From: an uncultured Pseudomonadota bacterium | Lineage (GTDB): Bacteria; Myxococcota_A; UBA796; GCA-2862545 | Direction: 5' to 3' | DNA length: 64,000 bases | Assembly: GCA_913061235.1 (NCBI GenBank) | Contig: CAJXTB010000002.1 | Coordinates: forward strand, 62,001-126,000 | Shown here: one piece after another, positions 1-64,000 of the stretch | How the letters are laid out: each line of letters opens with the position of its first letter | Numbering within the stretch: position 1 is the first letter of the stretch | Translations under genes and position numbers: made by a program | The notes under the pieces: model-generated | The model's input: the letters and a program-made list of their open reading frames with translations, nothing else | Told to the model about the DNA's origin: nothing | The model's database searches: none

Positions 1-1
1 A

Positions 2-550
2 CGTGAGCTTGGCGCTGTCGGTGGGGCTCAGGCCGAGCCTGATTTTCCCGCGCTCGGCGTCGAGCTGAAGACCATCCCTGTAAATGACAAGGGCGTGCCT
101 ACGTCGTCCACCTGGGTGTCGCTCGCGGACATTGACCTGCGCGTGTCGCGCTGGGAGGACTCGTGGGCACGGCGAAAGCTGTCCCGTGTTCTGTGGGTGC
201 CGGTCATCACTCCTAAGGGCAGCTCGCCTGGTGAGCGCTGTATCGGGCGGCCGCTGCTGTGGTCGCCAACTGCTGTGCAAGACGCTCTCCTTCAGCAGGA
301 CTGGGACGAGCACATGGAGCTCCTAGGCCTGGGGGCCTTCTGGCAGATCGATGCGACTCGGGGGAACGCCTTGCAGCTCCGTCCCAAGGCCGCCAAAGGC
401 AGCGACACCCAGTGGGCCTTGTCGGACGACGGAGAGTGGGTGAGGGCGCAGCCGAAAGGCTTCTACTTGCGACGAACCTTCACCCGAGACGTGTTGGCTG
501 GTGGCATTGCGAGAGAGCAAGGCATTGCCGACGATACGAAAACCCGTTAG
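2..550 (+). CDS. mutH: DNA mismatch repair endonuclease MutH, 5'-truncated by window edge
   Basis: MutH nicks the unmethylated strand at hemimethylated GATC sites after MutS/MutL have recognised a mismatch. The frame is open from base 2, so about 40 N-terminal residues are missing and 182 remain. The catalytic D-x6-E-x-K signature of the MutH/Sau3AI fold is intact: D in PDF at visible residue 14, then E21 and K23 in GVELKTIP, with the same spacing as D70/E77/K79 of E. coli MutH. The rest follows the E. coli protein closely (KLSRVLWVPV, GRPLLWSP, LQLRPKAA, PKGFYLRRTFT). The next gene, rpsB, starts 167 bases downstream. MutH is typical of Dam-methylating Gammaproteobacteria, so its presence in a myxobacterial-looking genome is unusual. 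No dam gene is visible here. Confidence 0.93.
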   Translation, partial: RELGAVGGAQAEPDFPALGVELKTIPVNDKGVPTSSTWVSLADIDLRVSRWEDSWARRKLSRVLWVPVITPKGSSPGERCIGRPLLWSPTAVQDALLQQDWDEHMELLGLGAFWQIDATRGNALQLRPKAAKGSDTQWALSDDGEWVRAQPKGFYLRRTFTRDVLAGGIAREQGIADDTKTR

Positions 551-717
551 CCGCGCCGTCCACTTGTCTTCGGATGAGTGAGATCACACGCTGGAACATC
601 ACGTGTGACCCACGGTGCCCGTGAAAACGGGGTCGGGTCGCAGTGCCAGCGGACGTTTCAACCAAATTCGGGCCTTGTGCCCACGTCTCGTCTCTGACGA
701 GGCATCTGGAGCTCCCT

Positions 718-1554
718 ATGAGCGTTTCCCTCCGCGACCTTCTCGAAGCAGGCGTACATTTCGGTCACCAAACCCGTCGTTGGTCCCCGAGAATGAAGCC
801 ATACATCTATGGCGCCAAGAACGGCATTCACATCATCGACCTTCAGAAGACCGCTCGCGGCCTGGTCGATGCTAGCCGCTTCATCGCGAATGAAGTTGCC
901 CACGGTGGCACCATCATGTTCGTCGGCACCAAGCGCGCCGCACAGGACATCGTCAAAGAAGAGTCCCAACGCTGCGGCATGTACTTCGTGAACAACCGCT
1001 GGCTCGGCGGCACGATGACCAACTGGCAGACCGTTAAGAAGTCAATCGACCGTCTCGTTACGCTCGAAAAGGCCCGCGACGAAGGCCGCTTTGAGCTGTT
1101 GACCAAGAAGGAGGCTCTCGAGCTGTCCCGCGAGATCGCCAAGATGGACCGCAACCTCGGCGGCATCAAGGGCCTCAAGGGTCTGCCGAAGATTATCTTT
1201 GTCATCGACCCGAAGAAGGAGCACATCGCTATCAAAGAAGCGAACAAGCTCAAGATTCCAGTCGTCGCTCTGTGTGACACCAACTGTGACCCGCAAGGAA
1301 TCAGCTACGTCATTCCAGGCAATGATGACGCTCTGAAGTCGATTCGTCTGTTCACCGAAGCCATCGCTGACGCTGTCATCGAAGGCAAGGCAGCATCGAC
1401 CAAGGGTAACAACAACGACGTGTACGTTGCGAAGGCAGCGGCTGCAGACGTCGAAGTTGTCCGTCGTGGCGGCGAAGCTGCTGCTGCTCCGGCTGCCGAA
1501 GCTGCACCAGCCGTCGAAGCTGCACCCGCACCCGCGGTCGCTCCAGAGGCTTAA
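718..1554 (+). CDS. rpsB: 30S ribosomal protein S2
   Basis: S2 is a late-assembling protein of the small ribosomal subunit and helps recruit S1. The start ATG at 718 has GGAG at 708-711 with 6-base spacing and gives the usual N-terminus [20 protein letters not shown]; longer in-frame starts upstream lack this support. Family blocks are clear: [26 protein letters not shown], and [12 protein letters not shown]. The 278-residue protein is longer than E. coli S2 (241) because of an Ala/Pro/Glu-rich low-complexity tail of about 40 residues. tsf follows after 99 bases, the standard bacterial arrangement. Confidence 0.98.
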
Positions 1555-1568
1555 GGGCCCGGTCGCAT

Positions 1569-1590
1569 CACCCGGCCGATGTGCCGGGTG
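1569..1590 (+). terminator. rpsB-tsf intergenic hairpin, possible attenuator
   Basis: A perfect 8-bp stem (CACCCGGC / GCCGGGTG) with a 6-base loop lies 14 bases after the rpsB stop. Only a weak CTTTTC stretch follows about 10 bases later, so it may reduce read-through into tsf or stabilise a 3' end rather than terminate fully. Confidence 0.45.
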
Positions 1591-1653
1591 AACCCACCGC
1601 TTTTCTACTATGCATCCCACTTCCGCCACGCGGGAGAACAGGAGGACTCCGTT

Positions 1654-2298
1654 ATGTCCATGGCCGTCATCAAGCAGCTGCGTCAACGTACCGGCGCAGG
1701 CATTCTCGATTGCAAGAAGGCTCTTGACGAGAATGAAAACAACCTAGAAGCCGCCATCGATTGGCTGCGCGCCAAGGGCATTGCCAAGGCCGCAAAAAAG
1801 TCGGGCCGGGCTGCCACCGAAGGCACCGTTTACAGCTACATCCACGCCGGCGGCTCCATCGGAGTCCTCGTCGAGGTCAACTGTGAAACGGACTTCGTCA
1901 CCAAGACCGACCAGTTCCAGGCGCTCGTTAGCGACATCGCGATGCACATCGCGGCAGCCGCTCCGACCGTCGTCTCTCGCGAAGAGTTGTCCGCTGACGA
2001 CATCGCTCGCGAGCGCGAAGTTCAGAAGGCACGCGTCCTCGAAGAGGGCAAGCCTGAGCACATCGCCGAGAAGATCGTCGATGGCCGCATGGGCAAGTAC
2101 TTTGAAGAAGTCGTGCTCCTGGAGCAGAAGTTCGTCAAGGACGACAGCGTTACCGTTGGCGACCTGCTGACCAACGCCGTTGCGACCATCGGTGAGAACA
2201 TGAAGGTTCGCCGGTTCGCACGCTTCGTCTTGGGCGAAGGCCTTGAGAAGAAGGTTGAAGACTTCGCAGCCGAAGTCGCTGCTGTAGCCAACGGATAA
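1654..2298 (+). CDS. tsf: translation elongation factor Ts
   Basis: EF-Ts exchanges GDP for GTP on EF-Tu. The start ATG at 1654 follows AGGAGG at 1640-1645 with 8-base spacing. Both family signatures are visible: LRQRTGAGILDCKKAL near the N-terminus (UBA-like domain) and EVNCETDFV around residue 80. At 214 residues it is the short form, closer to Thermus EF-Ts than to the 283-residue E. coli protein, so part of the dimerisation region is reduced. It is the last gene before a strong terminator, so rpsB-tsf forms one unit and pyrH has its own start. Confidence 0.98.
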   Translation: MSMAVIKQLRQRTGAGILDCKKALDENENNLEAAIDWLRAKGIAKAAKKSGRAATEGTVYSYIHAGGSIGVLVEVNCETDFVTKTDQFQALVSDIAMHIAAAAPTVVSREELSADDIAREREVQKARVLEEGKPEHIAEKIVDGRMGKYFEEVVLLEQKFVKDDSVTVGDLLTNAVATIGENMKVRRFARFVLGEGLEKKVEDFAAEVAAVANG

Positions 2299-2317
2299 GG
2301 AAAAACGGCGGGGATCT

Positions 2318-2400
2318 GCAGCGCAGTTCTTCGTCGCTGCGGCCGCCGCGTACGGAAGTACGCTTGGGGGCTTGCTCCTCGCCCTGCACTACAGCGACCC
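2318..2400. other. structured spacer downstream of tsf
   Basis: No gene is seen here. The stretch folds into small hairpins: GCAGCG / CGCTGC at 2318-2323 and 2335-2340, and GCGTAC-GGAA-GTACGC at 2348-2363. The words CTTCGTCGCT and a nearby GCGGCCG recur in the spacer after rpsI (15461-15490), so this may be a second intergenic repeat type associated with ribosomal operon ends. Confidence 0.4.
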
Positions 2401-2421
2401 ACCTTTTGGGTGGCTAGATTT

Positions 2422-2456
2422 GAGCTCCGTCCTTTGTGGACGGGGCTCTTTTCTTT
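2422..2456 (+). terminator. rho-independent terminator of rpsB-tsf
   Basis: An 11-bp stem (GAGCTCCGTCC / GGACGGGGCTC, one G-T wobble) with loop TTTGT is followed directly by TTTTCTTT. Confidence 0.9.
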
Positions 2457-2585
2457 GGCGTGGCGCTTTGTGAGGAGGGACATTGAACGGTGGGCCGTGT
2501 TTGGGGCGAAGTGTGTGGCACGAAGTCCACGCGGACCCACCTTAAACTGTGGCGGCGCACCATTGCTGGCGGGCCAAGCGGACCT

Positions 2586-2674
2586 CTCTGGCGTCTGACG
2601 TCTGACATCTGACCGCCAGAAGCACCAAAACCCCCGTCGCCAGAGTCTCACAACTCATCGCTCACAGCTCACGT
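2586..2674. repeat. heptad repeat element A (single arm)
   Basis: Four consecutive 7-bp units of type NTCTGAC fill 2586-2613 (the first is degenerate, CTCTGGC). They are preceded by a short potential hairpin around GGCCAAGCGGACC. A second run of four heptads of type CTCANNN (CTCACAA and relatives) occupies 2647-2674. The first run is the same repeat found as inverted pairs at 28.1, 43.8 and 49.0 kb, but no opposing arm is seen at this locus. The rest of 2457-2784 holds no gene that can be supported. Confidence 0.75.
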
Positions 2675-2784
2675 TCGCCAAACGGACTGCGCACTTCGTA
2701 AACACCGGCAACTAGGCACCAAACCTACCCGCGTGTTGGGACTCATCGCGCTATGGGGCCTCGGGTTTGTAGGAGGGGACTGCC

Positions 2785-3507
2785 ATGGCGGGTGAACCGG
2801 CGTACAAGAGTGTGCTCATTAAGCTTTCCGGCGAGATGCTCGCGGGAACGGCTGGGTCGGGCGTTGACCAGGAGACTCTTGGGCGATTTGCCCAAGAGGT
2901 CTTTGAGGTCTCGCAGATGGGCGTCCAGGTCTCGGTAGTGATTGGCGGCGGAAACATCTTCCGTGGTCTCGCGGGGGCTGCCAAAGGCATGGACCGCACG
3001 AGTGCTGACCACATGGGGATGCTTGCTACCGTGATCAATGCGCTCGCTATGCAAGACGCGCTGGAACGGCTGGGTTGCTACACGCGGGTCATGTCTGCCA
3101 TTGAGATGCACCAGATCAGCGAGCCTTACATTCGCCGTCGTGCCACACGACATCTGGAGAAGGGACGTGTGGTTCTGTTCGCTGCGGGTACAGGAAATCC
3201 TTACTTTTCGACGGACACTGCGGCGGCACTACGGGCAGCCGAGATTCACGCCGAGGTCATCCTCAAGGCCACCAAGGTCGATGGCGTTTACGACAAAGAC
3301 CCCAATCTGTATGATGACGCCGTTCGCTTCGACAGCTTGACCTACTTGGACGTGCTCAATCGCGGTCTGAAGGTCATGGATGCGACAGCGGTCAGTCTGT
3401 GCATGGACAACAACCTCCCCATCGTTGTCTTTGACATGCACCAAGCAGGAAACATTGCCCGTGTGGTACGCGGGGAAAAGATCGGCACCCGTGTCGAGAA
3501 CGGCTGA
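2785..3507 (+). CDS. pyrH: UMP kinase
   Basis: PyrH phosphorylates UMP to UDP in pyrimidine nucleotide synthesis and belongs to the amino-acid-kinase fold, forming hexamers regulated by GTP and UTP. The start ATG at 2785 has AGGAGGGG at 2771-2778. Family motifs are present: [10 protein letters not shown] at the N-terminus, [46 protein letters not shown], and [10 protein letters not shown]. The length of 240 residues is normal. It heads the pyrH-frr-uppS-cdsA-rseP-tsaB run; frr starts 11 bases after its stop. Confidence 0.98.
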
Positions 3508-3518
3508 AGGAGACCTCC

Positions 3519-4079
3519 ATGGACGATTACATTGATGCAATGAAGGAAGATGTGGAGAAGGCGCTCGAAGCGCTGGGCGCACAGCTTCAAACCATTCGTA
3601 CCGGTCGCGCGACCCCACAGTTGGTGGACGGCGTCTCGGTTCACGTGGCCTCATATGGTGCCACAATGCCTCTGAACCAGCTGGCGACAGTACAGGCTCC
3701 AGATGCCCGGTTGCTCACGGTCACTCCGTGGGACAAGTCGACACTGGCTGACGTTGAGCGCGCCATCATCTCGGCCGACCTGGGTCTCAACCCCTCGAAC
3801 GACGGCGTGTTGATCCGCGTCCCAGTGCCCGCACTGACCGCGGACCGTCGCCAAGAGCTGGTCCGTCAGGTGAAGAAGTTCTCCGAGGACATCCGCATTC
3901 GCGTGCGCCACATCCGTCGTGAGTACAACGACATCTTCAAGGGTGCCGAAGACGACGGAGACATCTCAGAGGACGATCTGCATCGTCTTCTCGCCCGCGT
4001 GCAAGAGCAGACCGACACCGCTGTTAAGCGTATCGAAGCTGCCTCGGACGCCAAAGAAGCTGAAGTTCTCGAGGTCTAG
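3519..4079 (+). CDS. frr: ribosome recycling factor
   Basis: RRF works with EF-G to split post-termination ribosomes. The 186-residue length is the family standard. It has the three-helix-bundle pattern with LQTIRTGRATPQLVDGV near the N-terminus, TVTPWDKS in domain II, and VRHIRREYND followed by an acidic helix at the end. An AAGGAG at 3507-3512 precedes the ATG at 3519. The stop codon is one base before the TTG start of uppS, so translation of the two is probably coupled. Confidence 0.98.
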   Translation: MDDYIDAMKEDVEKALEALGAQLQTIRTGRATPQLVDGVSVHVASYGATMPLNQLATVQAPDARLLTVTPWDKSTLADVERAIISADLGLNPSNDGVLIRVPVPALTADRRQELVRQVKKFSEDIRIRVRHIRREYNDIFKGAEDDGDISEDDLHRLLARVQEQTDTAVKRIEAASDAKEAEVLEV

Positions 4080-4080
4080 C

Positions 4081-4830
4081 TTGGACGACGTTCTTGAGGC
4101 TTACACCGGTCCGGTCCCACGCCACATCGCCGTCATCATGGACGGCAACGGGCGCTGGGCGCAGCAGCGTGGTGAAGATCGCACAGCTGGGCATCGGGCC
4201 GGTGCCAAAACAGTGCGCGCCATCACGCGAGCGTGCGCAAAGCTCGGCGTGGAAGTGCTGACGCTGTACAGCTTTTCCACCGAGAACTGGGGACGCCCGC
4301 AGATCGAGGTCGACGCGCTGATGGCTCTGTTGACGGACTATTTGGAGTCCGAAGCCGACGAGTTGTTGGCTAACCAGATTCGCCTGCGCGCGATTGGTGA
4401 GCTCGATGCTCTGCCAGCTGGCGTGCGCATGCTCCTGGAGCAGGTCGGACAAATCACGGCGGACAAGGACCGAATGGACTTGGTCTTGGCGCTCTCCTAC
4501 GGGTCGCGTCAGGAGATTGTCCGGACGATTCGTACACTCTCGGAACGGGTCGCTGCCGGCACCTTAGACTCATCGGACATTGATGAGGCCATGGTCAGTG
4601 AGACCCTCGACACGGCCTTTGGCCCCGACCCCGACCTCATCATTCGCACGAGTGGTGAGTTTCGCTTGTCCAACTTCCTTCTGTGGCAGGCGGCTTACGC
4701 CGAGATGTACGTCACAGACGTGTTGTGGCCCGACTTTGATGAGACGGAGCTCGTCCGCGCCCTCAACGTATTTGGGCGTCGGCAGCGGCGGTTTGGAAAG
4801 ACCGCAGAGCAAATGGCCGAATCCCCATGA
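4081..4830 (+). CDS. uppS: undecaprenyl diphosphate synthase
   Basis: UppS makes the C55 lipid carrier for peptidoglycan and O-antigen by cis-prenyl transfer of isopentenyl diphosphate. The chosen start is TTG 4081, with GAGG at 4071-4074 and 6-base spacing; it gives 249 residues, against 253 in E. coli. An ATG-led extension upstream would run through frr and is rejected. Signature regions: HIAVIMDGNGRWA with the catalytic Asp, HRAGAKTVR, YSFSTENW, and RTSGEFRLSNFLLWQ.AYAE near the C-terminus. The stop overlaps the cdsA start by 4 bases (ATGA). Confidence 0.96.
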   Translation: MDDVLEAYTGPVPRHIAVIMDGNGRWAQQRGEDRTAGHRAGAKTVRAITRACAKLGVEVLTLYSFSTENWGRPQIEVDALMALLTDYLESEADELLANQIRLRAIGELDALPAGVRMLLEQVGQITADKDRMDLVLALSYGSRQEIVRTIRTLSERVAAGTLDSSDIDEAMVSETLDTAFGPDPDLIIRTSGEFRLSNFLLWQAAYAEMYVTDVLWPDFDETELVRALNVFGRRQRRFGKTAEQMAESP

Positions 4831-5630
4831 TGACACGCATTCTCGCGGCGGTTGTGGGGCTGGCACTCATCTTGCCGGTCATCCTCTTCGGTGGCTCACT
4901 TGGCGTTGAGTTGATGGTGCCCGTGTTTGGGCTCATTGCCCTGCACGAGTTCGCCTCCATGGCCTTTGGCGACCGTCGTTGGTGGGCTCTTCGTGGCTTG
5001 GTGGTCGGTGCCGGCTCAGTGTACGCATCGCTTCTGTACGCACCCGCAGAGTTCCACGGCCTGTCCGTCGTCTTGGCCACTCTGTTTGCCTTCTTGTACG
5101 TGTTGGCACGGCCTGGTGGAACCACCCAGGGAGCGGCTGACCTTGCTGGGCGGCTGGTTCTCGGCACGGTCTGGATCGGTGGCTTTCTGGCGTTCCTGCC
5201 GCTCTTGCGTCGGTTGGACCAAGGCGTGGCCTGGATTTTCTTGGCCTTGGCCATTCCGTGGCTAGGCGACACTGGCGCCTATTTTGCTGGGCGTGCTTTG
5301 GGTAAGCACAAGCTGTACGAGCTCATCAGTCCCAAGAAGACAATCGAAGGGTACGTCGGCGGAATCATCACGGCGACCATCGGTGTTTTCGTCATTCGCA
5401 GTCTTTCCCTGTCCGTTCTCTCGCCGCTGGATTGTGTACTGATCGGTGTTGGTATCGGTACTTTGGCAGTCCTTGGTGACCTCGCTGAGAGCCTGCTCAA
5501 GCGTGCTTTCGGCGTGAAAGACAGCGGCAAGATCATGCCAGGCCACGGCGGATTGCTCGACCGCATCGATTCACTACTCTTCGTGCTCCCGCCGCTTTAC
5601 GGCTATGCCTTGTGGGTCTTGTCGAGGTGA
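4827..5630 (+). CDS. cdsA: phosphatidate cytidylyltransferase
   Basis: CdsA converts phosphatidic acid and CTP to CDP-diacylglycerol, the branch point of phospholipid synthesis, in the inner membrane. The 267-residue protein has a series of hydrophobic helices beginning with RILAAVVGLALILPVILFG. Diagnostic C-terminal residues are visible: GDTGAYFAGRALGKHKLYE, SPKKTIEGYVGG, and HGGLLDRIDSL with the metal-binding D-R-x-D. It overlaps uppS by 4 bases and is followed 4 bases later by rseP. The dxr gene that often sits between cdsA and rseP is absent. Confidence 0.96.
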   Translation: MMTRILAAVVGLALILPVILFGGSLGVELMVPVFGLIALHEFASMAFGDRRWWALRGLVVGAGSVYASLLYAPAEFHGLSVVLATLFAFLYVLARPGGTTQGAADLAGRLVLGTVWIGGFLAFLPLLRRLDQGVAWIFLALAIPWLGDTGAYFAGRALGKHKLYELISPKKTIEGYVGGIITATIGVFVIRSLSLSVLSPLDCVLIGVGIGTLAVLGDLAESLLKRAFGVKDSGKIMPGHGGLLDRIDSLLFVLPPLYGYALWVLSR

Positions 5631-5634
5631 CTGC

Positions 5635-7326
5635 GTGCTGACCCAACTCATTGCCGGATTGTCCATGTTGTCCGTGCTTGTGGTCATCCACGAGTTCGGC
5701 CACTTCATCATCGCCCGGTGGTGCGGCGTGGGCGTGCCCGTCTTCAGCGTTGGAATGGGGCCACGGCTGTTCGGCATTCGCTGGGGCGAGACAGACTACC
5801 GAGTCTCTGCAGTTCCGATTGGCGGGTACGTTCAGATGTCCGGTTCCGACCCGTTCGGTGCCGAAGACCCTGACAGCTATGTGCCGCCCGAAAAGAACTT
5901 CATGCTCAAGCCCATCTGGCAACGCTTGGCCATCTTGTTTGCAGGGCCCGGCTTCAACATCGCCTTGCCGTTCTTCGTCTTCACCGCTGTCCTGATGGCT
6001 GGTGAACCGTACTCGGACAACACCATTGGGGCCGTTCAGGTCGGAAGTGCGGCGGAAGAAGCGGGAATCGAAGAGCGCGAGTGGGTTGCCGCTGTCAATG
6101 GCGTGCCAGCCGAGACCTGGCAAGACGCTCAAGAGCAGATGGCGCTAGTAGAGGGGACATCCGTGACCCTCACAATTGGCTCCGATTCTGGCCAACGACA
6201 AGTCGTGTTGCCCGTTGGGGCGGACAGCTCTCCCACGTTGGGCTCGTTGGGGCTTGGCTGGAATGCGATGTCCTCGAGGGTGGGTGTCGCAGATCCCGAC
6301 TCCCCAGCAGGACTGGCCGGCTTGCTCACCGGTGACGGCATCACGGAAGTTGACGGCTTGGCCGTCAAGACCTGGTCCGACCTTCAGACCGCACTCACTC
6401 CTGGAGTCACGCACACTGTCAAGTACCGGCGCGCGGAGACATCCGAAGATGGGGTCGTCGAGATTGTAGACGGCGAAGCAACGCTACCTGCCGATAGCGG
6501 CTGGACAGCGGACTTTGACGACTACTGGGTGGGGTCTTGGGGCCTGGAGCCCATCAGCTTGTACGCCCGCGGATTCACCAAGGAGTCACGAGCCAAAGAA
6601 GCCGGTGTTGTCCTGGGTGACCGCTTCTACGCCATTGACGGTGAGCGGGTCCGAGAGTGGGGTGACCTGACCCAGATGGTCAATGCGACGGCTCCAGAGC
6701 CAACGGATGACACGCCTGGCGGATGTGGTGAAGATGAACCGGTGGACGCTGAACGGCCGCTGACACTGACAGTGATTCGAGACGGCGAACTACTGGACTT
6801 GACCTTCACTCCAGCCATGCGACGCGAAGCCTTTGGACCAAAGGTCTACTATCGTCCGCTTATCGGAGTCCAGCTGGACCCAAACACGATGGTCGCTGGT
6901 TCCTCGGTCATTAAGAGCTACCCCTTCACCGAGGCTTTGCCGCGGTCGGGTTCGCAGGTCAAGCAGGTCTTCACGGGCAGTCTGACAGCGATTGGTGGGC
7001 TACTCACCGGCGGACGTCGAGTGAGCGAGACCTTTGGTGGACCGGTCGCCATCTTTGCAATGGCTGGCGAGTCGGTCCAGTACGGTTGGACCGCCTTTGC
7101 CAAGTTGTTGGGGGCCATCAGCTTGTCTCTTGGCATTGTGAACTTGCTGCCAGTGCCAGCTCTAGATGGCGGGCAGATTCTGTTTTACACGATTGAAGGC
7201 ATTCGCGGTCGCCCACTGTCACTTCGTCTACGTGAGCGAATTCAGATGATTGGCGTGCTGATGCTCGTCGCTCTTGTGTTGGTCGTCACCTTCAACGACA
7301 TTACTCGCGTCATTACGGGCGGCTGA
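5635..7326 (+). CDS. rseP: site-2 intramembrane zinc metalloprotease RseP with three PDZ domains
   Basis: RseP-type proteases cut anti-sigma factors and signal-peptide remnants inside the membrane. The start GTG 5635 has GAGGTG five bases upstream inside the end of cdsA. The zinc motif HEFGH is at residues 19-23 in the first transmembrane helix, and the third ligand motif NLLPVPALDGGQ begins near residue 503, followed by a last helix. Between them are three PDZ-like repeats, recognisable from AAEEAGIEE...VAAVNGVPAETWQD, SPAGLAGLLTGDGITEVDG, and RAKEAGVVLGDRFYAIDGE. At 563 residues it is over 100 longer than E. coli RseP (450, two PDZ domains). An ECF sigma factor (18.1 kb) exists in the window, but no physical link to this protease is shown. 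Confidence 0.95.
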   Translation: MLTQLIAGLSMLSVLVVIHEFGHFIIARWCGVGVPVFSVGMGPRLFGIRWGETDYRVSAVPIGGYVQMSGSDPFGAEDPDSYVPPEKNFMLKPIWQRLAILFAGPGFNIALPFFVFTAVLMAGEPYSDNTIGAVQVGSAAEEAGIEEREWVAAVNGVPAETWQDAQEQMALVEGTSVTLTIGSDSGQRQVVLPVGADSSPTLGSLGLGWNAMSSRVGVADPDSPAGLAGLLTGDGITEVDGLAVKTWSDLQTALTPGVTHTVKYRRAETSEDGVVEIVDGEATLPADSGWTADFDDYWVGSWGLEPISLYARGFTKESRAKEAGVVLGDRFYAIDGERVREWGDLTQMVNATAPEPTDDTPGGCGEDEPVDAERPLTLTVIRDGELLDLTFTPAMRREAFGPKVYYRPLIGVQLDPNTMVAGSSVIKSYPFTEALPRSGSQVKQVFTGSLTAIGGLLTGGRRVSETFGGPVAIFAMAGESVQYGWTAFAKLLGAISLSLGIVNLLPVPALDGGQILFYTIEGIRGRPLSLRLRERIQMIGVLMLVALVLVVTFNDITRVITGG

Positions 7327-8018
7327 TGAACGTCTTGGCGATTGATACTTCGGGCCCGGTTGTTGGTGTTGCTCTCCTTGTTGGAGACGCACTGTCTACG
7401 CGAACCGAGCGAGTGCTGCGCGGCTCCGAGACACGCATTGCGACTTGGGCGTCGGAGCTGTGCATTGCCGCAGGTATTGCCGTTGCTGACCTGGACGGTG
7501 TAGCGGTGTCTCGCGGTCCCGGCGCATTTACGGGGCTCCGGGTGGGCTTGTCGACCGCATTGGGCATCGCACATGGCGTTGGATGCCCGGTCATTGCGGA
7601 ATCGTCGCTCCGCTCTAGGGCGCGTCGCGTCGGACAAGACCGTGTTCTAAGCATGCTTGATGCCCGAAAGTCTCGTGTGTACGCCATGTGGACCGAAGAC
7701 GGCGGACGCTCTGTGACCTCCGGCCCAGCAGATGTGTCGGTCGAAGAAGCGCTGTCTTGGACCAGCGGTGTGTTTACGGCCACTGGTGAAGGAGCGCTTG
7801 CGTATCGAGAGGCACTGGAGGCCGCAGGAGTGCCCATCGCCTCCGACGCAGACAGCCCTGCTGTAGATACGTTGGTTCGGTTTGCTGCAGAGAGCCTCAA
7901 ACGAGGTGAGGGCGTGCAACCCACAGATGTCATCCCGGTTTACCTGCGGCGACCAGATGCTCGAACCATCGCAGAACGGGCGGCAGCAAAGCAGGGCGTC
8001 GCCCCCGCAACACGTTAG
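7326..8018 (+). CDS. tsaB: tRNA threonylcarbamoyladenosine biosynthesis protein TsaB
   Basis: TsaB is the scaffold partner of TsaD in making t6A37 of ANN-decoding tRNAs. The 230-residue protein has the ASKHA-fold start MNVLAIDTSG, the TsaB hallmark SRGPGAFTGLRVGLSTALGIA, and the block DARKSRVYAMW. Its ATG overlaps the last base of the rseP stop codon, so it is the final coupled member of the pyrH super-operon. Confidence 0.95.
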   Translation: MNVLAIDTSGPVVGVALLVGDALSTRTERVLRGSETRIATWASELCIAAGIAVADLDGVAVSRGPGAFTGLRVGLSTALGIAHGVGCPVIAESSLRSRARRVGQDRVLSMLDARKSRVYAMWTEDGGRSVTSGPADVSVEEALSWTSGVFTATGEGALAYREALEAAGVPIASDADSPAVDTLVRFAAESLKRGEGVQPTDVIPVYLRRPDARTIAERAAAKQGVAPATR

Positions 8019-8042
8019 CAGCGGGTCCCTTTAGGAGACCGC

Positions 8043-9077
8043 ATGACGACATTGCGCGTTGGCCTCGTCGGAGCGACGGGTGCCCTTGGCAAAGAGGTTC
8101 TTCACGTTCTGGACCGGGCCCCTTGGCGTCCAGCAGTCGTGGTCCCATTCGCGAGCCGTGGCACTCAGACGCCTTACGTGACGTACGGCAGTGACTCGGT
8201 CGCTGTAGACGACGTCAGCGCTGGGGCGATTGGTGGACTTGACCTTGTCATCTTGGCGGTCCCTGCGGACGTCGCTCGGACTGTCGGGGCGATGGCTCTG
8301 GAGGAAGGCGTTCCCGTCGTGGACTGTTCTGGGGCAATGTCCGACGATGGCGCTCCGCTCGTGGTGCCCTGGGTCAACCCGGAAGCGCTGCAGAGTGAAG
8401 ACCCCATAGACGTGATCAGCGTTCCATCCTCTGGCGCCTCACTGCTTGGTGCGGTGATGGGGCCCTTGGTTCGTGCTGGCTTGGTCCGAACCTTCGATGC
8501 CACATTGCTCGTTCCAGCGTCGCATTGGGGCCGGGCAGGGGTCGATGAGCTGTCCGCACAGGTCGTGGCACTCTTCAACAGCGGCACGCCGCCTCGTAAG
8601 GTGTTTGAGTCTGGGCTCGCCTTCGATGTGCTGCCCGTTGTTGGTGAACTGACGCAGAGCGGTCGGACGTCCGTCGAAGACCGCATTGTCGTGGAGACTG
8701 CTGAGCTATTGGGGCTGCGCGTCGCTCCCAGCATTGACCTGCTTGGCATTCCCGTCTTCTCTGGTCTAATGGCCTCGGTTCGGGTGGACCTCGCCAAGCA
8801 GGCAGACCTGGGTCTTGTGACGCGCATCTTGGTGGATGGAGGCGTCAGGTTGACAGACGACGTGCGCTCCTTGCCTCGCCCGCGCCGCATTGAAGGTCGA
8901 CCGTTCCCAGATGTGGGTCGACTGCGGATTAACGGAGACCGCCTCACGTTTATGGCCGGATTCGACAACTTGCGCTCAACAGCAACAGCTGCAGTCGCTG
9001 CTGCCGGCGCCTTGCTTCAGCAGCGGGGATTGGAGCTCAAGCGGTCCACTCCAGACGCGACTGACGACGACGCATGA
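8043..9077 (+). CDS. aspartate-semialdehyde-dehydrogenase-like protein lacking catalytic residues
   Basis: The fold is that of the semialdehyde dehydrogenase family: Rossmann start RVGLVGATGALGKEVL, then VILAVPADVA, and the end block VGRLRI...FDNLRSTATAAVAAA. The catalytic cysteine motif (NPNCST in active enzymes) reads VPSSGAS here, placing Ser130 where Cys should be. The catalytic His motif (IPVxGGHSE) reads IPVFSGLMA, so His becomes Leu and the substrate Glu becomes Ala. Canonical dehydrogenase activity is therefore unlikely. The pattern recalls USG-1-type Asd paralogues, but the identity is not certain. It lies 24 bases after tsaB, with an AGGAG at 8033-8037 for ATG 8043. Length is 344 residues. 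Confidence 0.85.
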   Translation: MTTLRVGLVGATGALGKEVLHVLDRAPWRPAVVVPFASRGTQTPYVTYGSDSVAVDDVSAGAIGGLDLVILAVPADVARTVGAMALEEGVPVVDCSGAMSDDGAPLVVPWVNPEALQSEDPIDVISVPSSGASLLGAVMGPLVRAGLVRTFDATLLVPASHWGRAGVDELSAQVVALFNSGTPPRKVFESGLAFDVLPVVGELTQSGRTSVEDRIVVETAELLGLRVAPSIDLLGIPVFSGLMASVRVDLAKQADLGLVTRILVDGGVRLTDDVRSLPRPRRIEGRPFPDVGRLRINGDRLTFMAGFDNLRSTATAAVAAAGALLQQRGLELKRSTPDATDDDA

Positions 9078-9248
9078 CGCATTGTCGTTGCTCGGCGGCC
9101 GTGCAAGCTCGTATTGACACTCTGTCATTGCTCAGCCCACACTGCGCTCTTGGCCGTCCGATGAGGAGCGAGTCCAGCAGACGATAGCGCAGGAACGTCT
9201 ATGATTTATTCGGACAGCAGCGGTGAACGGTGGAAACACGGTACCGGT

Positions 9249-9264
9249 TGGCCCGATCCTTGCT
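9249..9264 (+). promoter_or_regulatory. candidate sigma-54 promoter (-24/-12)
   Basis: TGGCCC-N5-TTGCT matches the sigma-54 consensus TGGCAC-N5-TTGCW at 10 of 11 positions, with the required 10 bases between GG (9250-9251) and GC (9262-9263). It lies 24 bases before the ATG of the surface/barrel gene, which would give a very short leader starting near 9275. The rest of 9078-9248 shows no gene. Confidence 0.4.
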
Positions 9265-9287
9265 AGGACCGCGATAGGAAGTGCTTC

Positions 9288-11771
9288 ATGGTCTTGTTTC
9301 TCGCTGCTCTGTTCGCCTACGCTGACGCCCCAAATCGCGTCGTAGAGACGTTTGATTCTGGGGGGACGAGCATTCAAGCGCTTGCCACCTCAGATGATGG
9401 CTCTCTGATTGCCGCTGCCACATCTAGTGGTGTGGCGTTCATCGACACCAGCACCTGGCAGACATCGACCTGGACGGGTTGTGATGCATCGGGTGTGGCA
9501 CTTCAGCGCATCAATACCAGCCAGCACGTTGCCTATGTCGGGTGCGATGATGGCTTAGTTCGCGTTTTGGATGTGGCGGGTGAGCGCCCGACTTTGGACA
9601 CGTCGCGAGACGCCGAAGTGCCCATTGACTCGTTGTACGCTGTGCATTGGGACGTCAACGCAATGCGCCTGTACGTGCTTGGCGAGTCGTCCCTGGCGTT
9701 TACTCCGACTCTCCACGTTGTTGAAGAAGAGGGCGCGGTCGACCCGACTGGCTTCCCGGTTGCCGTGCAGTTGAATGGGTACGTTGATTCTGTGATCTCC
9801 GGCACGACCATGTTCATCGCTCACGGGGGAGACAACTTGTCGACCTACACGTTGGGCAGTGCATTCGTCACATCGAATCAGACGTTTTCGCCATACAGCA
9901 TCTCGGACTTGGCTCCTTCGATTCGTGATTCTGCCTACGGTACAGATACGAGCGGTATTATCATTGAGTACACCGGCATTTTCGCCATTGCGATTCCGTC
10001 GATAGACGACGACGCGGACGCAGTTGGGGCTTCTGACTGGGCAGACGATGAGTGGCTGTTGGTGTCCCGCGGCACAGACGTCGAGGTGTACGACTTGACC
10101 AACGGGGCTGCGACAGACTCATCGGCGCCAACCACGTCTTTTGATGCCGGAACCACCCTGTCGGATGTGGTCATTGGCCGCATTGGCTACGCCTTTGGTG
10201 TGGCTGGCAGCGATGTCGTCGTGATGACTGCCAACCCATGGGTCGACAATGTGGCCGTGTCGCCATCAGACGCAGAGACTGGCGATGAGCTCACGCTTAC
10301 GTTCACTACAGATACCGACGTCGACTACGACGTGCGGCTTGGCTCGGCGACCGGCACGGTCCTCGCGGAAGGGTCGAGTGTTGGCGGAGACGAGACCACA
10401 GTGACGCTGACAGTGGACGGAACCTACGAAGAGGGCGTCAACGACTTGGTCGTGGTTGCAACGGATTCATCGAGCCGTCAGGGTACTCGCAGCGCCCAAG
10501 TGTCCGTGGACAACCCGCCTCCTGCACCGGTTCTCACCACTGAGAATGTCGGATTTGCCAACGGGGCCGCCATTGTGGAGTTTGGTGACCCAGTTGTTGA
10601 TGACTTGGCCACTTACACGGTGTATGTCACGACAACGCCTTTCGAACCTAGTGATTTTGCCACCGGCGGCCCTGCCTTTACAGGCGCCGATGAGCTGACA
10701 ACCCCCATTTCCGTTGACGTTGTTCAGACTGGAGAGACGACATTGCGCGTATCGCCGCTCACCAACGACGTGACGTACTACATTGCTGCCCGTGCCGTCG
10801 ACGCTGGCGGTCAGGAGAGTCCCATGTCCGCCGCAGTTTCTGTCACGCCACGCGAAACTACAACCGCTCTGCAGCGCAGCGGAGAAGAAGGTGGGTACGC
10901 TTGTAGTCACGTACCGCTCGGTGCCCTTGGGCTTCCGTTGTTGCTCGTTGGTGCGCTGACACGACGTCGCCGCACAGCTACGCTCACGGCTGTCGCAGCG
11001 CTCGGTATTGTCGCTCTGCCTGCTCAGGCGCAGGAAAGCGGCCCGGTCGAGGCCACTACAACGGACTCGAACTCTGATGCGTCCGCCGAAGAAGAAGAGG
11101 AGGGAGAGCCCTGGTGGAAGCTCGGCTTGCCCGAAGACGAGACGGAAGCTCACTGGAATGTTGAGCTCCACTACGGCACCGTCAGCATGCAGGATACCAA
11201 TCTCGTGTCGGGCTACGGCGCCACCACAGACATCTTCCAGGCGGAGTTTGGGCCTCAGTTCTTCCAAGTTGCTGAGCTGGACTTCGGAGTTGGATACTAC
11301 CGTGAGAAGGGGAACTTAATCGCGGACGACGGTCAGCCGAGCTCTGAGCAGACGCGCTTCTCCATGATTCCGTTGAACGTTGGCCTGACGCTACGACTGC
11401 ACCTGCTCGACGAGCAGCCGTTCGTGCCGTTCATTCGGGCTGGCCTCGACTACACCTTGTTCTCCGAGCAGACCATTGTCGCTGAGGCGGCAGACGATGC
11501 AGAGGATGCAGAGGAGGTAGCAACCAACGGCGCTCGTGGAAGCAAGGCAGGATGGCACTGGGCTGTGGGTGGCCAACTCTTGCTCGATACCTTCGCCAGA
11601 GGGCGCGCCTCCAAGCTTGAAGCTGGAAGCGGCATCAATGACACCTGGCTAGTCGTTGAGTGGCGGTTTGTATCTATCGACCCAGATGAGAAGTTTCTCT
11701 GGGCCGAAAACCCCATTGGCCTCGACCTGTCGCGTTCGCAGCTGACTGTGGGCCTCAAGCTCGATTTTTAG
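9288..11771 (+). CDS. secreted beta-propeller/FN3 protein with internal MYXO-CTERM-like tail fused to an outer-membrane beta-barrel
   Basis: The first half (about residues 1-530) has a short signal peptide (VLFLAALFAYA), propeller-like repeats with many Asp and Trp, and Ig/FN3-like modules (VDNPPPAPVLTTENVGF). Around residue 540-565 comes a Cys, a hydrophobic helix and an Arg cluster (CSHVPLGALGLPLLLVGALT then RRRR), which is the layout of a MYXO-CTERM sorting tail that normally ends a protein. Here it is followed at once by a second signal-like segment ending VALPAQAQE, an acidic linker, and a beta-barrel domain ending in GLKLDF, a typical outer-membrane C-terminal Phe. The frame is open throughout (827 residues). 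It could be a real fusion or two ancestral genes joined by loss of a stop. truA follows 7 bases later. Confidence 0.8.
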   Translation: MVLFLAALFAYADAPNRVVETFDSGGTSIQALATSDDGSLIAAATSSGVAFIDTSTWQTSTWTGCDASGVALQRINTSQHVAYVGCDDGLVRVLDVAGERPTLDTSRDAEVPIDSLYAVHWDVNAMRLYVLGESSLAFTPTLHVVEEEGAVDPTGFPVAVQLNGYVDSVISGTTMFIAHGGDNLSTYTLGSAFVTSNQTFSPYSISDLAPSIRDSAYGTDTSGIIIEYTGIFAIAIPSIDDDADAVGASDWADDEWLLVSRGTDVEVYDLTNGAATDSSAPTTSFDAGTTLSDVVIGRIGYAFGVAGSDVVVMTANPWVDNVAVSPSDAETGDELTLTFTTDTDVDYDVRLGSATGTVLAEGSSVGGDETTVTLTVDGTYEEGVNDLVVVATDSSSRQGTRSAQVSVDNPPPAPVLTTENVGFANGAAIVEFGDPVVDDLATYTVYVTTTPFEPSDFATGGPAFTGADELTTPISVDVVQTGETTLRVSPLTNDVTYYIAARAVDAGGQESPMSAAVSVTPRETTTALQRSGEEGGYACSHVPLGALGLPLLLVGALTRRRRTATLTAVAALGIVALPAQAQESGPVEATTTDSNSDASAEEEEEGEPWWKLGLPEDETEAHWNVELHYGTVSMQDTNLVSGYGATTDIFQAEFGPQFFQVAELDFGVGYYREKGNLIADDGQPSSEQTRFSMIPLNVGLTLRLHLLDEQPFVPFIRAGLDYTLFSEQTIVAEAADDAEDAEEVATNGARGSKAGWHWAVGGQLLLDTFARGRASKLEAGSGINDTWLVVEWRFVSIDPDEKFLWAENPIGLDLSRSQLTVGLKLDF

Positions 11772-11778
11772 GCGCCAG

Positions 11779-12585
11779 ATGCGCTACAAGATGACCGTTG
11801 CCTATGATGGGGCTGATTTTGCCGGATGGCAGGTGCAGCCTGACTACCGGACTGTCCAGGGCGACCTTGAGAGTGCCCTTCACCGGATCTTTGGTCTGCA
11901 CATTCGAGTGAACCCGAGCGGTCGGACTGACGCCGGGGTCCATGCGTTGGCGCAGATTGCCGTCTTTGACGCGCCTGAACGACCGGTGGCCAAGCTGCAG
12001 CGGTCGCTCAACGGGCTCACCGAAGACGACATTGGCGTCATGGAGCTGGCGGTCGTTTCCGACGACTTTGACCCGAGGCTCTGGGCCAGGGCCAAGCACT
12101 ACCGCTATCGCTGGCAGATCGGCCCGGTTCTGTGCCCGCTGCGTAGACGGCAGGTGCGATGGCTCTCGCATGCTTTTGACGTGCAAGCGGCTCATCAGGC
12201 TCTGCAATGCCTGGTCGGCACCCACGACTTTGCGTCGTTTCGAGCCGTAGGCTGCGCGTCCACCCATTCCGTTCGATGCATCAACGAACTCGCCGTCACT
12301 CAGTACGATGACGAGGTGTGGCTAGAAATCCAGGGCAACGGGTTTTTGCGTCACATGGTGCGCATTGTCGCCGGATGCGCAGAAGCCGTCGCCCGTGGGC
12401 ATCGGCCAGTCCAGTGGGTCGAGCAGGTTCGTGATGCACGGGACCGCAGTGCGGCGGCCTTGACCCTACCCGCCAAAGCGCTGTCGCTCCAGCGCACCGA
12501 TTACAGTGACGAGCGTCCACATTGGCATCAATTTCCGGCTCGCCCGGGCGAGCCAAATCCTACGCTGGTTGCGCAAGACAAGTAG
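11779..12585 (+). CDS. truA: tRNA pseudouridine synthase A
   Basis: TruA converts U38-40 of tRNA anticodon arms to pseudouridine. The 268-residue protein begins MRYKMTVAYDGADFAGWQVQP and carries the catalytic Asp in SGRTDAGVHALAQ. The later blocks SFRAVGC and GNGFLRHMVRIVAG are also present. The start ATG follows the previous gene's stop by 7 bases. A hairpin lies just downstream, between this gene and the convergent zinc-ribbon gene. Confidence 0.97.
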   Translation: MRYKMTVAYDGADFAGWQVQPDYRTVQGDLESALHRIFGLHIRVNPSGRTDAGVHALAQIAVFDAPERPVAKLQRSLNGLTEDDIGVMELAVVSDDFDPRLWARAKHYRYRWQIGPVLCPLRRRQVRWLSHAFDVQAAHQALQCLVGTHDFASFRAVGCASTHSVRCINELAVTQYDDEVWLEIQGNGFLRHMVRIVAGCAEAVARGHRPVQWVEQVRDARDRSAAALTLPAKALSLQRTDYSDERPHWHQFPARPGEPNPTLVAQDK

Positions 12586-12591
12586 GTCGGG

Positions 12592-12613
12592 GGCCCACCG
12601 AAGACGGTGGGCC
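12592..12613. terminator. bidirectional hairpin between convergent genes
   Basis: A perfect 9-bp inverted repeat (GGCCCACCG / CGGTGGGCC) with loop AAGA sits between the stops of truA and the FYDLN protein. Neither strand has a clear T-run after it, so it may act as a 3'-end protecting structure or weak terminator for both. Confidence 0.5.
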
Positions 12614-12621
12614 TGGCCTGG

Positions 12622-12939
12622 CTACTCTTCTTCTTCGTCGTCATCATCGTTGTCGTCGAAGTCGTCGGCGAGGTCGTCATCTTCGTCCGAATCGTCGTCG
12701 CTGTCGCTGTCGTCTTCTACCTTCGGCGCTGCTTCTTCTGGCTGGTCAGTCGCCGGCTTGCGGGTCTTGTTGCCGCCGAGCAGGGCCTTGAGGTCGCGGA
12801 CAGGCGCATTACGCTGGTCAGCATCACACTCGGGGCACATCGGCTCTGGCTTCTTCAGGTCGTAAAACCGAGTTCCGCATTCGTAGCAGACGTAGCGGTT
12901 GCCGAGCTTTTCCTTGTCGGGGGTCGTGAACATGTCCAT
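12622..12939 (-). CDS. FYDLN acid domain zinc-ribbon protein (TIGR02300-like)
   Basis: This is a small protein of about 105 residues with one zinc ribbon, CYECGTRFYDL...PMCPEC, including the FYDL signature of the TIGR02300 family. It is followed by a Lys/Arg patch and an extremely acidic tail (about 40 residues, mostly Asp, Glu and Ser). The molecular role of the family is not established. Start choice: on the minus strand GAGAGAG precedes two close ATGs at 12939 and 12933, and the second has better spacing; a longer start at 13011 would overlap the divergent gene. The acidic tail could mimic nucleic acid or bind basic partners, but this is a guess. Confidence 0.85.
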   Translation of the reverse strand: MDMFTTPDKEKLGNRYVCYECGTRFYDLKKPEPMCPECDADQRNAPVRDLKALLGGNKTRKPATDQPEEAAPKVEDDSDSDDDSDEDDDLADDFDDNDDDDEEEE

Positions 12940-13024
12940 CTCTCTCGGAATAGGGGCCGGGCTAGATACCCCGCAGCTACCGCCCGTCAACCCAGCTATG
13001 GTGGTCGGCACCTCTGGAGGCTGT

Positions 13025-14497
13025 GTGCGGCACTACCTGACCTGTCTTGTTCTGTTCGTAGCATGTACGCCCAACGTCGTGTTTGAGTCGTCTGACCTGC
13101 AGATCAACGCGTCAGATGCAGACAGTACCCATGCGCGTTTGTGTGTGACGGACCAGGGAGGCGTGTACGCCGTGTGGGCTGACGCTCGCGACGGAACGGA
13201 TGCGATTTGGCTGACCCGATCGCTAGATCGGGGGGAAACCTTTGAAGCGCCCATCCGTGTCAGTCACGGCCAAGCGCGTAGTTTGTCCCCTGAGCTTGCG
13301 TGTGCCTCTCCCCGAGACGCAACCGGAATCGCGGAAGATGCCGTCTATGTGGTGTGGGAAGACACTCGCGACAGTGAGCTTGAGAACCGAAACATCTACT
13401 TTCAGCGGTCGGTCGACGCCGGCGCCACCTGGCTGGACATGGACTTGGCCGTCTCGCCGGACCCCGAAGGACGCAACATGCATCTGGGGCCCCGGGTCGT
13501 TGCGGGAAACAACGAGGTGTACGTCACTTGGTTCGATGGCCGGGCCGGTGCCTTCGACGTGTACGTTCAGGGATCCACAACGCGTGCGGAGACCTGGAAT
13601 GATCCGGTACGTCTGGATGGCGATGCGACGGGCGCTGGGTACAGCGCGTGGCCGGACATCGCATCAGATGGAGAAGGGCACTGCTACGTCGCTTGGGAGG
13701 ACAGTCGTGATGGTGCGTCCGACATCTATGTAGCGGCGACAGGAAACGGCGGGTTTAGCTTCTCCGAAGGCCAGCGCTTGGACTTGGGCCCAGACGTCAA
13801 TGGAACGGCAGATGCTCCTGGCAGCCATGACAGCTTCCGGCCACGCATTGCCACACTGGGCAGCTCTGTTGCCGTGGCGTGGCATGACGAGCGATTTGGA
13901 CCGGCTCGCGACATCCTAATGAGCGTCTCCACTGACCACGGTGTGGCCTGGTACGACGAGGCTGTACGTGTCGAGAGCAACCAGCCCGGCTTCTACGACA
14001 GCATCAATCCTGCGGTCGGTCTTGTGGACAATCCCGCATCGTCTGGGCCACAGACCGTGGTTCAGGTCGCCTGGCAGGACGCTCGGGCGGATGCGTACGA
14101 CGTGTTCCACCGTCGGGTGCCTGAGATCGACAGTGTTGAGGAAACTCGGTTGGATACGGGCTCCGCGGGTGGAGGCCAGTCGCTCAACGTCGAGGTCGCT
14201 ACTGAAGGAAGCACGGTGGTCGTTGCGTGGGAAGACCGCCGAGATGATTCAGGTGAGGGGTATAATGACCTTTACTACAACGTTTCCACAGATGCTGGTG
14301 AGACCTGGTTGGCTACAGACCTGCGCCTAGACAGCATTGCGCCTGGGACGAGCTTCGCGACGGATCTGACGGTTGATCTGTTGGACGGAGAGATCTATGC
14401 CTTGTGGGTTGACGGACGCAACGGGTCAGCGGACGTCTACTTTCAGCGTTTGCCCGTTGGTGAGGCCGCCGAGTTCGAGAGAGTGCCGGCTCCATGA
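13025..14497 (+). CDS. lipoprotein with sialidase-fold (BNR/Asp-box) repeats
   Basis: The preferred start is GTG 13025, with GGAGG at 13016-13020; it gives a compact lipoprotein signal, MRHYLTCLVLFVAC, with the lipobox ending at Cys14. Earlier in-frame starts overlap the divergent gene and bury this signal. The 490-residue product has about eight repeats of the type VAWxDxRDGxxDIYxxxSxDxGxTW, typical of six- to eight-bladed sialidase/BNR propellers. No catalytic Arg triad or other enzyme signature could be assigned, so binding or a structural role on the cell surface is more likely. It is divergent from the FYDLN protein gene. Confidence 0.85.
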   Translation: MRHYLTCLVLFVACTPNVVFESSDLQINASDADSTHARLCVTDQGGVYAVWADARDGTDAIWLTRSLDRGETFEAPIRVSHGQARSLSPELACASPRDATGIAEDAVYVVWEDTRDSELENRNIYFQRSVDAGATWLDMDLAVSPDPEGRNMHLGPRVVAGNNEVYVTWFDGRAGAFDVYVQGSTTRAETWNDPVRLDGDATGAGYSAWPDIASDGEGHCYVAWEDSRDGASDIYVAATGNGGFSFSEGQRLDLGPDVNGTADAPGSHDSFRPRIATLGSSVAVAWHDERFGPARDILMSVSTDHGVAWYDEAVRVESNQPGFYDSINPAVGLVDNPASSGPQTVVQVAWQDARADAYDVFHRRVPEIDSVEETRLDTGSAGGGQSLNVEVATEGSTVVVAWEDRRDDSGEGYNDLYYNVSTDAGETWLATDLRLDSIAPGTSFATDLTVDLLDGEIYALWVDGRNGSADVYFQRLPVGEAAEFERVPAP

Positions 14498-14518
14498 TGT
14501 CTGCTGGACTCGTCCTTG

Positions 14519-14546
14519 TTGACACGGTGGGTAGCAACCGATACGT
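14519..14546 (+). promoter_or_regulatory. putative promoter of rplM-rpsI
   Basis: A perfect TTGACA at 14519-14524 is followed after 15-16 bases by GATACG/ATACGT, a poor -10 match. It lies 63 bases before rplM, in the only non-coding space available for that operon. Confidence 0.4.
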
Positions 14547-14609
14547 CGCGCGGGCTTCGGGTCCCGTGAACCGCATGGGACTCGTCTACTTTTTTCCTTT
14601 GGTGAAACG

Positions 14610-15038
14610 ATGCGCACTTACTCGGCAAAGCCGGGCGAGGTCTCTCGCGACTGGTACGTAGTCGACGCTTCTGAGCACACGCTCGGTCGCATGGCTACCC
14701 GGATTGCGAACGTCCTACGCGGCAAGCACAAGCCCGAATTCACAGCTCACGTGGACACCGGCGATTTCGTCGTCGTGGTCAACGCTAAGCAGGTGACTTT
14801 GACGGGCGCTAAGCTCGACAACAAAATGTACCGGCGTCATTCGCAGTACCCGGGCGGACTCAAGTCCATTCCGGCTCGCGAAGTCCTCGAGAACGACCCA
14901 GAGCGCGTGATTCGTCAAGCGGTCAAGGGCATGCTCCCGAAGAACAAGCTGTCACGCCAGCTCATTAAGAAGCTCAAGGTCTATGGCGGCGCTGAGCATC
15001 CCCACAAGGCCCAGGCGCCGAACACCCTGACTTTCTGA
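14610..15038 (+). CDS. rplM: 50S ribosomal protein L13
   Basis: L13 is an early assembly protein of the large subunit. The 142-residue protein matches the family along its length: [43 protein letters not shown], and the end block [11 protein letters not shown]...VYGGAEHPH. The start ATG at 14610 lacks a strong Shine-Dalgarno sequence. rpsI starts 7 bases after the stop, the conserved rplM-rpsI pair. Confidence 0.98.
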
Positions 15039-15045
15039 GGTCCAA

Positions 15046-15444
15046 ATGGCTCAAGAGACCACTCAATACTACGGCACCGGTCGTCGCAAGACTTCCACCG
15101 CTCGTGTCTACCTTCGTCCGGGAACCGGCCGTATCATCGTGAACAAGCGCGCTGTTGAAGAGTACTTCATGCGTGAGTCTTTGCGCATGGACCTCGGTCA
15201 GCCGCTCGACATCACTGAGACCCGCGGCGACTTTGACGTTCACGTCAATGTTGCTGGTGGTGGACACACTGGCCAAGCCGGTGCCATCCGCCTCGGAATC
15301 TCACGTGCACTCGTGTTGTTCAATCCCGAGTTCCGCGGTGCCCTCAAGGCTCGTGGCTTCATGACCCGTGACGCCCGTAAGGTCGAGCGGAAGAAGCCAG
15401 GTCAGCCAGGCGCTCGCCGCAAGTTCCAGTTCAGTAAGCGATAG
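15046..15444 (+). CDS. rpsI: 30S ribosomal protein S9
   Basis: S9 contacts the P-site tRNA with its C-terminal tail. The 132-residue protein has the family start [19 protein letters not shown], the block [19 protein letters not shown], and the basic tail ending RKFQFSKR; the invariant KR end is intact. AGCGATAGGGA, which covers its stop codon (15437-15447), is perfectly complementary to the 5' arms of the two terminators downstream. Confidence 0.98.
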
Positions 15445-15456
15445 GGATAGCGGCAC

Positions 15457-15522
15457 AGGCTCTTCGTCGCTTCGTCAGTCGCGGCCGGCAGAGCCTGCTC
15501 CCTCCTAGCTCCTCGCTCCTGT
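15457..15522. repeat. intergenic repeat E with CTCCT heptads
   Basis: An inverted pair AGGCTCT (15457-15463) / AGAGCCT (15490-15496) encloses CTTCGTCGCTTCG and GCGGCCG, words shared with the spacer after tsf. It is followed by three 7-bp units of type CTCCTNN at 15502-15522. The heptad period is the same as in elements A-D, but the core sequence differs. Confidence 0.5.
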
Positions 15523-15571
15523 ACCACTCTCCCTATCGCTACGGCTTTGGGCAGGGTGGTTCTTCTGTTTT
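15523..15571 (+). terminator. terminator T1 after rpsI
   Basis: The arms ACCACTCTCCC and GGGCAGGGTGGT pair imperfectly and are followed by TCTTCTGTTTT. The 18-base word at 15524-15541 recurs in T2. Confidence 0.6.
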
Positions 15572-15593
15572 GGGCTGCTGTTTCTGAATCGAG

Positions 15594-15635
15594 ACCCACT
15601 CTCCCTATCGCTAGGGCGCGTGGGTTTTCTGTTTT
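15594..15635 (+). terminator. terminator T2 after rpsI
   Basis: ACCCAC pairs with GTGGGT and, inside it, CCTA with TAGG; TTTCTGTTTT follows. The 5' arm repeats the 18-base word of T1 exactly (15596-15613). Confidence 0.7.
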
Positions 15636-15657
15636 GGGACGTTGAACGGTGTTGGTG

Positions 15658-15695
15658 ACCCGCTCTCCCTTTCTTTGGGGAAGAGTGGTTTTTTT
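15658..15695 (+). terminator. terminator T3 after rpsI
   Basis: ACCCGCTCTCCC pairs with GGGGAAGAGTGGT around loop TTTCTTT and is followed by seven T. This is the strongest of the three consecutive terminators. Confidence 0.85.
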
Positions 15696-15774
15696 GCGTT
15701 GGGGGTGGAGTCGTTTTGATGAGTGGTGTCAACTGCTTGAGGCGGATGGGTGTCCTACTTGCACAAGGGGGACC

Positions 15775-16092
15775 ATGAAGCGCGACACGCCACTTGCTGA
15801 CCAGGTGCTCATCGACTGGGTTGCCCAGAATTGGACGCCGACGACGAGCGACCCTGATGTTTTTGTGGGTAGGCTCGCCTCGGTGCGTCGTCGTCGGATG
15901 CGACGCAATGACCTGCTTGGGGTCTTGGCAGTTGCGGCGGCGATGTTGGTGTTTGTCAGCAGTACGGCGGCATCAAACACAACGAGTCCCTGGCTGGACT
16001 CGACTTCGTTTGCAGAGGTCTCCAAGCCGGTGCTCTCTGCTGATCTCATCGAGATTCGGCGCTTGTTCTTGCTTGGCGAGCAGGTGCCATGA
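15775..16092 (+). CDS. small single-pass membrane protein, candidate CnrY-like anti-sigma factor
   Basis: The 105-residue product has about 47 cytoplasmic residues rich in Arg just before the membrane (SVRRRRMRRND), one transmembrane helix (LLGVLAVAAAMLVFVSS), and a short periplasmic tail. No known domain is recognised. Topology and position suggest a membrane-bound anti-sigma factor like CnrY: the next gene is a CnrX/CpxP-like sensor, and an ECF sigma gene faces the operon. AGGGGG precedes the ATG at 15775. The stop overlaps the next start by 4 bases (ATGA). The functional assignment is inference only. Confidence 0.7.
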   Translation: MKRDTPLADQVLIDWVAQNWTPTTSDPDVFVGRLASVRRRRMRRNDLLGVLAVAAAMLVFVSSTAASNTTSPWLDSTSFAEVSKPVLSADLIEIRRLFLLGEQVP

Positions 16093-16538
16093 GCCGCTTT
16101 GGAACACTCATTGTCGGGGTGGCATTAGGCCTTCTTGTTGCGACAGCATGGAATCTTGCAGGGCCGAGACCCCCTGGTCAGAGGGCAGCCCCCATCCAAG
16201 ACCTTCTCCAGTACAACCGCGACGAGCTCGGACTGGATGCCCAGACCCTTGAGCAAGCGTGGGCCATTGCGGATGACGCGAAGGCAGATCTCGATGGCTT
16301 CCACCAGCAGATTCGCGAGGAACGGGGCCGGCTAGAAGCGCTGCTGGACCAGACGTCCGTGGACCCCGCCGAGATGTCCGCACATGTGGCTCAAATCGGG
16401 AGGCTGGAGACCCAGCTTCGCACCCGAGAGCTCGACACCATGCTGCTGATTCGGGCGCTTCTGACTTCCGACCAAGTGGACGCGCTTCGAGGCCTGCGTG
16501 CCGGTCCACCCCCAACATCACCCCCTAGACCGCAATGA
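16089..16538 (+). CDS. periplasmic CnrX/CpxP/ZraP-like metal or stress sensor
   Basis: The 149-residue product has an N-terminal membrane anchor (FGTLIVGVALGLLVATAWN) and then a mostly helical, charged periplasmic domain. The domain has LQYNRDELGLDAQTLEQAW and a later QIREERGRLEALLDQ ... LLTSDQVDALRGL, the pattern of the helical-hairpin CnrX/CpxP/ZraP group (heavy-metal resistance / LTxxQ-type). It ends in a Pro-rich tail. Metal ligands of CnrX are not obvious, so the signal sensed is unknown. ATGA overlaps link it to both neighbours. Confidence 0.75.
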   Translation: MSRFGTLIVGVALGLLVATAWNLAGPRPPGQRAAPIQDLLQYNRDELGLDAQTLEQAWAIADDAKADLDGFHQQIREERGRLEALLDQTSVDPAEMSAHVAQIGRLETQLRTRELDTMLLIRALLTSDQVDALRGLRAGPPPTSPPRPQ

Positions 16539-17512
16539 GTTTCCCCATGTACCTGCATCCCACGTTGTTGTTCCTGCTGACTTGCGCCGTCCCATTCGCG
16601 GGCTGCTCTGTTCGCGAGCCAATCACCGTAGAAGTGGCCCCTGTCGATAGGTGTGCTGTTGTGCAGGCGTCCGTGGCAGAGGCGGGTTTCGCTAGTCGGG
16701 TCACCGTTACCTGCACCGAAGACGAGGTCACTCTTTCCTCGGACACCTACCCAGACCACGCTCTGATGACGGGTATCCGAGCGACCAACGAGCAGATTCC
16801 GGTACCTGGCATTTGGTCGCCGTCGTTCCCCCTTCAGCCGCGGGGGACGAGTGGTCGGTCGACGAACGACGCTGCCGTAGGTATCGCTGTGAACGGGGTT
16901 CCGATCTACGACTACACAAAGCAGGGCGACCTAGATGTCGGGAGCTACAACCCCGCGGATGACACCGTTGTTCAGGGCGAACTTGATGTTTGCAATGGTC
17001 ATGCCGGACGCGGCGACGACTACCACTATCATGCGTCGCCGGACTGCATGGTCGCGGTGATGCCGAATGCTGGTGACGATGCCATCCTTGGCTGGGGGCT
17101 CGATGGCTACCCGCTCTATGGCCACAACAACCCGGACGGCACCCCCGTTTCCGAGGGCACGCTGGACGTGTGTAACGGAAAGCCCGACGACACCTTCGGC
17201 TACCGGTACCACACCAGCACGGGGCCGCCGTACATCATCCAGTGCCTTGTGGGAGAGGTAGACCTGGGGGACATCCCTCGGGTTCCGCCGCTCTCGGGAG
17301 ACTCCGGGTCCAAGCCATCAGGTACGCCGCCAGCTGGGGGTGTGCAGAACCTGACGCACACTCACGACGCGGACGGTCGCAGAACTATGCTCTATGAGTA
17401 CCAGGGGCGTGACTACCGAATGTCGTACATTCCAGCGGCAACGCCCGGTTGCTATGTCTTCGACATGGACACCGTATCGATGGGTGTTGTGACCGGGGAG
17501 TACTGCAGATGA
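16535..17512 (+). CDS. YHYH domain lipoprotein
   Basis: The signal sequence has a lipobox at LTCAVPFAGC, so the 325-residue product is probably a lipoprotein. It contains the family hallmark DDYHYHASPDC near residue 150, the related GYRYHTSTGPPY near residue 225, and DGYPLYGHNN between them; the many His, Asp and Cys residues suggest metal binding. The biochemical role of YHYH proteins is not established. It is translationally coupled on both sides through ATGA overlaps, so it is made together with the sensor and the N-terminal-His protein. Confidence 0.88.
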   Translation: MSFPMYLHPTLLFLLTCAVPFAGCSVREPITVEVAPVDRCAVVQASVAEAGFASRVTVTCTEDEVTLSSDTYPDHALMTGIRATNEQIPVPGIWSPSFPLQPRGTSGRSTNDAAVGIAVNGVPIYDYTKQGDLDVGSYNPADDTVVQGELDVCNGHAGRGDDYHYHASPDCMVAVMPNAGDDAILGWGLDGYPLYGHNNPDGTPVSEGTLDVCNGKPDDTFGYRYHTSTGPPYIIQCLVGEVDLGDIPRVPPLSGDSGSKPSGTPPAGGVQNLTHTHDADGRRTMLYEYQGRDYRMSYIPAATPGCYVFDMDTVSMGVVTGEYCR

Positions 17513-18105
17513 GGTCTTGGTTGCTCGCTGTGCTCGGTGCCGCCGTACTGGGAGCAACTGCTGGGGCGCATGAACTCGATGTCGCAAGTGCTCAGGTCAC
17601 CCTGCGGGACGGCCATGTCGCGGTGGTTGCCCATGTAGATGTCCTGCTCCACATGGAGAAGGTTCGCGGTCCGAGCGACGTTCCTTTGGGGCTGTTGGCG
17701 GTCGTTGACCCGGACGCCTTCGTCGCGCTAGCCACCCGCTCAACCCAAGCCCTACAACAAGGCACGGTACTCTTGATCGATGGCGTGCAGGTTATTCCAG
17801 TCGGCTGGCACCTTCCAGACCCGGTACAACTGCAAGCGGACGCACAGCACGCATGGTTGGCCCAGGCGGTCAACGACCCCATCCACGCGACGTTGGCCCC
17901 GGTCTCCTTTGAAGTCCGTCTGGAAGAGCAGCCAGATACGGTCACTCTGGCATTGCCGCGAAGCGTTGGCCCGGTACTGGTGAGCTTCGTGCGGCCCGTC
18001 GGCCAGCTTGCTCCGGCGGGGAGCGCAGTCCGCCTAAACGTGCCTACATGGGCCACTAGCGTAGCTCCAGCATCAGCTCCTCAAGGTCTCGACGAAGCGC
18101 TTTGA
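17509..18105 (+). CDS. exported protein with predicted N-terminal histidine, HupE N-domain-like
   Basis: The start ATG 17509 overlaps the YHYH gene stop (ATGA). The signal peptide MRSWLLAVLGAAVLGATAGA would be cut before HELDVASAQVTL, leaving His as residue 1 of the mature 178-residue protein. The soluble part is beta-rich and loosely resembles the N-terminal exported domain of HupE/UreJ-type proteins; no transmembrane segment follows, so the membrane half is missing or was never present. A free N-terminal His can bind copper in CopC-like and LPMO-like proteins, but that role is speculative here. Its last 50 bases overlap the 3' end of the sigma factor gene on the other strand. Confidence 0.72.
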   Translation: MRSWLLAVLGAAVLGATAGAHELDVASAQVTLRDGHVAVVAHVDVLLHMEKVRGPSDVPLGLLAVVDPDAFVALATRSTQALQQGTVLLIDGVQVIPVGWHLPDPVQLQADAQHAWLAQAVNDPIHATLAPVSFEVRLEEQPDTVTLALPRSVGPVLVSFVRPVGQLAPAGSAVRLNVPTWATSVAPASAPQGLDEAL

Positions 18106-18577
18106 GGGCTCGGTGGAGGTGGGTGCGAACGGTACCTGGGGCTTTGCCCAACAGTTCCGCACTCTGGTCAAGGGTGAAGCCTTCCAAGTACACAAGGACG
18201 AACACCTCACGCTGACCTTGTGACAGACCGGACATTGCCTGCTCTATGCGTTCACGGACCGCGGGTTCTCCGGGTGTCGGCGGCGACGAGACCTCTTGGA
18301 CAAAGAGGCGTGCGAACCGGTCGCGTACGCCTCGCCATCGTCGGTAGTTCGCGGCCCGGCGCGTGAGGATTCGGAAGAACCATGCGCGAAGGGCTTCGGG
18401 ATTGTCCAGTGTCTCAAGCTTCTTGTACGCTACGAGGAACGCCTCCTGCGCTACCTCTTCAGCGGTGGCTCTGTCTGCTCCGGTGAGCCGCCACGCCATG
18501 CGAACTGCTTGTTCATGATGCGCGTGTACGAAAGCTCTGAACCGCTCAGATGGGTCTTGAGCTCGCACAGTACTCAC
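18056..18577 (-). CDS. ECF-type RNA polymerase sigma factor
   Basis: The 173-residue protein has region 2 (HEQAVRMAWRLTGADRATAEEVAQEAFLVAYKKL) and region 4 with LSQGQREVFVLVYLEGFTLDQSAELLGKAPGTVRTHLHRALKAL, and lacks regions 1.1 and 3. The start is GTG 18577, 37 bases after the lipoprotein stop on the same strand, with no clear Shine-Dalgarno sequence, so the two are probably co-transcribed. No anti-sigma gene follows it on its strand; the only candidate is the small membrane protein of the convergent operon. Its 3' end overlaps that operon's last gene by 50 bases. Confidence 0.93.
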   Translation of the reverse strand: MSTVRAQDPSERFRAFVHAHHEQAVRMAWRLTGADRATAEEVAQEAFLVAYKKLETLDNPEALRAWFFRILTRRAANYRRWRGVRDRFARLFVQEVSSPPTPGEPAVRERIEQAMSGLSQGQREVFVLVYLEGFTLDQSAELLGKAPGTVRTHLHRALKALRRDLEELMLELR

Positions 18578-18614
18578 AGGTCAACACAGTCCAACAATGC
18601 GAAGCTGAGCGGTG

Positions 18615-19262
18615 TCACGGCATGGTGACGCGGCACAGCAACGTATTGTCCGACTCAAGGTCGTCGCCCCAGATGAAGGCAGCCTGGCTGTCCCATTGGA
18701 TGTCGTCGTAGCCGTCTTTTGGACGTACCGCTTCAGCGCTGTGTTGGGTGCCGAAATCCCAACTGCTGTCATCGAACTCGGGGTTCTTCCAGCCATCCGG
18801 CTCAGGGATGGCCATGAACCGGCAGTCTGCGTCCGGATTGCTAGAGGACGCACAGTCCTTGTTGAGGGGGGCCTCATGGATAGTCAGGCACTTCCAGTCG
18901 CTGTTCGTGACCAAGACGGTCTCATTGCTCGACTGGTCAATGATCTGCGCGATGAACCCGCCATCACCCATCTGTTGATTGCTCTGTCCGATGTACTCGA
19001 GCCCAGAGTCGGTTTCTTTGAAGTCTTTGAGGATGAAGCTCAGCGTGGCCCCTGGCTCAGCATCAAAGCTGAAGCTCTCTGCATTGAAGCTGCGCTCGGT
19101 AGTGATGGAGACCGAGTCTTCGATGACGAGCTGGTCGCCGATGTACATGGCGAACCAGTTGTCCGCCCACGCGTCGGCCCGGTATTGTTGGGTCGAAGAG
19201 ACGTTGTCCGACACGACAGCCGGCGACGGACCTCCACAAGCAACGAGTAGTAGGAACAGCAT
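18615..19262 (-). CDS. lipoprotein with jelly-roll-like domain
   Basis: The start ATG 19262 has GGAGA five bases upstream on the minus strand and gives MLFLLLVACGGPS, a lipobox with Cys10. Longer starts bury this signal. The 215-residue product contains YRADAWADNWFAMYIGDQLV, then WKNPEFDDSSWDFG, and ends AAFIWGDDLESDNTLLCR, a pattern seen in galactose-binding-like jelly rolls. No function is assigned. It precedes the ECF sigma gene by 37 bases, so it is probably its operon partner and may be a target or a sensor. Confidence 0.8.
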   Translation of the reverse strand: MLFLLLVACGGPSPAVVSDNVSSTQQYRADAWADNWFAMYIGDQLVIEDSVSITTERSFNAESFSFDAEPGATLSFILKDFKETDSGLEYIGQSNQQMGDGGFIAQIIDQSSNETVLVTNSDWKCLTIHEAPLNKDCASSSNPDADCRFMAIPEPDGWKNPEFDDSSWDFGTQHSAEAVRPKDGYDDIQWDSQAAFIWGDDLESDNTLLCRVTMP

Positions 19263-19431
19263 GGTTGTCTCCAAACGAGCTGTGTAGCGCTCGGTTCGCA
19301 ACAAAGACACCGGACGTGCCGTCATGGTTTACATCGGTCGGTCGGTCGACGCTGGTGCTTCTACTGCCGGCATGGAGTAGAGCCCGGACGAACGAACTCG
19401 CCGTCAGCGCTATGAACTCGTAGTGGAGCCG

Positions 19432-19575
19432 CTACGGGGCCGGTGTCGTCACCAAGAAGATTGTCGTGCCACGGTTGACCGATGTCTCGTTGATGAGTGT
19501 GACGTAACCGTCGCCGCCAGTACCTCCGCCTGGGCTGGACCCGGAGTGCAACCACCGAGCCCAAATACCCAGCCG
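19432..19575 (-). pseudogene. decayed duplicate of the 3' end of the cysteine-repeat gene
   Basis: Directly behind the stop of the large cysteine-repeat gene, but shifted by one base, the minus strand reads GGTGGDGYVTLINETSVNRG and then TTIFLVTTPAP before a TAG. The main gene ends GGDGSDGYITLISDTLNNRG and then TNDGVVTTPDP. The two tails are clearly related, so this is a leftover tandem duplicate without its own start. The remaining spacer to 19262 carries the lipoprotein's leader and nothing else recognised. Confidence 0.7.
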
Positions 19576-19576
19576 G

Positions 19577-22500
19577 CTAGGGGTCGGGGGTCGTCACCAC
19601 ACCGTCGTTGGTTCCGCGGTTGTTTAGGGTGTCGCTGATCAGCGTGATGTAGCCATCGCTGCCGTCGCCACCATCGCCACTCGCTCCTGTTCGTCCACCG
19701 GCGCCACCTGAGCCGCCACCATCGCGACCAGGGCCGCCAATCGCGCCGGATGAGCCCGACACACCGCTTCCGCCAGCGCCGCCGCCGGCATCGAGGTCTG
19801 CGCTGTTGGTCATGGTCAGGGCAGGGGCAATCAAGACGATGTGTCCACCTGCACCGCCGCCGCCACCCGAGCCGTGACCGCTACGGCCTGCGCCGCCACC
19901 GCCTCCGCTACCGGTGTTCCGAGAGCAGTAGTTGGACTGTCCGTTTTCTGGGAATCCAGAGAAGGCTCCGCCTCCGCCATAGCCACCCGCAGCGTCGATA
20001 GACCCCGTGATGGTCATGGTGCTCGCGGCACACAACAAAACAGCACCGCCGCCGCCGCCACCACCGCCACCTGCGCCTGAGTTGCCGAGGATGCCGCCGT
20101 AGTTGGTGCATGCGCCATCTCCCCAACCGCCTGTTCCGTGGTAGCCGCCATAGGCGCCACCTGCGCCGCCGCTTCCGCCTACAAGGAAGGTGGCCTCGCC
20201 ATTACCGTAGGAACTTCCGCCGAACGAAGATGGAGGCCCGCTCGAGCAGGCCGAGCCAGAGCTTCCGCCAGAAGACCCAGAACCAGATGTTCCGGCTGTG
20301 CCTGCACCGCCCGGCTCGCTGTTGCCGCCTAGCAGTGCATATCCGCCACCTGAACCACCACTGGCGCCGCAGCCACCGCCGCCGCCGCCGCCGCCGCCGG
20401 TTCCGGAAGCGTTGCCGCCTCGTCCACCTTGGCCGCCGCAGCCTGAGGTCTGACCTGCGCCGGGGCCGTCGGCCCTTCCGTTGTTGCCACAGCCCACGCC
20501 AGAGCGGAACTCGCCACCATCAAATCCACCTGAACCTGACACTCCCCGTGTGCCGGCGGAGGACTGGCCGCTACCGTATCCACCGCTGGAGCCCGAGATG
20601 TCGAGGTCAGCTCCCATTGTGACGATACCGTTCGAGACGATTGCTGCTGCGCGGTCGCCAACGATGTTGACCGAGCCAGACAGCGACACATCGCCAAAGT
20701 TCCACACGGCAATCTGTGGGGCAGGCAGGCCATTGATGCTGGACTGGGACTGCAGAGCGAAGCCGCTGGCACCCGCTGAAATCCGGGTGATGCCATTAAG
20801 CGTGACGGCACCCGAGTCGGTGTTGAAGACAATCGTTCCGTTCAGGGCAATATCGCCGAGAGCACCTGTACTGTCATCGATCGGGCCACAGCCGATGGAC
20901 GTGACCGGAAGCTCACACTCAGCAGTACAGTTCACACCGTCATTAAAGCCGTCGTCGCACTCCTCGTTGCCGTTGACCGCGCCGTCTCCACAGAAGGGGC
21001 CTTCCGCTTGGCAGTCGGCAGTGCAGTTGTCGTACGACCCGTTGCTGCTGCCATCATCACAGAGCTCTTCGGCGGACTGCACAATGCCGTCACCGCAGAA
21101 GGGTGCATCACCGGCACAGTTGTCAGCACAGTTGCCGTAAGAACCGTTGTTTGCACCATCGTCGCAGGTCTCGGAGCCGTTGGTGGCGCCGTCACCGCAG
21201 AAGGGGCCGTCCGCTTGGCAATCGGAGGCACAGCCGTCGTAGGAGTTGTCGTTGGTACCGTCGTCACAGACCTCGCTTCCGGAATCGACAATGCCGTCGC
21301 CACAGAATCCAGCGGGACCTTGGCAGTCGCTCGCGCAGTTGCCAATGACGCCGTTGTTGACTCCGTCATCGCAGGCCTCAAAGGCCGCCTGAACAATGCC
21401 GTCACCGCAGCCCACAACCGGCTCGCCACAGGATGCGGTGCAGCTGTTGTAGGACCCGTCGTTGGTGCCGTCGTCGCACTCTTCTTCGCCGGGCTGTTGC
21501 ACGCCATCCCCACAGTAGGGGCCTGGCGAACAGGTAGATGTGCAGCCATCATAGGAGCCATCGTTGGTACCGTCGTCGCAGAGCTCTTGTGGGGCTTGGA
21601 CTTGGCCGTCTCCGCAGCTCGGCCCTGGCGTGCAGTCGGACGCACAACCGCCGTAGCTGCCTGCATTGATGCCATCGTCGCAGTCTTCAAATGCTGCCTG
21701 ACGGATGCCGTCTCCGCAGGTTGGGGCCAGGGAACAGTCAGCATTGCAGCCATCGTAGGTGCCGTCATTGGCGCCGTCGTCGCACTCTTCCTGTGCGGAC
21801 TAGGTCACGCCATCGCCGCACCGTGCGGCCAGGGTACAGCTCGATGTACACCCGCCATACAAGCCGGCATTGACGCCATCGTCGCAGTCTTCAAACGCCG
21901 CCTGGCGGGTTCCGTCGCCGCAGGTTGGGGCGAAGTCACTGCAGTCAGAGAGACACCCGTCGTACGAGCCGTCGTTGACGCCGTCGTCGCACAGCTCGGG
22001 GGCTACAACACGACCGTCTCCACAGCCAGATTCGATCTCGATGATCACGCTAGCAATGCACCGTTCGCCCTCGGGATCGAACACAACAAGGGTGATCTCG
22101 TGCTCACCGGAACTTAGGCCGCTGGCAGAGTAGGCGACACGTCCGCTCGGGCTTGGTGTGACGTCTCCAAGGTCGCCGTCGAGGTCACTTGTGAAGGTGG
22201 CGTCGAGTTGTTCCGGCAGGGACTGGTCGTCGCTGACGGCACCGACCAAGGCCACCGACTGGTTCGGACCGTACAATGTCCCGGCTTCTGGGCTGGTGAA
22301 GCTGCAGAATGGGGGCGTGTTCGGGACGGGTTCCGGGATGGGAATGACGGTGATGGTGTCGCTGCCGTTCGCTACGCCGTCCGAGAACTCTAGGGTGACG
22401 CGGTCGTCTGTGGGGCTAAGGGTCATGATGCACTCGGTGACGCCCTGGGTATCGACGTCGATACACTCGACGACGGGTACATCTCCAAGGAACCAGCGAA

Positions 22501-22684
22501 CCTCGAGTCCTTCGGGATCTTGGTCTGCGTCTCCTACAAGGCCGCGGAACAACGTGGGGACGTCTTGGTAGATCTCTTCACCGTCAGAGTGACTGGTGAT
22601 CTCGGCATCCGGAGCCGTGTTTCGCACACCAATGGTGCGGTCGGAGCAGGCGGAGAGCAAGACGAGCAGGGGAAGCCAGCGCAT
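19577..22684 (-). pseudogene. DUF4215 cysteine-repeat / Gly-rich lipoprotein gene interrupted by an in-frame TAG
   Basis: One frame runs from the lipoprotein start at 22684 to 19577 (1035 sense codons if read through), broken only by TAG at 21800-21802. Order: lipobox LLSACS, two Ig/PKD-like domains, eleven cysteine-rich repeats (CGDGxxxxxExCDDGxNxGxYxxC), then a beta-helix-like stretch (ITRISAGASGFAL...) with long Gly/Ser-rich loops, ending DGYITLISDTLNNRG. The TAG falls inside repeat 3 where related repeats have CAG (CGDGVQQ, CGDGIRQ), so a single C-to-T change explains it. The downstream part has only a GTG at 21502 as a possible start and no signal peptide, so it would not be exported alone. 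A sequencing error or stop read-through are alternatives. Confidence 0.85.
21800..22684 (-). CDS. N-terminal readable part of the interrupted cysteine-repeat lipoprotein
   Basis: This is what would be translated if the TAG at 21800-21802 is a real stop: 294 residues with the signal MRWLPLLVLLSAC, an Ig-like domain pair (TAPDAEITSHSDGEEIYQDV; PPFCSFTSPEAGTLYGPN) and two and a half DUF4215 repeats ending CGDGVT. The N-terminal domain resembles that of the lipoprotein encoded at 57091-60567 (GxRNxxPxAxI ... FRGxVxDxD), so the two genes are paralogous in their first part. Confidence 0.75.
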   Translation of the reverse strand: MRWLPLLVLLSACSDRTIGVRNTAPDAEITSHSDGEEIYQDVPTLFRGLVGDADQDPEGLEVRWFLGDVPVVECIDVDTQGVTECIMTLSPTDDRVTLEFSDGVANGSDTITVIPIPEPVPNTPPFCSFTSPEAGTLYGPNQSVALVGAVSDDQSLPEQLDATFTSDLDGDLGDVTPSPSGRVAYSASGLSSGEHEITLVVFDPEGERCIASVIIEIESGCGDGRVVAPELCDDGVNDGSYDGCLSDCSDFAPTCGDGTRQAAFEDCDDGVNAGLYGGCTSSCTLAARCGDGVT

Positions 22685-24693
<2,009 letters not shown>

Positions 24694-24788
24694 ACAGTGA
24701 CACGGATGTGCAACTGCACATCGCAAGGGGTACCGCCCGCAATGGGGGGCTGAGCCAGTAAGTTTGGCTCGCGTCTTGCACTGGGGCG

Positions 24789-24817
24789 TTTACTTCCACG
24801 CTCTCCGATCATAAGAT
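24789..24817 (+). promoter_or_regulatory. putative sigma-70 promoter of rpoN
   Basis: TTTACT (24789-24794) and TAAGAT (24812-24817) are separated by 17 bases, each matching 4 of 6 consensus positions. The spacer 24694-24945 otherwise shows no gene. Confidence 0.35.
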
Positions 24818-24945
24818 GTGGGTGTCGCTGAACATGGTGACGATAGTGCGCGAATCTCGCTGCTTTTGGCTTGATTCGGGACTCTTTTGCCCGGTCTGGG
24901 GTTGGAGAGTCGACCCATGCCTCGGAGCAAGGTGAACCCGCCTCA

Positions 24946-26394
24946 ATGGCCTTAAATCTCCAACTCAATCAGAAGATGAGCCAGAGCCTGGTGATGACCC
25001 CCAGGCTTCAGCAGGCGATCAAGCTGTTGCAGCTCAATCACTTTGAGATGGTCGCGCACGTCGAAGAGGCGCTGCTGGAGAACCCAACGCTTGAAGTCGT
25101 TCCGGATTCGTCTGGCGCTGATGGTTTGGAGCTTGAGAACCGGCGTCAAAAGGACCAGGCGACCGAGGCGCAAGATCAGCACGACCAGAACAATGGCGAG
25201 TCGTCGGACAACCTCGACTGGGACAAGTTTGTTCGTGAGATGGCTGATTCACCGCGCGGCGCTTCTATGGCCGGCGGTACGATTTACGACGACCTGCCTC
25301 CGATTGAGACCAATCTCACCTACGGAGACTCGCTTGCTGAGCACATGATGTGGCAAGTGCAGATGCTGAAGATGTCGGCAGAGGAAGAACGGGCTGCACG
25401 CGTGATCGTACACAACTTGGACCACCGCGGCTGGCTGACGGTAGGCCTCGACGAAGTGGTCGAGGAGGCCGACGTCGACCTCCAAGCAGCGGAAGATGCC
25501 CTAGAGATCGTTCAGGGCCTCGATCCGGTAGGGTGCGGCGCTCGCTCGCTCTCCGAGTGCTTGGTCTTGCAAGCACGGCACCACCATCCTGAAGACCCCA
25601 ACTTTGAGGTCATCTGTACCGAGCACCTGCATGACCTAGAGAGAAGGAACTACCAAGCGATTGGTCGGGCCCTTGAGATCGATCTAGAAGACGTGCACGA
25701 GTACCACCGCATGATTCAGGACCTAGAGCCGTACCCCGGTCGTGGGTTTTCGTCGGATGAGCCTCGGTACATCACGCCGGATGTCACCGTCATCAAGCAT
25801 GACGGAGAGTGGCACGTCTTGGTGAACGACGAGGGATTGCCAGAACTCCGCGTGGGCAACTTCTACAAGAAGGTCATGAAGAAGGCGTCCAAGGCAGACA
25901 AAGACTACTTGCTCGATAAGTTGCGCGGTGCCGAGTTCCTCATCAAGTCCATCCACAAACGCCGCCGAACGATTCGGCGTGTGATGGAGAGCATCGTTCG
26001 CTTTCAGCACGGCTTCTTCGAGCGGGGCCCGCAAGCACTCAAGCCGTTGGTCCTGCAAGACGTCGCAGACGACGTTGGTGTGCATATGAGCACCGTCTCC
26101 CGGGTCACCACGAACAAGTATGTTCACACGCCCCACGGCATCTTGGAGTTGAAGTTCTTCTTCAGCTCTTCGGTCAAGCAAGATGGGGGAGGAGCCGATG
26201 TTGCCGCCGAAGCCATCAAGACTCAAATCAAGGCACTCATTGCCGTCGAAAACGGCAAGAAACCACTGTCCGACCAAAAGCTCGCCAACCTGCTCCTAGA
26301 GCAAGCGGGAGTGAAGGTCGCCAGACGGACAGTGGCCAAGTATCGCGAGGCGCTGGGCATTCTCCCATCGTCGCAACGCAAGCAGTTGTTTTAA
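24946..26394 (+). CDS. rpoN: RNA polymerase sigma-54 factor
   Basis: Sigma-54 directs polymerase to -24/-12 promoters and needs an AAA+ activator. The start ATG 24946 gives MALNLQLNQKMSQSLVMTPRLQQAIKLLQLNHFE, the canonical glutamine-rich region I. The acidic region II follows, then the core-binding domain (DPVGCGARSLSECLVLQ, PYPGRGF) and the HTH (VADDVGVHMSTVSRVTTNKY). The RpoN box ARRTVAKYREALGI is intact near the C-terminus. The length of 482 residues is typical. The hpf gene follows 18 bases later, a widely conserved pairing. Confidence 0.98.
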   Translation: MALNLQLNQKMSQSLVMTPRLQQAIKLLQLNHFEMVAHVEEALLENPTLEVVPDSSGADGLELENRRQKDQATEAQDQHDQNNGESSDNLDWDKFVREMADSPRGASMAGGTIYDDLPPIETNLTYGDSLAEHMMWQVQMLKMSAEEERAARVIVHNLDHRGWLTVGLDEVVEEADVDLQAAEDALEIVQGLDPVGCGARSLSECLVLQARHHHPEDPNFEVICTEHLHDLERRNYQAIGRALEIDLEDVHEYHRMIQDLEPYPGRGFSSDEPRYITPDVTVIKHDGEWHVLVNDEGLPELRVGNFYKKVMKKASKADKDYLLDKLRGAEFLIKSIHKRRRTIRRVMESIVRFQHGFFERGPQALKPLVLQDVADDVGVHMSTVSRVTTNKYVHTPHGILELKFFFSSSVKQDGGGADVAAEAIKTQIKALIAVENGKKPLSDQKLANLLLEQAGVKVARRTVAKYREALGILPSSQRKQLF

Positions 26395-26412
26395 TTCCAA
26401 CAAGGAGGCCCC

Positions 26413-26772
26413 ATGCACCTAGAGGTCACATTCCGACAGATGAGCGCTCGCCCCGAGATTAAAAAACGGGCCGACGCATTGTACTCGAAGCTCGAACACT
26501 TCTTGGACCCTGCTGCCGATGGTCAGCTCATTGTCGGTAACGAGCACGGCGCCACAGCCGTGGAGCTCGTCATCACAACCCGCGGCCAAGTCGCAAAAGC
26601 AGTCGAAGAAGATGACGACCTGCGTACCGCGATGGACCGCGCGTTCCACCGCGTCGAAGACCAGCTGCGTCGTGCCAAGGACAAGAACGTCAGCAAGCGG
26701 CGTCGCGGTCAATCGTTGAGCGAACTTCCGGTCGACGAGCAAGACGACGGTGACGAAGAGTTGGACGACTAG
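26413..26772 (+). CDS. hpf: ribosome hibernation promoting factor (HPF/RaiA family, short form)
   Basis: HPF binds the 30S decoding region and stores ribosomes in stationary phase. The 119-residue protein starts MHLEVTFRQMSARPEIKKRADA and has the charged helix DDLRTAMDRAFHRVEDQLRRAKDK. A Lys/Arg patch and an acidic tail follow in place of the long-form C-terminal dimerisation domain. AAGGAGG ends five bases before the ATG. It shares an operon with rpoN and is followed by a terminator. Confidence 0.92.
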   Translation: MHLEVTFRQMSARPEIKKRADALYSKLEHFLDPAADGQLIVGNEHGATAVELVITTRGQVAKAVEEDDDLRTAMDRAFHRVEDQLRRAKDKNVSKRRRGQSLSELPVDEQDDGDEELDD

Positions 26773-26831
26773 GTCAGACAGCCAAACTGTCCAAATCGCG
26801 TGATGGCTACGCCAGCGCTTTGACACAGTAG

Positions 26832-26862
26832 GGGGCCGCCGGATAGTCGGGCGGCCCCTTTT
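26832..26862 (+). terminator. rho-independent terminator of rpoN-hpf
   Basis: A perfect 9-bp stem (GGGGCCGCC / GGCGGCCCC) with a 9-base loop is followed by TTTT. It ends only 19 bases before metK, so the metK promoter must lie upstream of it or overlap it. Confidence 0.8.
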
Positions 26863-26881
26863 ACGTGTGGAGAGCCAGCCC

Positions 26882-28042
26882 ATGGCCCTAAAGAACTACT
26901 TGTTCACTTCTGAGTCCGTCACCGAAGGCCATCCGGACAAGATCTGCGACAACGTCTCAGACGCTATCTTGGATGCCTACTTGGCCCAGGACCCACTGGC
27001 CCGCGTGGCTTGTGAGACCGCGGTGAAGACAGGTTTTGTTCTGCTAGCGGGTGAGATCACCTCCACCGCAACCGTCGATTACCCAACCATCGTCCGCGAG
27101 ACGGTGCGGGACATTGGCTACACGCACTCCGACATGGGCTTCGACGCCAACACATGTGCGGTCATGGTTGCTGTTGAGCAGCAGAGCCCGGACATCAGCC
27201 AGGGTGTCACCGCTGGTGAAGGCCTGCACGAAGAACAAGGTGCCGGCGACCAAGGCATGATGTTTGGCTACGCCTGTGACGAGACCGATGCACTCATGCC
27301 CATGAGCATCTTCTTTGCGCATCGCCTGTCCGAGAAGTTGTCGGCCGTCCGCAATGCGGGTCAGGACTGGCTCCGTCCAGATGGCAAGACTCAAGTCACC
27401 ATCGAGTACAAAGACGGCAAGCCGGCACGCGTTGACGCAGTTGTCGTGTCGACCCAGCACGCTGAGTCCATCAGCCACGGCGACTTGGTTGCGGCCATCA
27501 AGGAGCAGGTCATTGCACCTGTCATCCCGGGCAACCTCATCGATGCTGACACCAAGTACTTCGTCAACCCAACCGGTCGTTTCGTGATTGGCGGACCCAT
27601 GGGTGACGCCGGCCTGACCGGCCGCAAGATCATCGTGGACACCTACGGCGGCCACGGCTCGCACGGTGGCGGCGCTTTCAGCGGTAAGGACCCAACAAAG
27701 GTCGACCGCTCGGCTGCCTACATGGCTCGCTACGTTGCTAAGAACCTGGTCGCTTCGGGTGCTTGCAAGCGTGCCCTGGTTCAGCTGGCCTACGCAATTG
27801 GCGTTGCTGACCCCGTCAGCGTCATGGTCGACTCCTACGGCACCGGAGAAGTCTCGGACGACAAGCTCACCGCTTGTGTTCGTGAGCTGTTCCCGCTGCG
27901 TCCTGCTGGCCTGACCGCACACTTGGACCTGTTGCGTCCGATCTACCGCGCGACTGCCGCGCACGGTCACTTTGGCCGCGACATGTTCCCATGGGAACAG
28001 ACGGACATGGCAGACAAGGTCAAGGCGTACTTGTCGAACTAG
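26882..28042 (+). CDS. metK: S-adenosylmethionine synthetase
   Basis: MetK makes S-adenosylmethionine from methionine and ATP. The start ATG 26882 has GGAGA at 26869-26873; a GTG start five codons earlier is less likely. The 386-residue protein shows [37 protein letters not shown] (ATP site), and the P-loop-like [19 protein letters not shown]. No SAM riboswitch is visible in the short leader. Its terminator is built into repeat element B. Confidence 0.98.
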
Positions 28043-28093
28043 GGTTTGGCATACTGGTATCTCGCTCTGTGTAGTATTTAGGCGGGGCGAGAA

Positions 28094-28235
28094 ATCAGTG
28101 GTCAGAAGTCAGATATCAGAGCAGAAGCCGCAAGCGGCTCCTGCGTTTTTTTTTGGCGCCGCTGTATGGCCAGAGCTTCGCACCCGACGCAAGTCGGTTG
28201 CTCTGACCTCTGACCTGTGATGTCTGACATCTAAA
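28094..28235. repeat. heptad inverted-arm element B
   Basis: The left arm has four 7-bp units of type NTCAGAN at 28094-28121. The right arm has four inverted units of type NTCTGAC at 28201-28228 (the third, CTGTGAT, is degenerate). Just inside each arm lies a hairpin: AGCCG-CAAG-CGGCT on the left and CCGAC-GCAA-GTCGG on the right. The interior is about 80 bases and contains nine T. No gene is present between metK and sdhC. Confidence 0.85.
28121..28154 (+). terminator. metK terminator inside repeat element B
   Basis: GCAG/CTGC and AGCCG/CGGCT pair around a CAAG loop, followed by G and nine T (28146-28154). The hairpin is the left-arm hairpin of the repeat, so the mobile-looking element doubles as terminator. 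Confidence 0.85.
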
Positions 28236-28386
28236 CCACAGCGATGTTCGCTGGGGGAGCGAGGTGACAAGGGTGCGTCACAAGCCTCTACCCGCCACGG
28301 TTTGGTGCTCCCGAAAATGGTATCAACGGTTACGCGACACTCATCCCTGGACAGATGCACCTGTCCTCTGTTTTTGGAGACTCTCC

Positions 28387-29067
28387 ATGAATCCGATTGC
28401 TAGGCTGTACAAGTCGACCATCGGCAAGAAGGTCATCATGGCCGTCACTGGCCTAATCATGGTCTTTTGGCTGCTTTCGCACCTTGGCGGCAACACCCTG
28501 ATGTTCCTAGGCCAGGAATGGATGGACGCTTACGCCCACAAAATCCACAACCTAGGGCCCTTGCTTTGGGTCATGCGTCTGGGAATGCTGGGCGTCATTG
28601 TTGCCCACATCTGGTCCGCGATTGCCGTCACACGGATCTCTTGGGCGGCTCGTGAGCACTCCTACAAGGGCGGTCGCAAGACGAACGTGTCCACCTGGAG
28701 TGCCCGTCTGATGCGCATCGGCGGCATCATCATCGTTCTGTTCATCTTCTGGCACTTGGCGGACCTGACCTTGGGCTGGGTCCATCCGGACTTCAAGATG
28801 CAGGAAGAGGGCGGTGCGGCTGCGTACCACAACCTCACTGTGTCGCTCCGCCAGATTCCAGTCGCCATTTTCTACATGGTGTCTGTGATTTTCGTTGGCC
28901 TGCACTTCTCGCACGGCATCCAGTCGGGATTCCAGACCCTCGGTCTGAACCATCCCAAGTGGAACGGGATTCGCAAGATGACTTCTTGGGGCCTCGGCAC
29001 GCTCATCGCAGTCGGCAACATTGCGATTGTCGCCGCTACCATGTTCAAACTCATCGGAGGAGAGTGA
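28387..29067 (+). CDS. sdhC: succinate dehydrogenase cytochrome b subunit (b558 family)
   Basis: This is the membrane anchor that passes electrons from succinate to quinone. The start ATG 28387 has GGAGA at 28376-28380. The 226-residue protein has five hydrophobic helices, beginning KKVIMAVTGLIMVFWLLSHL, with His residues in or next to helices (SHLGGN, VAHIWSA, FWHLADL, LHFSHGIQSGFQTLGLNHP) that suit haem binding. A single large anchor instead of SdhC plus SdhD is typical of sdhCAB operons in Bacteroidota, delta- and epsilon-type bacteria. sdhA follows 3 bases later. Confidence 0.94.
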   Translation: MNPIARLYKSTIGKKVIMAVTGLIMVFWLLSHLGGNTLMFLGQEWMDAYAHKIHNLGPLLWVMRLGMLGVIVAHIWSAIAVTRISWAAREHSYKGGRKTNVSTWSARLMRIGGIIIVLFIFWHLADLTLGWVHPDFKMQEEGGAAAYHNLTVSLRQIPVAIFYMVSVIFVGLHFSHGIQSGFQTLGLNHPKWNGIRKMTSWGLGTLIAVGNIAIVAATMFKLIGGE

Positions 29068-29070
29068 GCC

Positions 29071-30987
29071 ATGCTCGACCTAAACTCCCGCTGCCCAGAC
29101 GGCCCTATCGAAACGGCATGGGACCGGCATCGCCAGTCCATCAAGCTTGTCAATCCGGCCAATAAGCGCAAGTACACCGTCATTGTAGTGGGCACCGGCC
29201 TCGCAGGCGCGTCGGCATCTGCCACACTTGCTGAGCTCGGCTACAACGTCAAAGCGTTCACCTTTCACGACAGCCCGCGTCGCGCGCACTCGATTGCCGC
29301 CCAGGGCGGTATCAACGCGGCGAAGAACTACCAGAATGACGGCGACAGCGTCTACCGGCTGTTCTACGACACTGTGAAGGGAGGCGACTTTCGCTCCCGT
29401 GAGCAGAATGTGTACCGGCTCGCACAAGTGTCGGTCGACATCATCGACCATTGTGTTGCGCAGGGCGTTCCGTTCGCTCGCGAATACGGCGGCCTCCTCG
29501 CAAACCGCTCCTTTGGTGGTGCGCTGGTGTCGCGGACCTTCTACGCCGCTGGCCAGACCGGACAGCAGCTGCTGCTCGGCGCCTACTCGGCGTTGTCGAA
29601 GGAAATCAACAGCGGCAAAGTGAAGATGCACAACCGCTCTGAGCTGCTGGACATCGTGAAGATCGATGGCCACGCGAAGGGAATCGTTACCCGTGACCTG
29701 GTCACCGGTGAAGTCACCAGCCACGCGGCAGACGCCGTTGTGTTGGCGACTGGCGGCTACGGCAACGCCTTCTTCTTGTCCACGAATGCTCGTGGCTGCA
29801 ATGTGACGGCGACTTGGCGCGCCTACAAGCGTGGCGCTGGCTTTGCCAACCCATGCTTCACGCAGATTCACCCCACCTGCATCCCCGTGATGGGTGACCA
29901 TCAGAGCAAGCTGACTCTCATGAGTGAGTCGCTCCGAAACGACGGGCGTGTCTGGGTTCCGAAGAAGGCCGGGGACTTCCGAAAAGCTCGGGATATTCCG
30001 GAGAACGAGCGGGACTACTACCTTGAGCGCATCTACCCAACGTTCGGAAACCTCGTCCCACGCGACGTCGCTTCCCGTTCGGCGAAGAAGATGATTGATA
30101 AGGGTCACAGCGTTGTCCAGGGCGGCTCCGGCGTGTACCTCGACTTCGCAGACGCCATCAAGCGCCTGGGCAAGGACGCGATTGCTGAGAAGTACGGCAA
30201 CCTGTTTGATATGTACAAGCAGATTACCGGCGACAATCCTTACGAAACGGCCATGAAGATCTACCCGGCTTCGCATTACACCATGGGCGGTTTGTGGGTT
30301 GACTACAACCTGATGACCAACGTCCCTGGGTTGTACGCGATTGGCGAGGCGAACTTCTCTGACCACGGTGCCAACCGCCTGGGAGCCTCGGCTCTAATGC
30401 AAGGTCTGGCAGACGGATACTTCGTTCTTCCCTACACGATTGGTGACTACCTAGCGCCGCAGCCACACGGGTTCGACGACACGTCGCACCCCGCATTCGC
30501 CGAGGCCGAGGCCCAGGTGAAGGCCAAGACCGACAAGCTGTTGTCGGTCGGCGGTAAGAAGAGTGCCGACCACTTCCACAAGAAGCTGGGCAAGCTCATC
30601 TGGGAAGAGTGCGGCATGGCCCGCACCGAGCCGGGTCTGAAGAGTGCGCTTGAGCGTCTACCTGCCATCCGGGAAGAGTTCTGGTCGCAGGTCAGTGTGC
30701 CTGGCAGTGGTGCTGCTCTCAACCAGCAGCTGGAGAAGGCTGGCCGCGTTGCTGACTTCCTCGAGTTTGGTGAGATCATGCTTCGCGATGCTCTGACGCG
30801 GAACGAGTCGTGTGGTGGTCACTTCCGCGAGGAAAGCCAGACCCCAGAAGGCGAGGCCCTGCGGGATGATGAGAACTTCCAGCACGGTGCTGTTTGGGAG
30901 TACGCCGGTGAAGGTAAGCCATCCATTCGTAACGAAGAAGCCCTTGAATTTAAGTACGTTCTACCTTCGCAGCGGAGCTACAAGTGA
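29071..30987 (+). CDS. sdhA: succinate dehydrogenase flavoprotein subunit
   Basis: SdhA oxidises succinate to fumarate with covalently bound FAD. The 638-residue protein has the FAD-binding start [20 protein letters not shown], the flavinylation site [13 protein letters not shown] (His near residue 70), and the substrate block HPTCIPV. The capping and active-site region [13 protein letters not shown] is followed by [19 protein letters not shown]. Its stop overlaps the GTG start of sdhB. Confidence 0.97.
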
Positions 30988-31736
30988 ACATTACGCTCAA
31001 AGTCTGGCGTCAGGCTGGTCCAAAAGACGCTGGCAAGTTCGAGACTTACCAACACGACGGAATCGTTGAGGAGATGTCCTTCTTGGAGATGCTCGACGTC
31101 TTCAATGAGAAGCTTCTCGAAGCGGGCACTGAGCCCATTGCTTTCGAGCACGACTGTCGTGAAGGTATTTGTGGTTCCTGTGGTTGCATGGTCAATGGCC
31201 GCGCACACGGACCGAAGGACGGCGCGACCCTCTGCCAAGTGCACATGCGGTCCTACAAGGATGGGGACACCATCACTCTGGAGCCCTTCCGCGCGAAGGC
31301 CTTCCCAATCTTGAAGGACTTGGTGGTTGACCGCTCGGCCTTCGACAGCATCATTCAGGCGGGCGGATACATCTCCGTTCGCACGGGTGCAGCTCAAGAT
31401 GCAAACATGCGCCCGGTCGAGAAGGCCATTGCGGATGAAGCGTTCGACGCAGCAACCTGCATTGGTTGTGGTGCGTGCGTGGCGTCGTGTCCGAACGGCT
31501 CAGCGAGCCTGTTCACCTCGGCGAAGATTGCGCACCTCAACATGCTTCCTCAGGGTGAACCCGAGAAGTACAAGCGTGCCACTGCCATGGTCACTGCTAT
31601 GGATGACGCCATGTTCGGCGCTTGTTCCAACCACGAAGAGTGCGAAGCGACATGTCCGAAGGGCATTGGCGTGGAGTACATCTCGCAGATGAACAAGAAC
31701 CTCATCTGGGGCGAGCTGTTCGAGCACGACTCGTAG
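30984..31736 (+). CDS. sdhB: succinate dehydrogenase iron-sulfur subunit
   Basis: SdhB carries three Fe-S clusters between FAD and the quinone site. The GTG start at 30984 overlaps the sdhA stop and has GGAG six bases upstream. Cluster ligands are visible: the plant-type [2Fe-2S] motif [11 protein letters not shown] with a later Cys in TLCQVH, and two ferredoxin-like sets, [14 protein letters not shown] and [14 protein letters not shown]. The length of 250 residues is normal for this class. A strong terminator follows. Confidence 0.97.
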
Positions 31737-31808
31737 TAGTCCGCGGCTGACGGCCCATCTCAGAGACTCTTTGAGGTGCGTTGATTCGCAGATGTACCTA
31801 GATGAATT

Positions 31809-31849
31809 GGGAACGACGCTCTGTTGAGTGGCGTTCCCTTTTTCGTTTT
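31809..31849 (+). terminator. rho-independent terminator of sdhCAB
   Basis: A 13-base stem (GGGAACGACGCTC / GAGTGGCGTTCCC, one mismatch and one wobble) with loop TGTT is followed by TTTTTCGTTTT. Confidence 0.9.
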
Positions 31850-31886
31850 GGAGTGACCATGCAGCTGATTCATCGAGAGGGCCACA

Positions 31887-33521
31887 ATGGGTGACGGAGG
31901 ACGACTTCGGTTGAACCATGAGCTTGCAGCTCACCGTGGCTTGTTGGTGTGGGCCCGTCCGCAGCGAGACGTGCTGGTGTTTGATGGCGAGGAGGTCGTT
32001 GGGTGGCATGGTGACAAGCAGCCGGCGTCACGAGCGGCATTCTGGCGGCGTTGTGTGGGGTGGGACGATGATGCCCTCGACCAAGTGGGGCCGTACAAGC
32101 TCGTGGCCGGGGTGAATGGACGCCTAGCGCTTGTGGGTGACGGCATTGTTGTCCCGAGCGACGCACAACGCTTGGACTGGGACATCACCAAGTTTGGGCC
32201 AGACTTGCCCGTGTTGGGCGGTCTGGACTCACAGAGTCTGTCGTGGCGTGCTCGTCTGCAGGACAGCCCGCACGGCGTTGTGCTGTGTGAGCCGGAGTTC
32301 GGTCTTGTGTGGTCGTTGGCCGATGGTGTCGCGTGGCAACTACGCGGCGTCGACGAATCCCACGAGGTAACCGCGTATCGCGTACACAATGGTGTGGTCA
32401 TTCACTCATCATGGACAGAACGTCAGGGGAGGGTTGGCTGGGTGTCGGATGCCGGTGAGGTACGAAACCACCAGCGGGTAGACGGTCCAGCAACACCATT
32501 TCTTTGTGTACAAGAGGTGTTGTGGACGTTTCTGTCACTCAGCAACAACACGGACGTGCATGTGTGCTCCATCTCCACGACAGATGGCAGCATCACCCCG
32601 GTCCTGCTGCTTGCCGACACCGTGTCGAGCGCGGCAGTCGTGGGGCAAGATGTCTATGCGGTGTCTTGGTCGGGTACGACGCAGCGCTTCGCAGTCCGTC
32701 CTGACACATGGGCGGAGATGGAGGTCTTGGAGGTTCCACGTGGAGGCCTCGAGCGATTCAATCCAGCTCCGACTCTTGGAGACGCTGTTGCGGAGTGGTG
32801 TGGGCCTTCCGGACCCCTCAACACGCAGTTGGAGTGGGTGAACACGGGCGGCGACCACGTTGGAATGCGTGTCGAAGTGATCTGTTCAGGGGGTGTTGTG
32901 GTCAATAGCCTTCACGTTGCTGACGCTGTGGTTTCGCTCGAAGATGGGGTTGGCTCCTTCAGCCACCACCTGATTGAGAGCCGGGCGAGCGTTCACCTGA
33001 CGCTGAAGGGGCGCGTGGCTGGTCCCGGCCAGGTTCGCGTCAGCATCAGCGGGTGGAAGGCGCGCGATGTCTCGCCGGGCAAGTCAGAGACAGATTCAGT
33101 GCTGCGAGAGACCTTCGTTCTCGGCACCGGACACATCGCTGTGACCGTTGATAGCGTACTCATGGCGTTCCGAGGTGGCGAGCGGACTCCGATACTACCC
33201 ACGTGGGTCAGCGCGCTTGCCGAGCGGGGAGCCATGGACAGTGAACGACCGGAACCGGACTTGGATCGCTGGATGCGTCGGGCATTGGGCCGGTGTCGCG
33301 TGGAGTCATCCGAGCAGGCCCCAGAGGCTGTACATCAAGCCTGGCTGACGTTGTCTGAGCGCGAGCGGACAGAGTCGACCGGAACCGTGCCACTGTACAA
33401 GCTTCAGTCCCCACGGCACTGGGTGGTGACGGATGCCGAGTGTGCTGGCATCATCCGAACTCTTGGTGACACCCATGCGTTCAGCGTTCTGTGCGCCGGT
33501 GGTGCTTTCATGGTTGCATAG
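31887..33521 (+). CDS. conserved-looking hypothetical protein, beta-rich
   Basis: The family is not recognised. The 544-residue product lacks a signal peptide and transmembrane helices, so it appears cytoplasmic. It is rich in Trp, Val and Gly with repeating short strands (LLVWARPQRDVLVFDGEEV, LALVGDGIVV, GRVGWVSDAGEV, VWTFLSLSNN-like blocks), suggesting a beta-propeller for the first 300 residues and a beta-sandwich after that. GAGAGG ends six bases before the ATG. It is placed between the sdh terminator and the gltA promoter, so it is probably a single-gene unit. Confidence 0.75.
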   Translation: MGDGGRLRLNHELAAHRGLLVWARPQRDVLVFDGEEVVGWHGDKQPASRAAFWRRCVGWDDDALDQVGPYKLVAGVNGRLALVGDGIVVPSDAQRLDWDITKFGPDLPVLGGLDSQSLSWRARLQDSPHGVVLCEPEFGLVWSLADGVAWQLRGVDESHEVTAYRVHNGVVIHSSWTERQGRVGWVSDAGEVRNHQRVDGPATPFLCVQEVLWTFLSLSNNTDVHVCSISTTDGSITPVLLLADTVSSAAVVGQDVYAVSWSGTTQRFAVRPDTWAEMEVLEVPRGGLERFNPAPTLGDAVAEWCGPSGPLNTQLEWVNTGGDHVGMRVEVICSGGVVVNSLHVADAVVSLEDGVGSFSHHLIESRASVHLTLKGRVAGPGQVRVSISGWKARDVSPGKSETDSVLRETFVLGTGHIAVTVDSVLMAFRGGERTPILPTWVSALAERGAMDSERPEPDLDRWMRRALGRCRVESSEQAPEAVHQAWLTLSERERTESTGTVPLYKLQSPRHWVVTDAECAGIIRTLGDTHAFSVLCAGGAFMVA

Positions 33522-33634
33522 AAGCTCTGCTATGGAGTGATGCGCTCTGAGCCATGGGTTGTGTGCATTGTGGTCGATTGTGGCGAGGCTGTGGAAGGAT
33601 TCAGCGGCCGGGACAAACGCCTACGTCCGCTGCG

Positions 33635-33661
33635 TTGCCACCGGGTGACCGCTGCTATACG
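33635..33661 (+). promoter_or_regulatory. putative sigma-70 promoter of gltA
   Basis: TTGCCA (33635-33640) and TATACG (33656-33661) are spaced by 15 bases, 35 bases before the start codon. The spacing is shorter than the ideal 17. Confidence 0.4.
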
Positions 33662-33695
33662 AGCCCCCTCAAACACTTGTACAGGGGCCGGAAAC

Positions 33696-34868
33696 ATGGC
33701 TGACCACGGTAGCAACGACGTTCTCTTCGAGATCACCTCCGCTCACCTCAATAAGGGTCTCCGTGGTGTGCCCGTTGGCACGTGCCGTACGTCCAAGGTC
33801 GATACCATGGAAGGTGTTTCTTACGTCGGCTACCCGATCGCCGAGCTCGCCGACCTCGAAGAAGAAGCCGTGGTCTACCTGCTGCTTCACCGTGAGTTGC
33901 CAACTGACGAGCAGCTCGTGGAGTTCAACAAGAACCTCATCAGCCGTCGCGGCGTCCCACAGCAGGTGCTGGACGTCCTTCAGACCCTCCCCAAGGAAGG
34001 TCACCCCATGGAGTGGTTCACCACCGGCCTCATCTTGCTCGGCATGACCAGCAAGACCGGTGACCTGCTCGAAGACGCCTACAACGCCATGGCTCGCTTG
34101 CCCGAGTTGGTCGCAGCTATCTTCCGCATCCGTAGCGGCTGGGGCGCGCCCATCAAGAGCAACCCTGAGCTCGGTCTGATCGAAGACTTCGTGGCCATGT
34201 TGGACGTCCCCGGCGGCCACAACGCCAAGCTCACCCGCTTGCTGCGCACCTTCTACATCCTGCACATGGACCATGGCGGCGGAAACCTCTCCACCTTCAC
34301 CGGTAAGACCGTTGCCTCTGCAGGAACGGACATGTACAGCAGCCTCAACGCTGCCATGAGCGGACTGTACGGACCGCTTCACGGCCGCGCGAACCAGGAC
34401 TGCCTCAACTTCGTGCGCACCGTCGGCTCTACCGACCCTGCCAAGGTTGAGTCCTTCGTCCGCGCAACACTCGACGGTGGCGGCAAGATCTTCGGCTTCG
34501 GCCATGCGGTTCTGCGCGCTGAAGACCCCCGCGCGACCATCCAGTACAAGGTCGGCGAAGAGATCTGCCCGGATGACGAACTGTTCCGCACGGCTGCCGT
34601 CATGCGCGAAGTTGCCGTCAAGGTCCTCAAGGAGATGCCTAAGGTCTCCAACCCGTACCCGAACGTAGACGCCGTCTCCGGCTCGTTGCTCAATGCGAGC
34701 GGCTTGACCGACAGCGACTTCTACACCGTGTTGTTCGGTCTCTCACGCTGTACCGGCATTGCCGCACAGATCGTCGACGAACGCCTGCGCTTCCGCGGCG
34801 GAAAGGGCACGCCCATCATGCGTCCCAAGTACATCGCTGAAGACCAGCCCAAGCGCTCACTCAAGTAG
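33696..34868 (+). CDS. gltA: citrate synthase
   Basis: Citrate synthase condenses oxaloacetate and acetyl-CoA at the entry to the TCA cycle. The start ATG 33696 gives 390 residues; the upstream extension in frame has no family similarity. The catalytic residues are in place: His in GLYGPLHGRANQD (near residue 228), His in IFGFGHAVLR (near 270), and Asp in SDFYTVLFGLSR near the end. The substrate Arg is in RFRGGKGTPIMRP. No clear Shine-Dalgarno sequence is seen, only GGGGCCGG. Confidence 0.96.
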   Translation: MADHGSNDVLFEITSAHLNKGLRGVPVGTCRTSKVDTMEGVSYVGYPIAELADLEEEAVVYLLLHRELPTDEQLVEFNKNLISRRGVPQQVLDVLQTLPKEGHPMEWFTTGLILLGMTSKTGDLLEDAYNAMARLPELVAAIFRIRSGWGAPIKSNPELGLIEDFVAMLDVPGGHNAKLTRLLRTFYILHMDHGGGNLSTFTGKTVASAGTDMYSSLNAAMSGLYGPLHGRANQDCLNFVRTVGSTDPAKVESFVRATLDGGGKIFGFGHAVLRAEDPRATIQYKVGEEICPDDELFRTAAVMREVAVKVLKEMPKVSNPYPNVDAVSGSLLNASGLTDSDFYTVLFGLSRCTGIAAQIVDERLRFRGGKGTPIMRPKYIAEDQPKRSLK

Positions 34869-34916
34869 TCGTCGCTCGTTCCGAATCGTCCCTTTTTTAA
34901 CCGTCACCGACGGGCG

Positions 34917-34953
34917 GGGCGGCTGAATCTCATCGGCCGCCCTTGCACGTTTT
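34917..34953 (+). terminator. hairpin between gltA and sucC
   Basis: A 7-bp stem (GGGCGGC / GCCGCCC) with a 12-base loop lies between the genes, with TTTT only after an intervening TTGCACG. It may allow partial read-through from gltA into sucCD. Confidence 0.45.
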
Positions 34954-34969
34954 GAGAGGATAAACCTCC

Positions 34970-36202
34970 ATGAAGATTCACGAATACCAGGCCAAGTCCA
35001 TTCTGCGGAAGTTCGGCATCCCCGTTCCTCCCGGAAAGGCCGCCACGACCGTCGACGAAGCTGTCGCCGCCGCCAACGAACTCGGAGGCTCCTTGTGGGT
35101 CGTCAAGTCGCAGATCCACGCAGGTGGTCGCGGCAAGGGTCGTTTTAAGGAATTGTCCACCGAAGCACAGCTCGCTGCTGCTGGTGAAGGAAACCCCGAA
35201 GACGGTGTGGGCGGCGTTCTGCTGTCCCGCTCGGTCGACGCTGTGAAGGAAAATGCTGAGACCATTCTCGGCAAGACCCTCGTCACCAAGCAAACGGGCC
35301 CCGAAGGCAAGCTGGTCAAGACCGTCTACATCGAAGGCGGTTGTGACATCGCCCGCGAAGTGTACGTCGCAGCAACGCTCGACCGTGCCAACAACAAGAT
35401 TCTCATCATGGCTTCCGCAGAAGGCGGAACCGAGATTGAAGAAGTCGCCGAAGAAAACCCAGACGCCATCAAGCGCGTGTGGGCCGAGCCGGCCGCTGGT
35501 CTTCAGCCATGGCAGGGACGTCAGCTCGCATACGCCATCGGAATTGAAGGCAAGACCGTCAACCGTTTCGCCGCATTCTGCATGGCTCTGTACAAGTGCT
35601 TCGTGGAAATGGACTGTGAAATGGCAGAGGTCAACCCTCTCGTCATCACCGGTGACGGAGCCGTTGTGGCCCTCGACTGCAAGATGTCCTTCGACGGCAA
35701 CGCGATGTACCGGCACAAGGATGTGCTGGCTATGCGTGACCTCGACGAAGAGGACCCCGCAGAAGTCGCAGCCGGCGAGTTCGGCCTGTCCTTCATCAAG
35801 CTCGACGGTTCCGTCGGCTGCTTGGTCAACGGTGCCGGTCTGGCCATGGCCACGATGGACATCATTCAGTTCAAGGGCGGAAGTCCTGCGAACTTCTTGG
35901 ACGTAGGTGGCGGCGCGACCGAATCACAGGTCACCGCAGCCTTCGAGATCATCACTCGCGACCCAAGCGTGAAGGCCATCTTGGTAAACATCTTCGGCGG
36001 CATCATGCAGTGCGACGTCATCGCGCGCGGCATCATCTCTGCTATCGAGAATGTTGGACTCAAGGTACCTCTGATTGTTCGCCTCGCGGGCACGAACGCC
36101 GAACTCGGCAAGAAGATTCTGGAAGAGTCGGGTCTCGACATCATTCCCGCTACCAACCTCGACGAGGCGGCTGATGCCGCTGTTCGCGCAGCTCAAGCCT
36201 GA
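34970..36202 (+). CDS. sucC: succinyl-CoA synthetase beta subunit
   Basis: SucC pairs with SucD to convert succinyl-CoA, ADP/GDP and phosphate to succinate and ATP/GTP. The 410-residue protein has the ATP-grasp start [32 protein letters not shown] (nucleotide site), [20 protein letters not shown] (Mg site), and the CoA-ligase end [13 protein letters not shown] and [20 protein letters not shown] precedes the ATG. sucD begins 15 bases after the stop. Confidence 0.97.
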
Positions 36203-36217
36203 TCGGGAGACGTTCAC

Positions 36218-37093
36218 ATGGCCATTCTCGTCAACAAAGACACTCGCGTCATCTGTCAGGGAATCACCGGTAAGTCCGGTGCCTTCCACTCCAAGATGTG
36301 CATGGAATACGGAACCAACCTCGTTGGAGGCGTTGTCCCCGGTCGCGGTGGACAAACCTTCGAAGACACCGGTGTCCCCATCTTCAACACGGTTCATGAG
36401 GCCGTCGCAGCTACCGGTGCCAACGCATCGATGCTCTTCGTCCCACCACCGTTCGCTGCAGACTCCATCCTAGAAGCCATCGATGCCGGCGTTGAGCTCG
36501 TCATCTGCATTACCGAAGGCATTCCGGTCATGGACATGGTCAAGGTCAACGCAGTCCTACAAGACAGCAAGACCCGCATGGTTGGACCCAACTGTCCCGG
36601 CGTCATCACCCCAGGTGAGTGCAAGATGGGCATCATGCCCGGACACATTCACACCCCCGGCCGCATTGGCGTGCTCTCCCGCTCGGGAACGCTCACCTAC
36701 AGTGCAGTCGGCCAGCTCTCGGCCGTTGGCCTTGGCCAGTCGACCTGTGTTGGAATCGGCGGTGACCCCATCATCGGAACCAAGTTCATCGATGTGTTGG
36801 AGCTGTTCAACAACGACCCCGAAACAGACGCCGTCATCATGGTCGGTGAGATCGGTGGCTCGGCCGAAGAAGAAGCATGTGCCTGGATTAAGGCCAACAT
36901 GACTAAGCCTGTCGTCGGCTTCATCGCCGGCTCCACGGCACCTCCGGGACGCCGTATGGGTCACGCAGGCGCTATCGTCTCCGGTGGTCAAGGCACCGCC
37001 GAAGGCAAGTTCGCTGCCATGGAAGATGCTGGCGTTCATGTTGTCCGCAACCCCGCCCTTATGGGCGAGAAGATGAAGGAAATCCTCGGCTAA
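36218..37093 (+). CDS. sucD: succinyl-CoA synthetase alpha subunit
   Basis: SucD binds CoA and carries the phosphohistidine. The 291-residue protein has the CoA-binding Rossmann block [32 protein letters not shown], and [20 protein letters not shown]. The active-site region [18 protein letters not shown] contains the phosphorylated His in GHAGA. It is the last gene of sucCD and is followed by a strong terminator. Confidence 0.97.
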
Positions 37094-37112
37094 GCCAGGG
37101 ATTTTCTGAACG

Positions 37113-37144
37113 GGCCGGCTCCAGTGATGGAACCGGCCTTTTTT
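37113..37144 (+). terminator. rho-independent terminator of sucCD
   Basis: A 10-bp stem (GGCCGGCTCC / GGAACCGGCC, one mismatch) with loop AGTGAT is followed by six T. Confidence 0.9.
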
Positions 37145-37243
37145 GTGGAAGGGAGGCATATAGCCAGGTGAACAAGGCCGATTGCGTGAAGGTTTCGAGG
37201 GTCCCGAGAACAAAGCGATGGCTCAACAGACCCTGAGGCTGAC

Positions 37244-39667
37244 ATGCTGCGATTGTTCCTACTTGTGCTCGTGGTGGCGCTACCAGCGTGTCGCGAGTTT
37301 CGTCCGTTCGGGTGTTCGGGACGACTTGTTGAGACGTTGCCGTTGAACGTGCAGGGCATGGATTTCAACAGCGACTTTCCGAACCGGCGAGACTACGGCG
37401 AAGCGGAAAACTGCGAGTCGGCAGCGGGCTCGGAGGCCGTCTACAGGGTTGAAATGGTGGCTGGCCAGACAATGACGGTAGCGGTGCATCGAGGCAGCCT
37501 CAGAGTCAACGTGCGCCGTGATTGTTCACCGCAGACTGAGTGTTTGGAGACCACGGAAACGTACCGGCAATTGAACCAACCGTTCGGCCGACATGACTTT
37601 ACTGCAGATTCGGACGGGATTTACGTGTTCACCGTTGAAGCTGGAGCGAGGGCTGACCTCGGCGAGGTCGTTGAGTACCAATTTATCATTGGTGAATTCT
37701 CGGACGAGGTTTGCACGGACGGCGTGGACAATGATCTCGATGGCTTGGAGGACTGTGATGATCTGAGGGCGTGCTTCGATACCGATGCGTGCCCATTTAC
37801 GTGCCCAGTAGCCGAGCCGGACCACGCACCGCTGATGTTCGTGAACAACACAGCCACCCTGTCCGCATCTGTCTTTGACGACGTTGCAGCGGATGTCGGA
37901 CCGTACTCACTAGGAGATGGGTGCGCCGATTGGGAAGGGGGAAGCTCGGTCATGGCCGGCGGAAAGGCGCTTGTGTATGAGCTGGAGCTTGAGGCCGGCG
38001 AAAACGTGGTGGTACGTGATTCCAGCGAAGCCGATTTGCTCTGGCGCGTGTTGCGGGACTGCGCTCCGTTTACCCCCTGCCTCGTCAACGAACAGGTCTC
38101 TCGCCGCATAGGTGAGCTGTACAAAGCGGAAGTAGCCGAGACGGTTTTCTTGGTCGTTCAGGGTATTGATGTGGAGACGCCGCAGCGCTTCGACGCCGGC
38201 GTGAGCATTGGAACCCCGGAGACGTGCGCCGATGGCCTCGATGAGGACCTGGACGGTTTAGTCGACTGCAACGACTTCGACTGTCTCGGCACGCCGGACT
38301 GCCCCTACCACTGTGCAGCCATCGACATCACCACGGACTTGGTCGGTAACGGCATCTACACATTGTCTGGCACTTCCTTTGCCTCTGATTTCCCTCGTGA
38401 GCCTCCGTCCGATTGGTCCGAAAGGGTGGGGATTGGGTGTCTAGAACCCCAGCAGCCAAGTGCAACGTTCTCGGTTGACTTGGAGGTCGGAGAAGGCGTG
38501 AGTATTGCTGAGACGACTGGGGCTGGGGTCGCGGTAAGTGCCGCTGCCTCGTGCCTACCAGGGGCAGAGTGCATCTTCAGTTCGTACGGTTTTAGCGACT
38601 TCGGCTACGTACGCGCAAGCTTTGTCGCGCCTGAAGCTGGGACGTACACACTCTCGGTCGAACCGGAGTTGATGTCTACGGCTATCGACGAGTACGCGAT
38701 TGTCATTGAACTCCTACCCATGGAGACCTGCGACAATGGGGTTGATGACAACGAAGATGGAAACACAGACTGTTTTGACGTTGGCTGTGACTGTTTTCAG
38801 GAATGTCCCTTGGTGCAGTCGCTTCCGATACGCTCGCAGGGAGAGGACTTTGCAGCCGTATTCAGCGACGTGAGGAACTTTATCAACGAAGAAGGGTGCT
38901 CTGCCGGGCCGGTGCGCGACGTTGATGGGAACGTGGACGCTGTATTCACGGTTGGTCTAGACATGGGGCAAGGCCTCGTTGTCCGCGAGACTGGTTTCCA
39001 AGAGGTGACGATTCGGGTGCTCGACCATTGTTCTCTTGGAAGTACCTGTCTGGCGGTGGACTCAGCGAACACCCAGGAGTTGCGATTTATAGCCCCTGAA
39101 ACCGGCGAATACACGGTGGTGATTGAACAGGCGGGTTGGAGTTCTCCTTTCGATATTCTGATTGATACGTTCGAAGATGAAGACTGCCCAGACGGTCCCA
39201 ACCAGACCCTCGACGGTATTGACAACGACCTAGATGGGGCCACTGACTGTTTCGACACCGACTGCTACGACGAAGTGCTGTGCCCTGTGGAATGCACCGA
39301 CGTGCAGTCACCACGAGGCCCCATACGGGAGAGTGGCGACGACTGGTTCGGCGACTTCACCGAGACGGTGGACTTCGGCCTTGCCGCGGATTGCTGGCTT
39401 GGTGGAGGGACTGCCGCGTCGTACCAGTTCGCTCTGACCGAAGGTGATCGACTGCGGCTCGCTTCTCTTGTCGAGTTCGGATTCAGACTGCACGTTCGGG
39501 AGGGCTGTTCTCCAGCGTCGGCGTGTGTGGCGACCGCGGGAAGTAGACTGCCAACGATTGAGTTTGTGGCCCCAGCAGACGGCGTTTACACAGCGACAGT
39601 TCAGTCTGATAGTGCTCTGTCCCGTCCGCTCGACTACTCTTTTGTGATTCAGGTGGTCGAAGAATAG
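37244..39667 (+). CDS. large lipoprotein with repeated DxDNDxDGxxDC spacers
   Basis: The 807-residue product starts MLRLFLLVLVVALPAC, a lipobox with Cys16. It is made of about five repeats: a beta-sandwich unit of the pre-peptidase C-terminal (PPC) type (FTADSDGIYVFTVEAGA and relatives, VAPEAGTYTLSVE, FIAPETGEYTVVIE, FVAPADGVYTATVQ), separated by short Asp/Cys loops such as DGVDNDLDGLEDCDD and DNEDGNTDCFDVGC. These loops resemble calcium-binding thrombospondin-type spacers common in Myxococcota surface proteins. No enzyme domain is seen. GAGG ends six bases before the ATG. Probably a cell-surface structural or adhesive protein. Confidence 0.85.
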   Translation: MLRLFLLVLVVALPACREFRPFGCSGRLVETLPLNVQGMDFNSDFPNRRDYGEAENCESAAGSEAVYRVEMVAGQTMTVAVHRGSLRVNVRRDCSPQTECLETTETYRQLNQPFGRHDFTADSDGIYVFTVEAGARADLGEVVEYQFIIGEFSDEVCTDGVDNDLDGLEDCDDLRACFDTDACPFTCPVAEPDHAPLMFVNNTATLSASVFDDVAADVGPYSLGDGCADWEGGSSVMAGGKALVYELELEAGENVVVRDSSEADLLWRVLRDCAPFTPCLVNEQVSRRIGELYKAEVAETVFLVVQGIDVETPQRFDAGVSIGTPETCADGLDEDLDGLVDCNDFDCLGTPDCPYHCAAIDITTDLVGNGIYTLSGTSFASDFPREPPSDWSERVGIGCLEPQQPSATFSVDLEVGEGVSIAETTGAGVAVSAAASCLPGAECIFSSYGFSDFGYVRASFVAPEAGTYTLSVEPELMSTAIDEYAIVIELLPMETCDNGVDDNEDGNTDCFDVGCDCFQECPLVQSLPIRSQGEDFAAVFSDVRNFINEEGCSAGPVRDVDGNVDAVFTVGLDMGQGLVVRETGFQEVTIRVLDHCSLGSTCLAVDSANTQELRFIAPETGEYTVVIEQAGWSSPFDILIDTFEDEDCPDGPNQTLDGIDNDLDGATDCFDTDCYDEVLCPVECTDVQSPRGPIRESGDDWFGDFTETVDFGLAADCWLGGGTAASYQFALTEGDRLRLASLVEFGFRLHVREGCSPASACVATAGSRLPTIEFVAPADGVYTATVQSDSALSRPLDYSFVIQVVEE

Positions 39668-39721
39668 CGTTTGGCGGTGAGACCTATGCTGCTCTAGGCC
39701 GTCGAGTTGTGACCCGGACAC

Positions 39722-42319
39722 TCACCAGCGGAGACGCATCCCTAGTCGCACGCTGCGTGGGTCTTGCCGTACCAGCGCTGTGCCGAAGCTCTCCGTGTCC
39801 GCTTCATTGACGACGACGGGGACCTGACTGCCGATCAGATTGAACACGTCCGCGGTGAACTCGGCGCTGCTGTTGCGGCCAATGTCCACGGCATAGGCCA
39901 TTCGTAGGTCCACTCGGTGCGTAGCCGCAGTGCGCTCGGTTCCACGGCCGTCAAGGTACCCAACAAAGCCGTAAGGCTCTACGAGCGAGCGCCGTGAGTA
40001 CGCCCGGCCGCTGTTGAACGCGTAGATGAGGCCCAGGTTCAGCCCGAAGGGGGACGTCCATGAGCCGTTTGCACGGATCTGGTGGCGGATGTCGCTATTG
40101 AGCGGGCCGTAGGGGGCTTGTACACCCAACGGTAGCCGAACCAGGGCGTTGTCGACATGCCCCCGTGCTGTGCCCACAGTGTAGCTGGCGTAGGCGACCC
40201 AGTCGTCGCGGTGGATGCGCTGTACGGCGAGCTCTAGGGCGTTGTAGTCACGCCGATAGGTGTCCGAGAGCACCAAGACGCTTCCATCCGCAGCCAAGGT
40301 GTCCTGCGGAATTTGGCGCGTTGCGGAACGAATGCCGCGTACGCTCGTGACCACGGTAGAGCCGAACTTTTGCGACACGCCGACGACGAACCGGTCGGTG
40401 TGCTCAATGCCAATGTCGTAGCGGCGCTCGGTGACGGGGTCGAGGGTCTCGGCCCACTGCCAGTCGCCGGTCTGGTCACGTCGTTCAATGACGACGCTGT
40501 CTGGTGAGCGCGTGTTGGATGGTGCCCAGAAGGGGGCGCCGCCAACATCGTAGTATCGACCCACGTTGGCGAACAGCTTTGTGTCCCCACGTCCGAGGAC
40601 GTCGTAGGCCGCACCAAGGCGGTGGGCCGGCATGACGCGCAGGTCGAGTCCGCGCGGGATGGCGGCGACGTTGTTTCTGCCGTCTTCCACGTCAATGCGG
40701 AAGCCGATGTTGAGGTGGAGGTCTTCGGTCGGCGCCCAGTCGTCTTGGGCGAAGATGGACCACGTCGACACGCGATTACGCAGGCGTCCCGGGCTGTGTC
40801 TGCTCAAGCGGACTCCGCAGTCTGAGCCGTCAATGCGCTCGCACGGCAGACCTGGCGCTGGACCGAACTCTGTTCCCACGCTGCGAACGTCCCCATCCGT
40901 GGTGTTTCCAGTCCCGTCAATCCACGCAATCTCGCGCTGGCCGGTGTGAGTGGTGTCTGTTGAGAAGCTCAGCAGCCAGGCATCTGCGCCCGCGCGAATC
41001 CGGTGGCTTCCTGCCAGGTTGTCGGCGTACTGGGTGAACACGAAGGCACCGCCCAATCGGCCACTGCGGCGTCGCATCTCGCTGCGTGCGTTGCCGTAGA
41101 GCAACCCCTCTGAGTTGGTGAGTGAGGGGGTCAGAAGCTCGTCGGAGCCGGGGCTCGTGCGGATGGCGCGGTTGGTGTACCCAAATCGGACTTCAATGAG
41201 TCGGTCGCCGGACATCCCAAACTCAACGTCCAACAGGTGTGACTGGGACAGGCCGACCCGGTCACTCCGGGCGCCATCTGTGACGGGTTCACCGTCGAAG
41301 ACGTGGTCGGTGCGTGTTGGGGCGAGGGTACTCGAGTACCGCATGTAGATGCGCTCGTTGACCGCCCAGGTGAGCTTACCCATGCCCTGAATATTGGCGG
41401 TCTGCTCGAGTGTCTGTAGACCCTCGGGACGGACGGCGCGGTACTTGAGGTCGAAGGCGGTGAAGTAGAACAGCCGCTTGGGAACGGCTGGGCCCCCCGC
41501 GGTGAACGCGAGCGATGGCTCCCAGAACTGGCGGCGCGCGTTCGGGTCTTGGCTGTCGCCCACAATGACCGCATGCTGGTTGTAGAAGCCGGCAATGCTG
41601 CCGGTGTGCCTGTCGCCGCCGCTCTTGGTCACAATGTTCAGCAGCATTCCGGAGAACGGCCCGAACTCGGCTGGGGCGCCGTCCGTGTAGACCTGCAGCT
41701 CCTGAATGGCGTCGAAGTTTACTGTCTGGGCGAGAGAGTGGTCGCCCGGATCCCGGGTAATGATGCCGTCAATGCGGAATGAGTTGCCAAGAGCGCCCTC
41801 GCCGCGGGCAGACGACGTGGTTCCGAACTGGGAGGTGACGCCAGGCAGGGTCTCTGCGACGGACAGAAAGTCTCGGCCGACGGGTAGGTCTTGAAGGGTG
41901 TCGCCGTCTAGAACCGTGGACACGGACGACGTCGTCATGTCGAGAACGGGCTCTTGGTCCACGATCAATATGGCGCCATCATTGCCGCCAACAGACAAGA
42001 TGACGGGAACATCGGTGGTGCGGTGGGCGCGAATGACCACGCCCACCGTCACCGGTTCGGCCGATGGATGGGCAATGAGTACGCGGTACTCGCCTGGTGG
42101 CATGTCGCGCACGCGAAAACGTCCCAAGTCATCTGTAGTGGTGTACCGCTCGTGTGCAAGAGCCCCGCCACTGACCGTGACCTGGGCGCCAGGCATGCCC
42201 AAGTCCTCTTGGTCGATCACGACGCCGCGCATCTCGCCATTGTCGGCGGCCACTGCACTACTGGACATCGCCACAGCGCAGCACAGTGCCGCAAGTGTGC
42301 GAGCGGTCAGCCCCATCAT
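39722..42319 (-). CDS. Oar-like TonB-dependent receptor family outer-membrane protein
   Basis: The 865-residue product has a signal peptide ending near SSAVAADN and a carboxypeptidase-regulatory-like domain (GVVIDQEDLGMPGAQVTVSG...YTTTDDLGRFRVRDMPPG). A plug domain follows (LQDLPVGRDFLSVAETLPGV, GNSFRIDGIITRDPGD, IQELQVYTDGAPAEFG), then a long barrel with alternating strands ending SVRLGMRLRW. This is the layout of the Oar/TonB-dependent receptor group. No TonB box was identified. The substrate is unknown. It is convergent with the PPC lipoprotein gene and divergent from ndk. Confidence 0.9.
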   Translation of the reverse strand: MMGLTARTLAALCCAVAMSSSAVAADNGEMRGVVIDQEDLGMPGAQVTVSGGALAHERYTTTDDLGRFRVRDMPPGEYRVLIAHPSAEPVTVGVVIRAHRTTDVPVILSVGGNDGAILIVDQEPVLDMTTSSVSTVLDGDTLQDLPVGRDFLSVAETLPGVTSQFGTTSSARGEGALGNSFRIDGIITRDPGDHSLAQTVNFDAIQELQVYTDGAPAEFGPFSGMLLNIVTKSGGDRHTGSIAGFYNQHAVIVGDSQDPNARRQFWEPSLAFTAGGPAVPKRLFYFTAFDLKYRAVRPEGLQTLEQTANIQGMGKLTWAVNERIYMRYSSTLAPTRTDHVFDGEPVTDGARSDRVGLSQSHLLDVEFGMSGDRLIEVRFGYTNRAIRTSPGSDELLTPSLTNSEGLLYGNARSEMRRRSGRLGGAFVFTQYADNLAGSHRIRAGADAWLLSFSTDTTHTGQREIAWIDGTGNTTDGDVRSVGTEFGPAPGLPCERIDGSDCGVRLSRHSPGRLRNRVSTWSIFAQDDWAPTEDLHLNIGFRIDVEDGRNNVAAIPRGLDLRVMPAHRLGAAYDVLGRGDTKLFANVGRYYDVGGAPFWAPSNTRSPDSVVIERRDQTGDWQWAETLDPVTERRYDIGIEHTDRFVVGVSQKFGSTVVTSVRGIRSATRQIPQDTLAADGSVLVLSDTYRRDYNALELAVQRIHRDDWVAYASYTVGTARGHVDNALVRLPLGVQAPYGPLNSDIRHQIRANGSWTSPFGLNLGLIYAFNSGRAYSRRSLVEPYGFVGYLDGRGTERTAATHRVDLRMAYAVDIGRNSSAEFTADVFNLIGSQVPVVVNEADTESFGTALVRQDPRSVRLGMRLRW

Positions 42320-42425
42320 GGAGTGCCCCAGAGCAACTGCGTTGTGTGCTGGACAACATCGGTCATCTGGTTAGTCGCGCGCCTCACTTACCAAACCGCC
42401 GGCCCTGCCGGGGAGGATACTCATC

Positions 42426-42842
42426 ATGTCGCAGCGTACCCTGTCGATCATCAAGCCAGACGCCACCAAGAAGAACCTCATCGGCAAGATTGTTGCACGC
42501 TTTGAGTCCGAAGGTCTGCGTATTGCCGCAATTCGTAAGGCTCACCTGTCCCGCCCAGAGGCCGAAGGCTTCTACGCAGTGCACAGCGAGCGTCCATTCT
42601 TCGGTGAGCTCGTCGACTTCATGACCAGCGGCCCATGCGTTCTCATCGTCCTCGAAGGCGACAACGCTGTTCTCAAGAACCGCGAGATCATGGGCGCTAC
42701 CAACCCAGCAGACGCCGCTGACAACACCTTGCGCAAGCTCTACGCCGACAGCATTGGCGAGAACGCCGTGCACGGCTCCGACAGCGAAGAAAACGCAGCC
42801 ATCGAGATTGCGTACTTCTTCCAGGGCATCCAGGTCTTCTAA
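42426..42842 (+). CDS. ndk: nucleoside diphosphate kinase
   Basis: Ndk equilibrates nucleoside di- and triphosphates through a phosphohistidine. The 138-residue protein starts [20 protein letters not shown], with the catalytic His in [13 protein letters not shown] near residue 117 and the nucleotide loop [14 protein letters not shown] at 42411-42415 precedes the ATG. It has its own terminator and appears monocistronic. Confidence 0.98.
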
Positions 42843-42870
42843 GGCCACGTCGAAAGACGTAGTGATGAAG

Positions 42871-42905
42871 CGGCCGCCTCCTCTTGGAGACGGCCGTTTT
42901 TCTTT
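42871..42905 (+). terminator. rho-independent terminator of ndk
   Basis: An 11-base stem (CGGCCGCCTCC / GGAGACGGCCG, one mismatch) with loop TCTT is followed by TTTTTCTTT. Confidence 0.88.
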
Positions 42906-42929
42906 GGTGGAGGTCGTACCAGGTCCATC

Positions 42930-43742
42930 GTGCTCGTTCTTGAGTACACTGTTCGCACGGAGGCCTCCTTGGCGCGTGATTCACATCTGTCGTTGTCGAT
43001 TGGACATGCGCTGTGGGAGGAGCTGTTTCGGCGCGCTCTCCCGGTTCGCATTGTTGATGGAGAGTTCGAGGCCAGCGGTGCTGTACGCGGTGCGGTCAAG
43101 CGTCTCGGCGTGCGTAATCGGGTCGCGGGACTGCTAGAAGACCGGCGTCCTCCCGAGCGTCTCACCCGGCTTACCGACCGGGCTCGCGGTGCATGGCACA
43201 AGCGTCGAGCAGGCGTGTACAAGCGAATCGATGACGTGCTTCACGTGGAGGGCTCGTGGCGTGTTGAGCTCGATGATGCGGGCACGGACCTACGCTACGG
43301 CAGCCAGCAGATCTCAGCGGATGCCTTCGTTCGCGGTACTGCGTCCGGCACCATTCGGCTGCTTGCGCGAAACATCGAGATTCCGTTCACGCTCAGCCGG
43401 CGCATTGGCGCGAGTGTGACGCTTGGAGACGTTCACTTCAGCAAAGAGAAGGACGGCGTTGTCGGCACCCTGCAAGACCTCGTCCTGCACGTCGGAGATG
43501 CCCGCACGCTTCAGCTCGTTAGCCGAATCGCAGAGCAGTTCCTTGAGCCGCAACTCGGTAATCTCAACCCACTTCCAATTCTCCGTCGTGAGCAGTTGGA
43601 GAGCTTGGTCGGACCCCTCGGCGGGCCTCTGCGCATGAACATGGGTGTAGAGATGATGGACGTCGAGATTGACGAAGACCAGCTGACTCTCAAGGTACGC
43701 TTTGGCTTTACGCAGACTGCCCTCACTGACGACCAGCGCTAA
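42930..43742 (+). CDS. hypothetical protein
   Basis: The family is not recognised. The 270-residue product has no signal peptide or transmembrane segment. An N-terminal charged helical part (LTRLTDRARGAWHKRRAGV) is followed by a beta-rich region with regular alternation (VEGSWRVELDDAGTDLRYG, VRGTASGTIRLLARNIEIPF, VGTLQDLVLHVGDARTLQLV) that could be a lipid-binding-type sheet. The GTG start at 42930 is 25 bases after the ndk terminator; the ribosome-binding site is weak. Codon choice matches its neighbours, which supports a real gene. Confidence 0.7.
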   Translation: MLVLEYTVRTEASLARDSHLSLSIGHALWEELFRRALPVRIVDGEFEASGAVRGAVKRLGVRNRVAGLLEDRRPPERLTRLTDRARGAWHKRRAGVYKRIDDVLHVEGSWRVELDDAGTDLRYGSQQISADAFVRGTASGTIRLLARNIEIPFTLSRRIGASVTLGDVHFSKEKDGVVGTLQDLVLHVGDARTLQLVSRIAEQFLEPQLGNLNPLPILRREQLESLVGPLGGPLRMNMGVEMMDVEIDEDQLTLKVRFGFTQTALTDDQR

Positions 43743-43774
43743 GCAACGGGGCAGGGAGCGTTGTGCTTCGGGAG

Positions 43775-43951
43775 TTCAGATGTCAGATTTCAGAGGTCAG
43801 AGCAGGCTTCTGCGAAGCCGGCGTTCGTTTGCTGGCCTTGGATCATCGTCTTGACCCGGAGAACGAACCGCGCTGCTATTGTTGTTTGGACGACTCAAAC
43901 TTATAGGCGCGAAGCGTCTGTTCTGACCTCTGACTCCTGACTTCTGACATC
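43775..43951. repeat. heptad inverted-arm element C
   Basis: The left arm has four NTCAGAN units at 43775-43802, preceded by TTCGGGAG. The right arm has four inverted units at 43921-43948, followed by ATCC. Inner hairpins are GGCTTC-TGC-GAAGCC (left) and AGGCGC-GAA-GCGTCT (right). The 22 bases at 43905-43926 are the exact reverse complement of 48991-49012 in element D, so C and D lie in opposite orientation. No gene is seen between 43743 and 44020. Confidence 0.88.
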
Positions 43952-44020
43952 CGTGTCTCGACCATCTCCGAGACTCCATGCGCGTCGAAGTGCGACACTC
44001 GAAATCCAAGTGGAGAACAT

Positions 44021-44353
44021 ATGTCCGACCGATTCCAGACATTTGCCGAGTTCTGGCCGTACTACCTGTCCGAACACGGTGACACGACGAACCGGCGCCT
44101 GCACTACGTTGGCTCCACGCTGGCCCTCATGAACGCTGCGGCGGCTATTGTGCTGCTAAACCCGTTCTTCCTGCTCAGCGCGGTGATCAGCGGCTACTTC
44201 TTCGCTTGGATTGGCCACTTCATTATTGAGAAGAACCGTCCGGCCACGTTCAAGTACCCATTCTGGTCGTTGTTCGCGGACTTCCGAATGTACTTCTTGG
44301 CACTGACTGGGCGTCTGCGCCCACACCTCGACCGAGCTGGTGTTGTCGCGTGA
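44021..44353 (+). CDS. Mpo1-like / DUF962 membrane protein
   Basis: The 110-residue product has the DUF962/Mpo1 pattern: FAEFWPYYLSEHGDTTNRRLHYVG at the N-terminus, two hydrophobic helices, then AWIGHFIIEKNRPATFKYPFWSLFADFRMY. The conserved His residues (SEHG, LHYVG, GHF) match those that bind iron in yeast Mpo1, an alpha-oxidation dioxygenase of 2-hydroxy fatty acids; activity of bacterial members is not established. GGAGA lies six bases before the ATG. The stop overlaps the GTG of the tricorn gene, so the two are coupled. Confidence 0.88.
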   Translation: MSDRFQTFAEFWPYYLSEHGDTTNRRLHYVGSTLALMNAAAAIVLLNPFFLLSAVISGYFFAWIGHFIIEKNRPATFKYPFWSLFADFRMYFLALTGRLRPHLDRAGVVA

Positions 44354-47300
44354 GCGTTCTACTTGTTGCTGCTCTTGCACTCGCCACAACCACCGGTGGT
44401 GTGCCGCGCTTTCCAGACATTCATGACGAGACTGTCGTCTTTACCGCAGGCGGCGACCTGTGGCGCGTGCCCGTCACGGGCGGAACCGCCGAGCGCATCA
44501 CGACGCATGAAGGGGTCGAGCGGTTTGCGCGAATCAGCCCGGATGGTTCGAAGATTGCGTTCACCGCAGCGTACGAAGGGGACCCCGATGTGTGGGTCGT
44601 CCCAGCAACTGGCGGAGCTGTTGAACGGCTGACCTACCACACCACCAACTCGCTCGATGACGTGGTGTGGGACTGGACCGCAGATGGTGAGCGGGTGCTG
44701 TTCGGCTCGCGTCATCAAGCCGAAGACTGGCGCTACCTTCAGCTGTACACGGTGGGTCTAGACGGCGGCTTGCCCGAGCCCGTGCTGATGTCCGACACCG
44801 GAATCAGTGCGTTCATGCCGGACGGTCGGCTGGTCTTCAACCGTAAGTTCCGAAACTTTCGCACGTGGAAGCGCTATCGCGGCGGCATGCAGCAAGATCT
44901 GTGGACCTATGACCCCGTGTCTGACTCGTCAGAGCGGCTGACCACGTTTGCTGGAACCGACACCTCACCCATGCCCCACGCAGACGGTAGCATCCTCTTT
45001 GTGAGTGACCGGCCGGACACTTCCGAGGACGGCGGCCCCGAATACAGCGCACGAAACCTGTTCCGCAGGGACAGCGACGGCACCGTCACCCAGCTGACAT
45101 CCCACACAGACTTCGACGTTCAGTGGCCGGCACTTCACGGGGACCGCGTGGTCTACATGCTCGCCGGTGACCTGCGCGTGTACGACATTCAGGCGGCAAC
45201 CGATACCGAACTGGACATCGTCATTCCAGACGAAGCCATGGGTACCCGTGCACAACGCGAAGAGTGGGACGCTGACCCATGGACGTCGAGCATTGGCCCG
45301 CAAGGCAAGCGCGTCGCGGTCATTGCACACGGCAATCTGTTCACGGTACCTGTCGAAGAAGGCAGCTGGCGAGCCATTGCCACAAACAGCGACGAGCGCG
45401 TCACGGAAGTCGCGTGGTCGCCAGACGGAAATGATCTGGCGTACATCTCCGACCAAAGTGGTGAACAGCAGATCTACCTGGCCACCCAATCCGGGGAGAA
45501 TGAACCGCGTGTGCTCACCACACTCAGCGGAAAGTGGCTGAGTGGCCTGACCTGGTCACTAGAGGGCGACCACATCAGCGTCATGGACCAGGAGTTCCGC
45601 TTGTGGGACTTAAACGTTGTCTCTCGCGAGATGCGTGAGGTCGACGTAGGCGAGCACGGTCCCGCCGGTAACGCCGCTTACAGCCATGATGGCGAGTGGC
45701 TGGCCTACCTCAAGAATGAAGACTCAGGACTGTCTGCGCTGTGGTTGTATGACGTTCGCAGTGGCGAAAACCATCGGGTCACCTCGGGTTTTGACGACGA
45801 CATTGATGTGGCATGGGACCCGGAAGGGCGGTTCCTATACTTGGTGTCCCGTCGCAACTTTGACCTGGTCACCAACACCTTCGAGCATCGCATGGTGCAT
45901 CGGATGACCGACCAGATCTATGCGCTGCGGTTGACCGAAGACGCCGAACACCCCGTTCCCACGCGGTCTGACGAAGAAGTGGAGGCAGACGGCACACCCG
46001 ATATCGATCCAGAGCCCGTGGACGAACGCCGACGCGAACGCCGTAAGCGGCGACGTCAGACCCAAGAAGTTGTGCCAGAAGCCCCTCGGGTTCGTATTGA
46101 TCTGGAGGGTCTAGCAGACCGCCTGCATCAGCTACCGATTGAGCCCGGTCGTTACGGGAATCTCGCCGCTACAGAAGACGGTGTTCTGTTCATGCAGCAG
46201 CCAGCGATTGATGACGGCAGCGACGGCAAGCTCATGCACTACTCCTTGGAAGACCAAGAGGTGGAGGGCATTGTCAGCGGTCCCGAAGGCTTCGAGCTGG
46301 CCGCCGGCGGCGACAAGCTGCTGTACATCGACGGCTACCGTCGGGTGTACGTGACCGATGCACGCGCAGATGGTGGACGTGGTGAGCGGGTCAGCCTGTC
46401 CGACCTGTCCGCTTGGACGAATCCCGAAGAAGAGTGGGCCCGTACACTCGACGAAGTGCGGCGCTACCTACGAGACACGTTCTACGACCCAGACATGCAC
46501 GGTCATGACTGGGACGCGCTGCACGCGCGGTACCAAGGCCTGCTGAGTCGGGCGACAGACACGTCAGATGTCTCGTGGCTCATTGGCGAGTACATCAGCG
46601 AGCTCAACGTTGGCCATGCGTATGCATGGGACGGATGGGACGGTCTGCAGGGCGTCACCACGGGCATGCTTGGAGCTGACTTGGTGAGTACCCCGGATGG
46701 GGTTCGCATTGAACGCATCTTTGCGGGCGAGCCGGGCAGGGACGACCGAACCTCACCACTGCGTGCGCCAGGCGTAGACGTCAGCGCTGGCGACTACTTG
46801 CTGGCCATCGACGGGCATGAGCTCGTCCTCGGAGACAATCCCCACAAGTGGTTGGTCGGGACGGCCGGGCGCTCGATTCGGTTGACCGTCAGCGCCAACG
46901 CGTCGGGAATCGGTTCGCGTGTTGTGACGGTGGAGCCGCTGTCGTCGGACCGTGAGCTTCGGTACTGGGAGGGAGCGCGTGAGCGTCGCGCCTATGTGCA
47001 CGAACAGACCGATGGACGCGTTGCCTATGTACACGTGCCAAACACGTCTTCCCGTGGGTATACCGAGTATGTTCGTGGCTTGTATGCGCAGCACCGCATG
47101 GACGGTATGGTCATTGACGTGCGCTACAACGGAGGCGGGTTCATCCCCGAGATGTTCGTCGAGCCGCTGTTGCGTCCGCACTACAACACCTGGGTGCCGC
47201 GCACTGGAGCCGACTGGCGCACTCCCGGTGTGGCTGTTCACGGACCCAAAGCGATGCTGACCAACGGGTACGCGGGTAGCGGCGGCGACGCTTTCCCTTA

Positions 47301-47619
47301 TTACTTCCGTCAGTTCGAGCTGGGGCCACTCATTGGAGAGACGACCTGGGGCGGTCTGGTGGGGCTTGAAGGCTCGCTGGAGTTGCTGACGGGAGGCGGC
47401 GTTACCGCACCGTCCTTCGCCTTCGTCAACCGAGACGGCGAGTGGGACGTAGAACGCACCGGTGTCGCACCGGACCTGCCCTTGTTGAACCTGCCAGACG
47501 ACGAGAACGCAGGCCGAGACCCACAGCTAGACGCCGCCATCGAGGCAGTCATGACAGCGCTGCAGACCTGGGAAGACCCGGTACCACCGCGTCCATCGAC
47601 CTATCCACGACGCCCCTGA
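44350..47619 (+). CDS. tricorn-type protease (S41 family)
   Basis: Tricorn proteases degrade oligopeptides released by the proteasome or other proteases. The 1089-residue product has a short signal-like start (SVLLVAALALATT), two beta-propellers of TolB/WD type (ARISPDGSKIAFTAAYEGDPDVWVVPATGG; VAWSPDGNDLAYISDQSGEQQIY), and a basic linker (DERRRERRKRRRQ). The C1 domain follows with GHAYAWDG (catalytic His near residue 755), then a PDZ domain (LLAIDGHELV) and the C2 S41 domain with nucleophile Ser in GYAGSGGDAFPYYF near residue 977. Numbering is close to archaeal tricorn. It is translationally coupled to the Mpo1-like gene. Confidence 0.93.
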   Translation: MSVLLVAALALATTTGGVPRFPDIHDETVVFTAGGDLWRVPVTGGTAERITTHEGVERFARISPDGSKIAFTAAYEGDPDVWVVPATGGAVERLTYHTTNSLDDVVWDWTADGERVLFGSRHQAEDWRYLQLYTVGLDGGLPEPVLMSDTGISAFMPDGRLVFNRKFRNFRTWKRYRGGMQQDLWTYDPVSDSSERLTTFAGTDTSPMPHADGSILFVSDRPDTSEDGGPEYSARNLFRRDSDGTVTQLTSHTDFDVQWPALHGDRVVYMLAGDLRVYDIQAATDTELDIVIPDEAMGTRAQREEWDADPWTSSIGPQGKRVAVIAHGNLFTVPVEEGSWRAIATNSDERVTEVAWSPDGNDLAYISDQSGEQQIYLATQSGENEPRVLTTLSGKWLSGLTWSLEGDHISVMDQEFRLWDLNVVSREMREVDVGEHGPAGNAAYSHDGEWLAYLKNEDSGLSALWLYDVRSGENHRVTSGFDDDIDVAWDPEGRFLYLVSRRNFDLVTNTFEHRMVHRMTDQIYALRLTEDAEHPVPTRSDEEVEADGTPDIDPEPVDERRRERRKRRRQTQEVVPEAPRVRIDLEGLADRLHQLPIEPGRYGNLAATEDGVLFMQQPAIDDGSDGKLMHYSLEDQEVEGIVSGPEGFELAAGGDKLLYIDGYRRVYVTDARADGGRGERVSLSDLSAWTNPEEEWARTLDEVRRYLRDTFYDPDMHGHDWDALHARYQGLLSRATDTSDVSWLIGEYISELNVGHAYAWDGWDGLQGVTTGMLGADLVSTPDGVRIERIFAGEPGRDDRTSPLRAPGVDVSAGDYLLAIDGHELVLGDNPHKWLVGTAGRSIRLTVSANASGIGSRVVTVEPLSSDRELRYWEGARERRAYVHEQTDGRVAYVHVPNTSSRGYTEYVRGLYAQHRMDGMVIDVRYNGGGFIPEMFVEPLLRPHYNTWVPRTGADWRTPGVAVHGPKAMLTNGYAGSGGDAFPYYFRQFELGPLIGETTWGGLVGLEGSLELLTGGGVTAPSFAFVNRDGEWDVERTGVAPDLPLLNLPDDENAGRDPQLDAAIEAVMTALQTWEDPVPPRPSTYPRRP

Positions 47620-47844
47620 TCGGTCGGTGTCGCATCCTGGACAGGCGTCCTAGAACGTGGCGCCATCAGGCGACCCGGATACCGGCAGTACTCGCCAGGT
47701 GTGATGGAGGATAACCTATTAACAAGCTAGATAATCGACTGTTCCTTGAGGTCGTTTGATGTGGATTGATAGGGTCTGGCAAGGGTCAACAGTGGACGTT
47801 TCGCTGCGGACACGCCATACAGGTTGGCACTTGCTGGAGTTGCG
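47620..47844. other. spacer with AT-rich promoter-like stretch, no gene
   Basis: Bases 47710-47775 are markedly AT-rich for this genome and contain GATAAT (47730-47735) and TTGAGG (47746-47751), but no well-spaced -35/-10 pair. This is likely the control region of the following gene. Confidence 0.4.
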
Positions 47845-48837
47845 ATGATTGTCCTGGTTTTGTCCATGTTGTTGCCGGTTGCTAATGCCGCGTGTCCTGA
47901 CCCGACCCCCATGTCGGAGCTGACGGCTAGCGTTGACGATTCAATGCTTTCCTTCGCAACACTTGATGAAGAAGGCTTCATTGAATCGAGCGACACACTG
48001 CTACAGGGCGTGCCGTGTCTCTCCGAGGCCATTGGTGCTGCAGATGCCGCATCCATCCATCGTTCCTTGGCAATGCGCGCCTTTTGGGACGGCGATGACG
48101 CCAACGCAACGGCCTACTTCCGTGCTGCACGTCGCCTGGAGCCAAACCACGTGCTCTCCAACAAAATTGCGCCGGAAGGAGGCCCACTGGCCACTCTGTA
48201 CGCCGGTGCAGAGCGTCCAGCGGTCCGCATGTCGAGCATGAGCGCTCCGGCATGGACCACCGTCTACGTTGACGGCGAGCGCGCTAGCCAGCGCCCACAA
48301 GGCGTACCAGCGCTCTTCCAATACGAAGTCGGCGGTGAAGGCATTATCTGGAGTGGGCTTGTTGAAGGCGGCGTTGAGCCACCCTCTCTGGACGACGCTC
48401 GCGCCCTTCGTGGCGGCTCGCCCGTGCCTGACTCGGGTGCCATGACTCGGACCGACCCTGTTGAGACTCCTGACCCCGACCCCGTCGTGACTGTGGCGGT
48501 TCCAGACGGAAACGGCGGCACCACACGCGTCGAAGACATTGATGCTTCGGGCGCAGTCGCCAACAACTCCGGCTCCACCCGTGACCGTGATGAACGTCGT
48601 TCGCGCGACCGCGGAGACAGCGGTGGTGGAAGCGCCAAGGGGCCGCTAATCGGCGCTACCGTCGCAACTGGCGTGATTGCCGCTGGCCTGTTCGGAGTCT
48701 CCGCGTACTCGCGCAGCCAGTTCGACAGCATCCCCACGGAATCTCGTTACAACCTCACCAACGCCACGTTCTTTGGCTCTGTTGGCGCAGCTGCAGTGAC
48801 CGCAGGACTTCTCGGCGCGACCATCGCCGTCAAGTAG
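47845..48837 (+). CDS. exported hypothetical protein with Asp/Arg-rich linker and C-terminal helices
   Basis: The chosen start is ATG 47845, with GGAG at 47836-47839; the in-frame TTG at 47824 is less likely. The 330-residue product has a signal peptide (MIVLVLSMLLPVANA) and a TPR-like helical part (DAASIHRSLAMRAFWDGDDA, YFRAARRLEPNH). A beta segment like a PEGA unit follows (TTVYVDGERASQRPQGVPALF), then a linker rich in Asp, Arg and Gly and two C-terminal hydrophobic helices. It resembles exported PEGA-domain proteins of Myxococcota, with no known function. A perfect terminator follows. Confidence 0.8.
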   Translation: MIVLVLSMLLPVANAACPDPTPMSELTASVDDSMLSFATLDEEGFIESSDTLLQGVPCLSEAIGAADAASIHRSLAMRAFWDGDDANATAYFRAARRLEPNHVLSNKIAPEGGPLATLYAGAERPAVRMSSMSAPAWTTVYVDGERASQRPQGVPALFQYEVGGEGIIWSGLVEGGVEPPSLDDARALRGGSPVPDSGAMTRTDPVETPDPDPVVTVAVPDGNGGTTRVEDIDASGAVANNSGSTRDRDERRSRDRGDSGGGSAKGPLIGATVATGVIAAGLFGVSAYSRSQFDSIPTESRYNLTNATFFGSVGAAAVTAGLLGATIAVK

Positions 48838-48855
48838 AACTGTAGCGCCTAGAAG

Positions 48856-48889
48856 GGCCCGAGTCGCACCAGCGACTCGGGCCTTTTTT
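48856..48889 (+). terminator. rho-independent terminator
   Basis: A perfect 12-bp stem (GGCCCGAGTCGC / GCGACTCGGGCC) with loop ACCA is followed by six T. Confidence 0.95.
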
Positions 48890-48968
48890 GTTTCCGCCGT
48901 CAGCTCAACGCCGCAATCCCCTCCGCCTCACCCGAGATTCCGTAGCAGAGAACTTGGTAGTTCGGGAG

Positions 48969-49164
48969 GTCAGATGTCAGATGTCAGAGTTCAGAACAGA
49001 CGCTTCGCGCCTGCAAAATCGAGCGGGAGGAGCTTGCCGGTTGCTGGTTGGCTGCTTCTTGGTCTCACGCCACACGCCACGCGCCACACGTCGCCGCTTG
49101 CGCTGAAAGCTGATTGCAGGCGTCGCAGGACGCTTGCTCTGACCTCTGATGTCTGACCTCTGAC
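48969..49164. repeat. heptad inverted-arm element D
   Basis: The left arm has four NTCAGAN units at 48969-48996, preceded by TTCGGGAG as in element C. The right arm has four inverted units at 49137-49164, followed by ATCC. Inner hairpins are the inverse of AGGCGC-GAA-GCGTCT (left) and GCGTC-GCAG-GACGC (right). The interior holds a second heptad run of type CACGCCA (49066-49093). Further heptad-like words (GTCACAG, CTCACCG) follow at 49189-49202. No gene is seen between 48838 and 49232. Confidence 0.88.
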
Positions 49165-49232
49165 ATCCATCCAACGACAGATTCCGTTGTCACAGCTCAC
49201 CGTTGACAGACCCAGCGCACTGCCACCCGCTT

Positions 49233-52200
49233 CTACCGGCCGACTGTGACCTCGATGGACTCGGTGACGGAGCCAAAGGTCGCGGTCAGCGTCGCCGTTC
49301 CTGCGCCTGTGGCACGAACCTCGTTGGTGCCTTGCTCCACGGCCAACACACCCGCGTTGCTGCTCGTCCAGGTCACGGACCAGGTCAGGTCCAGCTCTGT
49401 GCTGTCGGCGAGCTGTGCGGAGGCGAAGAAGGCTTGAATGGTTCCCACGGTGAGTGGCTGGCCTTGAGCAATGGTCAGGCTGTCGATGCGAGCATCCGTG
49501 ACGGTCACGACCATCGGCTGCGTCCGACTTCCGTCCAGCTCACCGGTAATCGTTGCGGTACCAGGCCCCTGGGCAACCATGTTGCTGCCGCGGACGGACA
49601 CCACTCGCGGGTCAGTGCTTGTCCACTCGATGCTGTTCTTCACATTGACGAACGAGCCGTCCATCAGCACAGCGCTGGCGTCTAGGTTGACTTCTGCGCC
49701 TAGGGGCAGGCGTTCAATGAGTGGGTCACCGGTGACCATCAAGACGTCGGGTAGGGTGACGTCTACGTTGGCATTCGGCGTAATCATTGAGCCCCAGCGT
49801 GCGAAGACGCGGGCACTACCCGGAGACACACCGGTCACTCGGCCAGAGCTGTCCACGGTCAAGATCGTTGGGTCGCTCGACTGCCACTCTGCGGTATCTG
49901 TGACGCCGATGCGACCACTGTCTGCGACCGCGAACGCCTGTAGCATGGCGTCTTCACCGACTTCGAGGGACAGGGAGCGTGGCTCAAGCGTGATGCCTGC
50001 CGTGTCTGGGTTGAGAACTTCGATGCGCAGTGGCTCGGTGCGAACGTCGCCGCGACGCGCCGTGATCTCTGCGACACCCATTCCAACGGCCCGGATCTGC
50101 CCATTGGGCAGTGCCTCGATGACACTGGAGTTGCTCGAGACCCACTCGGCGTACGACGTGATCTCGCGGGCACTTCCGTCTCCATACACCGCAGTTGCAG
50201 ACAGGGTCTCTGTGCCATCCACGACCATTGCAGAGACCGGTGGGAAGAGGGTCATGCCAATAGGCGACGAGTCGGTCACACGGACGGTGTATGTCTCGGA
50301 TGACGCGCTGCCCCAGGTGGCGGTGATGTCGGTTGAGCCTTCGACGCGTGCGCGCAGCTCGCCGTCCACGGTCATCTTGGCGATGAGGCTGTCTGAGATG
50401 TCCCAGGTGACTTGCGCGCTGACATCGCGCACTGCACCGCTAGGCAACACAGCCAAGACGGTAGGCGCGATGATTTCGCCGGTTGAGTAAGCACTATCAA
50501 TACCTTGAACCACGAGGCTCTGAACGCCCAAGTCTCCAACTGTGATGTCAGCAGGCCGGAAGCGGATGCCCTGGAACTCGCCGCCAACCGTGGTTGTACC
50601 TGGCTTGATGCCTCGAACAATACCGCGCCGGTCTACGGTCGCAATGCTGGAGTCGTCACCGAACCAGCGGATGGCATCGCTCACGTCTGCAATGCGTCCG
50701 TCCGTGTAGATGGCCTGTGCGGACAGCTGGTACGAGCCATCTGGCTGGATGCTGATCTCGGCAGGCTGCACGGTCAGACCGGCAACGGGCACGTCTACGA
50801 CTTCTACACGAACTGCCTCATTGGACACGCCGTCTACTTCGGCTGTGACCTCGGTAAAGCCGACTTGGTTGGCCCGCAAGCGGCCGGTAGCGTCGATAGT
50901 GGCGACCTCTGGGCGTGAGGAACTCCAGGCGGCCTCAGCAGTCAGGTCACGCACGGCCCGGTCGGTGTAGGCACCCGAGGCGTTGAGCTGAATGACTTCG
51001 AGCGGCGCCAAGATGATGTTCTCTGGAGTCACGCGAACACGTGCGAGTCGCGCGGGACCGGTATCGAGGACGATGACGCGGGCTGTGTTCGTGTCCGGGT
51101 TGATGACCACGGTGCGTCCTTGGTCGTCAAGCAGTACCGCGTTGCCTTGCCGGTCTACAACCGACGTCCCGTCTTCGTTCAACAGTGGCTCGTACTGTGG
51201 CAAGTCCGGGGGAGACCAGCCAACCAACTCGCCGGTGTTCAAGTCGCGAACGCTCGGCAAGCCGCTGACGGGGTCCAGCACAACCACTTGCCCAGTCTCG
51301 GGGTCCGTGACCACTTCGCCTGTTTCACCGTCGACAAGCGCTTCGGGCTCGACATCCGCGACAGCAGGTTCAAACGGCTCGAAAGTACCGGTCTCGACGT
51401 CGCGGATGGCCGGCTCTTCGGTGACTGGGTCGATGACCACCTGTTGGCCCGTAGAGGGGTCCACAACCGCTTGGCCCGTCTGCGGGTCCAAGTACGGAGG
51501 CAAGGTCACTTCCATGCCTGCAGGCGGACGCCAGGGCTCGTAGGCGCCAGTTATTGGGTCACGCAGCGACGGCAGGCCGGATGCTGGGTTGAGCACAACT
51601 GGGCGGCCAGTGGGCGGGTCGATGACCGGGCGTGCAGTCTCGGCGTCTACGAAGGCAGGCGCATCGGAGCCTGGAACAGTGAACTCGCCTGCGTCAACAG
51701 CGCTCGACGGTGGCGACCATGCTGCGAATGAGCCGGTGTCCGGGTCACGCAGTGCTGGCAAGCCGGTCTGTGGGTCGACAAAGACGGGACGTTCCGTGCT
51801 CGGATCGATGACCGGTCGTGCGGTGACTGGGTCCAGGTAGGGGACCAAGTCGGCGTCCGCGACCGCAGGCTCGCCGGCATCCGTTGCCGATGCTGGAGGG
51901 CTCCACGCCGTAAACGCACCGGTGTCTGGGTCTTGCAGTGCTGGAAGACCCGTTGTGGGGTTCACAACCACCGGACGGTCGGTGATGGGGTCGATGACGG
52001 GTAGGGATGTCGTCGGGTCCAAGTAGGGAACCGAGCCGACGTCCGCGACGGCGGGTTCTCCGGCATCCGTTGCCGATGCCGGAGCGCTCCATGCAGTAAA
52101 CACCCCGGTGTCTGGATCTTGCAGCGCCGGCAGACCGGTCGCTGGGTTCACGACCACAGGGCGGTTCGTGACCGGGTCAATGACCGGCGCATTGGTCGCT

Positions 52201-54989
52201 GGGTCTAGGTACGTTGCCGCAACAATGATGTCGGGCTCTGGCGACCATGGTTGAAGGTCGCCGTTGTCGCGGTTGACGAGCGCTGGAAAGCCAGTCTCTG
52301 GGGACAGAACGACGTACTGCCCGCTCGGCTCGTCGAAGACAGGTTTGCGAGTATCTCTGTCGATGTACGGAACGTAGCCGCCAATGTCCGCAAGGGGTTG
52401 GCCGTTGTCGGTGATGATGACAAGCCGGTAGTCGACCTTCTGCATGGGGTTGTTGCTCATATAGATCGAAACGGGGGCGGTGCTGACGTTACTGCGAAGC
52501 ATGTACGTTCCGGGGGGAACATCGCGGAATACGAAGCGGCCGTTGGCGTCTGTGGTGGTCTGTAGTGCTCCCAATTGCACCACCTGGTTGGCGGCGAGCT
52601 CGTCCCCCTGACCACCACCACGACCATCCCCGTCTAGGTCCACCCAGACATCACCAGCAATTGTGCGAATGGGCTCCAAGGCAAAGTGGGCTTTTGCCAA
52701 CTGACCGGGGATGTGCTGAAAGTCAATGTTCAGCGACTGGGCCAAGTAGTTTGCTGGGAAGTCCAGTGGTGAGACCGATGCGGTGTAGCGACCGGGCGGC
52801 AGGTTCCGCCCCACACCGCGCCCGTCGATCAGCTCAACAATGGACTCTTCTTCGGTGTCACGGTTGACCAGTGTGACTGGAGTCACCTCGAGCATGGGCT
52901 CGACATTCTGAAAGACACCGTCTCGGTTGTTGTCCGCGAACACGCGAACATCCACAGTGCCAGCGTAGGTGAGTGGGATGGAGACCCGTGTTGCGGCGGG
53001 ACCGCCAATTCGCACCGTCTCACGGCCATTTGAGACAAAGCCATCTGCCGAGACAAGGATGGAGTATGTTCCGTTGGGAATGTCCCGTGCCTTGAATCGG
53101 CCTGAGTCATCAGGGGTGCCAACCCGCGTACCGCCAATATCTACACTGGCGTTCGAGACCTCAGGTTCGTCTTCATCCTGTGTGCCATTGCCGTTGATGT
53201 CTGCAAAGACAACGCCGGTGACACGACCTTCTGCGCCGAGTCTCCCGTTGAACAACTGCAGACTGGCGCCCAGAGTCAAGCGCGTGAGTGAGGGACTCCC
53301 GGCAAGTGCAAGGGCATGGAACGCTTGGGCATCAAATGAGACAGGAAAGTCGGGAGACCATCGCGCTCCGCCTCCAAAGCCGAGGGAAGGCTGGATTCTG
53401 CCGTCTTCGGGACTCGATGAGGTCTGCGTGAACAGCGAAGCGCTCAGTATGGGCTTGGTGAACGTCACTTGGGAGCGAAGCGTGTGGCGTAGACTCACTG
53501 CGTCGGAGCGGATTCGGGCGTTGTAGCGCATGGCGAAGGCCCACGGGCCTGGAGGCTGGTACCGGAACAGGACGTTTCCACCCGGGGTTCCGCGGCGGTT
53601 TATGCCGTTTTCGACTAGGGAATAGCTGTACAGCGCAGTCGCGGTAAGGCGCATGTAGCGCTGTCCGGTACTGAGGGACAACGCACCCACATGGGATTGT
53701 TTCTGTTCTGTATTGCCGGGCACGCGGGGACCGCTCTGTAGCCAGCGGTACGAGATGGACAACGACAGCGGCGATGCCACGCGAAGACCAATCTGGGTAC
53801 CAATGGTGTCCTGCTTGGTCCCAGGTGTGGTCTCGGTGTCGCCAAACCGGGTTGAGTTGCCAAAGATGCTGGTGCGGAACCGCTCCCCGCCGGTCTGGGC
53901 GATGTAGTTAATGCCGAAGGTGGACGGCCTGCCGACATTGCCTGCAAGACGAAAATCGTTGTCCGTTGCAAAAGCCGTCACATCAATGCTTGAGAAGCCT
54001 GACTCGTTCTGAACCCGTGTAGTGACGCCGACTCCCGAGCCTCCTCCGGCACGCGCGATGGCAACCGATGTGCTGACGAATCGCTCGGTTAAGATGAGGC
54101 GGGCGGAGCCAAATCCGGTGGTCTCGCGCAGTAGTGGGTTGGCGGTGGCCCCAACCGTTGCAACAGTCGCCAAGTTCTTTGTGAACTGCCAGCGACCGTT
54201 TGCGCCGGCAACCACACCACGCTGAGGAGCGGCCAAGTCGCAGCAGGTGCCGGGTCTAGCTGTACCGATCCACCCGGTGACGGCTCCGGAGGAGTCTCTC
54301 GGCTGAAAGGTAATGGAGCCGCCGTTAAAGCCGACACCACTCTGGCCGGGAATCTCGGGGGCAATGGTCACTGTGCCTTGCCCTAAGGCCCAGCCAATAC
54401 CGTGCTTTTCGTGCAGTCCCTCAAGGCGAAGGTTCGGCACACGCCACGGGGTCCCAGAGCTACGCGTTGCGTCGAACCGGCCGGTGTAGTGGTCGTCATC
54501 GTTTGCGTACTGCACATTTGCCGAGTGCATCTGCTGCGTATTGTTGAGCTGCCCTTCGGCGAGGTTGGCAGTAAAGCCGAAGCGGTAGCCGAGGCCCGGC
54601 TGATCTTGAAGACCGGCGTTGGGCACTGCCGCTTGAACCGCTTTGGGGGCGCGGTCCACGTTGAACACGTACGACTGCATACCCGATGGCATCATGACCA
54701 AGACGGTCCCGGACCCTACCTGAATCAAGTTGCCGGTGACCGAGAAGCCCTGGGGTGTCTGCTTGGCGGTGACAACCGCAGGCTCCAAGGACACCACTTG
54801 AACGGGGCCACCTAGGTTGAAAGATAGCGTCTCACCGTTGAAGACGTGAATCGGGCCGTCATCAACAATCGGCAGGCCTTCGAACTGCACGGTACTTTCC
54901 GCTGCATCCAGCTCTTGCGCCGCAGCGTCTACCAGACAACCCAAGGTCGTCAGTACGGACAGCAGTACAAGGTGGAAGATGCGGAACAT
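49233..54989 (-). CDS. giant surface protein: usher-like beta-barrel, SdrD/Cna-type domains, tandem repeats, seven Big_2 domains
   Basis: The 1918-residue product has a signal peptide ending DAAAQE and a small N-terminal beta domain. A barrel-like region of about 450 residues follows (YRFGFTANLAEGQLNN ... LGASLQLFNGRLGAEG). From about residue 588 come three regulatory or SdrD-type modules (GVVFADINGNGTQDEDEPE; VRVFADNNRDGVFQN; GDVWVDLDGDG), then about eight 55-62-residue repeats with PVIDPxTxRPVVVNP, and from about residue 1310 seven bacterial Ig-like Big_2 domains. Barrel followed by GVVFxDxNxNGxxDxxE is the layout of CS1/CooC-type fimbrial ushers. The gene lies 17 bases behind a PapD-like chaperone gene. 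An usher or surface-anchor role is inference. No clear Shine-Dalgarno sequence is seen. Confidence 0.85.
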   Translation of the reverse strand: MFRIFHLVLLSVLTTLGCLVDAAAQELDAAESTVQFEGLPIVDDGPIHVFNGETLSFNLGGPVQVVSLEPAVVTAKQTPQGFSVTGNLIQVGSGTVLVMMPSGMQSYVFNVDRAPKAVQAAVPNAGLQDQPGLGYRFGFTANLAEGQLNNTQQMHSANVQYANDDDHYTGRFDATRSSGTPWRVPNLRLEGLHEKHGIGWALGQGTVTIAPEIPGQSGVGFNGGSITFQPRDSSGAVTGWIGTARPGTCCDLAAPQRGVVAGANGRWQFTKNLATVATVGATANPLLRETTGFGSARLILTERFVSTSVAIARAGGGSGVGVTTRVQNESGFSSIDVTAFATDNDFRLAGNVGRPSTFGINYIAQTGGERFRTSIFGNSTRFGDTETTPGTKQDTIGTQIGLRVASPLSLSISYRWLQSGPRVPGNTEQKQSHVGALSLSTGQRYMRLTATALYSYSLVENGINRRGTPGGNVLFRYQPPGPWAFAMRYNARIRSDAVSLRHTLRSQVTFTKPILSASLFTQTSSSPEDGRIQPSLGFGGGARWSPDFPVSFDAQAFHALALAGSPSLTRLTLGASLQLFNGRLGAEGRVTGVVFADINGNGTQDEDEPEVSNASVDIGGTRVGTPDDSGRFKARDIPNGTYSILVSADGFVSNGRETVRIGGPAATRVSIPLTYAGTVDVRVFADNNRDGVFQNVEPMLEVTPVTLVNRDTEEESIVELIDGRGVGRNLPPGRYTASVSPLDFPANYLAQSLNIDFQHIPGQLAKAHFALEPIRTIAGDVWVDLDGDGRGGGQGDELAANQVVQLGALQTTTDANGRFVFRDVPPGTYMLRSNVSTAPVSIYMSNNPMQKVDYRLVIITDNGQPLADIGGYVPYIDRDTRKPVFDEPSGQYVVLSPETGFPALVNRDNGDLQPWSPEPDIIVAATYLDPATNAPVIDPVTNRPVVVNPATGLPALQDPDTGVFTAWSAPASATDAGEPAVADVGSVPYLDPTTSLPVIDPITDRPVVVNPTTGLPALQDPDTGAFTAWSPPASATDAGEPAVADADLVPYLDPVTARPVIDPSTERPVFVDPQTGLPALRDPDTGSFAAWSPPSSAVDAGEFTVPGSDAPAFVDAETARPVIDPPTGRPVVLNPASGLPSLRDPITGAYEPWRPPAGMEVTLPPYLDPQTGQAVVDPSTGQQVVIDPVTEEPAIRDVETGTFEPFEPAVADVEPEALVDGETGEVVTDPETGQVVVLDPVSGLPSVRDLNTGELVGWSPPDLPQYEPLLNEDGTSVVDRQGNAVLLDDQGRTVVINPDTNTARVIVLDTGPARLARVRVTPENIILAPLEVIQLNASGAYTDRAVRDLTAEAAWSSSRPEVATIDATGRLRANQVGFTEVTAEVDGVSNEAVRVEVVDVPVAGLTVQPAEISIQPDGSYQLSAQAIYTDGRIADVSDAIRWFGDDSSIATVDRRGIVRGIKPGTTTVGGEFQGIRFRPADITVGDLGVQSLVVQGIDSAYSTGEIIAPTVLAVLPSGAVRDVSAQVTWDISDSLIAKMTVDGELRARVEGSTDITATWGSASSETYTVRVTDSSPIGMTLFPPVSAMVVDGTETLSATAVYGDGSAREITSYAEWVSSNSSVIEALPNGQIRAVGMGVAEITARRGDVRTEPLRIEVLNPDTAGITLEPRSLSLEVGEDAMLQAFAVADSGRIGVTDTAEWQSSDPTILTVDSSGRVTGVSPGSARVFARWGSMITPNANVDVTLPDVLMVTGDPLIERLPLGAEVNLDASAVLMDGSFVNVKNSIEWTSTDPRVVSVRGSNMVAQGPGTATITGELDGSRTQPMVVTVTDARIDSLTIAQGQPLTVGTIQAFFASAQLADSTELDLTWSVTWTSSNAGVLAVEQGTNEVRATGAGTATLTATFGSVTESIEVTVGR
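51140..52390 (-). repeat. tandem 165-186-bp coding repeats inside the giant gene
   Basis: About eight units encode YLDPxTxxPVIDPxTxRPVV and then VNPxTGLPALxDPxTGxFxxW. Two central units of 62 residues (about 51.85-52.20 kb) are nearly identical, ending in the same PASATDAGEPAVAD linker, and outer units diverge step by step. This indicates recent unequal exchange in the middle of the array. Confidence 0.85.
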
Positions 54990-55006
54990 GATGCAGTCTA
55001 CAGGGT

Positions 55007-55834
55007 CTACAGCGGTGTAGGCTCTGAAACATCGGAGTCACTGTCTGTTACCTCAATCAGCGGAACGACGAGCGAGGTGCTGAACGGGATGGCACCCGAC
55101 TCACCGTACCGAACGGCGCCAACGACTGAGTACGTTCCGGCAGGAACGTCCATGGACCACTCCAGAGGAAACGACCCACTCTGCCCGGGAAGTAGAAAAT
55201 ACGGCGCCCGGGTGTCTAGCGACGACAAGACATCGCCGGATTCTGGGTCCTGCAGCGCCGCGACGACTCTTGGTCGCATGTGGGTGTCACCGGTATTGGT
55301 GAGGGTGAACGTGACTGTGGCTGGGGCCGCTCCGACGGGAGGGGACGCGGTCATCTCATCGACGGTCATGTCGTACGTGGTTTCAGTCGCGGACCGCAGC
55401 ATCACCGGAACCTTAAACGCAAGGCGGTTTCGTAGCCGTGTACCAGAGGGCTCATTGTCATAGGGGACGGAGCTTACGGTCAGACTTGCGAACTTGCTGC
55501 CGCTCCACGTCTCGCCGGGCTCAACGATAATCGAGAAATCAGCAGTGCTTCCAGCCGGTACAATCAACCGTGGTGGAAAGATGGACATCTGACTGCTCAG
55601 CGACAGCGGAGTGGTTCCAGAGGGCGGAAACTCACCCGACATGGTCTCAGCATTGTACCAAAAATCATCGACCCGGGTCTCAAAGGCCATGGGGACTGGA
55701 CTTAGGTTCTGTACGGTGACCGAGAAGGACGCGGCCCGTCCATTCGGCATTGTAGCGTCAACCCAAGTGGGGGTCACACCAACACTGCCTGCGACAGCGA
55801 CCTGGGACACGAGCAACAATAGACCAGTCAACAT
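55007..55834 (-). CDS. PapD-like periplasmic pilus chaperone
   Basis: The 275-residue product has a signal peptide (LLLLVSQVAVAG) and two Ig-like domains. The first contains VTPTWVDATMPNGRAASFSVTVQNLSP, an edge strand with IFPPRLIVPAGSTADFSIIV, and RLAFKVPVML where PapD chaperones have the long alternating G1 strand. Similarity to fimbrial chaperones is by layout; the invariant Arg/Lys pair was not confirmed. GGAGAG is placed four bases before the ATG at 55834. It lies between a small exported subunit-like gene and the giant barrel gene, the usual place of a chaperone in chaperone-usher operons. Confidence 0.75.
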   Translation of the reverse strand: MLTGLLLLVSQVAVAGSVGVTPTWVDATMPNGRAASFSVTVQNLSPVPMAFETRVDDFWYNAETMSGEFPPSGTTPLSLSSQMSIFPPRLIVPAGSTADFSIIVEPGETWSGSKFASLTVSSVPYDNEPSGTRLRNRLAFKVPVMLRSATETTYDMTVDEMTASPPVGAAPATVTFTLTNTGDTHMRPRVVAALQDPESGDVLSSLDTRAPYFLLPGQSGSFPLEWSMDVPAGTYSVVGAVRYGESGAIPFSTSLVVPLIEVTDSDSDVSEPTPL

Positions 55835-55860
55835 CTACTCTCCAGAAAAGGGCTGCACAC

Positions 55861-55898
55861 AAAGAAAAGCGCGCGACTAGGAACCCCCGGTCGCGCGC
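55861..55898 (-). terminator. attenuator between subunit and chaperone genes
   Basis: On the minus strand a perfect 9-bp stem (GCGCGCGAC / GTCGCGCGC) with a 12-base loop is followed by TTTTCTTT. It sits 18 bases after the subunit stop and 27 bases before the chaperone start, which would make the subunit far more abundant than the chaperone and giant protein. CTAGGAA just upstream on the transcript can pair with TTCCTAG in the loop, an alternative fold. Confidence 0.9.
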
Positions 55899-55916
55899 CC
55901 AATTCCTAGGAAAGCC

Positions 55917-56597
55917 CTATGGAACGATTGTCGGCACTGCAGTGAAGACGTAGTCGGTTTCCCAGGTGTCCGGTGCGGTCGTTGGTGCAACGATGAACGC
56001 GAGGTCAACTGGGTAGATGTCTTCGCTTTCTGCGTCACTGGTCCAGGTAGCGCATGTAGCAGCTGCACCGAGAGCGGTTGAGCCGGTGCCACCAGTCCAT
56101 GTGGTGGACTGGGCGCCGCCGTCACAGGCCCACTCAGCGGAAGGAGCACCGGCGGTAGCGCCAGCGGTTCCTGTTGGCTGTGCACCATTGATGGTGACAA
56201 TGGCAGATGCCAAGCCGGTGTAAGTGAGCTGAACCTGGAGCTCAGCAACGTAAGCGGACGACGCTGCCGGAGCGGCGTAGACGCTGCCCTGGCCGCTGGC
56301 ATTGAGGCCACCGGAAGAGACTTGGCCGAAGTTGACAGTACCGAAGTCGTCATCGCCGCCGAAGCCGTTACCCAGGGTGTCGCCGACCATGGTGGTGGTT
56401 CCGCGAACTTCGTCGTTCACTTCGAGGATCATGGTACCCGTTACTTCAGCAACGAGTTCAACGGTGACTTGCGCCGTTGAGGTGACTCCGGTGATGGAGG
56501 TATTCTGGTCGGTGATTTCTTCTGCCATAGCCATGGTTGGCAAGGCCAAGATTCCAGCACCGGCGGCAGCAGTCTTCAGCATTCCACGAAAGGTCAT
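55917..56597 (-). CDS. exported major-subunit-like protein (fimbrillin candidate)
   Basis: The start ATG 56597 has GGGGAGAA seven bases upstream; a longer start at 56624 is rejected. The 226-residue product has a signal peptide (MLKTAAAGAGILALPTMAMA, cut before EE). The mature part is low in basic residues and rich in Thr, Ala, Gly and Ser with beta-type alternation (VTVELVAEVTGTMILEVNDEV, YVAELQVQLTYTG), plus two Cys that could form one disulfide. Together with the PapD-like gene downstream and the attenuator, this fits a pilus or spore-coat-U-type structural subunit. No specific family is recognised. Confidence 0.72.
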   Translation of the reverse strand: MTFRGMLKTAAAGAGILALPTMAMAEEITDQNTSITGVTSTAQVTVELVAEVTGTMILEVNDEVRGTTTMVGDTLGNGFGGDDDFGTVNFGQVSSGGLNASGQGSVYAAPAASSAYVAELQVQLTYTGLASAIVTINGAQPTGTAGATAGAPSAEWACDGGAQSTTWTGGTGSTALGAAATCATWTSDAESEDIYPVDLAFIVAPTTAPDTWETDYVFTAVPTIVP

Positions 56598-56621
56598 GTG
56601 TTCTCCCCACATATTGTGTGT

Positions 56622-56644
56622 CACCGACGTGGTAGCCGTCGGTG
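56622..56644 (-). promoter_or_regulatory. leader hairpin of the subunit gene
   Basis: A perfect 8-bp inverted repeat (CACCGACG / CGTCGGTG) with a 7-base loop lies 25 bases upstream of the subunit ATG, between the AT-rich probable promoter stretch (56650-56750) and the start. It may stabilise the 5' end of the mRNA or bind a regulator. Confidence 0.55.
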
Positions 56645-56961
56645 CCAGAAGCTTACCACAGTCGAACTGAATGCAAACCGTAAATGTCTAACATTCCAGA
56701 CTTTTTGGTAAATCCAGTTTTGAACATCGTTATTTGGGAGTCTGGTTGATCGGTTCTAGAGCGATCACCGGTCGGGAACACTCCCTGCCAAGCGAGAGGA
56801 TAGGGCGGGCAAAGCTTTGAAATGGCTGGTGTTTGGGCCGCGCGCGACCACCTTTCGCAGCATGGATGTCTTTAGACTCTCACTCACAAGCCGGTCGCGG
56901 GCGGCGAGTGGTCACCTGTCTGCGGCTGTTCTCTGCGTTCAACGGGGTCTGTGGGGGGAGC

Positions 56962-57005
56962 GTCAAACAGAAACGACGGCCCCGACCTTGAGTCGGTGAC
57001 CGTCG
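56962..57005 (-). terminator. terminator of the PKD/RCC1 lipoprotein gene
   Basis: On the minus strand CGACGG pairs with CCGTCG and an inner CCGAC with GTCGG, followed by TTTCTGTTTG. It lies 86 bases after the stop. The remaining 56645-57090 shows no supported gene. Confidence 0.65.
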
Positions 57006-57090
57006 CACTCTACACAAACCAACTTCCAGCCGGCATCGATCAGGAGGACGCATGCCTCCAAGGCCGACTCGGCAGGGAGCTCGCTCTCTA

Positions 57091-60000
57091 CTATGGAGGG
57101 CTAGCCTGCCCGTCATCGTTCGGACCCCAGCAGAAAGCCGTGCCGTCAGACTCGATGCCGCAGGAGTGATTGGTCACGTCTGCGCTCACGAACACGATCG
57201 GATTGCCATCAGAGTCCACGGTTGGAGGCGTTGCCCGGCCACCCGTGTCGAAGCCCCAACAAGTAGCCGTGCCATCGGCTCGGACTCCGCAGGTGTGTAC
57301 AACGCCCGCAGCGACAGACACGAAGTCATTGCCTGCAGCCGGAGTGGCACGGTCCCCGAAGTTGTTGCCCCAGCACTGGATGCTCCCGTCCAAGAGCAGG
57401 GCGCAGTTGTGGAGGAACCCTGCAGTAACGGAGAGCACGGATCCTGTTGGACGTGGAAGTGACGTTCTACCTGTGACCTGGTTCTGCCCGTTGTTGCCCC
57501 AGCACAGAATCGCTCCGCTCTCGCGCACCGCGCACACATGGCGCTCGCCAACAGTGACTTGCCTGAACTGACCCGTTGATGGGGCGTCTGAGATGACGCC
57601 ATCGCTGTCGTTCGAGTCTCCCCAGCACTCAATGCCAGAGTTGGGGGTGGTAGCGCAGGCGAACCGAACGCCTGCACCAATGGAGGTAAACTCACCGGCT
57701 GGTGGATGGAACTGTTCGCCCAGTGCGGTCTGTGCGCCCCAACAGGCCAGAGTGCTGTCCTGGGTGATTCCGCAGGTGTACTCAAAGCCGCCGTCGATAT
57801 CGAGGAATAGCTGACCCGGGACCTCTAGACGGCCAAGCTGATTCAAGCCCCAACACGCAACCTCGCCACGCCGGTCGAGCTTACAAGAGTGAACGCTTCC
57901 GGTTGCCACCTTGGGATCGATGGACGGCAACGTGAACACGCTGGCTGAATCGCTCGGACCCGTGTCGGTACCATCGCTCGGTGTAGCGGTACATACCCAG
58001 GTCTCCAATCCGCCGAACTCAGAGGAGTCCACTGTGGACGACTCTGCTTCGTTGGTAGCGCCAAAGAACGGGCTGCCCTCAACGGTCCACGAGAAGGTGT
58101 AAGACACGGGATCCCCATCGGGGTCGGTGCTGCGCGTTCCCAACGTACAGACCAAGTCATCCAAGCCAGCGAGTGGGAATTCGGGGTCGATCTCTAGGAC
58201 CGGACCGGTCGGGGGAGAGTTGCCAATGACCACCGAGTCGGAGAGTGGGGTGCCGTCAAAGCTGCCATCCGAAGGGGTCACTGTGCACACGACGGTGTCG
58301 CCCTTTTCGTAGCCGGTGGACAGGCTCGAACTGGTGGAGACTTGGCTACCGTTCACGGTCCATGCGTACCGAGACTCATCAGCCTCGCCTTGAGGGTCGG
58401 AGAAGCCTGTGTATTCGCAGCTGAGGGGGGTGGCCGCTGTTGCGACGTTGGGCCGTACATCGACAGAGTCGATGGTAGGAGCGGACTCAACAACCGTCGC
58501 GTTCGCTGACAGTGAGTTGCCGTCAACGTCGCCGTCGTTCGCAGTGACTACGCAGGTGAGTAGGTCTCCGGGGGCAACCGTCTCTGTCAGCGTTGCGCCC
58601 GTTCCAACGTCAACGTTGTTGATGCGCCAAGTGACGGTGGACTGCGGCGTGTCATTGTCTGCGTCGGTGAAGTTCCACGAGCACTGGATGGTGTCGTTGC
58701 CTTCCGGTGCGGTTGGATTGATGGCAACGTCGGCGACTTGTGGCGGCGTGTTCAGAATTGTCGCGTCGCCCGAGCTCACGGGGAGGCCTTGAGTTGAGCC
58801 GTCGGTCGGTGTTGCCGTGCACTGAACAATGTCGTCTCGGCTGAACTGGTCACCAGTCAAGGTCGACGTTGTGTATGGCTGCGCGCTGCCGTTGATGGTC
58901 CAGCCGTAGACGAAGGTAACGGTGTCGCCGTCTGCGTCGGTTCCCAGCCCCGGTGCACAGATTACGGTCGAGGACTCAAAGAAGGGCCCTCCCTGAATGG
59001 AGACATCATCGAGGACTGGGGCGGTGTTGCGAATCACAACCGTGGATGACGTGGTGGGACCGGCACCGTAGGCGTCGGAAGGGGTCACCTCAACGCGCCA
59101 GGTCTCACCCTTGTTTGTGGCAGAGGATGGAACGGTGGCGCTGGTTTGTGAAGGACGCAGCTCGCCATCTCGGTACCAGACGTATTCGTAGGTGATGTTG
59201 TCGCCGTCTGGGTCGACGGACGGCGTGTCGAGCTGTACGGTCAGGGCGTCGGATGTTGCCGGAGTCCCTGGGGTGATGACGACGTCTGCAGGACCCGGAA
59301 GGCCATTGACCCGGAAGGACACTTGGGCCTGGGTCACCAAGTCGGAACGGTCGGTGGCGGTGAGCGTGACGGTGTGTTGTCCCGCGAGCAGGTCAGACCG
59401 GTTGAAGGTGGTGGTTCCATCGGTAGATGCGGGCGAGTCCCATAGCGGGGACACCACTCCTTGGAAGTCGTCCTGCCAACTGAGGGTGAGGGACGCCGCT
59501 GCGTCTTCATTGTCTGAGACCAACGCAGTGAACTCGATGGGAACGCCTGCGGCGTAGACCGAGCTGGGCTGTGGTGAACTGATCTGGATGGTTGGCGGTG
59601 AGTCGACCGTCAAAAAGATGGTGCTGGTGCAGGTCAGTCCGAATTGATCTTCGGCTTCAAACGTGATGAGGTGTGTGTCATTCGTCAGACTGTTGAAGGA
59701 GAATGTGACCACACCACTACTTTCAGGGGTACTGACGCCCATTTCGCCGTCTTTGTCTGACGTCCAAGTGGCCGTGAGGAAGTTGCTCGCATCGTCTGGG
59801 TCCGACACCTGAGCCCTAAATACAACCCGCTCGCCGGAGCGAACCACATCTCCGTCCAGTGGAAAGACGATGCCAAGGCACTCTGGCGGACGGTTCGCCG
59901 GGCCTACGCGAATGACCGTGGTGTCAAAGGTCTGGTTTCCGGCGCTGTCTTCGACGGTAAGCCGGATGAGGTGGTCTCCCTCAGTCAGAAACCCAATGCC

Positions 60001-60567
60001 GTCGACTTCTCCTTCATTGGCGTCTCCTGCAACCCTGACAGTGCCATCTACGGACAGCGCCCCATCGATGTTGGATTCCCATGAAACGAGTAGGTCTACC
60101 GGCTCATCCTCTACGTCAGAGACGGTGCCCACGAACTGGATGGGCTGGTCTGCGTAGTACTGGGCCGTTGGGTCGAGACTGGTGATCTCAGCGGAGGGGG
60201 CGGCACTTGGTCGTGCCCAGAAAATCTCCACAGCTTCTGTTCGCGAAGACCCATCGGACACCAAAAAGGTGATCTCTGTGGGACCGGCGGGAAGCGCAAT
60301 GTCGCAGAAGGCATCCCCGATCTCGTTGGGCGAACTTGGCGGGCACAGTTCTTCGTCGTTCGCGGACCAGGTGACAATCAGCTCGTCGTACGAGTCGTCG
60401 AGGTCCTGGGCTACGCCACGGAATCGCTGCGAAACGCCTTGAAACAACGTCTGGTCGACGGAAGGGGAGCCAATGGAGGCGGTTGGTGGAGCGTTGCGGA
60501 ACCCGAGGGAGCCTTCCGAGCAACCAACAAGAAGCGCAGACAGGCAGATAGCGCGCACAGCAGACAT
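57091..60567 (-). CDS. lipoprotein with PKD/Ig-like domains and a seven-unit RCC1-type propeller
   Basis: The start ATG 60567 has GGGGAGAG four bases upstream on the minus strand and gives a lipoprotein signal ending LLVGCS. The 1158-residue product begins with a domain shared with the interrupted cysteine-repeat lipoprotein (GFRNAPPTASIGSPS...QRFRGVAQDLDD). Four or five PKD/Ig-like units follow (ITSLDPTAQYYADQPIQFVG and relatives), then repeats with TVxCTxTPSDGxxxGxP. From about residue 890 come seven RCC1-type repeats (VAAGVVHTCGVRADGTATCWG and relatives), enough for a closed propeller. It is probably on the cell surface; its ligand is unknown. Confidence 0.88.
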   Translation of the reverse strand: MSAVRAICLSALLVGCSEGSLGFRNAPPTASIGSPSVDQTLFQGVSQRFRGVAQDLDDSYDELIVTWSANDEELCPPSSPNEIGDAFCDIALPAGPTEITFLVSDGSSRTEAVEIFWARPSAAPSAEITSLDPTAQYYADQPIQFVGTVSDVEDEPVDLLVSWESNIDGALSVDGTVRVAGDANEGEVDGIGFLTEGDHLIRLTVEDSAGNQTFDTTVIRVGPANRPPECLGIVFPLDGDVVRSGERVVFRAQVSDPDDASNFLTATWTSDKDGEMGVSTPESSGVVTFSFNSLTNDTHLITFEAEDQFGLTCTSTIFLTVDSPPTIQISSPQPSSVYAAGVPIEFTALVSDNEDAAASLTLSWQDDFQGVVSPLWDSPASTDGTTTFNRSDLLAGQHTVTLTATDRSDLVTQAQVSFRVNGLPGPADVVITPGTPATSDALTVQLDTPSVDPDGDNITYEYVWYRDGELRPSQTSATVPSSATNKGETWRVEVTPSDAYGAGPTTSSTVVIRNTAPVLDDVSIQGGPFFESSTVICAPGLGTDADGDTVTFVYGWTINGSAQPYTTSTLTGDQFSRDDIVQCTATPTDGSTQGLPVSSGDATILNTPPQVADVAINPTAPEGNDTIQCSWNFTDADNDTPQSTVTWRINNVDVGTGATLTETVAPGDLLTCVVTANDGDVDGNSLSANATVVESAPTIDSVDVRPNVATAATPLSCEYTGFSDPQGEADESRYAWTVNGSQVSTSSSLSTGYEKGDTVVCTVTPSDGSFDGTPLSDSVVIGNSPPTGPVLEIDPEFPLAGLDDLVCTLGTRSTDPDGDPVSYTFSWTVEGSPFFGATNEAESSTVDSSEFGGLETWVCTATPSDGTDTGPSDSASVFTLPSIDPKVATGSVHSCKLDRRGEVACWGLNQLGRLEVPGQLFLDIDGGFEYTCGITQDSTLACWGAQTALGEQFHPPAGEFTSIGAGVRFACATTPNSGIECWGDSNDSDGVISDAPSTGQFRQVTVGERHVCAVRESGAILCWGNNGQNQVTGRTSLPRPTGSVLSVTAGFLHNCALLLDGSIQCWGNNFGDRATPAAGNDFVSVAAGVVHTCGVRADGTATCWGFDTGGRATPPTVDSDGNPIVFVSADVTNHSCGIESDGTAFCWGPNDDGQASPP

Positions 60568-60643
60568 GAATCTCTCCCCAAACGTGGGGCCACCATACGT
60601 CTGCGCAGTGGCATCACGCAATAGCCATCCAAACGACGGGGGA

Positions 60644-60663
60644 CAGTGACGACTTTGTCACTG
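60644..60663. promoter_or_regulatory. inverted repeat in a divergent promoter region
   Basis: CAGTGAC / GTCACTG, perfect over 7 bp with a 6-base spacer, lies between the divergent PKD/RCC1 lipoprotein and TPR-sulfotransferase genes. It is a candidate operator; no -35/-10 pair could be assigned with confidence. Confidence 0.4.
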
Positions 60664-60762
60664 CAGTTGCTGCCCGGATCCACCCGTTGCACTCGTCTGG
60701 CTGGACCCGAGGCGTTGAGCTTTGCAACCACATGCGGTATCGAGTCACGCTCTGGAGTGGTG

Positions 60763-62967
60763 ATGCAGACGCTAAAGGCAATGGCTAGTACCGTAAATAC
60801 GCTGATTCAGGCCGGTGATTTCGAGCAGGCAATGTCACTGGTAGAGGACGCGATACGCGCGCAGCCAGAGGTAGGCGAAATTCGCCGTGTTGCTGGCTCA
60901 ATCGCTATCTCTCTGGAAGAATACGACACGGCTAAGCAGCACTTGCGTGAGGCTGCGGCCCGTGGGGCTGACAGGGCGTATCTATTGGGAGACAAAGCCT
61001 GCTTGAACTTGGCCTTGGGCAAGCTGAAGTTGGCCAAGAAGCAGGCGGCATCTGCGGTCCGAATGAAGGGGGACTCGGCTTCTCTGCAAGTGATTCGAGC
61101 GCGAGTAGCGGCAGAAGCAGGTGTTTTGAATGTTGAGAAACGTTCGTACGAGCGAGCGCTGCAAATCCACCCGAATTTGTCTACAGCAGCGCTCGGGTTG
61201 GCCCGGGCCTATCGCAAGGACAACTCTGACCCCCGGGCGCTGGACGTTCTTAAGGATGTGTTGTTGCGCACCCCTGATGCGCCGGGTCTGTTTTGGCAGA
61301 TTCTTCAGTGGTGCGCGGAAGACGACACGTTCGAGTGGGCTCTAGAGCTGGCGGACGAACTTGTGTCTCAGTATCCCGAGAGCTCAAACGCGTGGTTGTA
61401 TCTTGGATACGTACACCTTCGGCTCGACGACCTAGATGGTGCCATTGTCGACCTTCAGCGGTCTGTTCAGTTGGATTCCTCGGCCATGCGTCCACGGCTG
61501 GCTCTGGGCAATGCCCTGATTCAAGAACGGCGAATGCATGAAGCGGTCGGTGTGCTCTCGGAAGGGTTTGATGAGGAAAACCCAGACCTGGAAGCGGGCC
61601 TCGTCCTGGCGCAGGCCTTTGAGGGGTTGGGCAAGCAGCACAGCGCCCACACTCTGTACGCGCGCTTGTCGGCGGCACAGCCAGATGACCCACGGGTTGC
61701 ACTGGGACTCGCCCGGCATACCGGGGACGGCGGCAATTTTGATGCGGCCCTCGCGAAGTACGATGAGCTGCTGAAAATCCCAAAACATCGTTCAGATGCG
61801 CTGGTTGGCAAGGCGGCGTTGCTCGGAAAGCAGGGGCTCACAACAGACGCTGTAGCGATTCTCGACAGCATTCTGGCAGAGGAACCGACGCACATTGCAG
61901 CCCTCGCAAGCCGCATTCATTTTGCGACGCGTGGGCATGCTGCCGCGGACCACGTTGTCGAGAGCGCCGAATCGATTGCGTTGACGTCCGTCGTCAAGCA
62001 ACCCACCTTGATGTTTGCTCTGGGGGCTCTGCGGCACCGGCAGTCTGCTCCCGCCGCCGCTTTTGAGTGGTTTAGATTGGCCAATGAAGCGAGCGGGATC
62101 TCCTTCAATGCGGAAAAGACTGCGGCTTACTTTGACCGGCTCAAGCAGCAATACCCAGGGCCGGCTGGTTCGAAGACGGTGTCGGATGAAAATGGCGGAG
62201 AGCCGGTGGTCTTTATGGTGGGCATGCCGCGATCTGGAACCAGCCTGACCGAGCAGGCATTGGCAATGCATCCACAGGTGTCGGGTGGTGGTGAGCTGTC
62301 AATTCTGCCGAGCATTGTGCGGTTGATTCCGCCAATCCTCCAGAGTGACGTTCAGTACCCCGAGTACACCTCCGAGTTGACGGTCGAGAACCTGGGTGAG
62401 CTGGGGCATGAGTACCTAGACAACGTTGCCGAAATCCGTGGGGAGTCGCGGTTTGTGACCGACAAGCTCCCGCACAACTTCATGCATGTGGGCTTCATCT
62501 CCCAGATTCTGCCCCAGGCCACCGTCCTCCACTGCCGCCGAAACCCAATGGACAACTGCCTTTCGCTCTTCCAGACGTTCTTCGCAGGCCAACATACCTA
62601 TGCATACGCTCTGGACACCATCGCCGCCTACTACCGTATGTATGACGACCTGATGAAGCACTGGCGCGCTGTTGGAATGAACGTCATCGACGTTCCCTAT
62701 GAGCGCACAGTGGACGACCTTGAAGGCACGATGCGCGGGCTGTGCGAGCGCCTGGATTTGGAGTGGGCACCTGAGATTCTGTCGTTCCATCAGTCATCGC
62801 GAGTGGTGATGACGGCGAGTAATGCTCAAGTGACCAAGCCTTTGTACGCATCCTCGATCGGTCGGTGGAAGGTGTATGAGAAGCAGCTCGCTCCACTCAG
62901 GGAAGCGCTGGACGACATCTGCACGGCGTACGCCGCTGAAGTTCCGGAAGCCGCTGCGTCCATCTGA
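60763..62967 (+). CDS. TPR-repeat sulfotransferase
   Basis: The start ATG 60763 has GGAG at 60754-60757; the frame is open 39 codons further upstream without a better start. The 734-residue product has about ten TPR units over the first 450 residues (ALDVLKDVLLRTPDAPGLFW, AWLYLGYVHLRLDDLDGAIVDLQRSVQLD) and then a sulfotransferase domain. The 5'-phosphosulfate loop is VGMPRSGTSLTEQAL near residue 486, and the 3'-phosphate block is VLHCRRNPMDNCLSLFQTFF near residue 590, the features that bind PAPS. The acceptor is unknown; TPR-sulfotransferases usually modify proteins or glycans. No signal peptide is seen. Confidence 0.92.
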   Translation: MQTLKAMASTVNTLIQAGDFEQAMSLVEDAIRAQPEVGEIRRVAGSIAISLEEYDTAKQHLREAAARGADRAYLLGDKACLNLALGKLKLAKKQAASAVRMKGDSASLQVIRARVAAEAGVLNVEKRSYERALQIHPNLSTAALGLARAYRKDNSDPRALDVLKDVLLRTPDAPGLFWQILQWCAEDDTFEWALELADELVSQYPESSNAWLYLGYVHLRLDDLDGAIVDLQRSVQLDSSAMRPRLALGNALIQERRMHEAVGVLSEGFDEENPDLEAGLVLAQAFEGLGKQHSAHTLYARLSAAQPDDPRVALGLARHTGDGGNFDAALAKYDELLKIPKHRSDALVGKAALLGKQGLTTDAVAILDSILAEEPTHIAALASRIHFATRGHAAADHVVESAESIALTSVVKQPTLMFALGALRHRQSAPAAAFEWFRLANEASGISFNAEKTAAYFDRLKQQYPGPAGSKTVSDENGGEPVVFMVGMPRSGTSLTEQALAMHPQVSGGGELSILPSIVRLIPPILQSDVQYPEYTSELTVENLGELGHEYLDNVAEIRGESRFVTDKLPHNFMHVGFISQILPQATVLHCRRNPMDNCLSLFQTFFAGQHTYAYALDTIAAYYRMYDDLMKHWRAVGMNVIDVPYERTVDDLEGTMRGLCERLDLEWAPEILSFHQSSRVVMTASNAQVTKPLYASSIGRWKVYEKQLAPLREALDDICTAYAAEVPEAAASI

Positions 62968-63064
62968 CCGGTCACCGCCGTGACACCCCATGACAAACTC
63001 ATGGGTACCCCTCCTGAATGAAGCCGGTGTCCTACTCGTCACACTCGGCCTGTAGGAGAACAAC

Positions 63065-63595
63065 ATGACCCGTGGACGCGCTCTACTTCGCAACTTCGTC
63101 GCTACCCCCGAGCCCGCCGAGGCTCGGCCGGCCAAGTTGCCAGCCATGCGCGGCAACCAGACGATGTCTGCGCCAGCGCGTCCGGATCTTTGGCTCCTCG
63201 AGAACGACGTGTCACCGCAGACTCCGGCTGCTGATGTGGAAGACGTGGTCTCCGGACCGCAGGCGCTGTCCGCTGTGCTCCTGGGGGCGGCGCCCGTGCC
63301 GCAACCTCTGCGTCGGCGTCAGGCCCATACATTGGTGCCGTCAGCACTCGATGCCCACTCGTTCACGACCCTCACGGAAGATGATGAGTGGTTCGGTGAT
63401 CTTGCGCCGCCTACCTCGAAGACCTTGGTTGATGAATGGCCATTAGACGACGACACCTTGGAGGGTGAGGTGGTCCACGAGCTGCCCCGCGTCTTGGGCG
63501 CGGTTGTCGAGCTCGGGGTGTTCTTCGCGGGTCTTGCAATTGGCCTTGCCGTGCAGGGAGCGTTTGCATTCGCTGTGTGGACTGCACTGAACTGA
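63065..63595 (+). CDS. hypothetical C-tail-anchored membrane protein
   Basis: The family is not recognised. The 176-residue product has a long, probably disordered Pro/Ala/Asp-rich part and a single C-terminal hydrophobic helix (VVELGVFFAGLAIGLAVQGAFAFAVWTAL), so it is likely tail-anchored with its bulk in the cytoplasm. AGGAG ends seven bases before the ATG at 63065. The leader is short and similar to that of the next gene (GGAGAACAA before the start). Confidence 0.75.
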   Translation: MTRGRALLRNFVATPEPAEARPAKLPAMRGNQTMSAPARPDLWLLENDVSPQTPAADVEDVVSGPQALSAVLLGAAPVPQPLRRRQAHTLVPSALDAHSFTTLTEDDEWFGDLAPPTSKTLVDEWPLDDDTLEGEVVHELPRVLGAVVELGVFFAGLAIGLAVQGAFAFAVWTALN

Positions 63596-63600
63596 TCTGA

Positions 63601-63617
63601 TGTGCGCCGAGCGCACA
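63601..63617 (+). terminator. hairpin after the tail-anchored protein gene
   Basis: TGTGCGC-CGA-GCGCACA, a perfect 7-bp stem with a 3-base loop, begins six bases after the stop. No T-run follows, so termination is uncertain. Confidence 0.4.
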
Positions 63618-63628
63618 CTCACGGGATG

Positions 63629-63644
63629 TGACGCAACTGCGTCA
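63629..63644. promoter_or_regulatory. 16-bp palindrome, candidate operator
   Basis: TGACGCA-AC-TGCGTCA is a near-continuous palindrome, 20 bases before a TTGACA at 63665-63670. A further perfect hairpin, CCTGCGG / CCGCAGG, lies at 63681-63701. All are upstream of the last gene and could form its control region. Confidence 0.45.
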
Positions 63645-63764
63645 ACGATTGTGACGACAGCACATTGACACTCAAAAATGCCTGCGGCCGTGCTCCGCAG
63701 GTGGTACGAATAAGCACCTGGCACGGTCGGGACCCCGGTCCCATCACTCTCTTGGAGAACAAAC

Positions 63765-64000
63765 ATGATGCGAATCACGATGCTCGCAGCAATCGCCCTC
63801 ACCGGCGCGTGTGACTGGGACTTCCCGGACTACACAGACGGAGACGGCTTTGATGACGGCTCCAGCGCCTTCCTTCGGGGAGATGCTGATGGCTTCAACC
63901 AGGAGTCGACCTTGTGGTCCGACACTCGCGGTACTGCCGTTGACGAGTTCGGCATCACTGGCGGCGCTGCCATGAACGGCACGACCTGTCAGGTCTACGT
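63765..64000 (+). CDS. lipoprotein, 3'-truncated by window end
   Basis: The start ATG 63765 (or 63768) has GGAG at 63754-63757. The visible 78 codons begin MMRITMLAAIALTGAC, a short lipoprotein signal with the lipobox ending at Cys16. An Asp-rich segment follows (DWDFPDYTDGDGFDDGSSAF), then GFNQESTLWSDTRGTAVDEF. The frame is open to the window edge. No family is recognised. Confidence 0.8.
   Translation, partial: MMRITMLAAIALTGACDWDFPDYTDGDGFDDGSSAFLRGDADGFNQESTLWSDTRGTAVDEFGITGGAAMNGTTCQVY

Follow-up and report, generated by a model that had tools for sequence, protein, structure and literature searches.

Gene content of the locus

The window, i.e., the whole stretch of 64,000 nucleotides that was analysed, contains two facing groups of genes (Table 1). 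On the forward strand, the genes of a small membrane protein, an envelope sensor, a YHYH lipoprotein, and an exported protein of 198 residues follow one another, and the three stop/start junctions between them are all ATGA overlaps. The preliminary description of this locus, made from the sequence alone, presented them as one four-gene unit, and its structural details (ORF coordinates and junctions) are all correct. On the reverse strand, the gene of a 215-residue lipoprotein ends 37 bases upstream of the gene of an ECF sigma factor, and the latter overlaps the gene of the 198-residue protein tail to tail by 50 bases. All the reading frames of the cassette are open and the start/stop overlaps are kept. 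The two genes preceding the cassette are presumably those of ribosomal proteins L13 and S9.

Table 1. Genes and predicted promoters of the cassette, with positions in the window.
Feature	Position	Strand	Evidence and remarks
Predicted ECF-type promoter of the anti-sigma/sensor/YHYH/198-aa operon	15727..15754	+	TGTCAAC-N16-GTGTC, ATG 20 bases downstream
Anti-sigma factor of 105 aa with a single transmembrane segment and a basic cytoplasmic side	15775..16092	+	Family profiles built without it
CnrX/CpxP/Spy-like envelope sensor, 149 aa	16089..16538	+	PF13801 E 2.3e-14; 48% identity to the Enhygromyxa sensor
YHYH lipoprotein, 325 aa	16535..17512	+	PF14240 E 2.2e-17; 54% identity to the Enhygromyxa copy
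Exported protein, 198 aa, predicted mature N-terminal His, Ang-1-like fold	17509..18105	+	His21 conservation, structure model
ECF sigma factor, 173 aa, GTG start	18056..18577	-	PF08281, PF04542; 69% identity to the Enhygromyxa sigma factor
Lipoprotein of 215 aa, encoded at the head of the sigma operon	18615..19262	-	Family widespread, often adjoining or fused to YHYH
Predicted ECF-type promoter of the lipoprotein/sigma operon	19306..19333	-	TGTAAAC-N16-GTGTC, ATG 43 bases downstream

The sigma factor matches the Pfam Sigma70_r2 and r4 domains, and TIGR02937 above its cut-off; it thus has only regions 2 and 4, as in CnrYXH-type systems. The sensor and the YHYH protein, both already named as such in the preliminary description, score well above the family cut-offs: 54.1 bits (cut-off 29.2) against PF13801 (Metal_resist, the family of CnrYXH-type sensors) and 64.1 bits (curated cut-off 25) against PF14240. 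The same description counted two His-rich exported proteins. The conserved N-terminal His of one and the YHYH motif of the other hold, but neither protein is strikingly rich in His overall (7 His in the 198-residue protein). Three of the cassette's proteins have no match in PHROGs.

A rearranged sigma/anti-sigma/sensor trio

The sigma factor has at least 42 non-self matches, and we examined 41 of these loci, leaving out a partial one (G079:C64). Among the matches listed, the orthologues from Myxococcota are followed on the same strand, in a fixed order, by an anti-sigma factor (38 of the 41 loci) and a CnrX/Spy-like sensor (39 of the 41). Since the anti-sigma profile was seeded from nine of the 41 loci, 29 of the remaining 32 represent independent finds of the anti-sigma factor.

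Judged by its sequence, the 105-residue protein of the window is an anti-sigma factor of this recognisable myxococcal family, which is the role initially proposed for it. Although excluded from the construction of the family profiles, it is their best match both among the ORFs of the window (E = 9.4e-5, next 0.083) and in its own genome of 7.2 Mb (E = 8.1e-4, next 0.22). It has a single hydrophobic stretch (residues 47–65, mean hydropathy 2.26), directly preceded by six Lys/Arg and followed by 12 residues with none. Like the anti-sigma factors of CnrYXH-type systems, it is short, crosses the membrane once, has a basic cytoplasmic N-terminus, and is encoded together with the sensor. A search for a sequence link to CnrY itself found none. 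No ORF adjacent to the sigma gene on its own strand matches the anti-sigma profile, in agreement with the earlier remark that the sigma factor stands there without one. Used by itself, query P0001 gave matches at E ≤ 0.1 in 19 of 93 genomes, none of them clearly homologous; its best foreign match (E = 0.0012) led to a canonical trio in one genome (G031).

The window thus holds a rearranged version of the trio. Its closest sigma factor among the matches listed is that of Enhygromyxa salina. In the sigma factor tree the two form one clade (support 100/99), whose sister has the canonical gene order (98/87). E. salina has the same six genes at its sigma locus, arranged in a third order: the anti-sigma, sensor, and sigma genes (Y-X-H) lie intact on one strand, an order broken in the window by the placement of the sigma gene on the opposite strand. 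The preliminary description had read the locus as a rearranged CnrYXH-like cassette and suggested a search for conserved neighbourhoods of YHYH, CnrX-like, and ECF genes. Both points gained support: the trio is conserved in Myxococcota and reordered in the window, and the co-occurrence is kept in Enhygromyxa. A relative of Enhygromyxa carries a decayed remnant of the sensor and sigma genes.

The canonical loci share with the window the orthologous sigma factor, the anti-sigma and sensor families, and the type of promoter. They differ from it by encoding the trio on one strand and by having no homologue of the YHYH protein, the lipoprotein, or the 198-residue protein nearby (0 of 41 loci, among the matches listed). 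Their other neighbours, judged from unannotated ORF clusters, include no recurrent metal-handling gene. The window and Enhygromyxa are the only two known loci in which the trio is linked to these three genes.

Predicted control of both operons by the sigma factor

We learned a two-block promoter model from the 41 orthologous sigma loci. The motif was first spotted by comparing the window with Enhygromyxa, so the seed of the model is not fully blind. The top site of the whole window precedes the lipoprotein/sigma operon (23.2 bits) and the second-best precedes the anti-sigma operon (16.5 bits), whereas the best unrelated site scores 13.7 bits. With the two highest scores lying ahead of the two facing operons, the sigma factor probably controls both. 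In Enhygromyxa, the anti-sigma gene is preceded by the same element and the lipoprotein gene by a related one. Searching positions 15400–19700 for sigma-70 type promoters returned none. A third site, at 21952 (-), fits a loose version of the pattern but reaches just 10.7 bits and was set aside. The scan of the own genome gave seven sites against four for the reversed pattern, and we therefore claim no regulon past the two sites of the window.

The membrane anti-sigma factor, the periplasmic sensor of the Metal_resist family, and the ECF sigma factor recall CnrYXH of Cupriavidus metallidurans, whose sigma factor, according to two publications, transcribes its own regulatory locus and its targets (PMC4803752, PMC7689651). 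The predicted promoters imply in silico the same wiring in the window, ahead of both regulatory genes and targets. The differences from CnrYXH lie in the sigma gene, which is on the opposite strand and shares its operon with a lipoprotein, and in the putative targets, which are the YHYH, Ang-1-like, and lipoprotein genes instead of an RND efflux pump. The preliminary description rightly placed a lipoprotein beside the sigma factor, but overlooked its link to YHYH and the sigma-type promoters of both operons.

An exported module shared with other phyla

The lipoprotein family has 403 relatives among the genome contigs searched, and adjoins YHYH in Rhodobacterales and in genome G028. With YHYH and the 198-residue protein it makes up a conserved module that is also found in other phyla; the lipoprotein is thus not incidental to the locus. 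Its profile matches a rhamnosidase domain. The same three families recur in Gammaproteobacteria, where one fusion polypeptide combines YHYH, the lipoprotein domain, and a PEBP domain, and a BaeSR-like two-component system follows in place of the ECF circuit. Such a system, associated with envelope stress, is found in 12 of the 17 loci carrying a homologue of the 198-residue protein. No PEBP gene adjoins the cassette in the window; the own genome has three, none of them on the window's contig. Relatives of the lipoprotein are labelled PEBP in plasmid records, an identity that we rejected for the window protein: it has no PF01161 match, and the PEBP domain is that of the fused neighbour.

The structure model of the YHYH protein (pLDDT 80.6) gave no convincing fold match in the PDB (best E = 0.24), which leaves room for a known fold. 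The alignment of the family omits one sequence with an in-frame stop (L185). A predicted zinc site has been published for YHYH (PMC7824862), and what we found in print on the function of the family consists only of predictions or of associations of domains in phage proteins.

In the 198-residue protein, His21 is the predicted mature N-terminus (signal cleavage was judged by eye). It is invariant in all 16 rows of the alignment, which leaves out L214 and L219 (ORF called in another frame), and follows AxA-like ends. This bears out the earlier proposal of an added exported protein with N-terminal His. The AlphaFold2 model (pLDDT 86) is an Ig-like beta sandwich whose best PDB match is 9gce, the copper-bound anglerase domain of Ang-1 (Foldseek E = 8.3e-8, VIA Z 11.3), and whose closest folds also include the zinc-binding ZrgA and PA4063. 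The mature N-terminal His and the three helices that separate strand 2 from strand 3 are shared with the Ang-1 domain. A sequence profile found no relative in the PDB, so the link to Ang-1 rests on the fold. The protein also differs from Ang-1 in being stand-alone: it has no Pfam match to the C-terminal HupE/UreJ-2 permease up to E = 1. Ang-1 binds copper and nickel (PMC12537917).

Proposed function and signal

From the observed gene order, families, conservation, and promoter sites, we infer a complete, autoregulated CnrYXH-type ECF sigma circuit, rearranged around its target module, whose most likely role is to handle a transition metal in the envelope (probability of about 0.7). At rest, the CnrY-like anti-sigma factor would tether the sigma factor to the inner membrane. 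An envelope signal, perceived by the CnrX/Spy-like protein, would free it to transcribe the anti-sigma/sensor/YHYH/198-aa operon and the facing lipoprotein/sigma operon. The outcome would be positive autoregulation with matched negative feedback, together with production of the exported module. By analogy with Ang-1, the 198-residue protein may chelate a metal such as copper or nickel via its N-terminal His, while the partly rhamnosidase-domain-like lipoprotein and the YHYH protein, with its predicted metal site, could work at the cell surface.

The response to metal, perhaps copper, that was suggested at first is not borne out as to the signal. Solved structures of Spy, ZraP, and CpxP match the sensor-family profile better than CnrX does (E = 0.034 for the latter); taken singly, queries P0002 and P0003 matched no solved structure. 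In a comparison within the myxococcal family, its commonest histidines (19, 13, and 18 of 39 rows) correspond to N43, R111, and R113 in the window sensor. With these histidines missing, copper is a putative signal only. Both observations would suit the same circuit responding to envelope damage or misfolded protein, with a module that repairs or remodels the surface, YHYH acting as a hydrolase and the lipoprotein as a glycan binder. The BaeSR-like systems and the rhamnosidase-domain match also point in this direction, but the resemblance of the 198-residue protein to copper- and zinc-binding folds and its invariant N-terminal His do not, and we regard this account as rather unlikely. That the sigma factor is a chance neighbour of the anti-sigma/sensor pair, which would then serve another sigma factor or be a decaying remnant, is highly improbable: the strand of the sigma gene, unlike that at the 41 canonical loci, and the remnant in the Enhygromyxa relative would fit, but the open frames, kept overlaps, matching promoters, and intact trio of Enhygromyxa itself argue against it.

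The circuit of the window would then be one whose wiring was kept through gene shuffling. On a broader scale, we give even odds to the idea that a conserved, undescribed module for metal handling in the envelope (YHYH, the rhamnosidase-domain-like lipoprotein, the Ang-1-like protein with N-terminal His, and often a PEBP domain) spreads among bacteria and comes under the control of any envelope sensor that happens to be available: in Gammaproteobacteria a BaeSR-like two-component system, in Myxococcota a CnrYXH-like sigma circuit with rearranged genes. One effector module would thus be attached to two unrelated types of sensors, and the YHYH family is given a genetic setting with constant partners and an inducer that can be tested. 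A named myxobacterium, E. salina, carries both circuit and module, which makes these proposals testable.

The cassette and its anti-sigma factor

Re-examination bore out the six-gene layout proposed in the preliminary description, including the three ATGA overlaps that join the four plus-strand genes. The plus- and minus-strand units converge, and their 3' ends overlap by 50 bases.

Features of the cassette, its flanks, and one further locus of the same genome (genes in order of reading on each strand; positions within the window unless a contig is named)
Feature	Position	Strand	Description
Two-part repeat (CCACTCTCCCTATCGCTA... and GTGGTTTTTCTGTTTTGGG)	15524-15703		Between preceding genes and cassette; three spaced copies, 64-72 base intervals; possibly serial terminators
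Cassette	15775-19262	both	Six genes
Anti-sigma candidate		+	105 aa
Sensor		+	149 aa; Metal_resist family
YHYH lipoprotein		+	325 aa
Exported protein		+	198 aa
Lipoprotein		-	215 aa
ECF sigma factor		-	173 aa; 37-base gap after lipoprotein gene
Large exported proteins	19577-22684	-	Directly past cassette; repeated CGDG...CDDG motifs and glycine-rich tracts
Spy-like Metal_resist proteins (L067)	G000:C53:4405-5478		Two, in tandem; Gly/Arg-rich tails

As sole query, the 105-aa protein gave no clear relatives, and we approached it through the sigma factor. Orthologues of the latter (E ≤ 1e-28) occur in at least 40 of 329 genomes sampled from the phylum, counting the window's own. At 38 of the 41 non-self loci examined, the next same-strand gene encodes a small one-pass protein; since nine of these loci seeded our anti-sigma profile, from which the window protein was excluded, 29 of the other 32 are independent finds. 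These proteins have in common an N-terminal stretch built around Y-x-P-x-P, a membrane-spanning segment, and the motif LPDDYxAIASLxL near the C-terminus. When every window ORF of 40 aa or more was scored, the profile ranked the 105-aa ORF first (E = 9.4e-5, next 0.083), in agreement with the anti-sigma role suggested earlier, and a second profile (26 loci) ranked it first in the whole genome of 7.2 Mb (E = 8.1e-4, against 0.22 for the runner-up).

Canonical and rearranged gene orders of the trio

At 39 of the 41 loci, a gene for a sensor of the family seen in the window is found downstream, which, together with the adjacency of sigma and anti-sigma genes, gives a canonical same-strand order of sigma, anti-sigma, and sensor; in the window this order is rearranged. 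A tree built from 43 sigma factors joins the window protein to that of Enhygromyxa salina SWB005 (support 100/99, 69% identity), and the sister of this pair (98/87) comes from G031, a genome of the same taxonomic order as the window's organism, in which the gene order is canonical. Enhygromyxa, which shares only the phylum Myxococcota with the window's organism, has anti-sigma, sensor, and sigma genes in that order on a single strand; the first two overlap at GTGA, and the lipoprotein, YHYH, and 198-aa genes diverge from this group. Identity to the window proteins is 48% for the sensor, 54% for YHYH, 56% for the lipoprotein, and 30% for the 198-aa protein; the anti-sigma factors are 32% identical, with a pairwise E of only 0.031. 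No homologue of YHYH, the lipoprotein, or the 198-aa protein was found at the 41 canonical loci (flanks of up to about 8 kb, shorter at contig ends). Across 377 genomes from the phylum, the lipoprotein family was found at 14 places in 12 genomes, own genome included, and the trio is present at only two of these places, the window and Enhygromyxa.

A relative of Enhygromyxa (L239, G358:C655) has a stop in the sensor gene and a sigma factor lacking its N-terminus; the two are what is left of a decayed sensor-sigma pair and lie side by side, as in the Enhygromyxa order.

Predicted regulation and signal

By eye, TGTCAAC-N16-GTGTC lies upstream of the anti-sigma genes of both the window and Enhygromyxa, and a search for it upstream of the 41 sigma genes revealed a related consensus. 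On these regions we fitted by iteration a two-block model, YGTAAACCG-N13-GGTGTC, which includes no window sequence; its seed, however, was chosen after the window motif had been seen. It has sites in 37 of the 41 regions, scoring at least 10 bits in 36, against none of the 41 reversed regions. On both strands of the whole window, its top site (23.2 bits) lies 43 bases before the lipoprotein gene and the second (16.5 bits) 20 bases before the anti-sigma gene; the best unrelated site scores 13.7. Because the two best sites precede the facing operons, and both elements occur, back to back, in Enhygromyxa, both operons, the sigma factor's own gene included, are predicted from sequence to be its targets. 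By analogy with CnrYXH, as presented in PMC4598750, PMC4803752, and PMC7689651, a signal reaching the sensor would weaken the hold of the anti-sigma, and the sigma factor, once released, would transcribe both operons.

The window sensor has N43, R111, and R113 where its family most often keeps histidines, one of which is kept in Enhygromyxa. The family profile matches Spy (E = 2.6e-5), ZraP (1.1e-4), and CpxP (0.0035) better than CnrX (0.034). Two phage studies predict a zinc site in YHYH domains (jumbo-phage survey, PMC7824862) and tie these domains to carbohydrate binding (pelagiphages, PMC7029224), and the lipoprotein profile matches rhamnosidase domain 3w5m (E = 2.1e-4). A putative function at the cell surface that involves metal chelation would be compatible with all these observations. 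Our searches on CnrX- and CnrYXH-like circuits found no description of the locus in the open-access literature. No sigma factor resembling that of the window was found beside the tandem Spy-like proteins of L067.

The 198-aa protein

All 16 aligned sequences have His21, located behind the AxA-like terminus of a signal peptide, and 15 of them have His126. The top PDB match of the structural model (pLDDT 86.3) is the Ang-1 domain with copper bound, 9gce (Foldseek E = 8.3e-8; VIA Z 11.3, 146 aligned residues, rmsd 4.4), followed by the zinc-binding ZrgA and PA4063 (Z 8-9). In the model, strands 2 and 3 are separated by three helices; Ang-1 has the same helices, with a mono-histidine brace and nanomolar affinity for copper and nickel, according to PMC12537917. 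Unlike Ang-1, the protein has no permease domain, and a profile search of PDB sequences found no sequence link between them.

The module in other bacteria

We found no study of the lipoprotein/YHYH/198-aa module in the open-access literature. The lipoprotein family is large, with 403 relatives in genome_contigs. Of the best 80 of these, 26 have a YHYH gene nearby, 14 a PEBP gene, and seven a 198-aa homologue by BLAST; an iterated profile, run on the ORFs of the 80 and of seven additional loci, raised the last to 17 loci. Lipoprotein and YHYH genes lie side by side in Rhodobacterales plasmids and in genome G028. At nine Gammaproteobacteria loci, an ORF of 705-782 aa has the lipoprotein domain at its C-terminal end and also spans PEBP and YHYH matches. 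Pfam verified PBP and YHYH in the one scanned (L206), and also in fusions L215 and L219. These fusions explain why relatives of the lipoprotein misleadingly bear the label 'PEBP family protein'. Domain order varies: the lipoprotein domain is ahead of YHYH in L208, and the orders are PKD-PEBP-YHYH-lipoprotein in L215 and lipoprotein-PEBP-YHYH in L219.

Twelve of the 17 loci that carry a 198-aa homologue also encode a histidine kinase and response regulator resembling the L206 pair, in eleven cases inside the module or within about 600 bases of it; in a myxobacterial MAG (L196), such a pair lies between YHYH/198-aa/PEBP and the lipoprotein. Among named families, BaeS and BaeR come closest, with scores under the curated cut-offs. 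Relatives of the BaeR-like regulator (E < 1e-30) are also seen at six lipoprotein-family loci (L160, L176, L177, L187, L198, and L212), whose records are labelled Chloroflexota-type MAG.

Follow-up and report, generated by a model that had tools for sequence, protein, structure and literature searches.

Can a set of genes be assigned to the chaperone-usher pathway when its largest product matches no Pfam usher family, and if so, what kind of usher would it encode? The question is raised by three minus-strand genes in the stretch of DNA analyzed here (64,000 nucleotides, hereafter the window), which a first-pass annotation had described as a possible divergent chaperone-usher surface system. 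The open reading frames were recovered exactly where that annotation had placed them, and encode an exported protein of 226 amino acids (55917-56597, minus strand; ATG start at 56597, end at 55917), a chaperone-like protein of 275 amino acids (55007-55834, minus strand) and a giant protein of 1918 amino acids with a long C-terminal tail (49233-54989, minus strand). An alternative in-frame GTG start at 56624 would lengthen the first product to 235 amino acids, and 17 nt separate the chaperone ORF (55834-55007) from the giant ORF (54989-49233). Where an attenuator had been proposed after the first gene, a GC-rich hairpin and U-run was found between the first and second genes (55861-55898, minus strand), likely a partial terminator. 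Its 9-bp GC-rich stem is followed by TTTTCTTT, and none of 200 shuffled sequences was as stable (MFE z = -3.1); the hairpin was not listed by a simple terminator scan because its loop exceeds 8 nt.

The chaperone was assigned through intermediate families. A Pfam scan of the 275-residue protein returned nothing significant, PapD_N gave no direct match to it or, when run against the whole genome, to any other protein, so the link to PapD had to be made through intermediates. In searches with the window chaperone alone, five genomes of the class yielded homologues and the own genome yielded two paralogues (a genome-contig scan with the same single sequence gave no matches), and a six-row HMM of the chaperones added three more paralogues, for a total of six in this genome, together with copies in further genomes. 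The six-sequence HMM matched the chaperones of two other loci, L045 (E = 6e-11) and L046 (8e-7). The former matches PapD_N (PF00345) above the cut-off (2.7e-8), the latter falls just below it (1.1e-4), and the L045 chaperone has a DUF4402 subunit upstream (3.8e-13) and is followed by an usher-like protein that contains a plug. Profile-profile comparison (hhalign) aligned the chaperone family with the L045 and L046 chaperones over 245 columns (E = 1.5e-10), and with E. coli EcpB over 185 columns (E = 3.4e-5, 72% probability). Rows of an EcpE control, truncated by the end of its stretch and translated out of frame, were disregarded in this comparison. In a by-eye alignment, the probable donor (G1) strand of the window chaperone, NRLAFKVPVMLRS, matched the L045 region MRMSVSLPVIYRR. 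This chain of transitive profile matches supports the identification of the protein as a PapD-type periplasmic chaperone, in line with the original proposal. In the tree it grouped with the copies of clusters C17 and C18 (support 99/97), apart from the plug-type chaperones, and on a long branch (1.96).

Conservation of the three-gene order in other Myxococcota had been set beforehand as a test of the annotation, and the linkage proved to be conserved, with 15 loci elsewhere. A scan of 84,980 species, queried with an alignment of closer relatives, retrieved eight loci in Myxococcota, other Deltaproteobacteria/Proteobacteria MAGs, Verrucomicrobia, and one further bacterium; searches in Verrucomicrobia and in the phylum of that bacterium yielded seven more usher-like loci. 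At the 15 loci outside the own genome, which belong to Myxococcota, Verrucomicrobia and one further phylum, the chaperone is directly followed by an usher-like protein of 840-1150 amino acids, and in most of these loci one or two genes upstream of the chaperone encode small, beta-rich exported proteins. The own genome contains five further chaperone clusters, on C17 (L009), C18 (L010), C19 (L039) and C1 (L040, two clusters), three of which have an usher-like protein. The C18 cluster consists of a subunit, a chaperone and a 193-residue Big_2 protein with the barrel absent, so the third gene does not always encode a barrel, and C1b has a subunit and a chaperone with its own usher absent. Together with the long branch that the window chaperone shares with C17 and C18, such clusters could indicate that the window set is itself decaying, the giant protein being a chimera with lost or reduced usher function while the active usher resides in C19 or C1. 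We regard this as very improbable, given a 1918-codon reading frame without stops, intact signal peptides, and a clean operon layout with an attenuator. Gene order varies in C17 (L009:7255-8180), which runs subunit, usher, small lipoprotein, second subunit, chaperone. Paired ORFs resembling M16-type (pitrilysin-like) peptidases were noticed by eye downstream of the usher-like gene in L090, L091 and L093, which represent several members of one phylum.

A functional chaperone-usher-like reading requires an outer-membrane barrel in the giant protein. The Pfam scan of this protein returned no Usher (PF00577), PapC_N, TcfC or CooC_C, and its relatives matched none of PF00577, PapC_N, PapC_C or TcfC; FimD, included as a control, matched PF00577, PapC_N and PapC_C. 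The relatives share a layout of two NEW3/Ig-like N-terminal domains, a long middle part without assignment, and two CarboxypepD_reg/SdrD_B domains. Instead of the two Ig/NEW3 domains, the window protein has a predicted periplasmic domain (residues about 26-125; 54615-54914, minus strand) that lacks a Pfam match and is similar to paralogue L009. Next comes the barrel region (residues about 126-585; 53235-54614, minus strand), for which no sequence similarity to FimD or EcpC was detectable; a single-protein search with this region returned no other protein of the own genome. L009 matched two stretches of the window protein, residues 51-225 (3e-6) and 542-831 (2e-18), and the usher-like family at 2e-15, and a profile of both proteins aligned with the last strands and the first C-terminal module of the family (hhalign, E = 1.3e-8). 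Two other paralogues, L039 and L040, matched the family over the whole length of the family (6e-81 and 2e-59). By sequence, the window protein therefore appears to join the usher-like family through L009, at both ends of the barrel. The barrel region ends in a beta-signal-like TLGASLQLF just before the first module, a short pattern of a type that also arises by chance elsewhere in the protein. The excess of amphipathic strands (z 2.5, against 4.5 in FimD, 3.6 in the L047 barrel and 3.8 in the L009 barrel) is weak evidence, since the Big_2 region also scored 2.0 and EcpC 0.7. An AlphaFold model of the window barrel, built from a noisy alignment, had a mean pLDDT of 45.5 and was left out of the fold search; its residues 330-520 form runs of long hairpins, mostly at pLDDT 50-75. 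On these grounds an outer-membrane barrel in the window protein is likely.

A plug is a defining feature of known ushers, and its presence was assessed in relative L047, whose AlphaFold model, built with seven sequences, reached a mean pLDDT of 81. The model comprises two Ig domains (residues 10-222), 26 strands (232-689) and two C-terminal prealbumin-like domains, and the longest gap between barrel strands is 15 residues, leaving no room for a plug. The plug check thus yielded a plug-less relative, with the window protein itself modelled at the low pLDDT given above. Foldseek placed FimD structures first (E = 4e-14). VIA-align placed MtrB first (Z 21.5, rmsd 5.0, 420 residues), followed by PapC (16.6) and FimD (16.3), while many barrels of unrelated kinds scored 14-16; absence from its list does not exclude a known barrel or usher family. 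The model predicts a closed barrel of large size that has no plug and is followed by C-terminal domains like those of ushers, a shared fold alone being no proof of function. MtrB is the 26-stranded barrel of an electron conduit, where it sheathes a cytochrome, and its likeness to L047 is one of shared fold only; unlike MtrB, the window protein has a chaperone and subunit as neighbours, with no haem protein adjacent.

The nearness of a plug-less 26-stranded fold to MtrB nonetheless suggests a reading in which the giant protein is no usher, and a porin-like or cell-wall-tethered barrel holds the small exported and chaperone-like proteins in a periplasmic or surface layer without forming a fibre. 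Ig domains standing at the N-terminus in place of PapC_N, a tail of SPOR domains in one relative, and subunits that are not recognizable pilins would all fit such a protein. This explanation is nevertheless quite unlikely in our judgement, because the chaperone is homologous to those serving plug-bearing ushers, the C-terminal domains are common to ushers, and the gene order is that of a pilus operon. The exported 226-residue protein itself has a signal peptide, paired cysteines and a Tyr-containing C-terminal strand, and is beta-rich. It matched no Pfam family in the scan, nor did the subunits match any pilin family, and it was aligned with the subunits of paralogous and distant clusters. From its gene position and this pattern we infer that it is pilin-like.

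We next compared the locus with described systems. Published ushers have a 24-stranded barrel, a plug, a periplasmic N-terminal domain and two periplasmic C-terminal domains (PMC8410936). The window locus resembles FimC-FimD and PapD-PapC in its PapD-type chaperone and linked small exported subunits, and the ushers of type 1 and P pili in having beta-sandwich C-terminal domains after the barrel (two there, three here); FimD of the type 1 pilus is also the top Foldseek match of the family model. It differs from type 1 and P ushers in having no PF00577, PapC_N or PapC_C, in its Ig-type or unassigned N-terminal domain and long C-terminal tail, and in that the modelled relative is plug-less with 26 rather than 24 strands. 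The first-pass annotation had instead likened the giant protein to CS1/CooC-type ushers. EcpA-EcpB-EcpC of the alpha (CS1/ECP) group does share the order subunit-chaperone-usher, the weak profile match between the chaperones (EcpB) is near full length, and the CooC_C domain of EcpC overlaps CarboxypepD_reg, the module type of the window protein. However, neither the TcfC plug domain (PF16967) nor CooC_C (PF15976) was present above the cut-off in the window protein, while the EcpC control has both, and so the likeness did not hold; CooC_C was seen below threshold in paralogue L040 (17 bits against a cut-off of 29, E = 0.005). The accompanying statement that a GVVFxDxNxNGxxDxxE module follows the barrel in known CS1/CooC-type ushers does not hold for EcpC, which, unlike the window protein, is without the D-x-N-x-NG-xx-D-xx-E module; the module does occur in DUF4402-associated ushers. 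The DUF4402-associated L045, its relative L046 and the plug-bearing L097, L098 and L100 have homologous chaperones, the same subunit-chaperone-usher order, and ushers with C-terminal SdrD_B/CarboxypepD_reg modules that carry the same D-x-N-x-NG-xx-D motif. Unlike the window protein, their ushers retain an Ig insert that, judged from the sequence, resembles a plug, and they have no Big_2 tails. Since the PF00577-type usher match and the plug (in the family model) both fail, and the locus is not of the CS1/CooC type, we classed it among divergent variants akin to the chaperone-usher pathway rather than as a member of a named clade. The chaperone-usher reading is partly supported, as a divergent and apparently plug-less variant.

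Beyond the barrel, the giant protein continues with three prealbumin-like SdrD_B/CarboxypepD_reg modules (residues about 586-860; 52410-53234, minus strand), recognized by Pfam and the family profile as putative equivalents of usher C-terminal domains, so that the barrel region is followed by more than two beta-sandwich domains. Tandem D-P-x-T-G-rich repeats of 52-62 amino acids (residues about 861-1310; 51060-52409, minus strand) and seven Big_2 domains (residues 1311-1918; 49236-51059, minus strand) complete it. Pfam matches to the modules and Big_2 were well above chance (1.2e-12, 4.4e-12 and 2.9e-36), and the seven Big_2 copies were resolved at 1312-1914, each with E < 1e-28 against an HMM of themselves. 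The numbers of modules and Big_2 domains originally proposed were therefore upheld, whereas the eight repeats came down to seven clear copies and a degenerate eighth. Each of the four usher-like proteins in the own genome has a Big_2 tail (7, 4, 5 and 5 domains), and such tails were found in none of the five relatives tested. True copies of the D-P-T-G repeats occur only in the window protein. Repeat matches in G018/G019 (L059, L060) were rejected as an unrelated protein with D-P-x-T-G repeats, which has a zinc-finger-like start and an AgmX-like end.

The location of this tail bears on the earlier suggestion that one polypeptide acts as usher and adhesin. Big_2 domains are common on surface proteins and adhesins, and in inverse autotransporters such as intimin and invasin an N-terminal 12-stranded barrel family exports an Ig passenger. 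By analogy, the repeats and Big_2 domains could be threaded through the barrel and exposed at the surface, a scenario to which the length of the tail (1060 aa) and the recurrence of Big_2 on every usher-like protein of the genome lend some weight; seven Big_2 domains may also be too long for the periplasm. Against this, the tail comes after C-terminal domains that are periplasmic in FimD and PapC, and the even number of strands (26) in the relative's barrel keeps both ends periplasmic, although this number comes from the L047 model. Moreover, the giant protein did not match the inverse-autotransporter barrel family in the Pfam scan, and the barrel would need to transport the tail as well as the subunits. 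At the same place in relative L054 (L054:2957-6418, from a marine bacterium), the two C-terminal modules are followed by two SPOR domains (4.6e-19), which, being peptidoglycan-binding, would tie that usher to peptidoglycan. A periplasmic tail is suggested by the topology of ushers, by the even number of strands in the L047 model and by these SPOR domains. We thus consider an exposed usher-adhesin unlikely: of the original claim, the usher part is partly supported and the adhesin part is weakened, and the repeats and Big_2 domains are most likely a periplasmic spacer or cell-wall tether.

Taken together, we consider it reasonably probable that the three genes form the operon of a divergent chaperone-usher-like fibre-assembly system, with a barrel of an apparently plug-less family and a tail that is most likely periplasmic. 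In such a system the subunit, judging from its signal peptide, would be exported by Sec, and the chaperone, whose homology to PapD is supported, would cap it in the periplasm by lending its G1 strand. The complex would then be passed to the outer-membrane barrel, which in the well-modelled member of the family is predicted to be about 26-stranded and plug-less. By usher topology, the N-terminal domain and the three prealbumin-like domains of the window protein would face the periplasm, and the tail that follows them would most likely act there as the spacer or tether. Donor-strand exchange would join one subunit to the next, and the chain would be pushed out via the pore; the attenuator may ensure that more subunit than usher is made. 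More tentatively, these loci could represent a distinct multi-phylum chaperone-usher-like class whose plug-less barrel is gated by other means (the N-terminal Ig domains or the cell wall), with the usher tail here serving as a wall tether or making an usher-adhesin.

In the publications consulted, ushers close their wide pore with a plug inside the barrel. A plug-less family related to them, and conserved together with its chaperone and subunits across Myxococcota, Verrucomicrobia and one other phylum, would open the way to asking how a pore of this kind is gated and how the plug came about, and would extend these fibre-assembly systems to environmental bacteria in which Pfam usher models miss them; the topology of the tail is in turn a question that can be put to the test. 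The open-licence literature searched gave no account of a plug-less usher, or of the usher-like family found here, and together with the Pfam and PDB libraries it is the basis for these claims of novelty. Two other large proteins are encoded nearby. Directly upstream on the same strand (57091-60621, minus strand) is an exported protein of 1176 amino acids with PKD domains and five RCC1 repeats, and on the plus strand (44350-47619) is a protein of 1089 amino acids that begins with propeller-like repeats and whose C-terminal part resembles, by eye, a tricorn-type or S41 protease.
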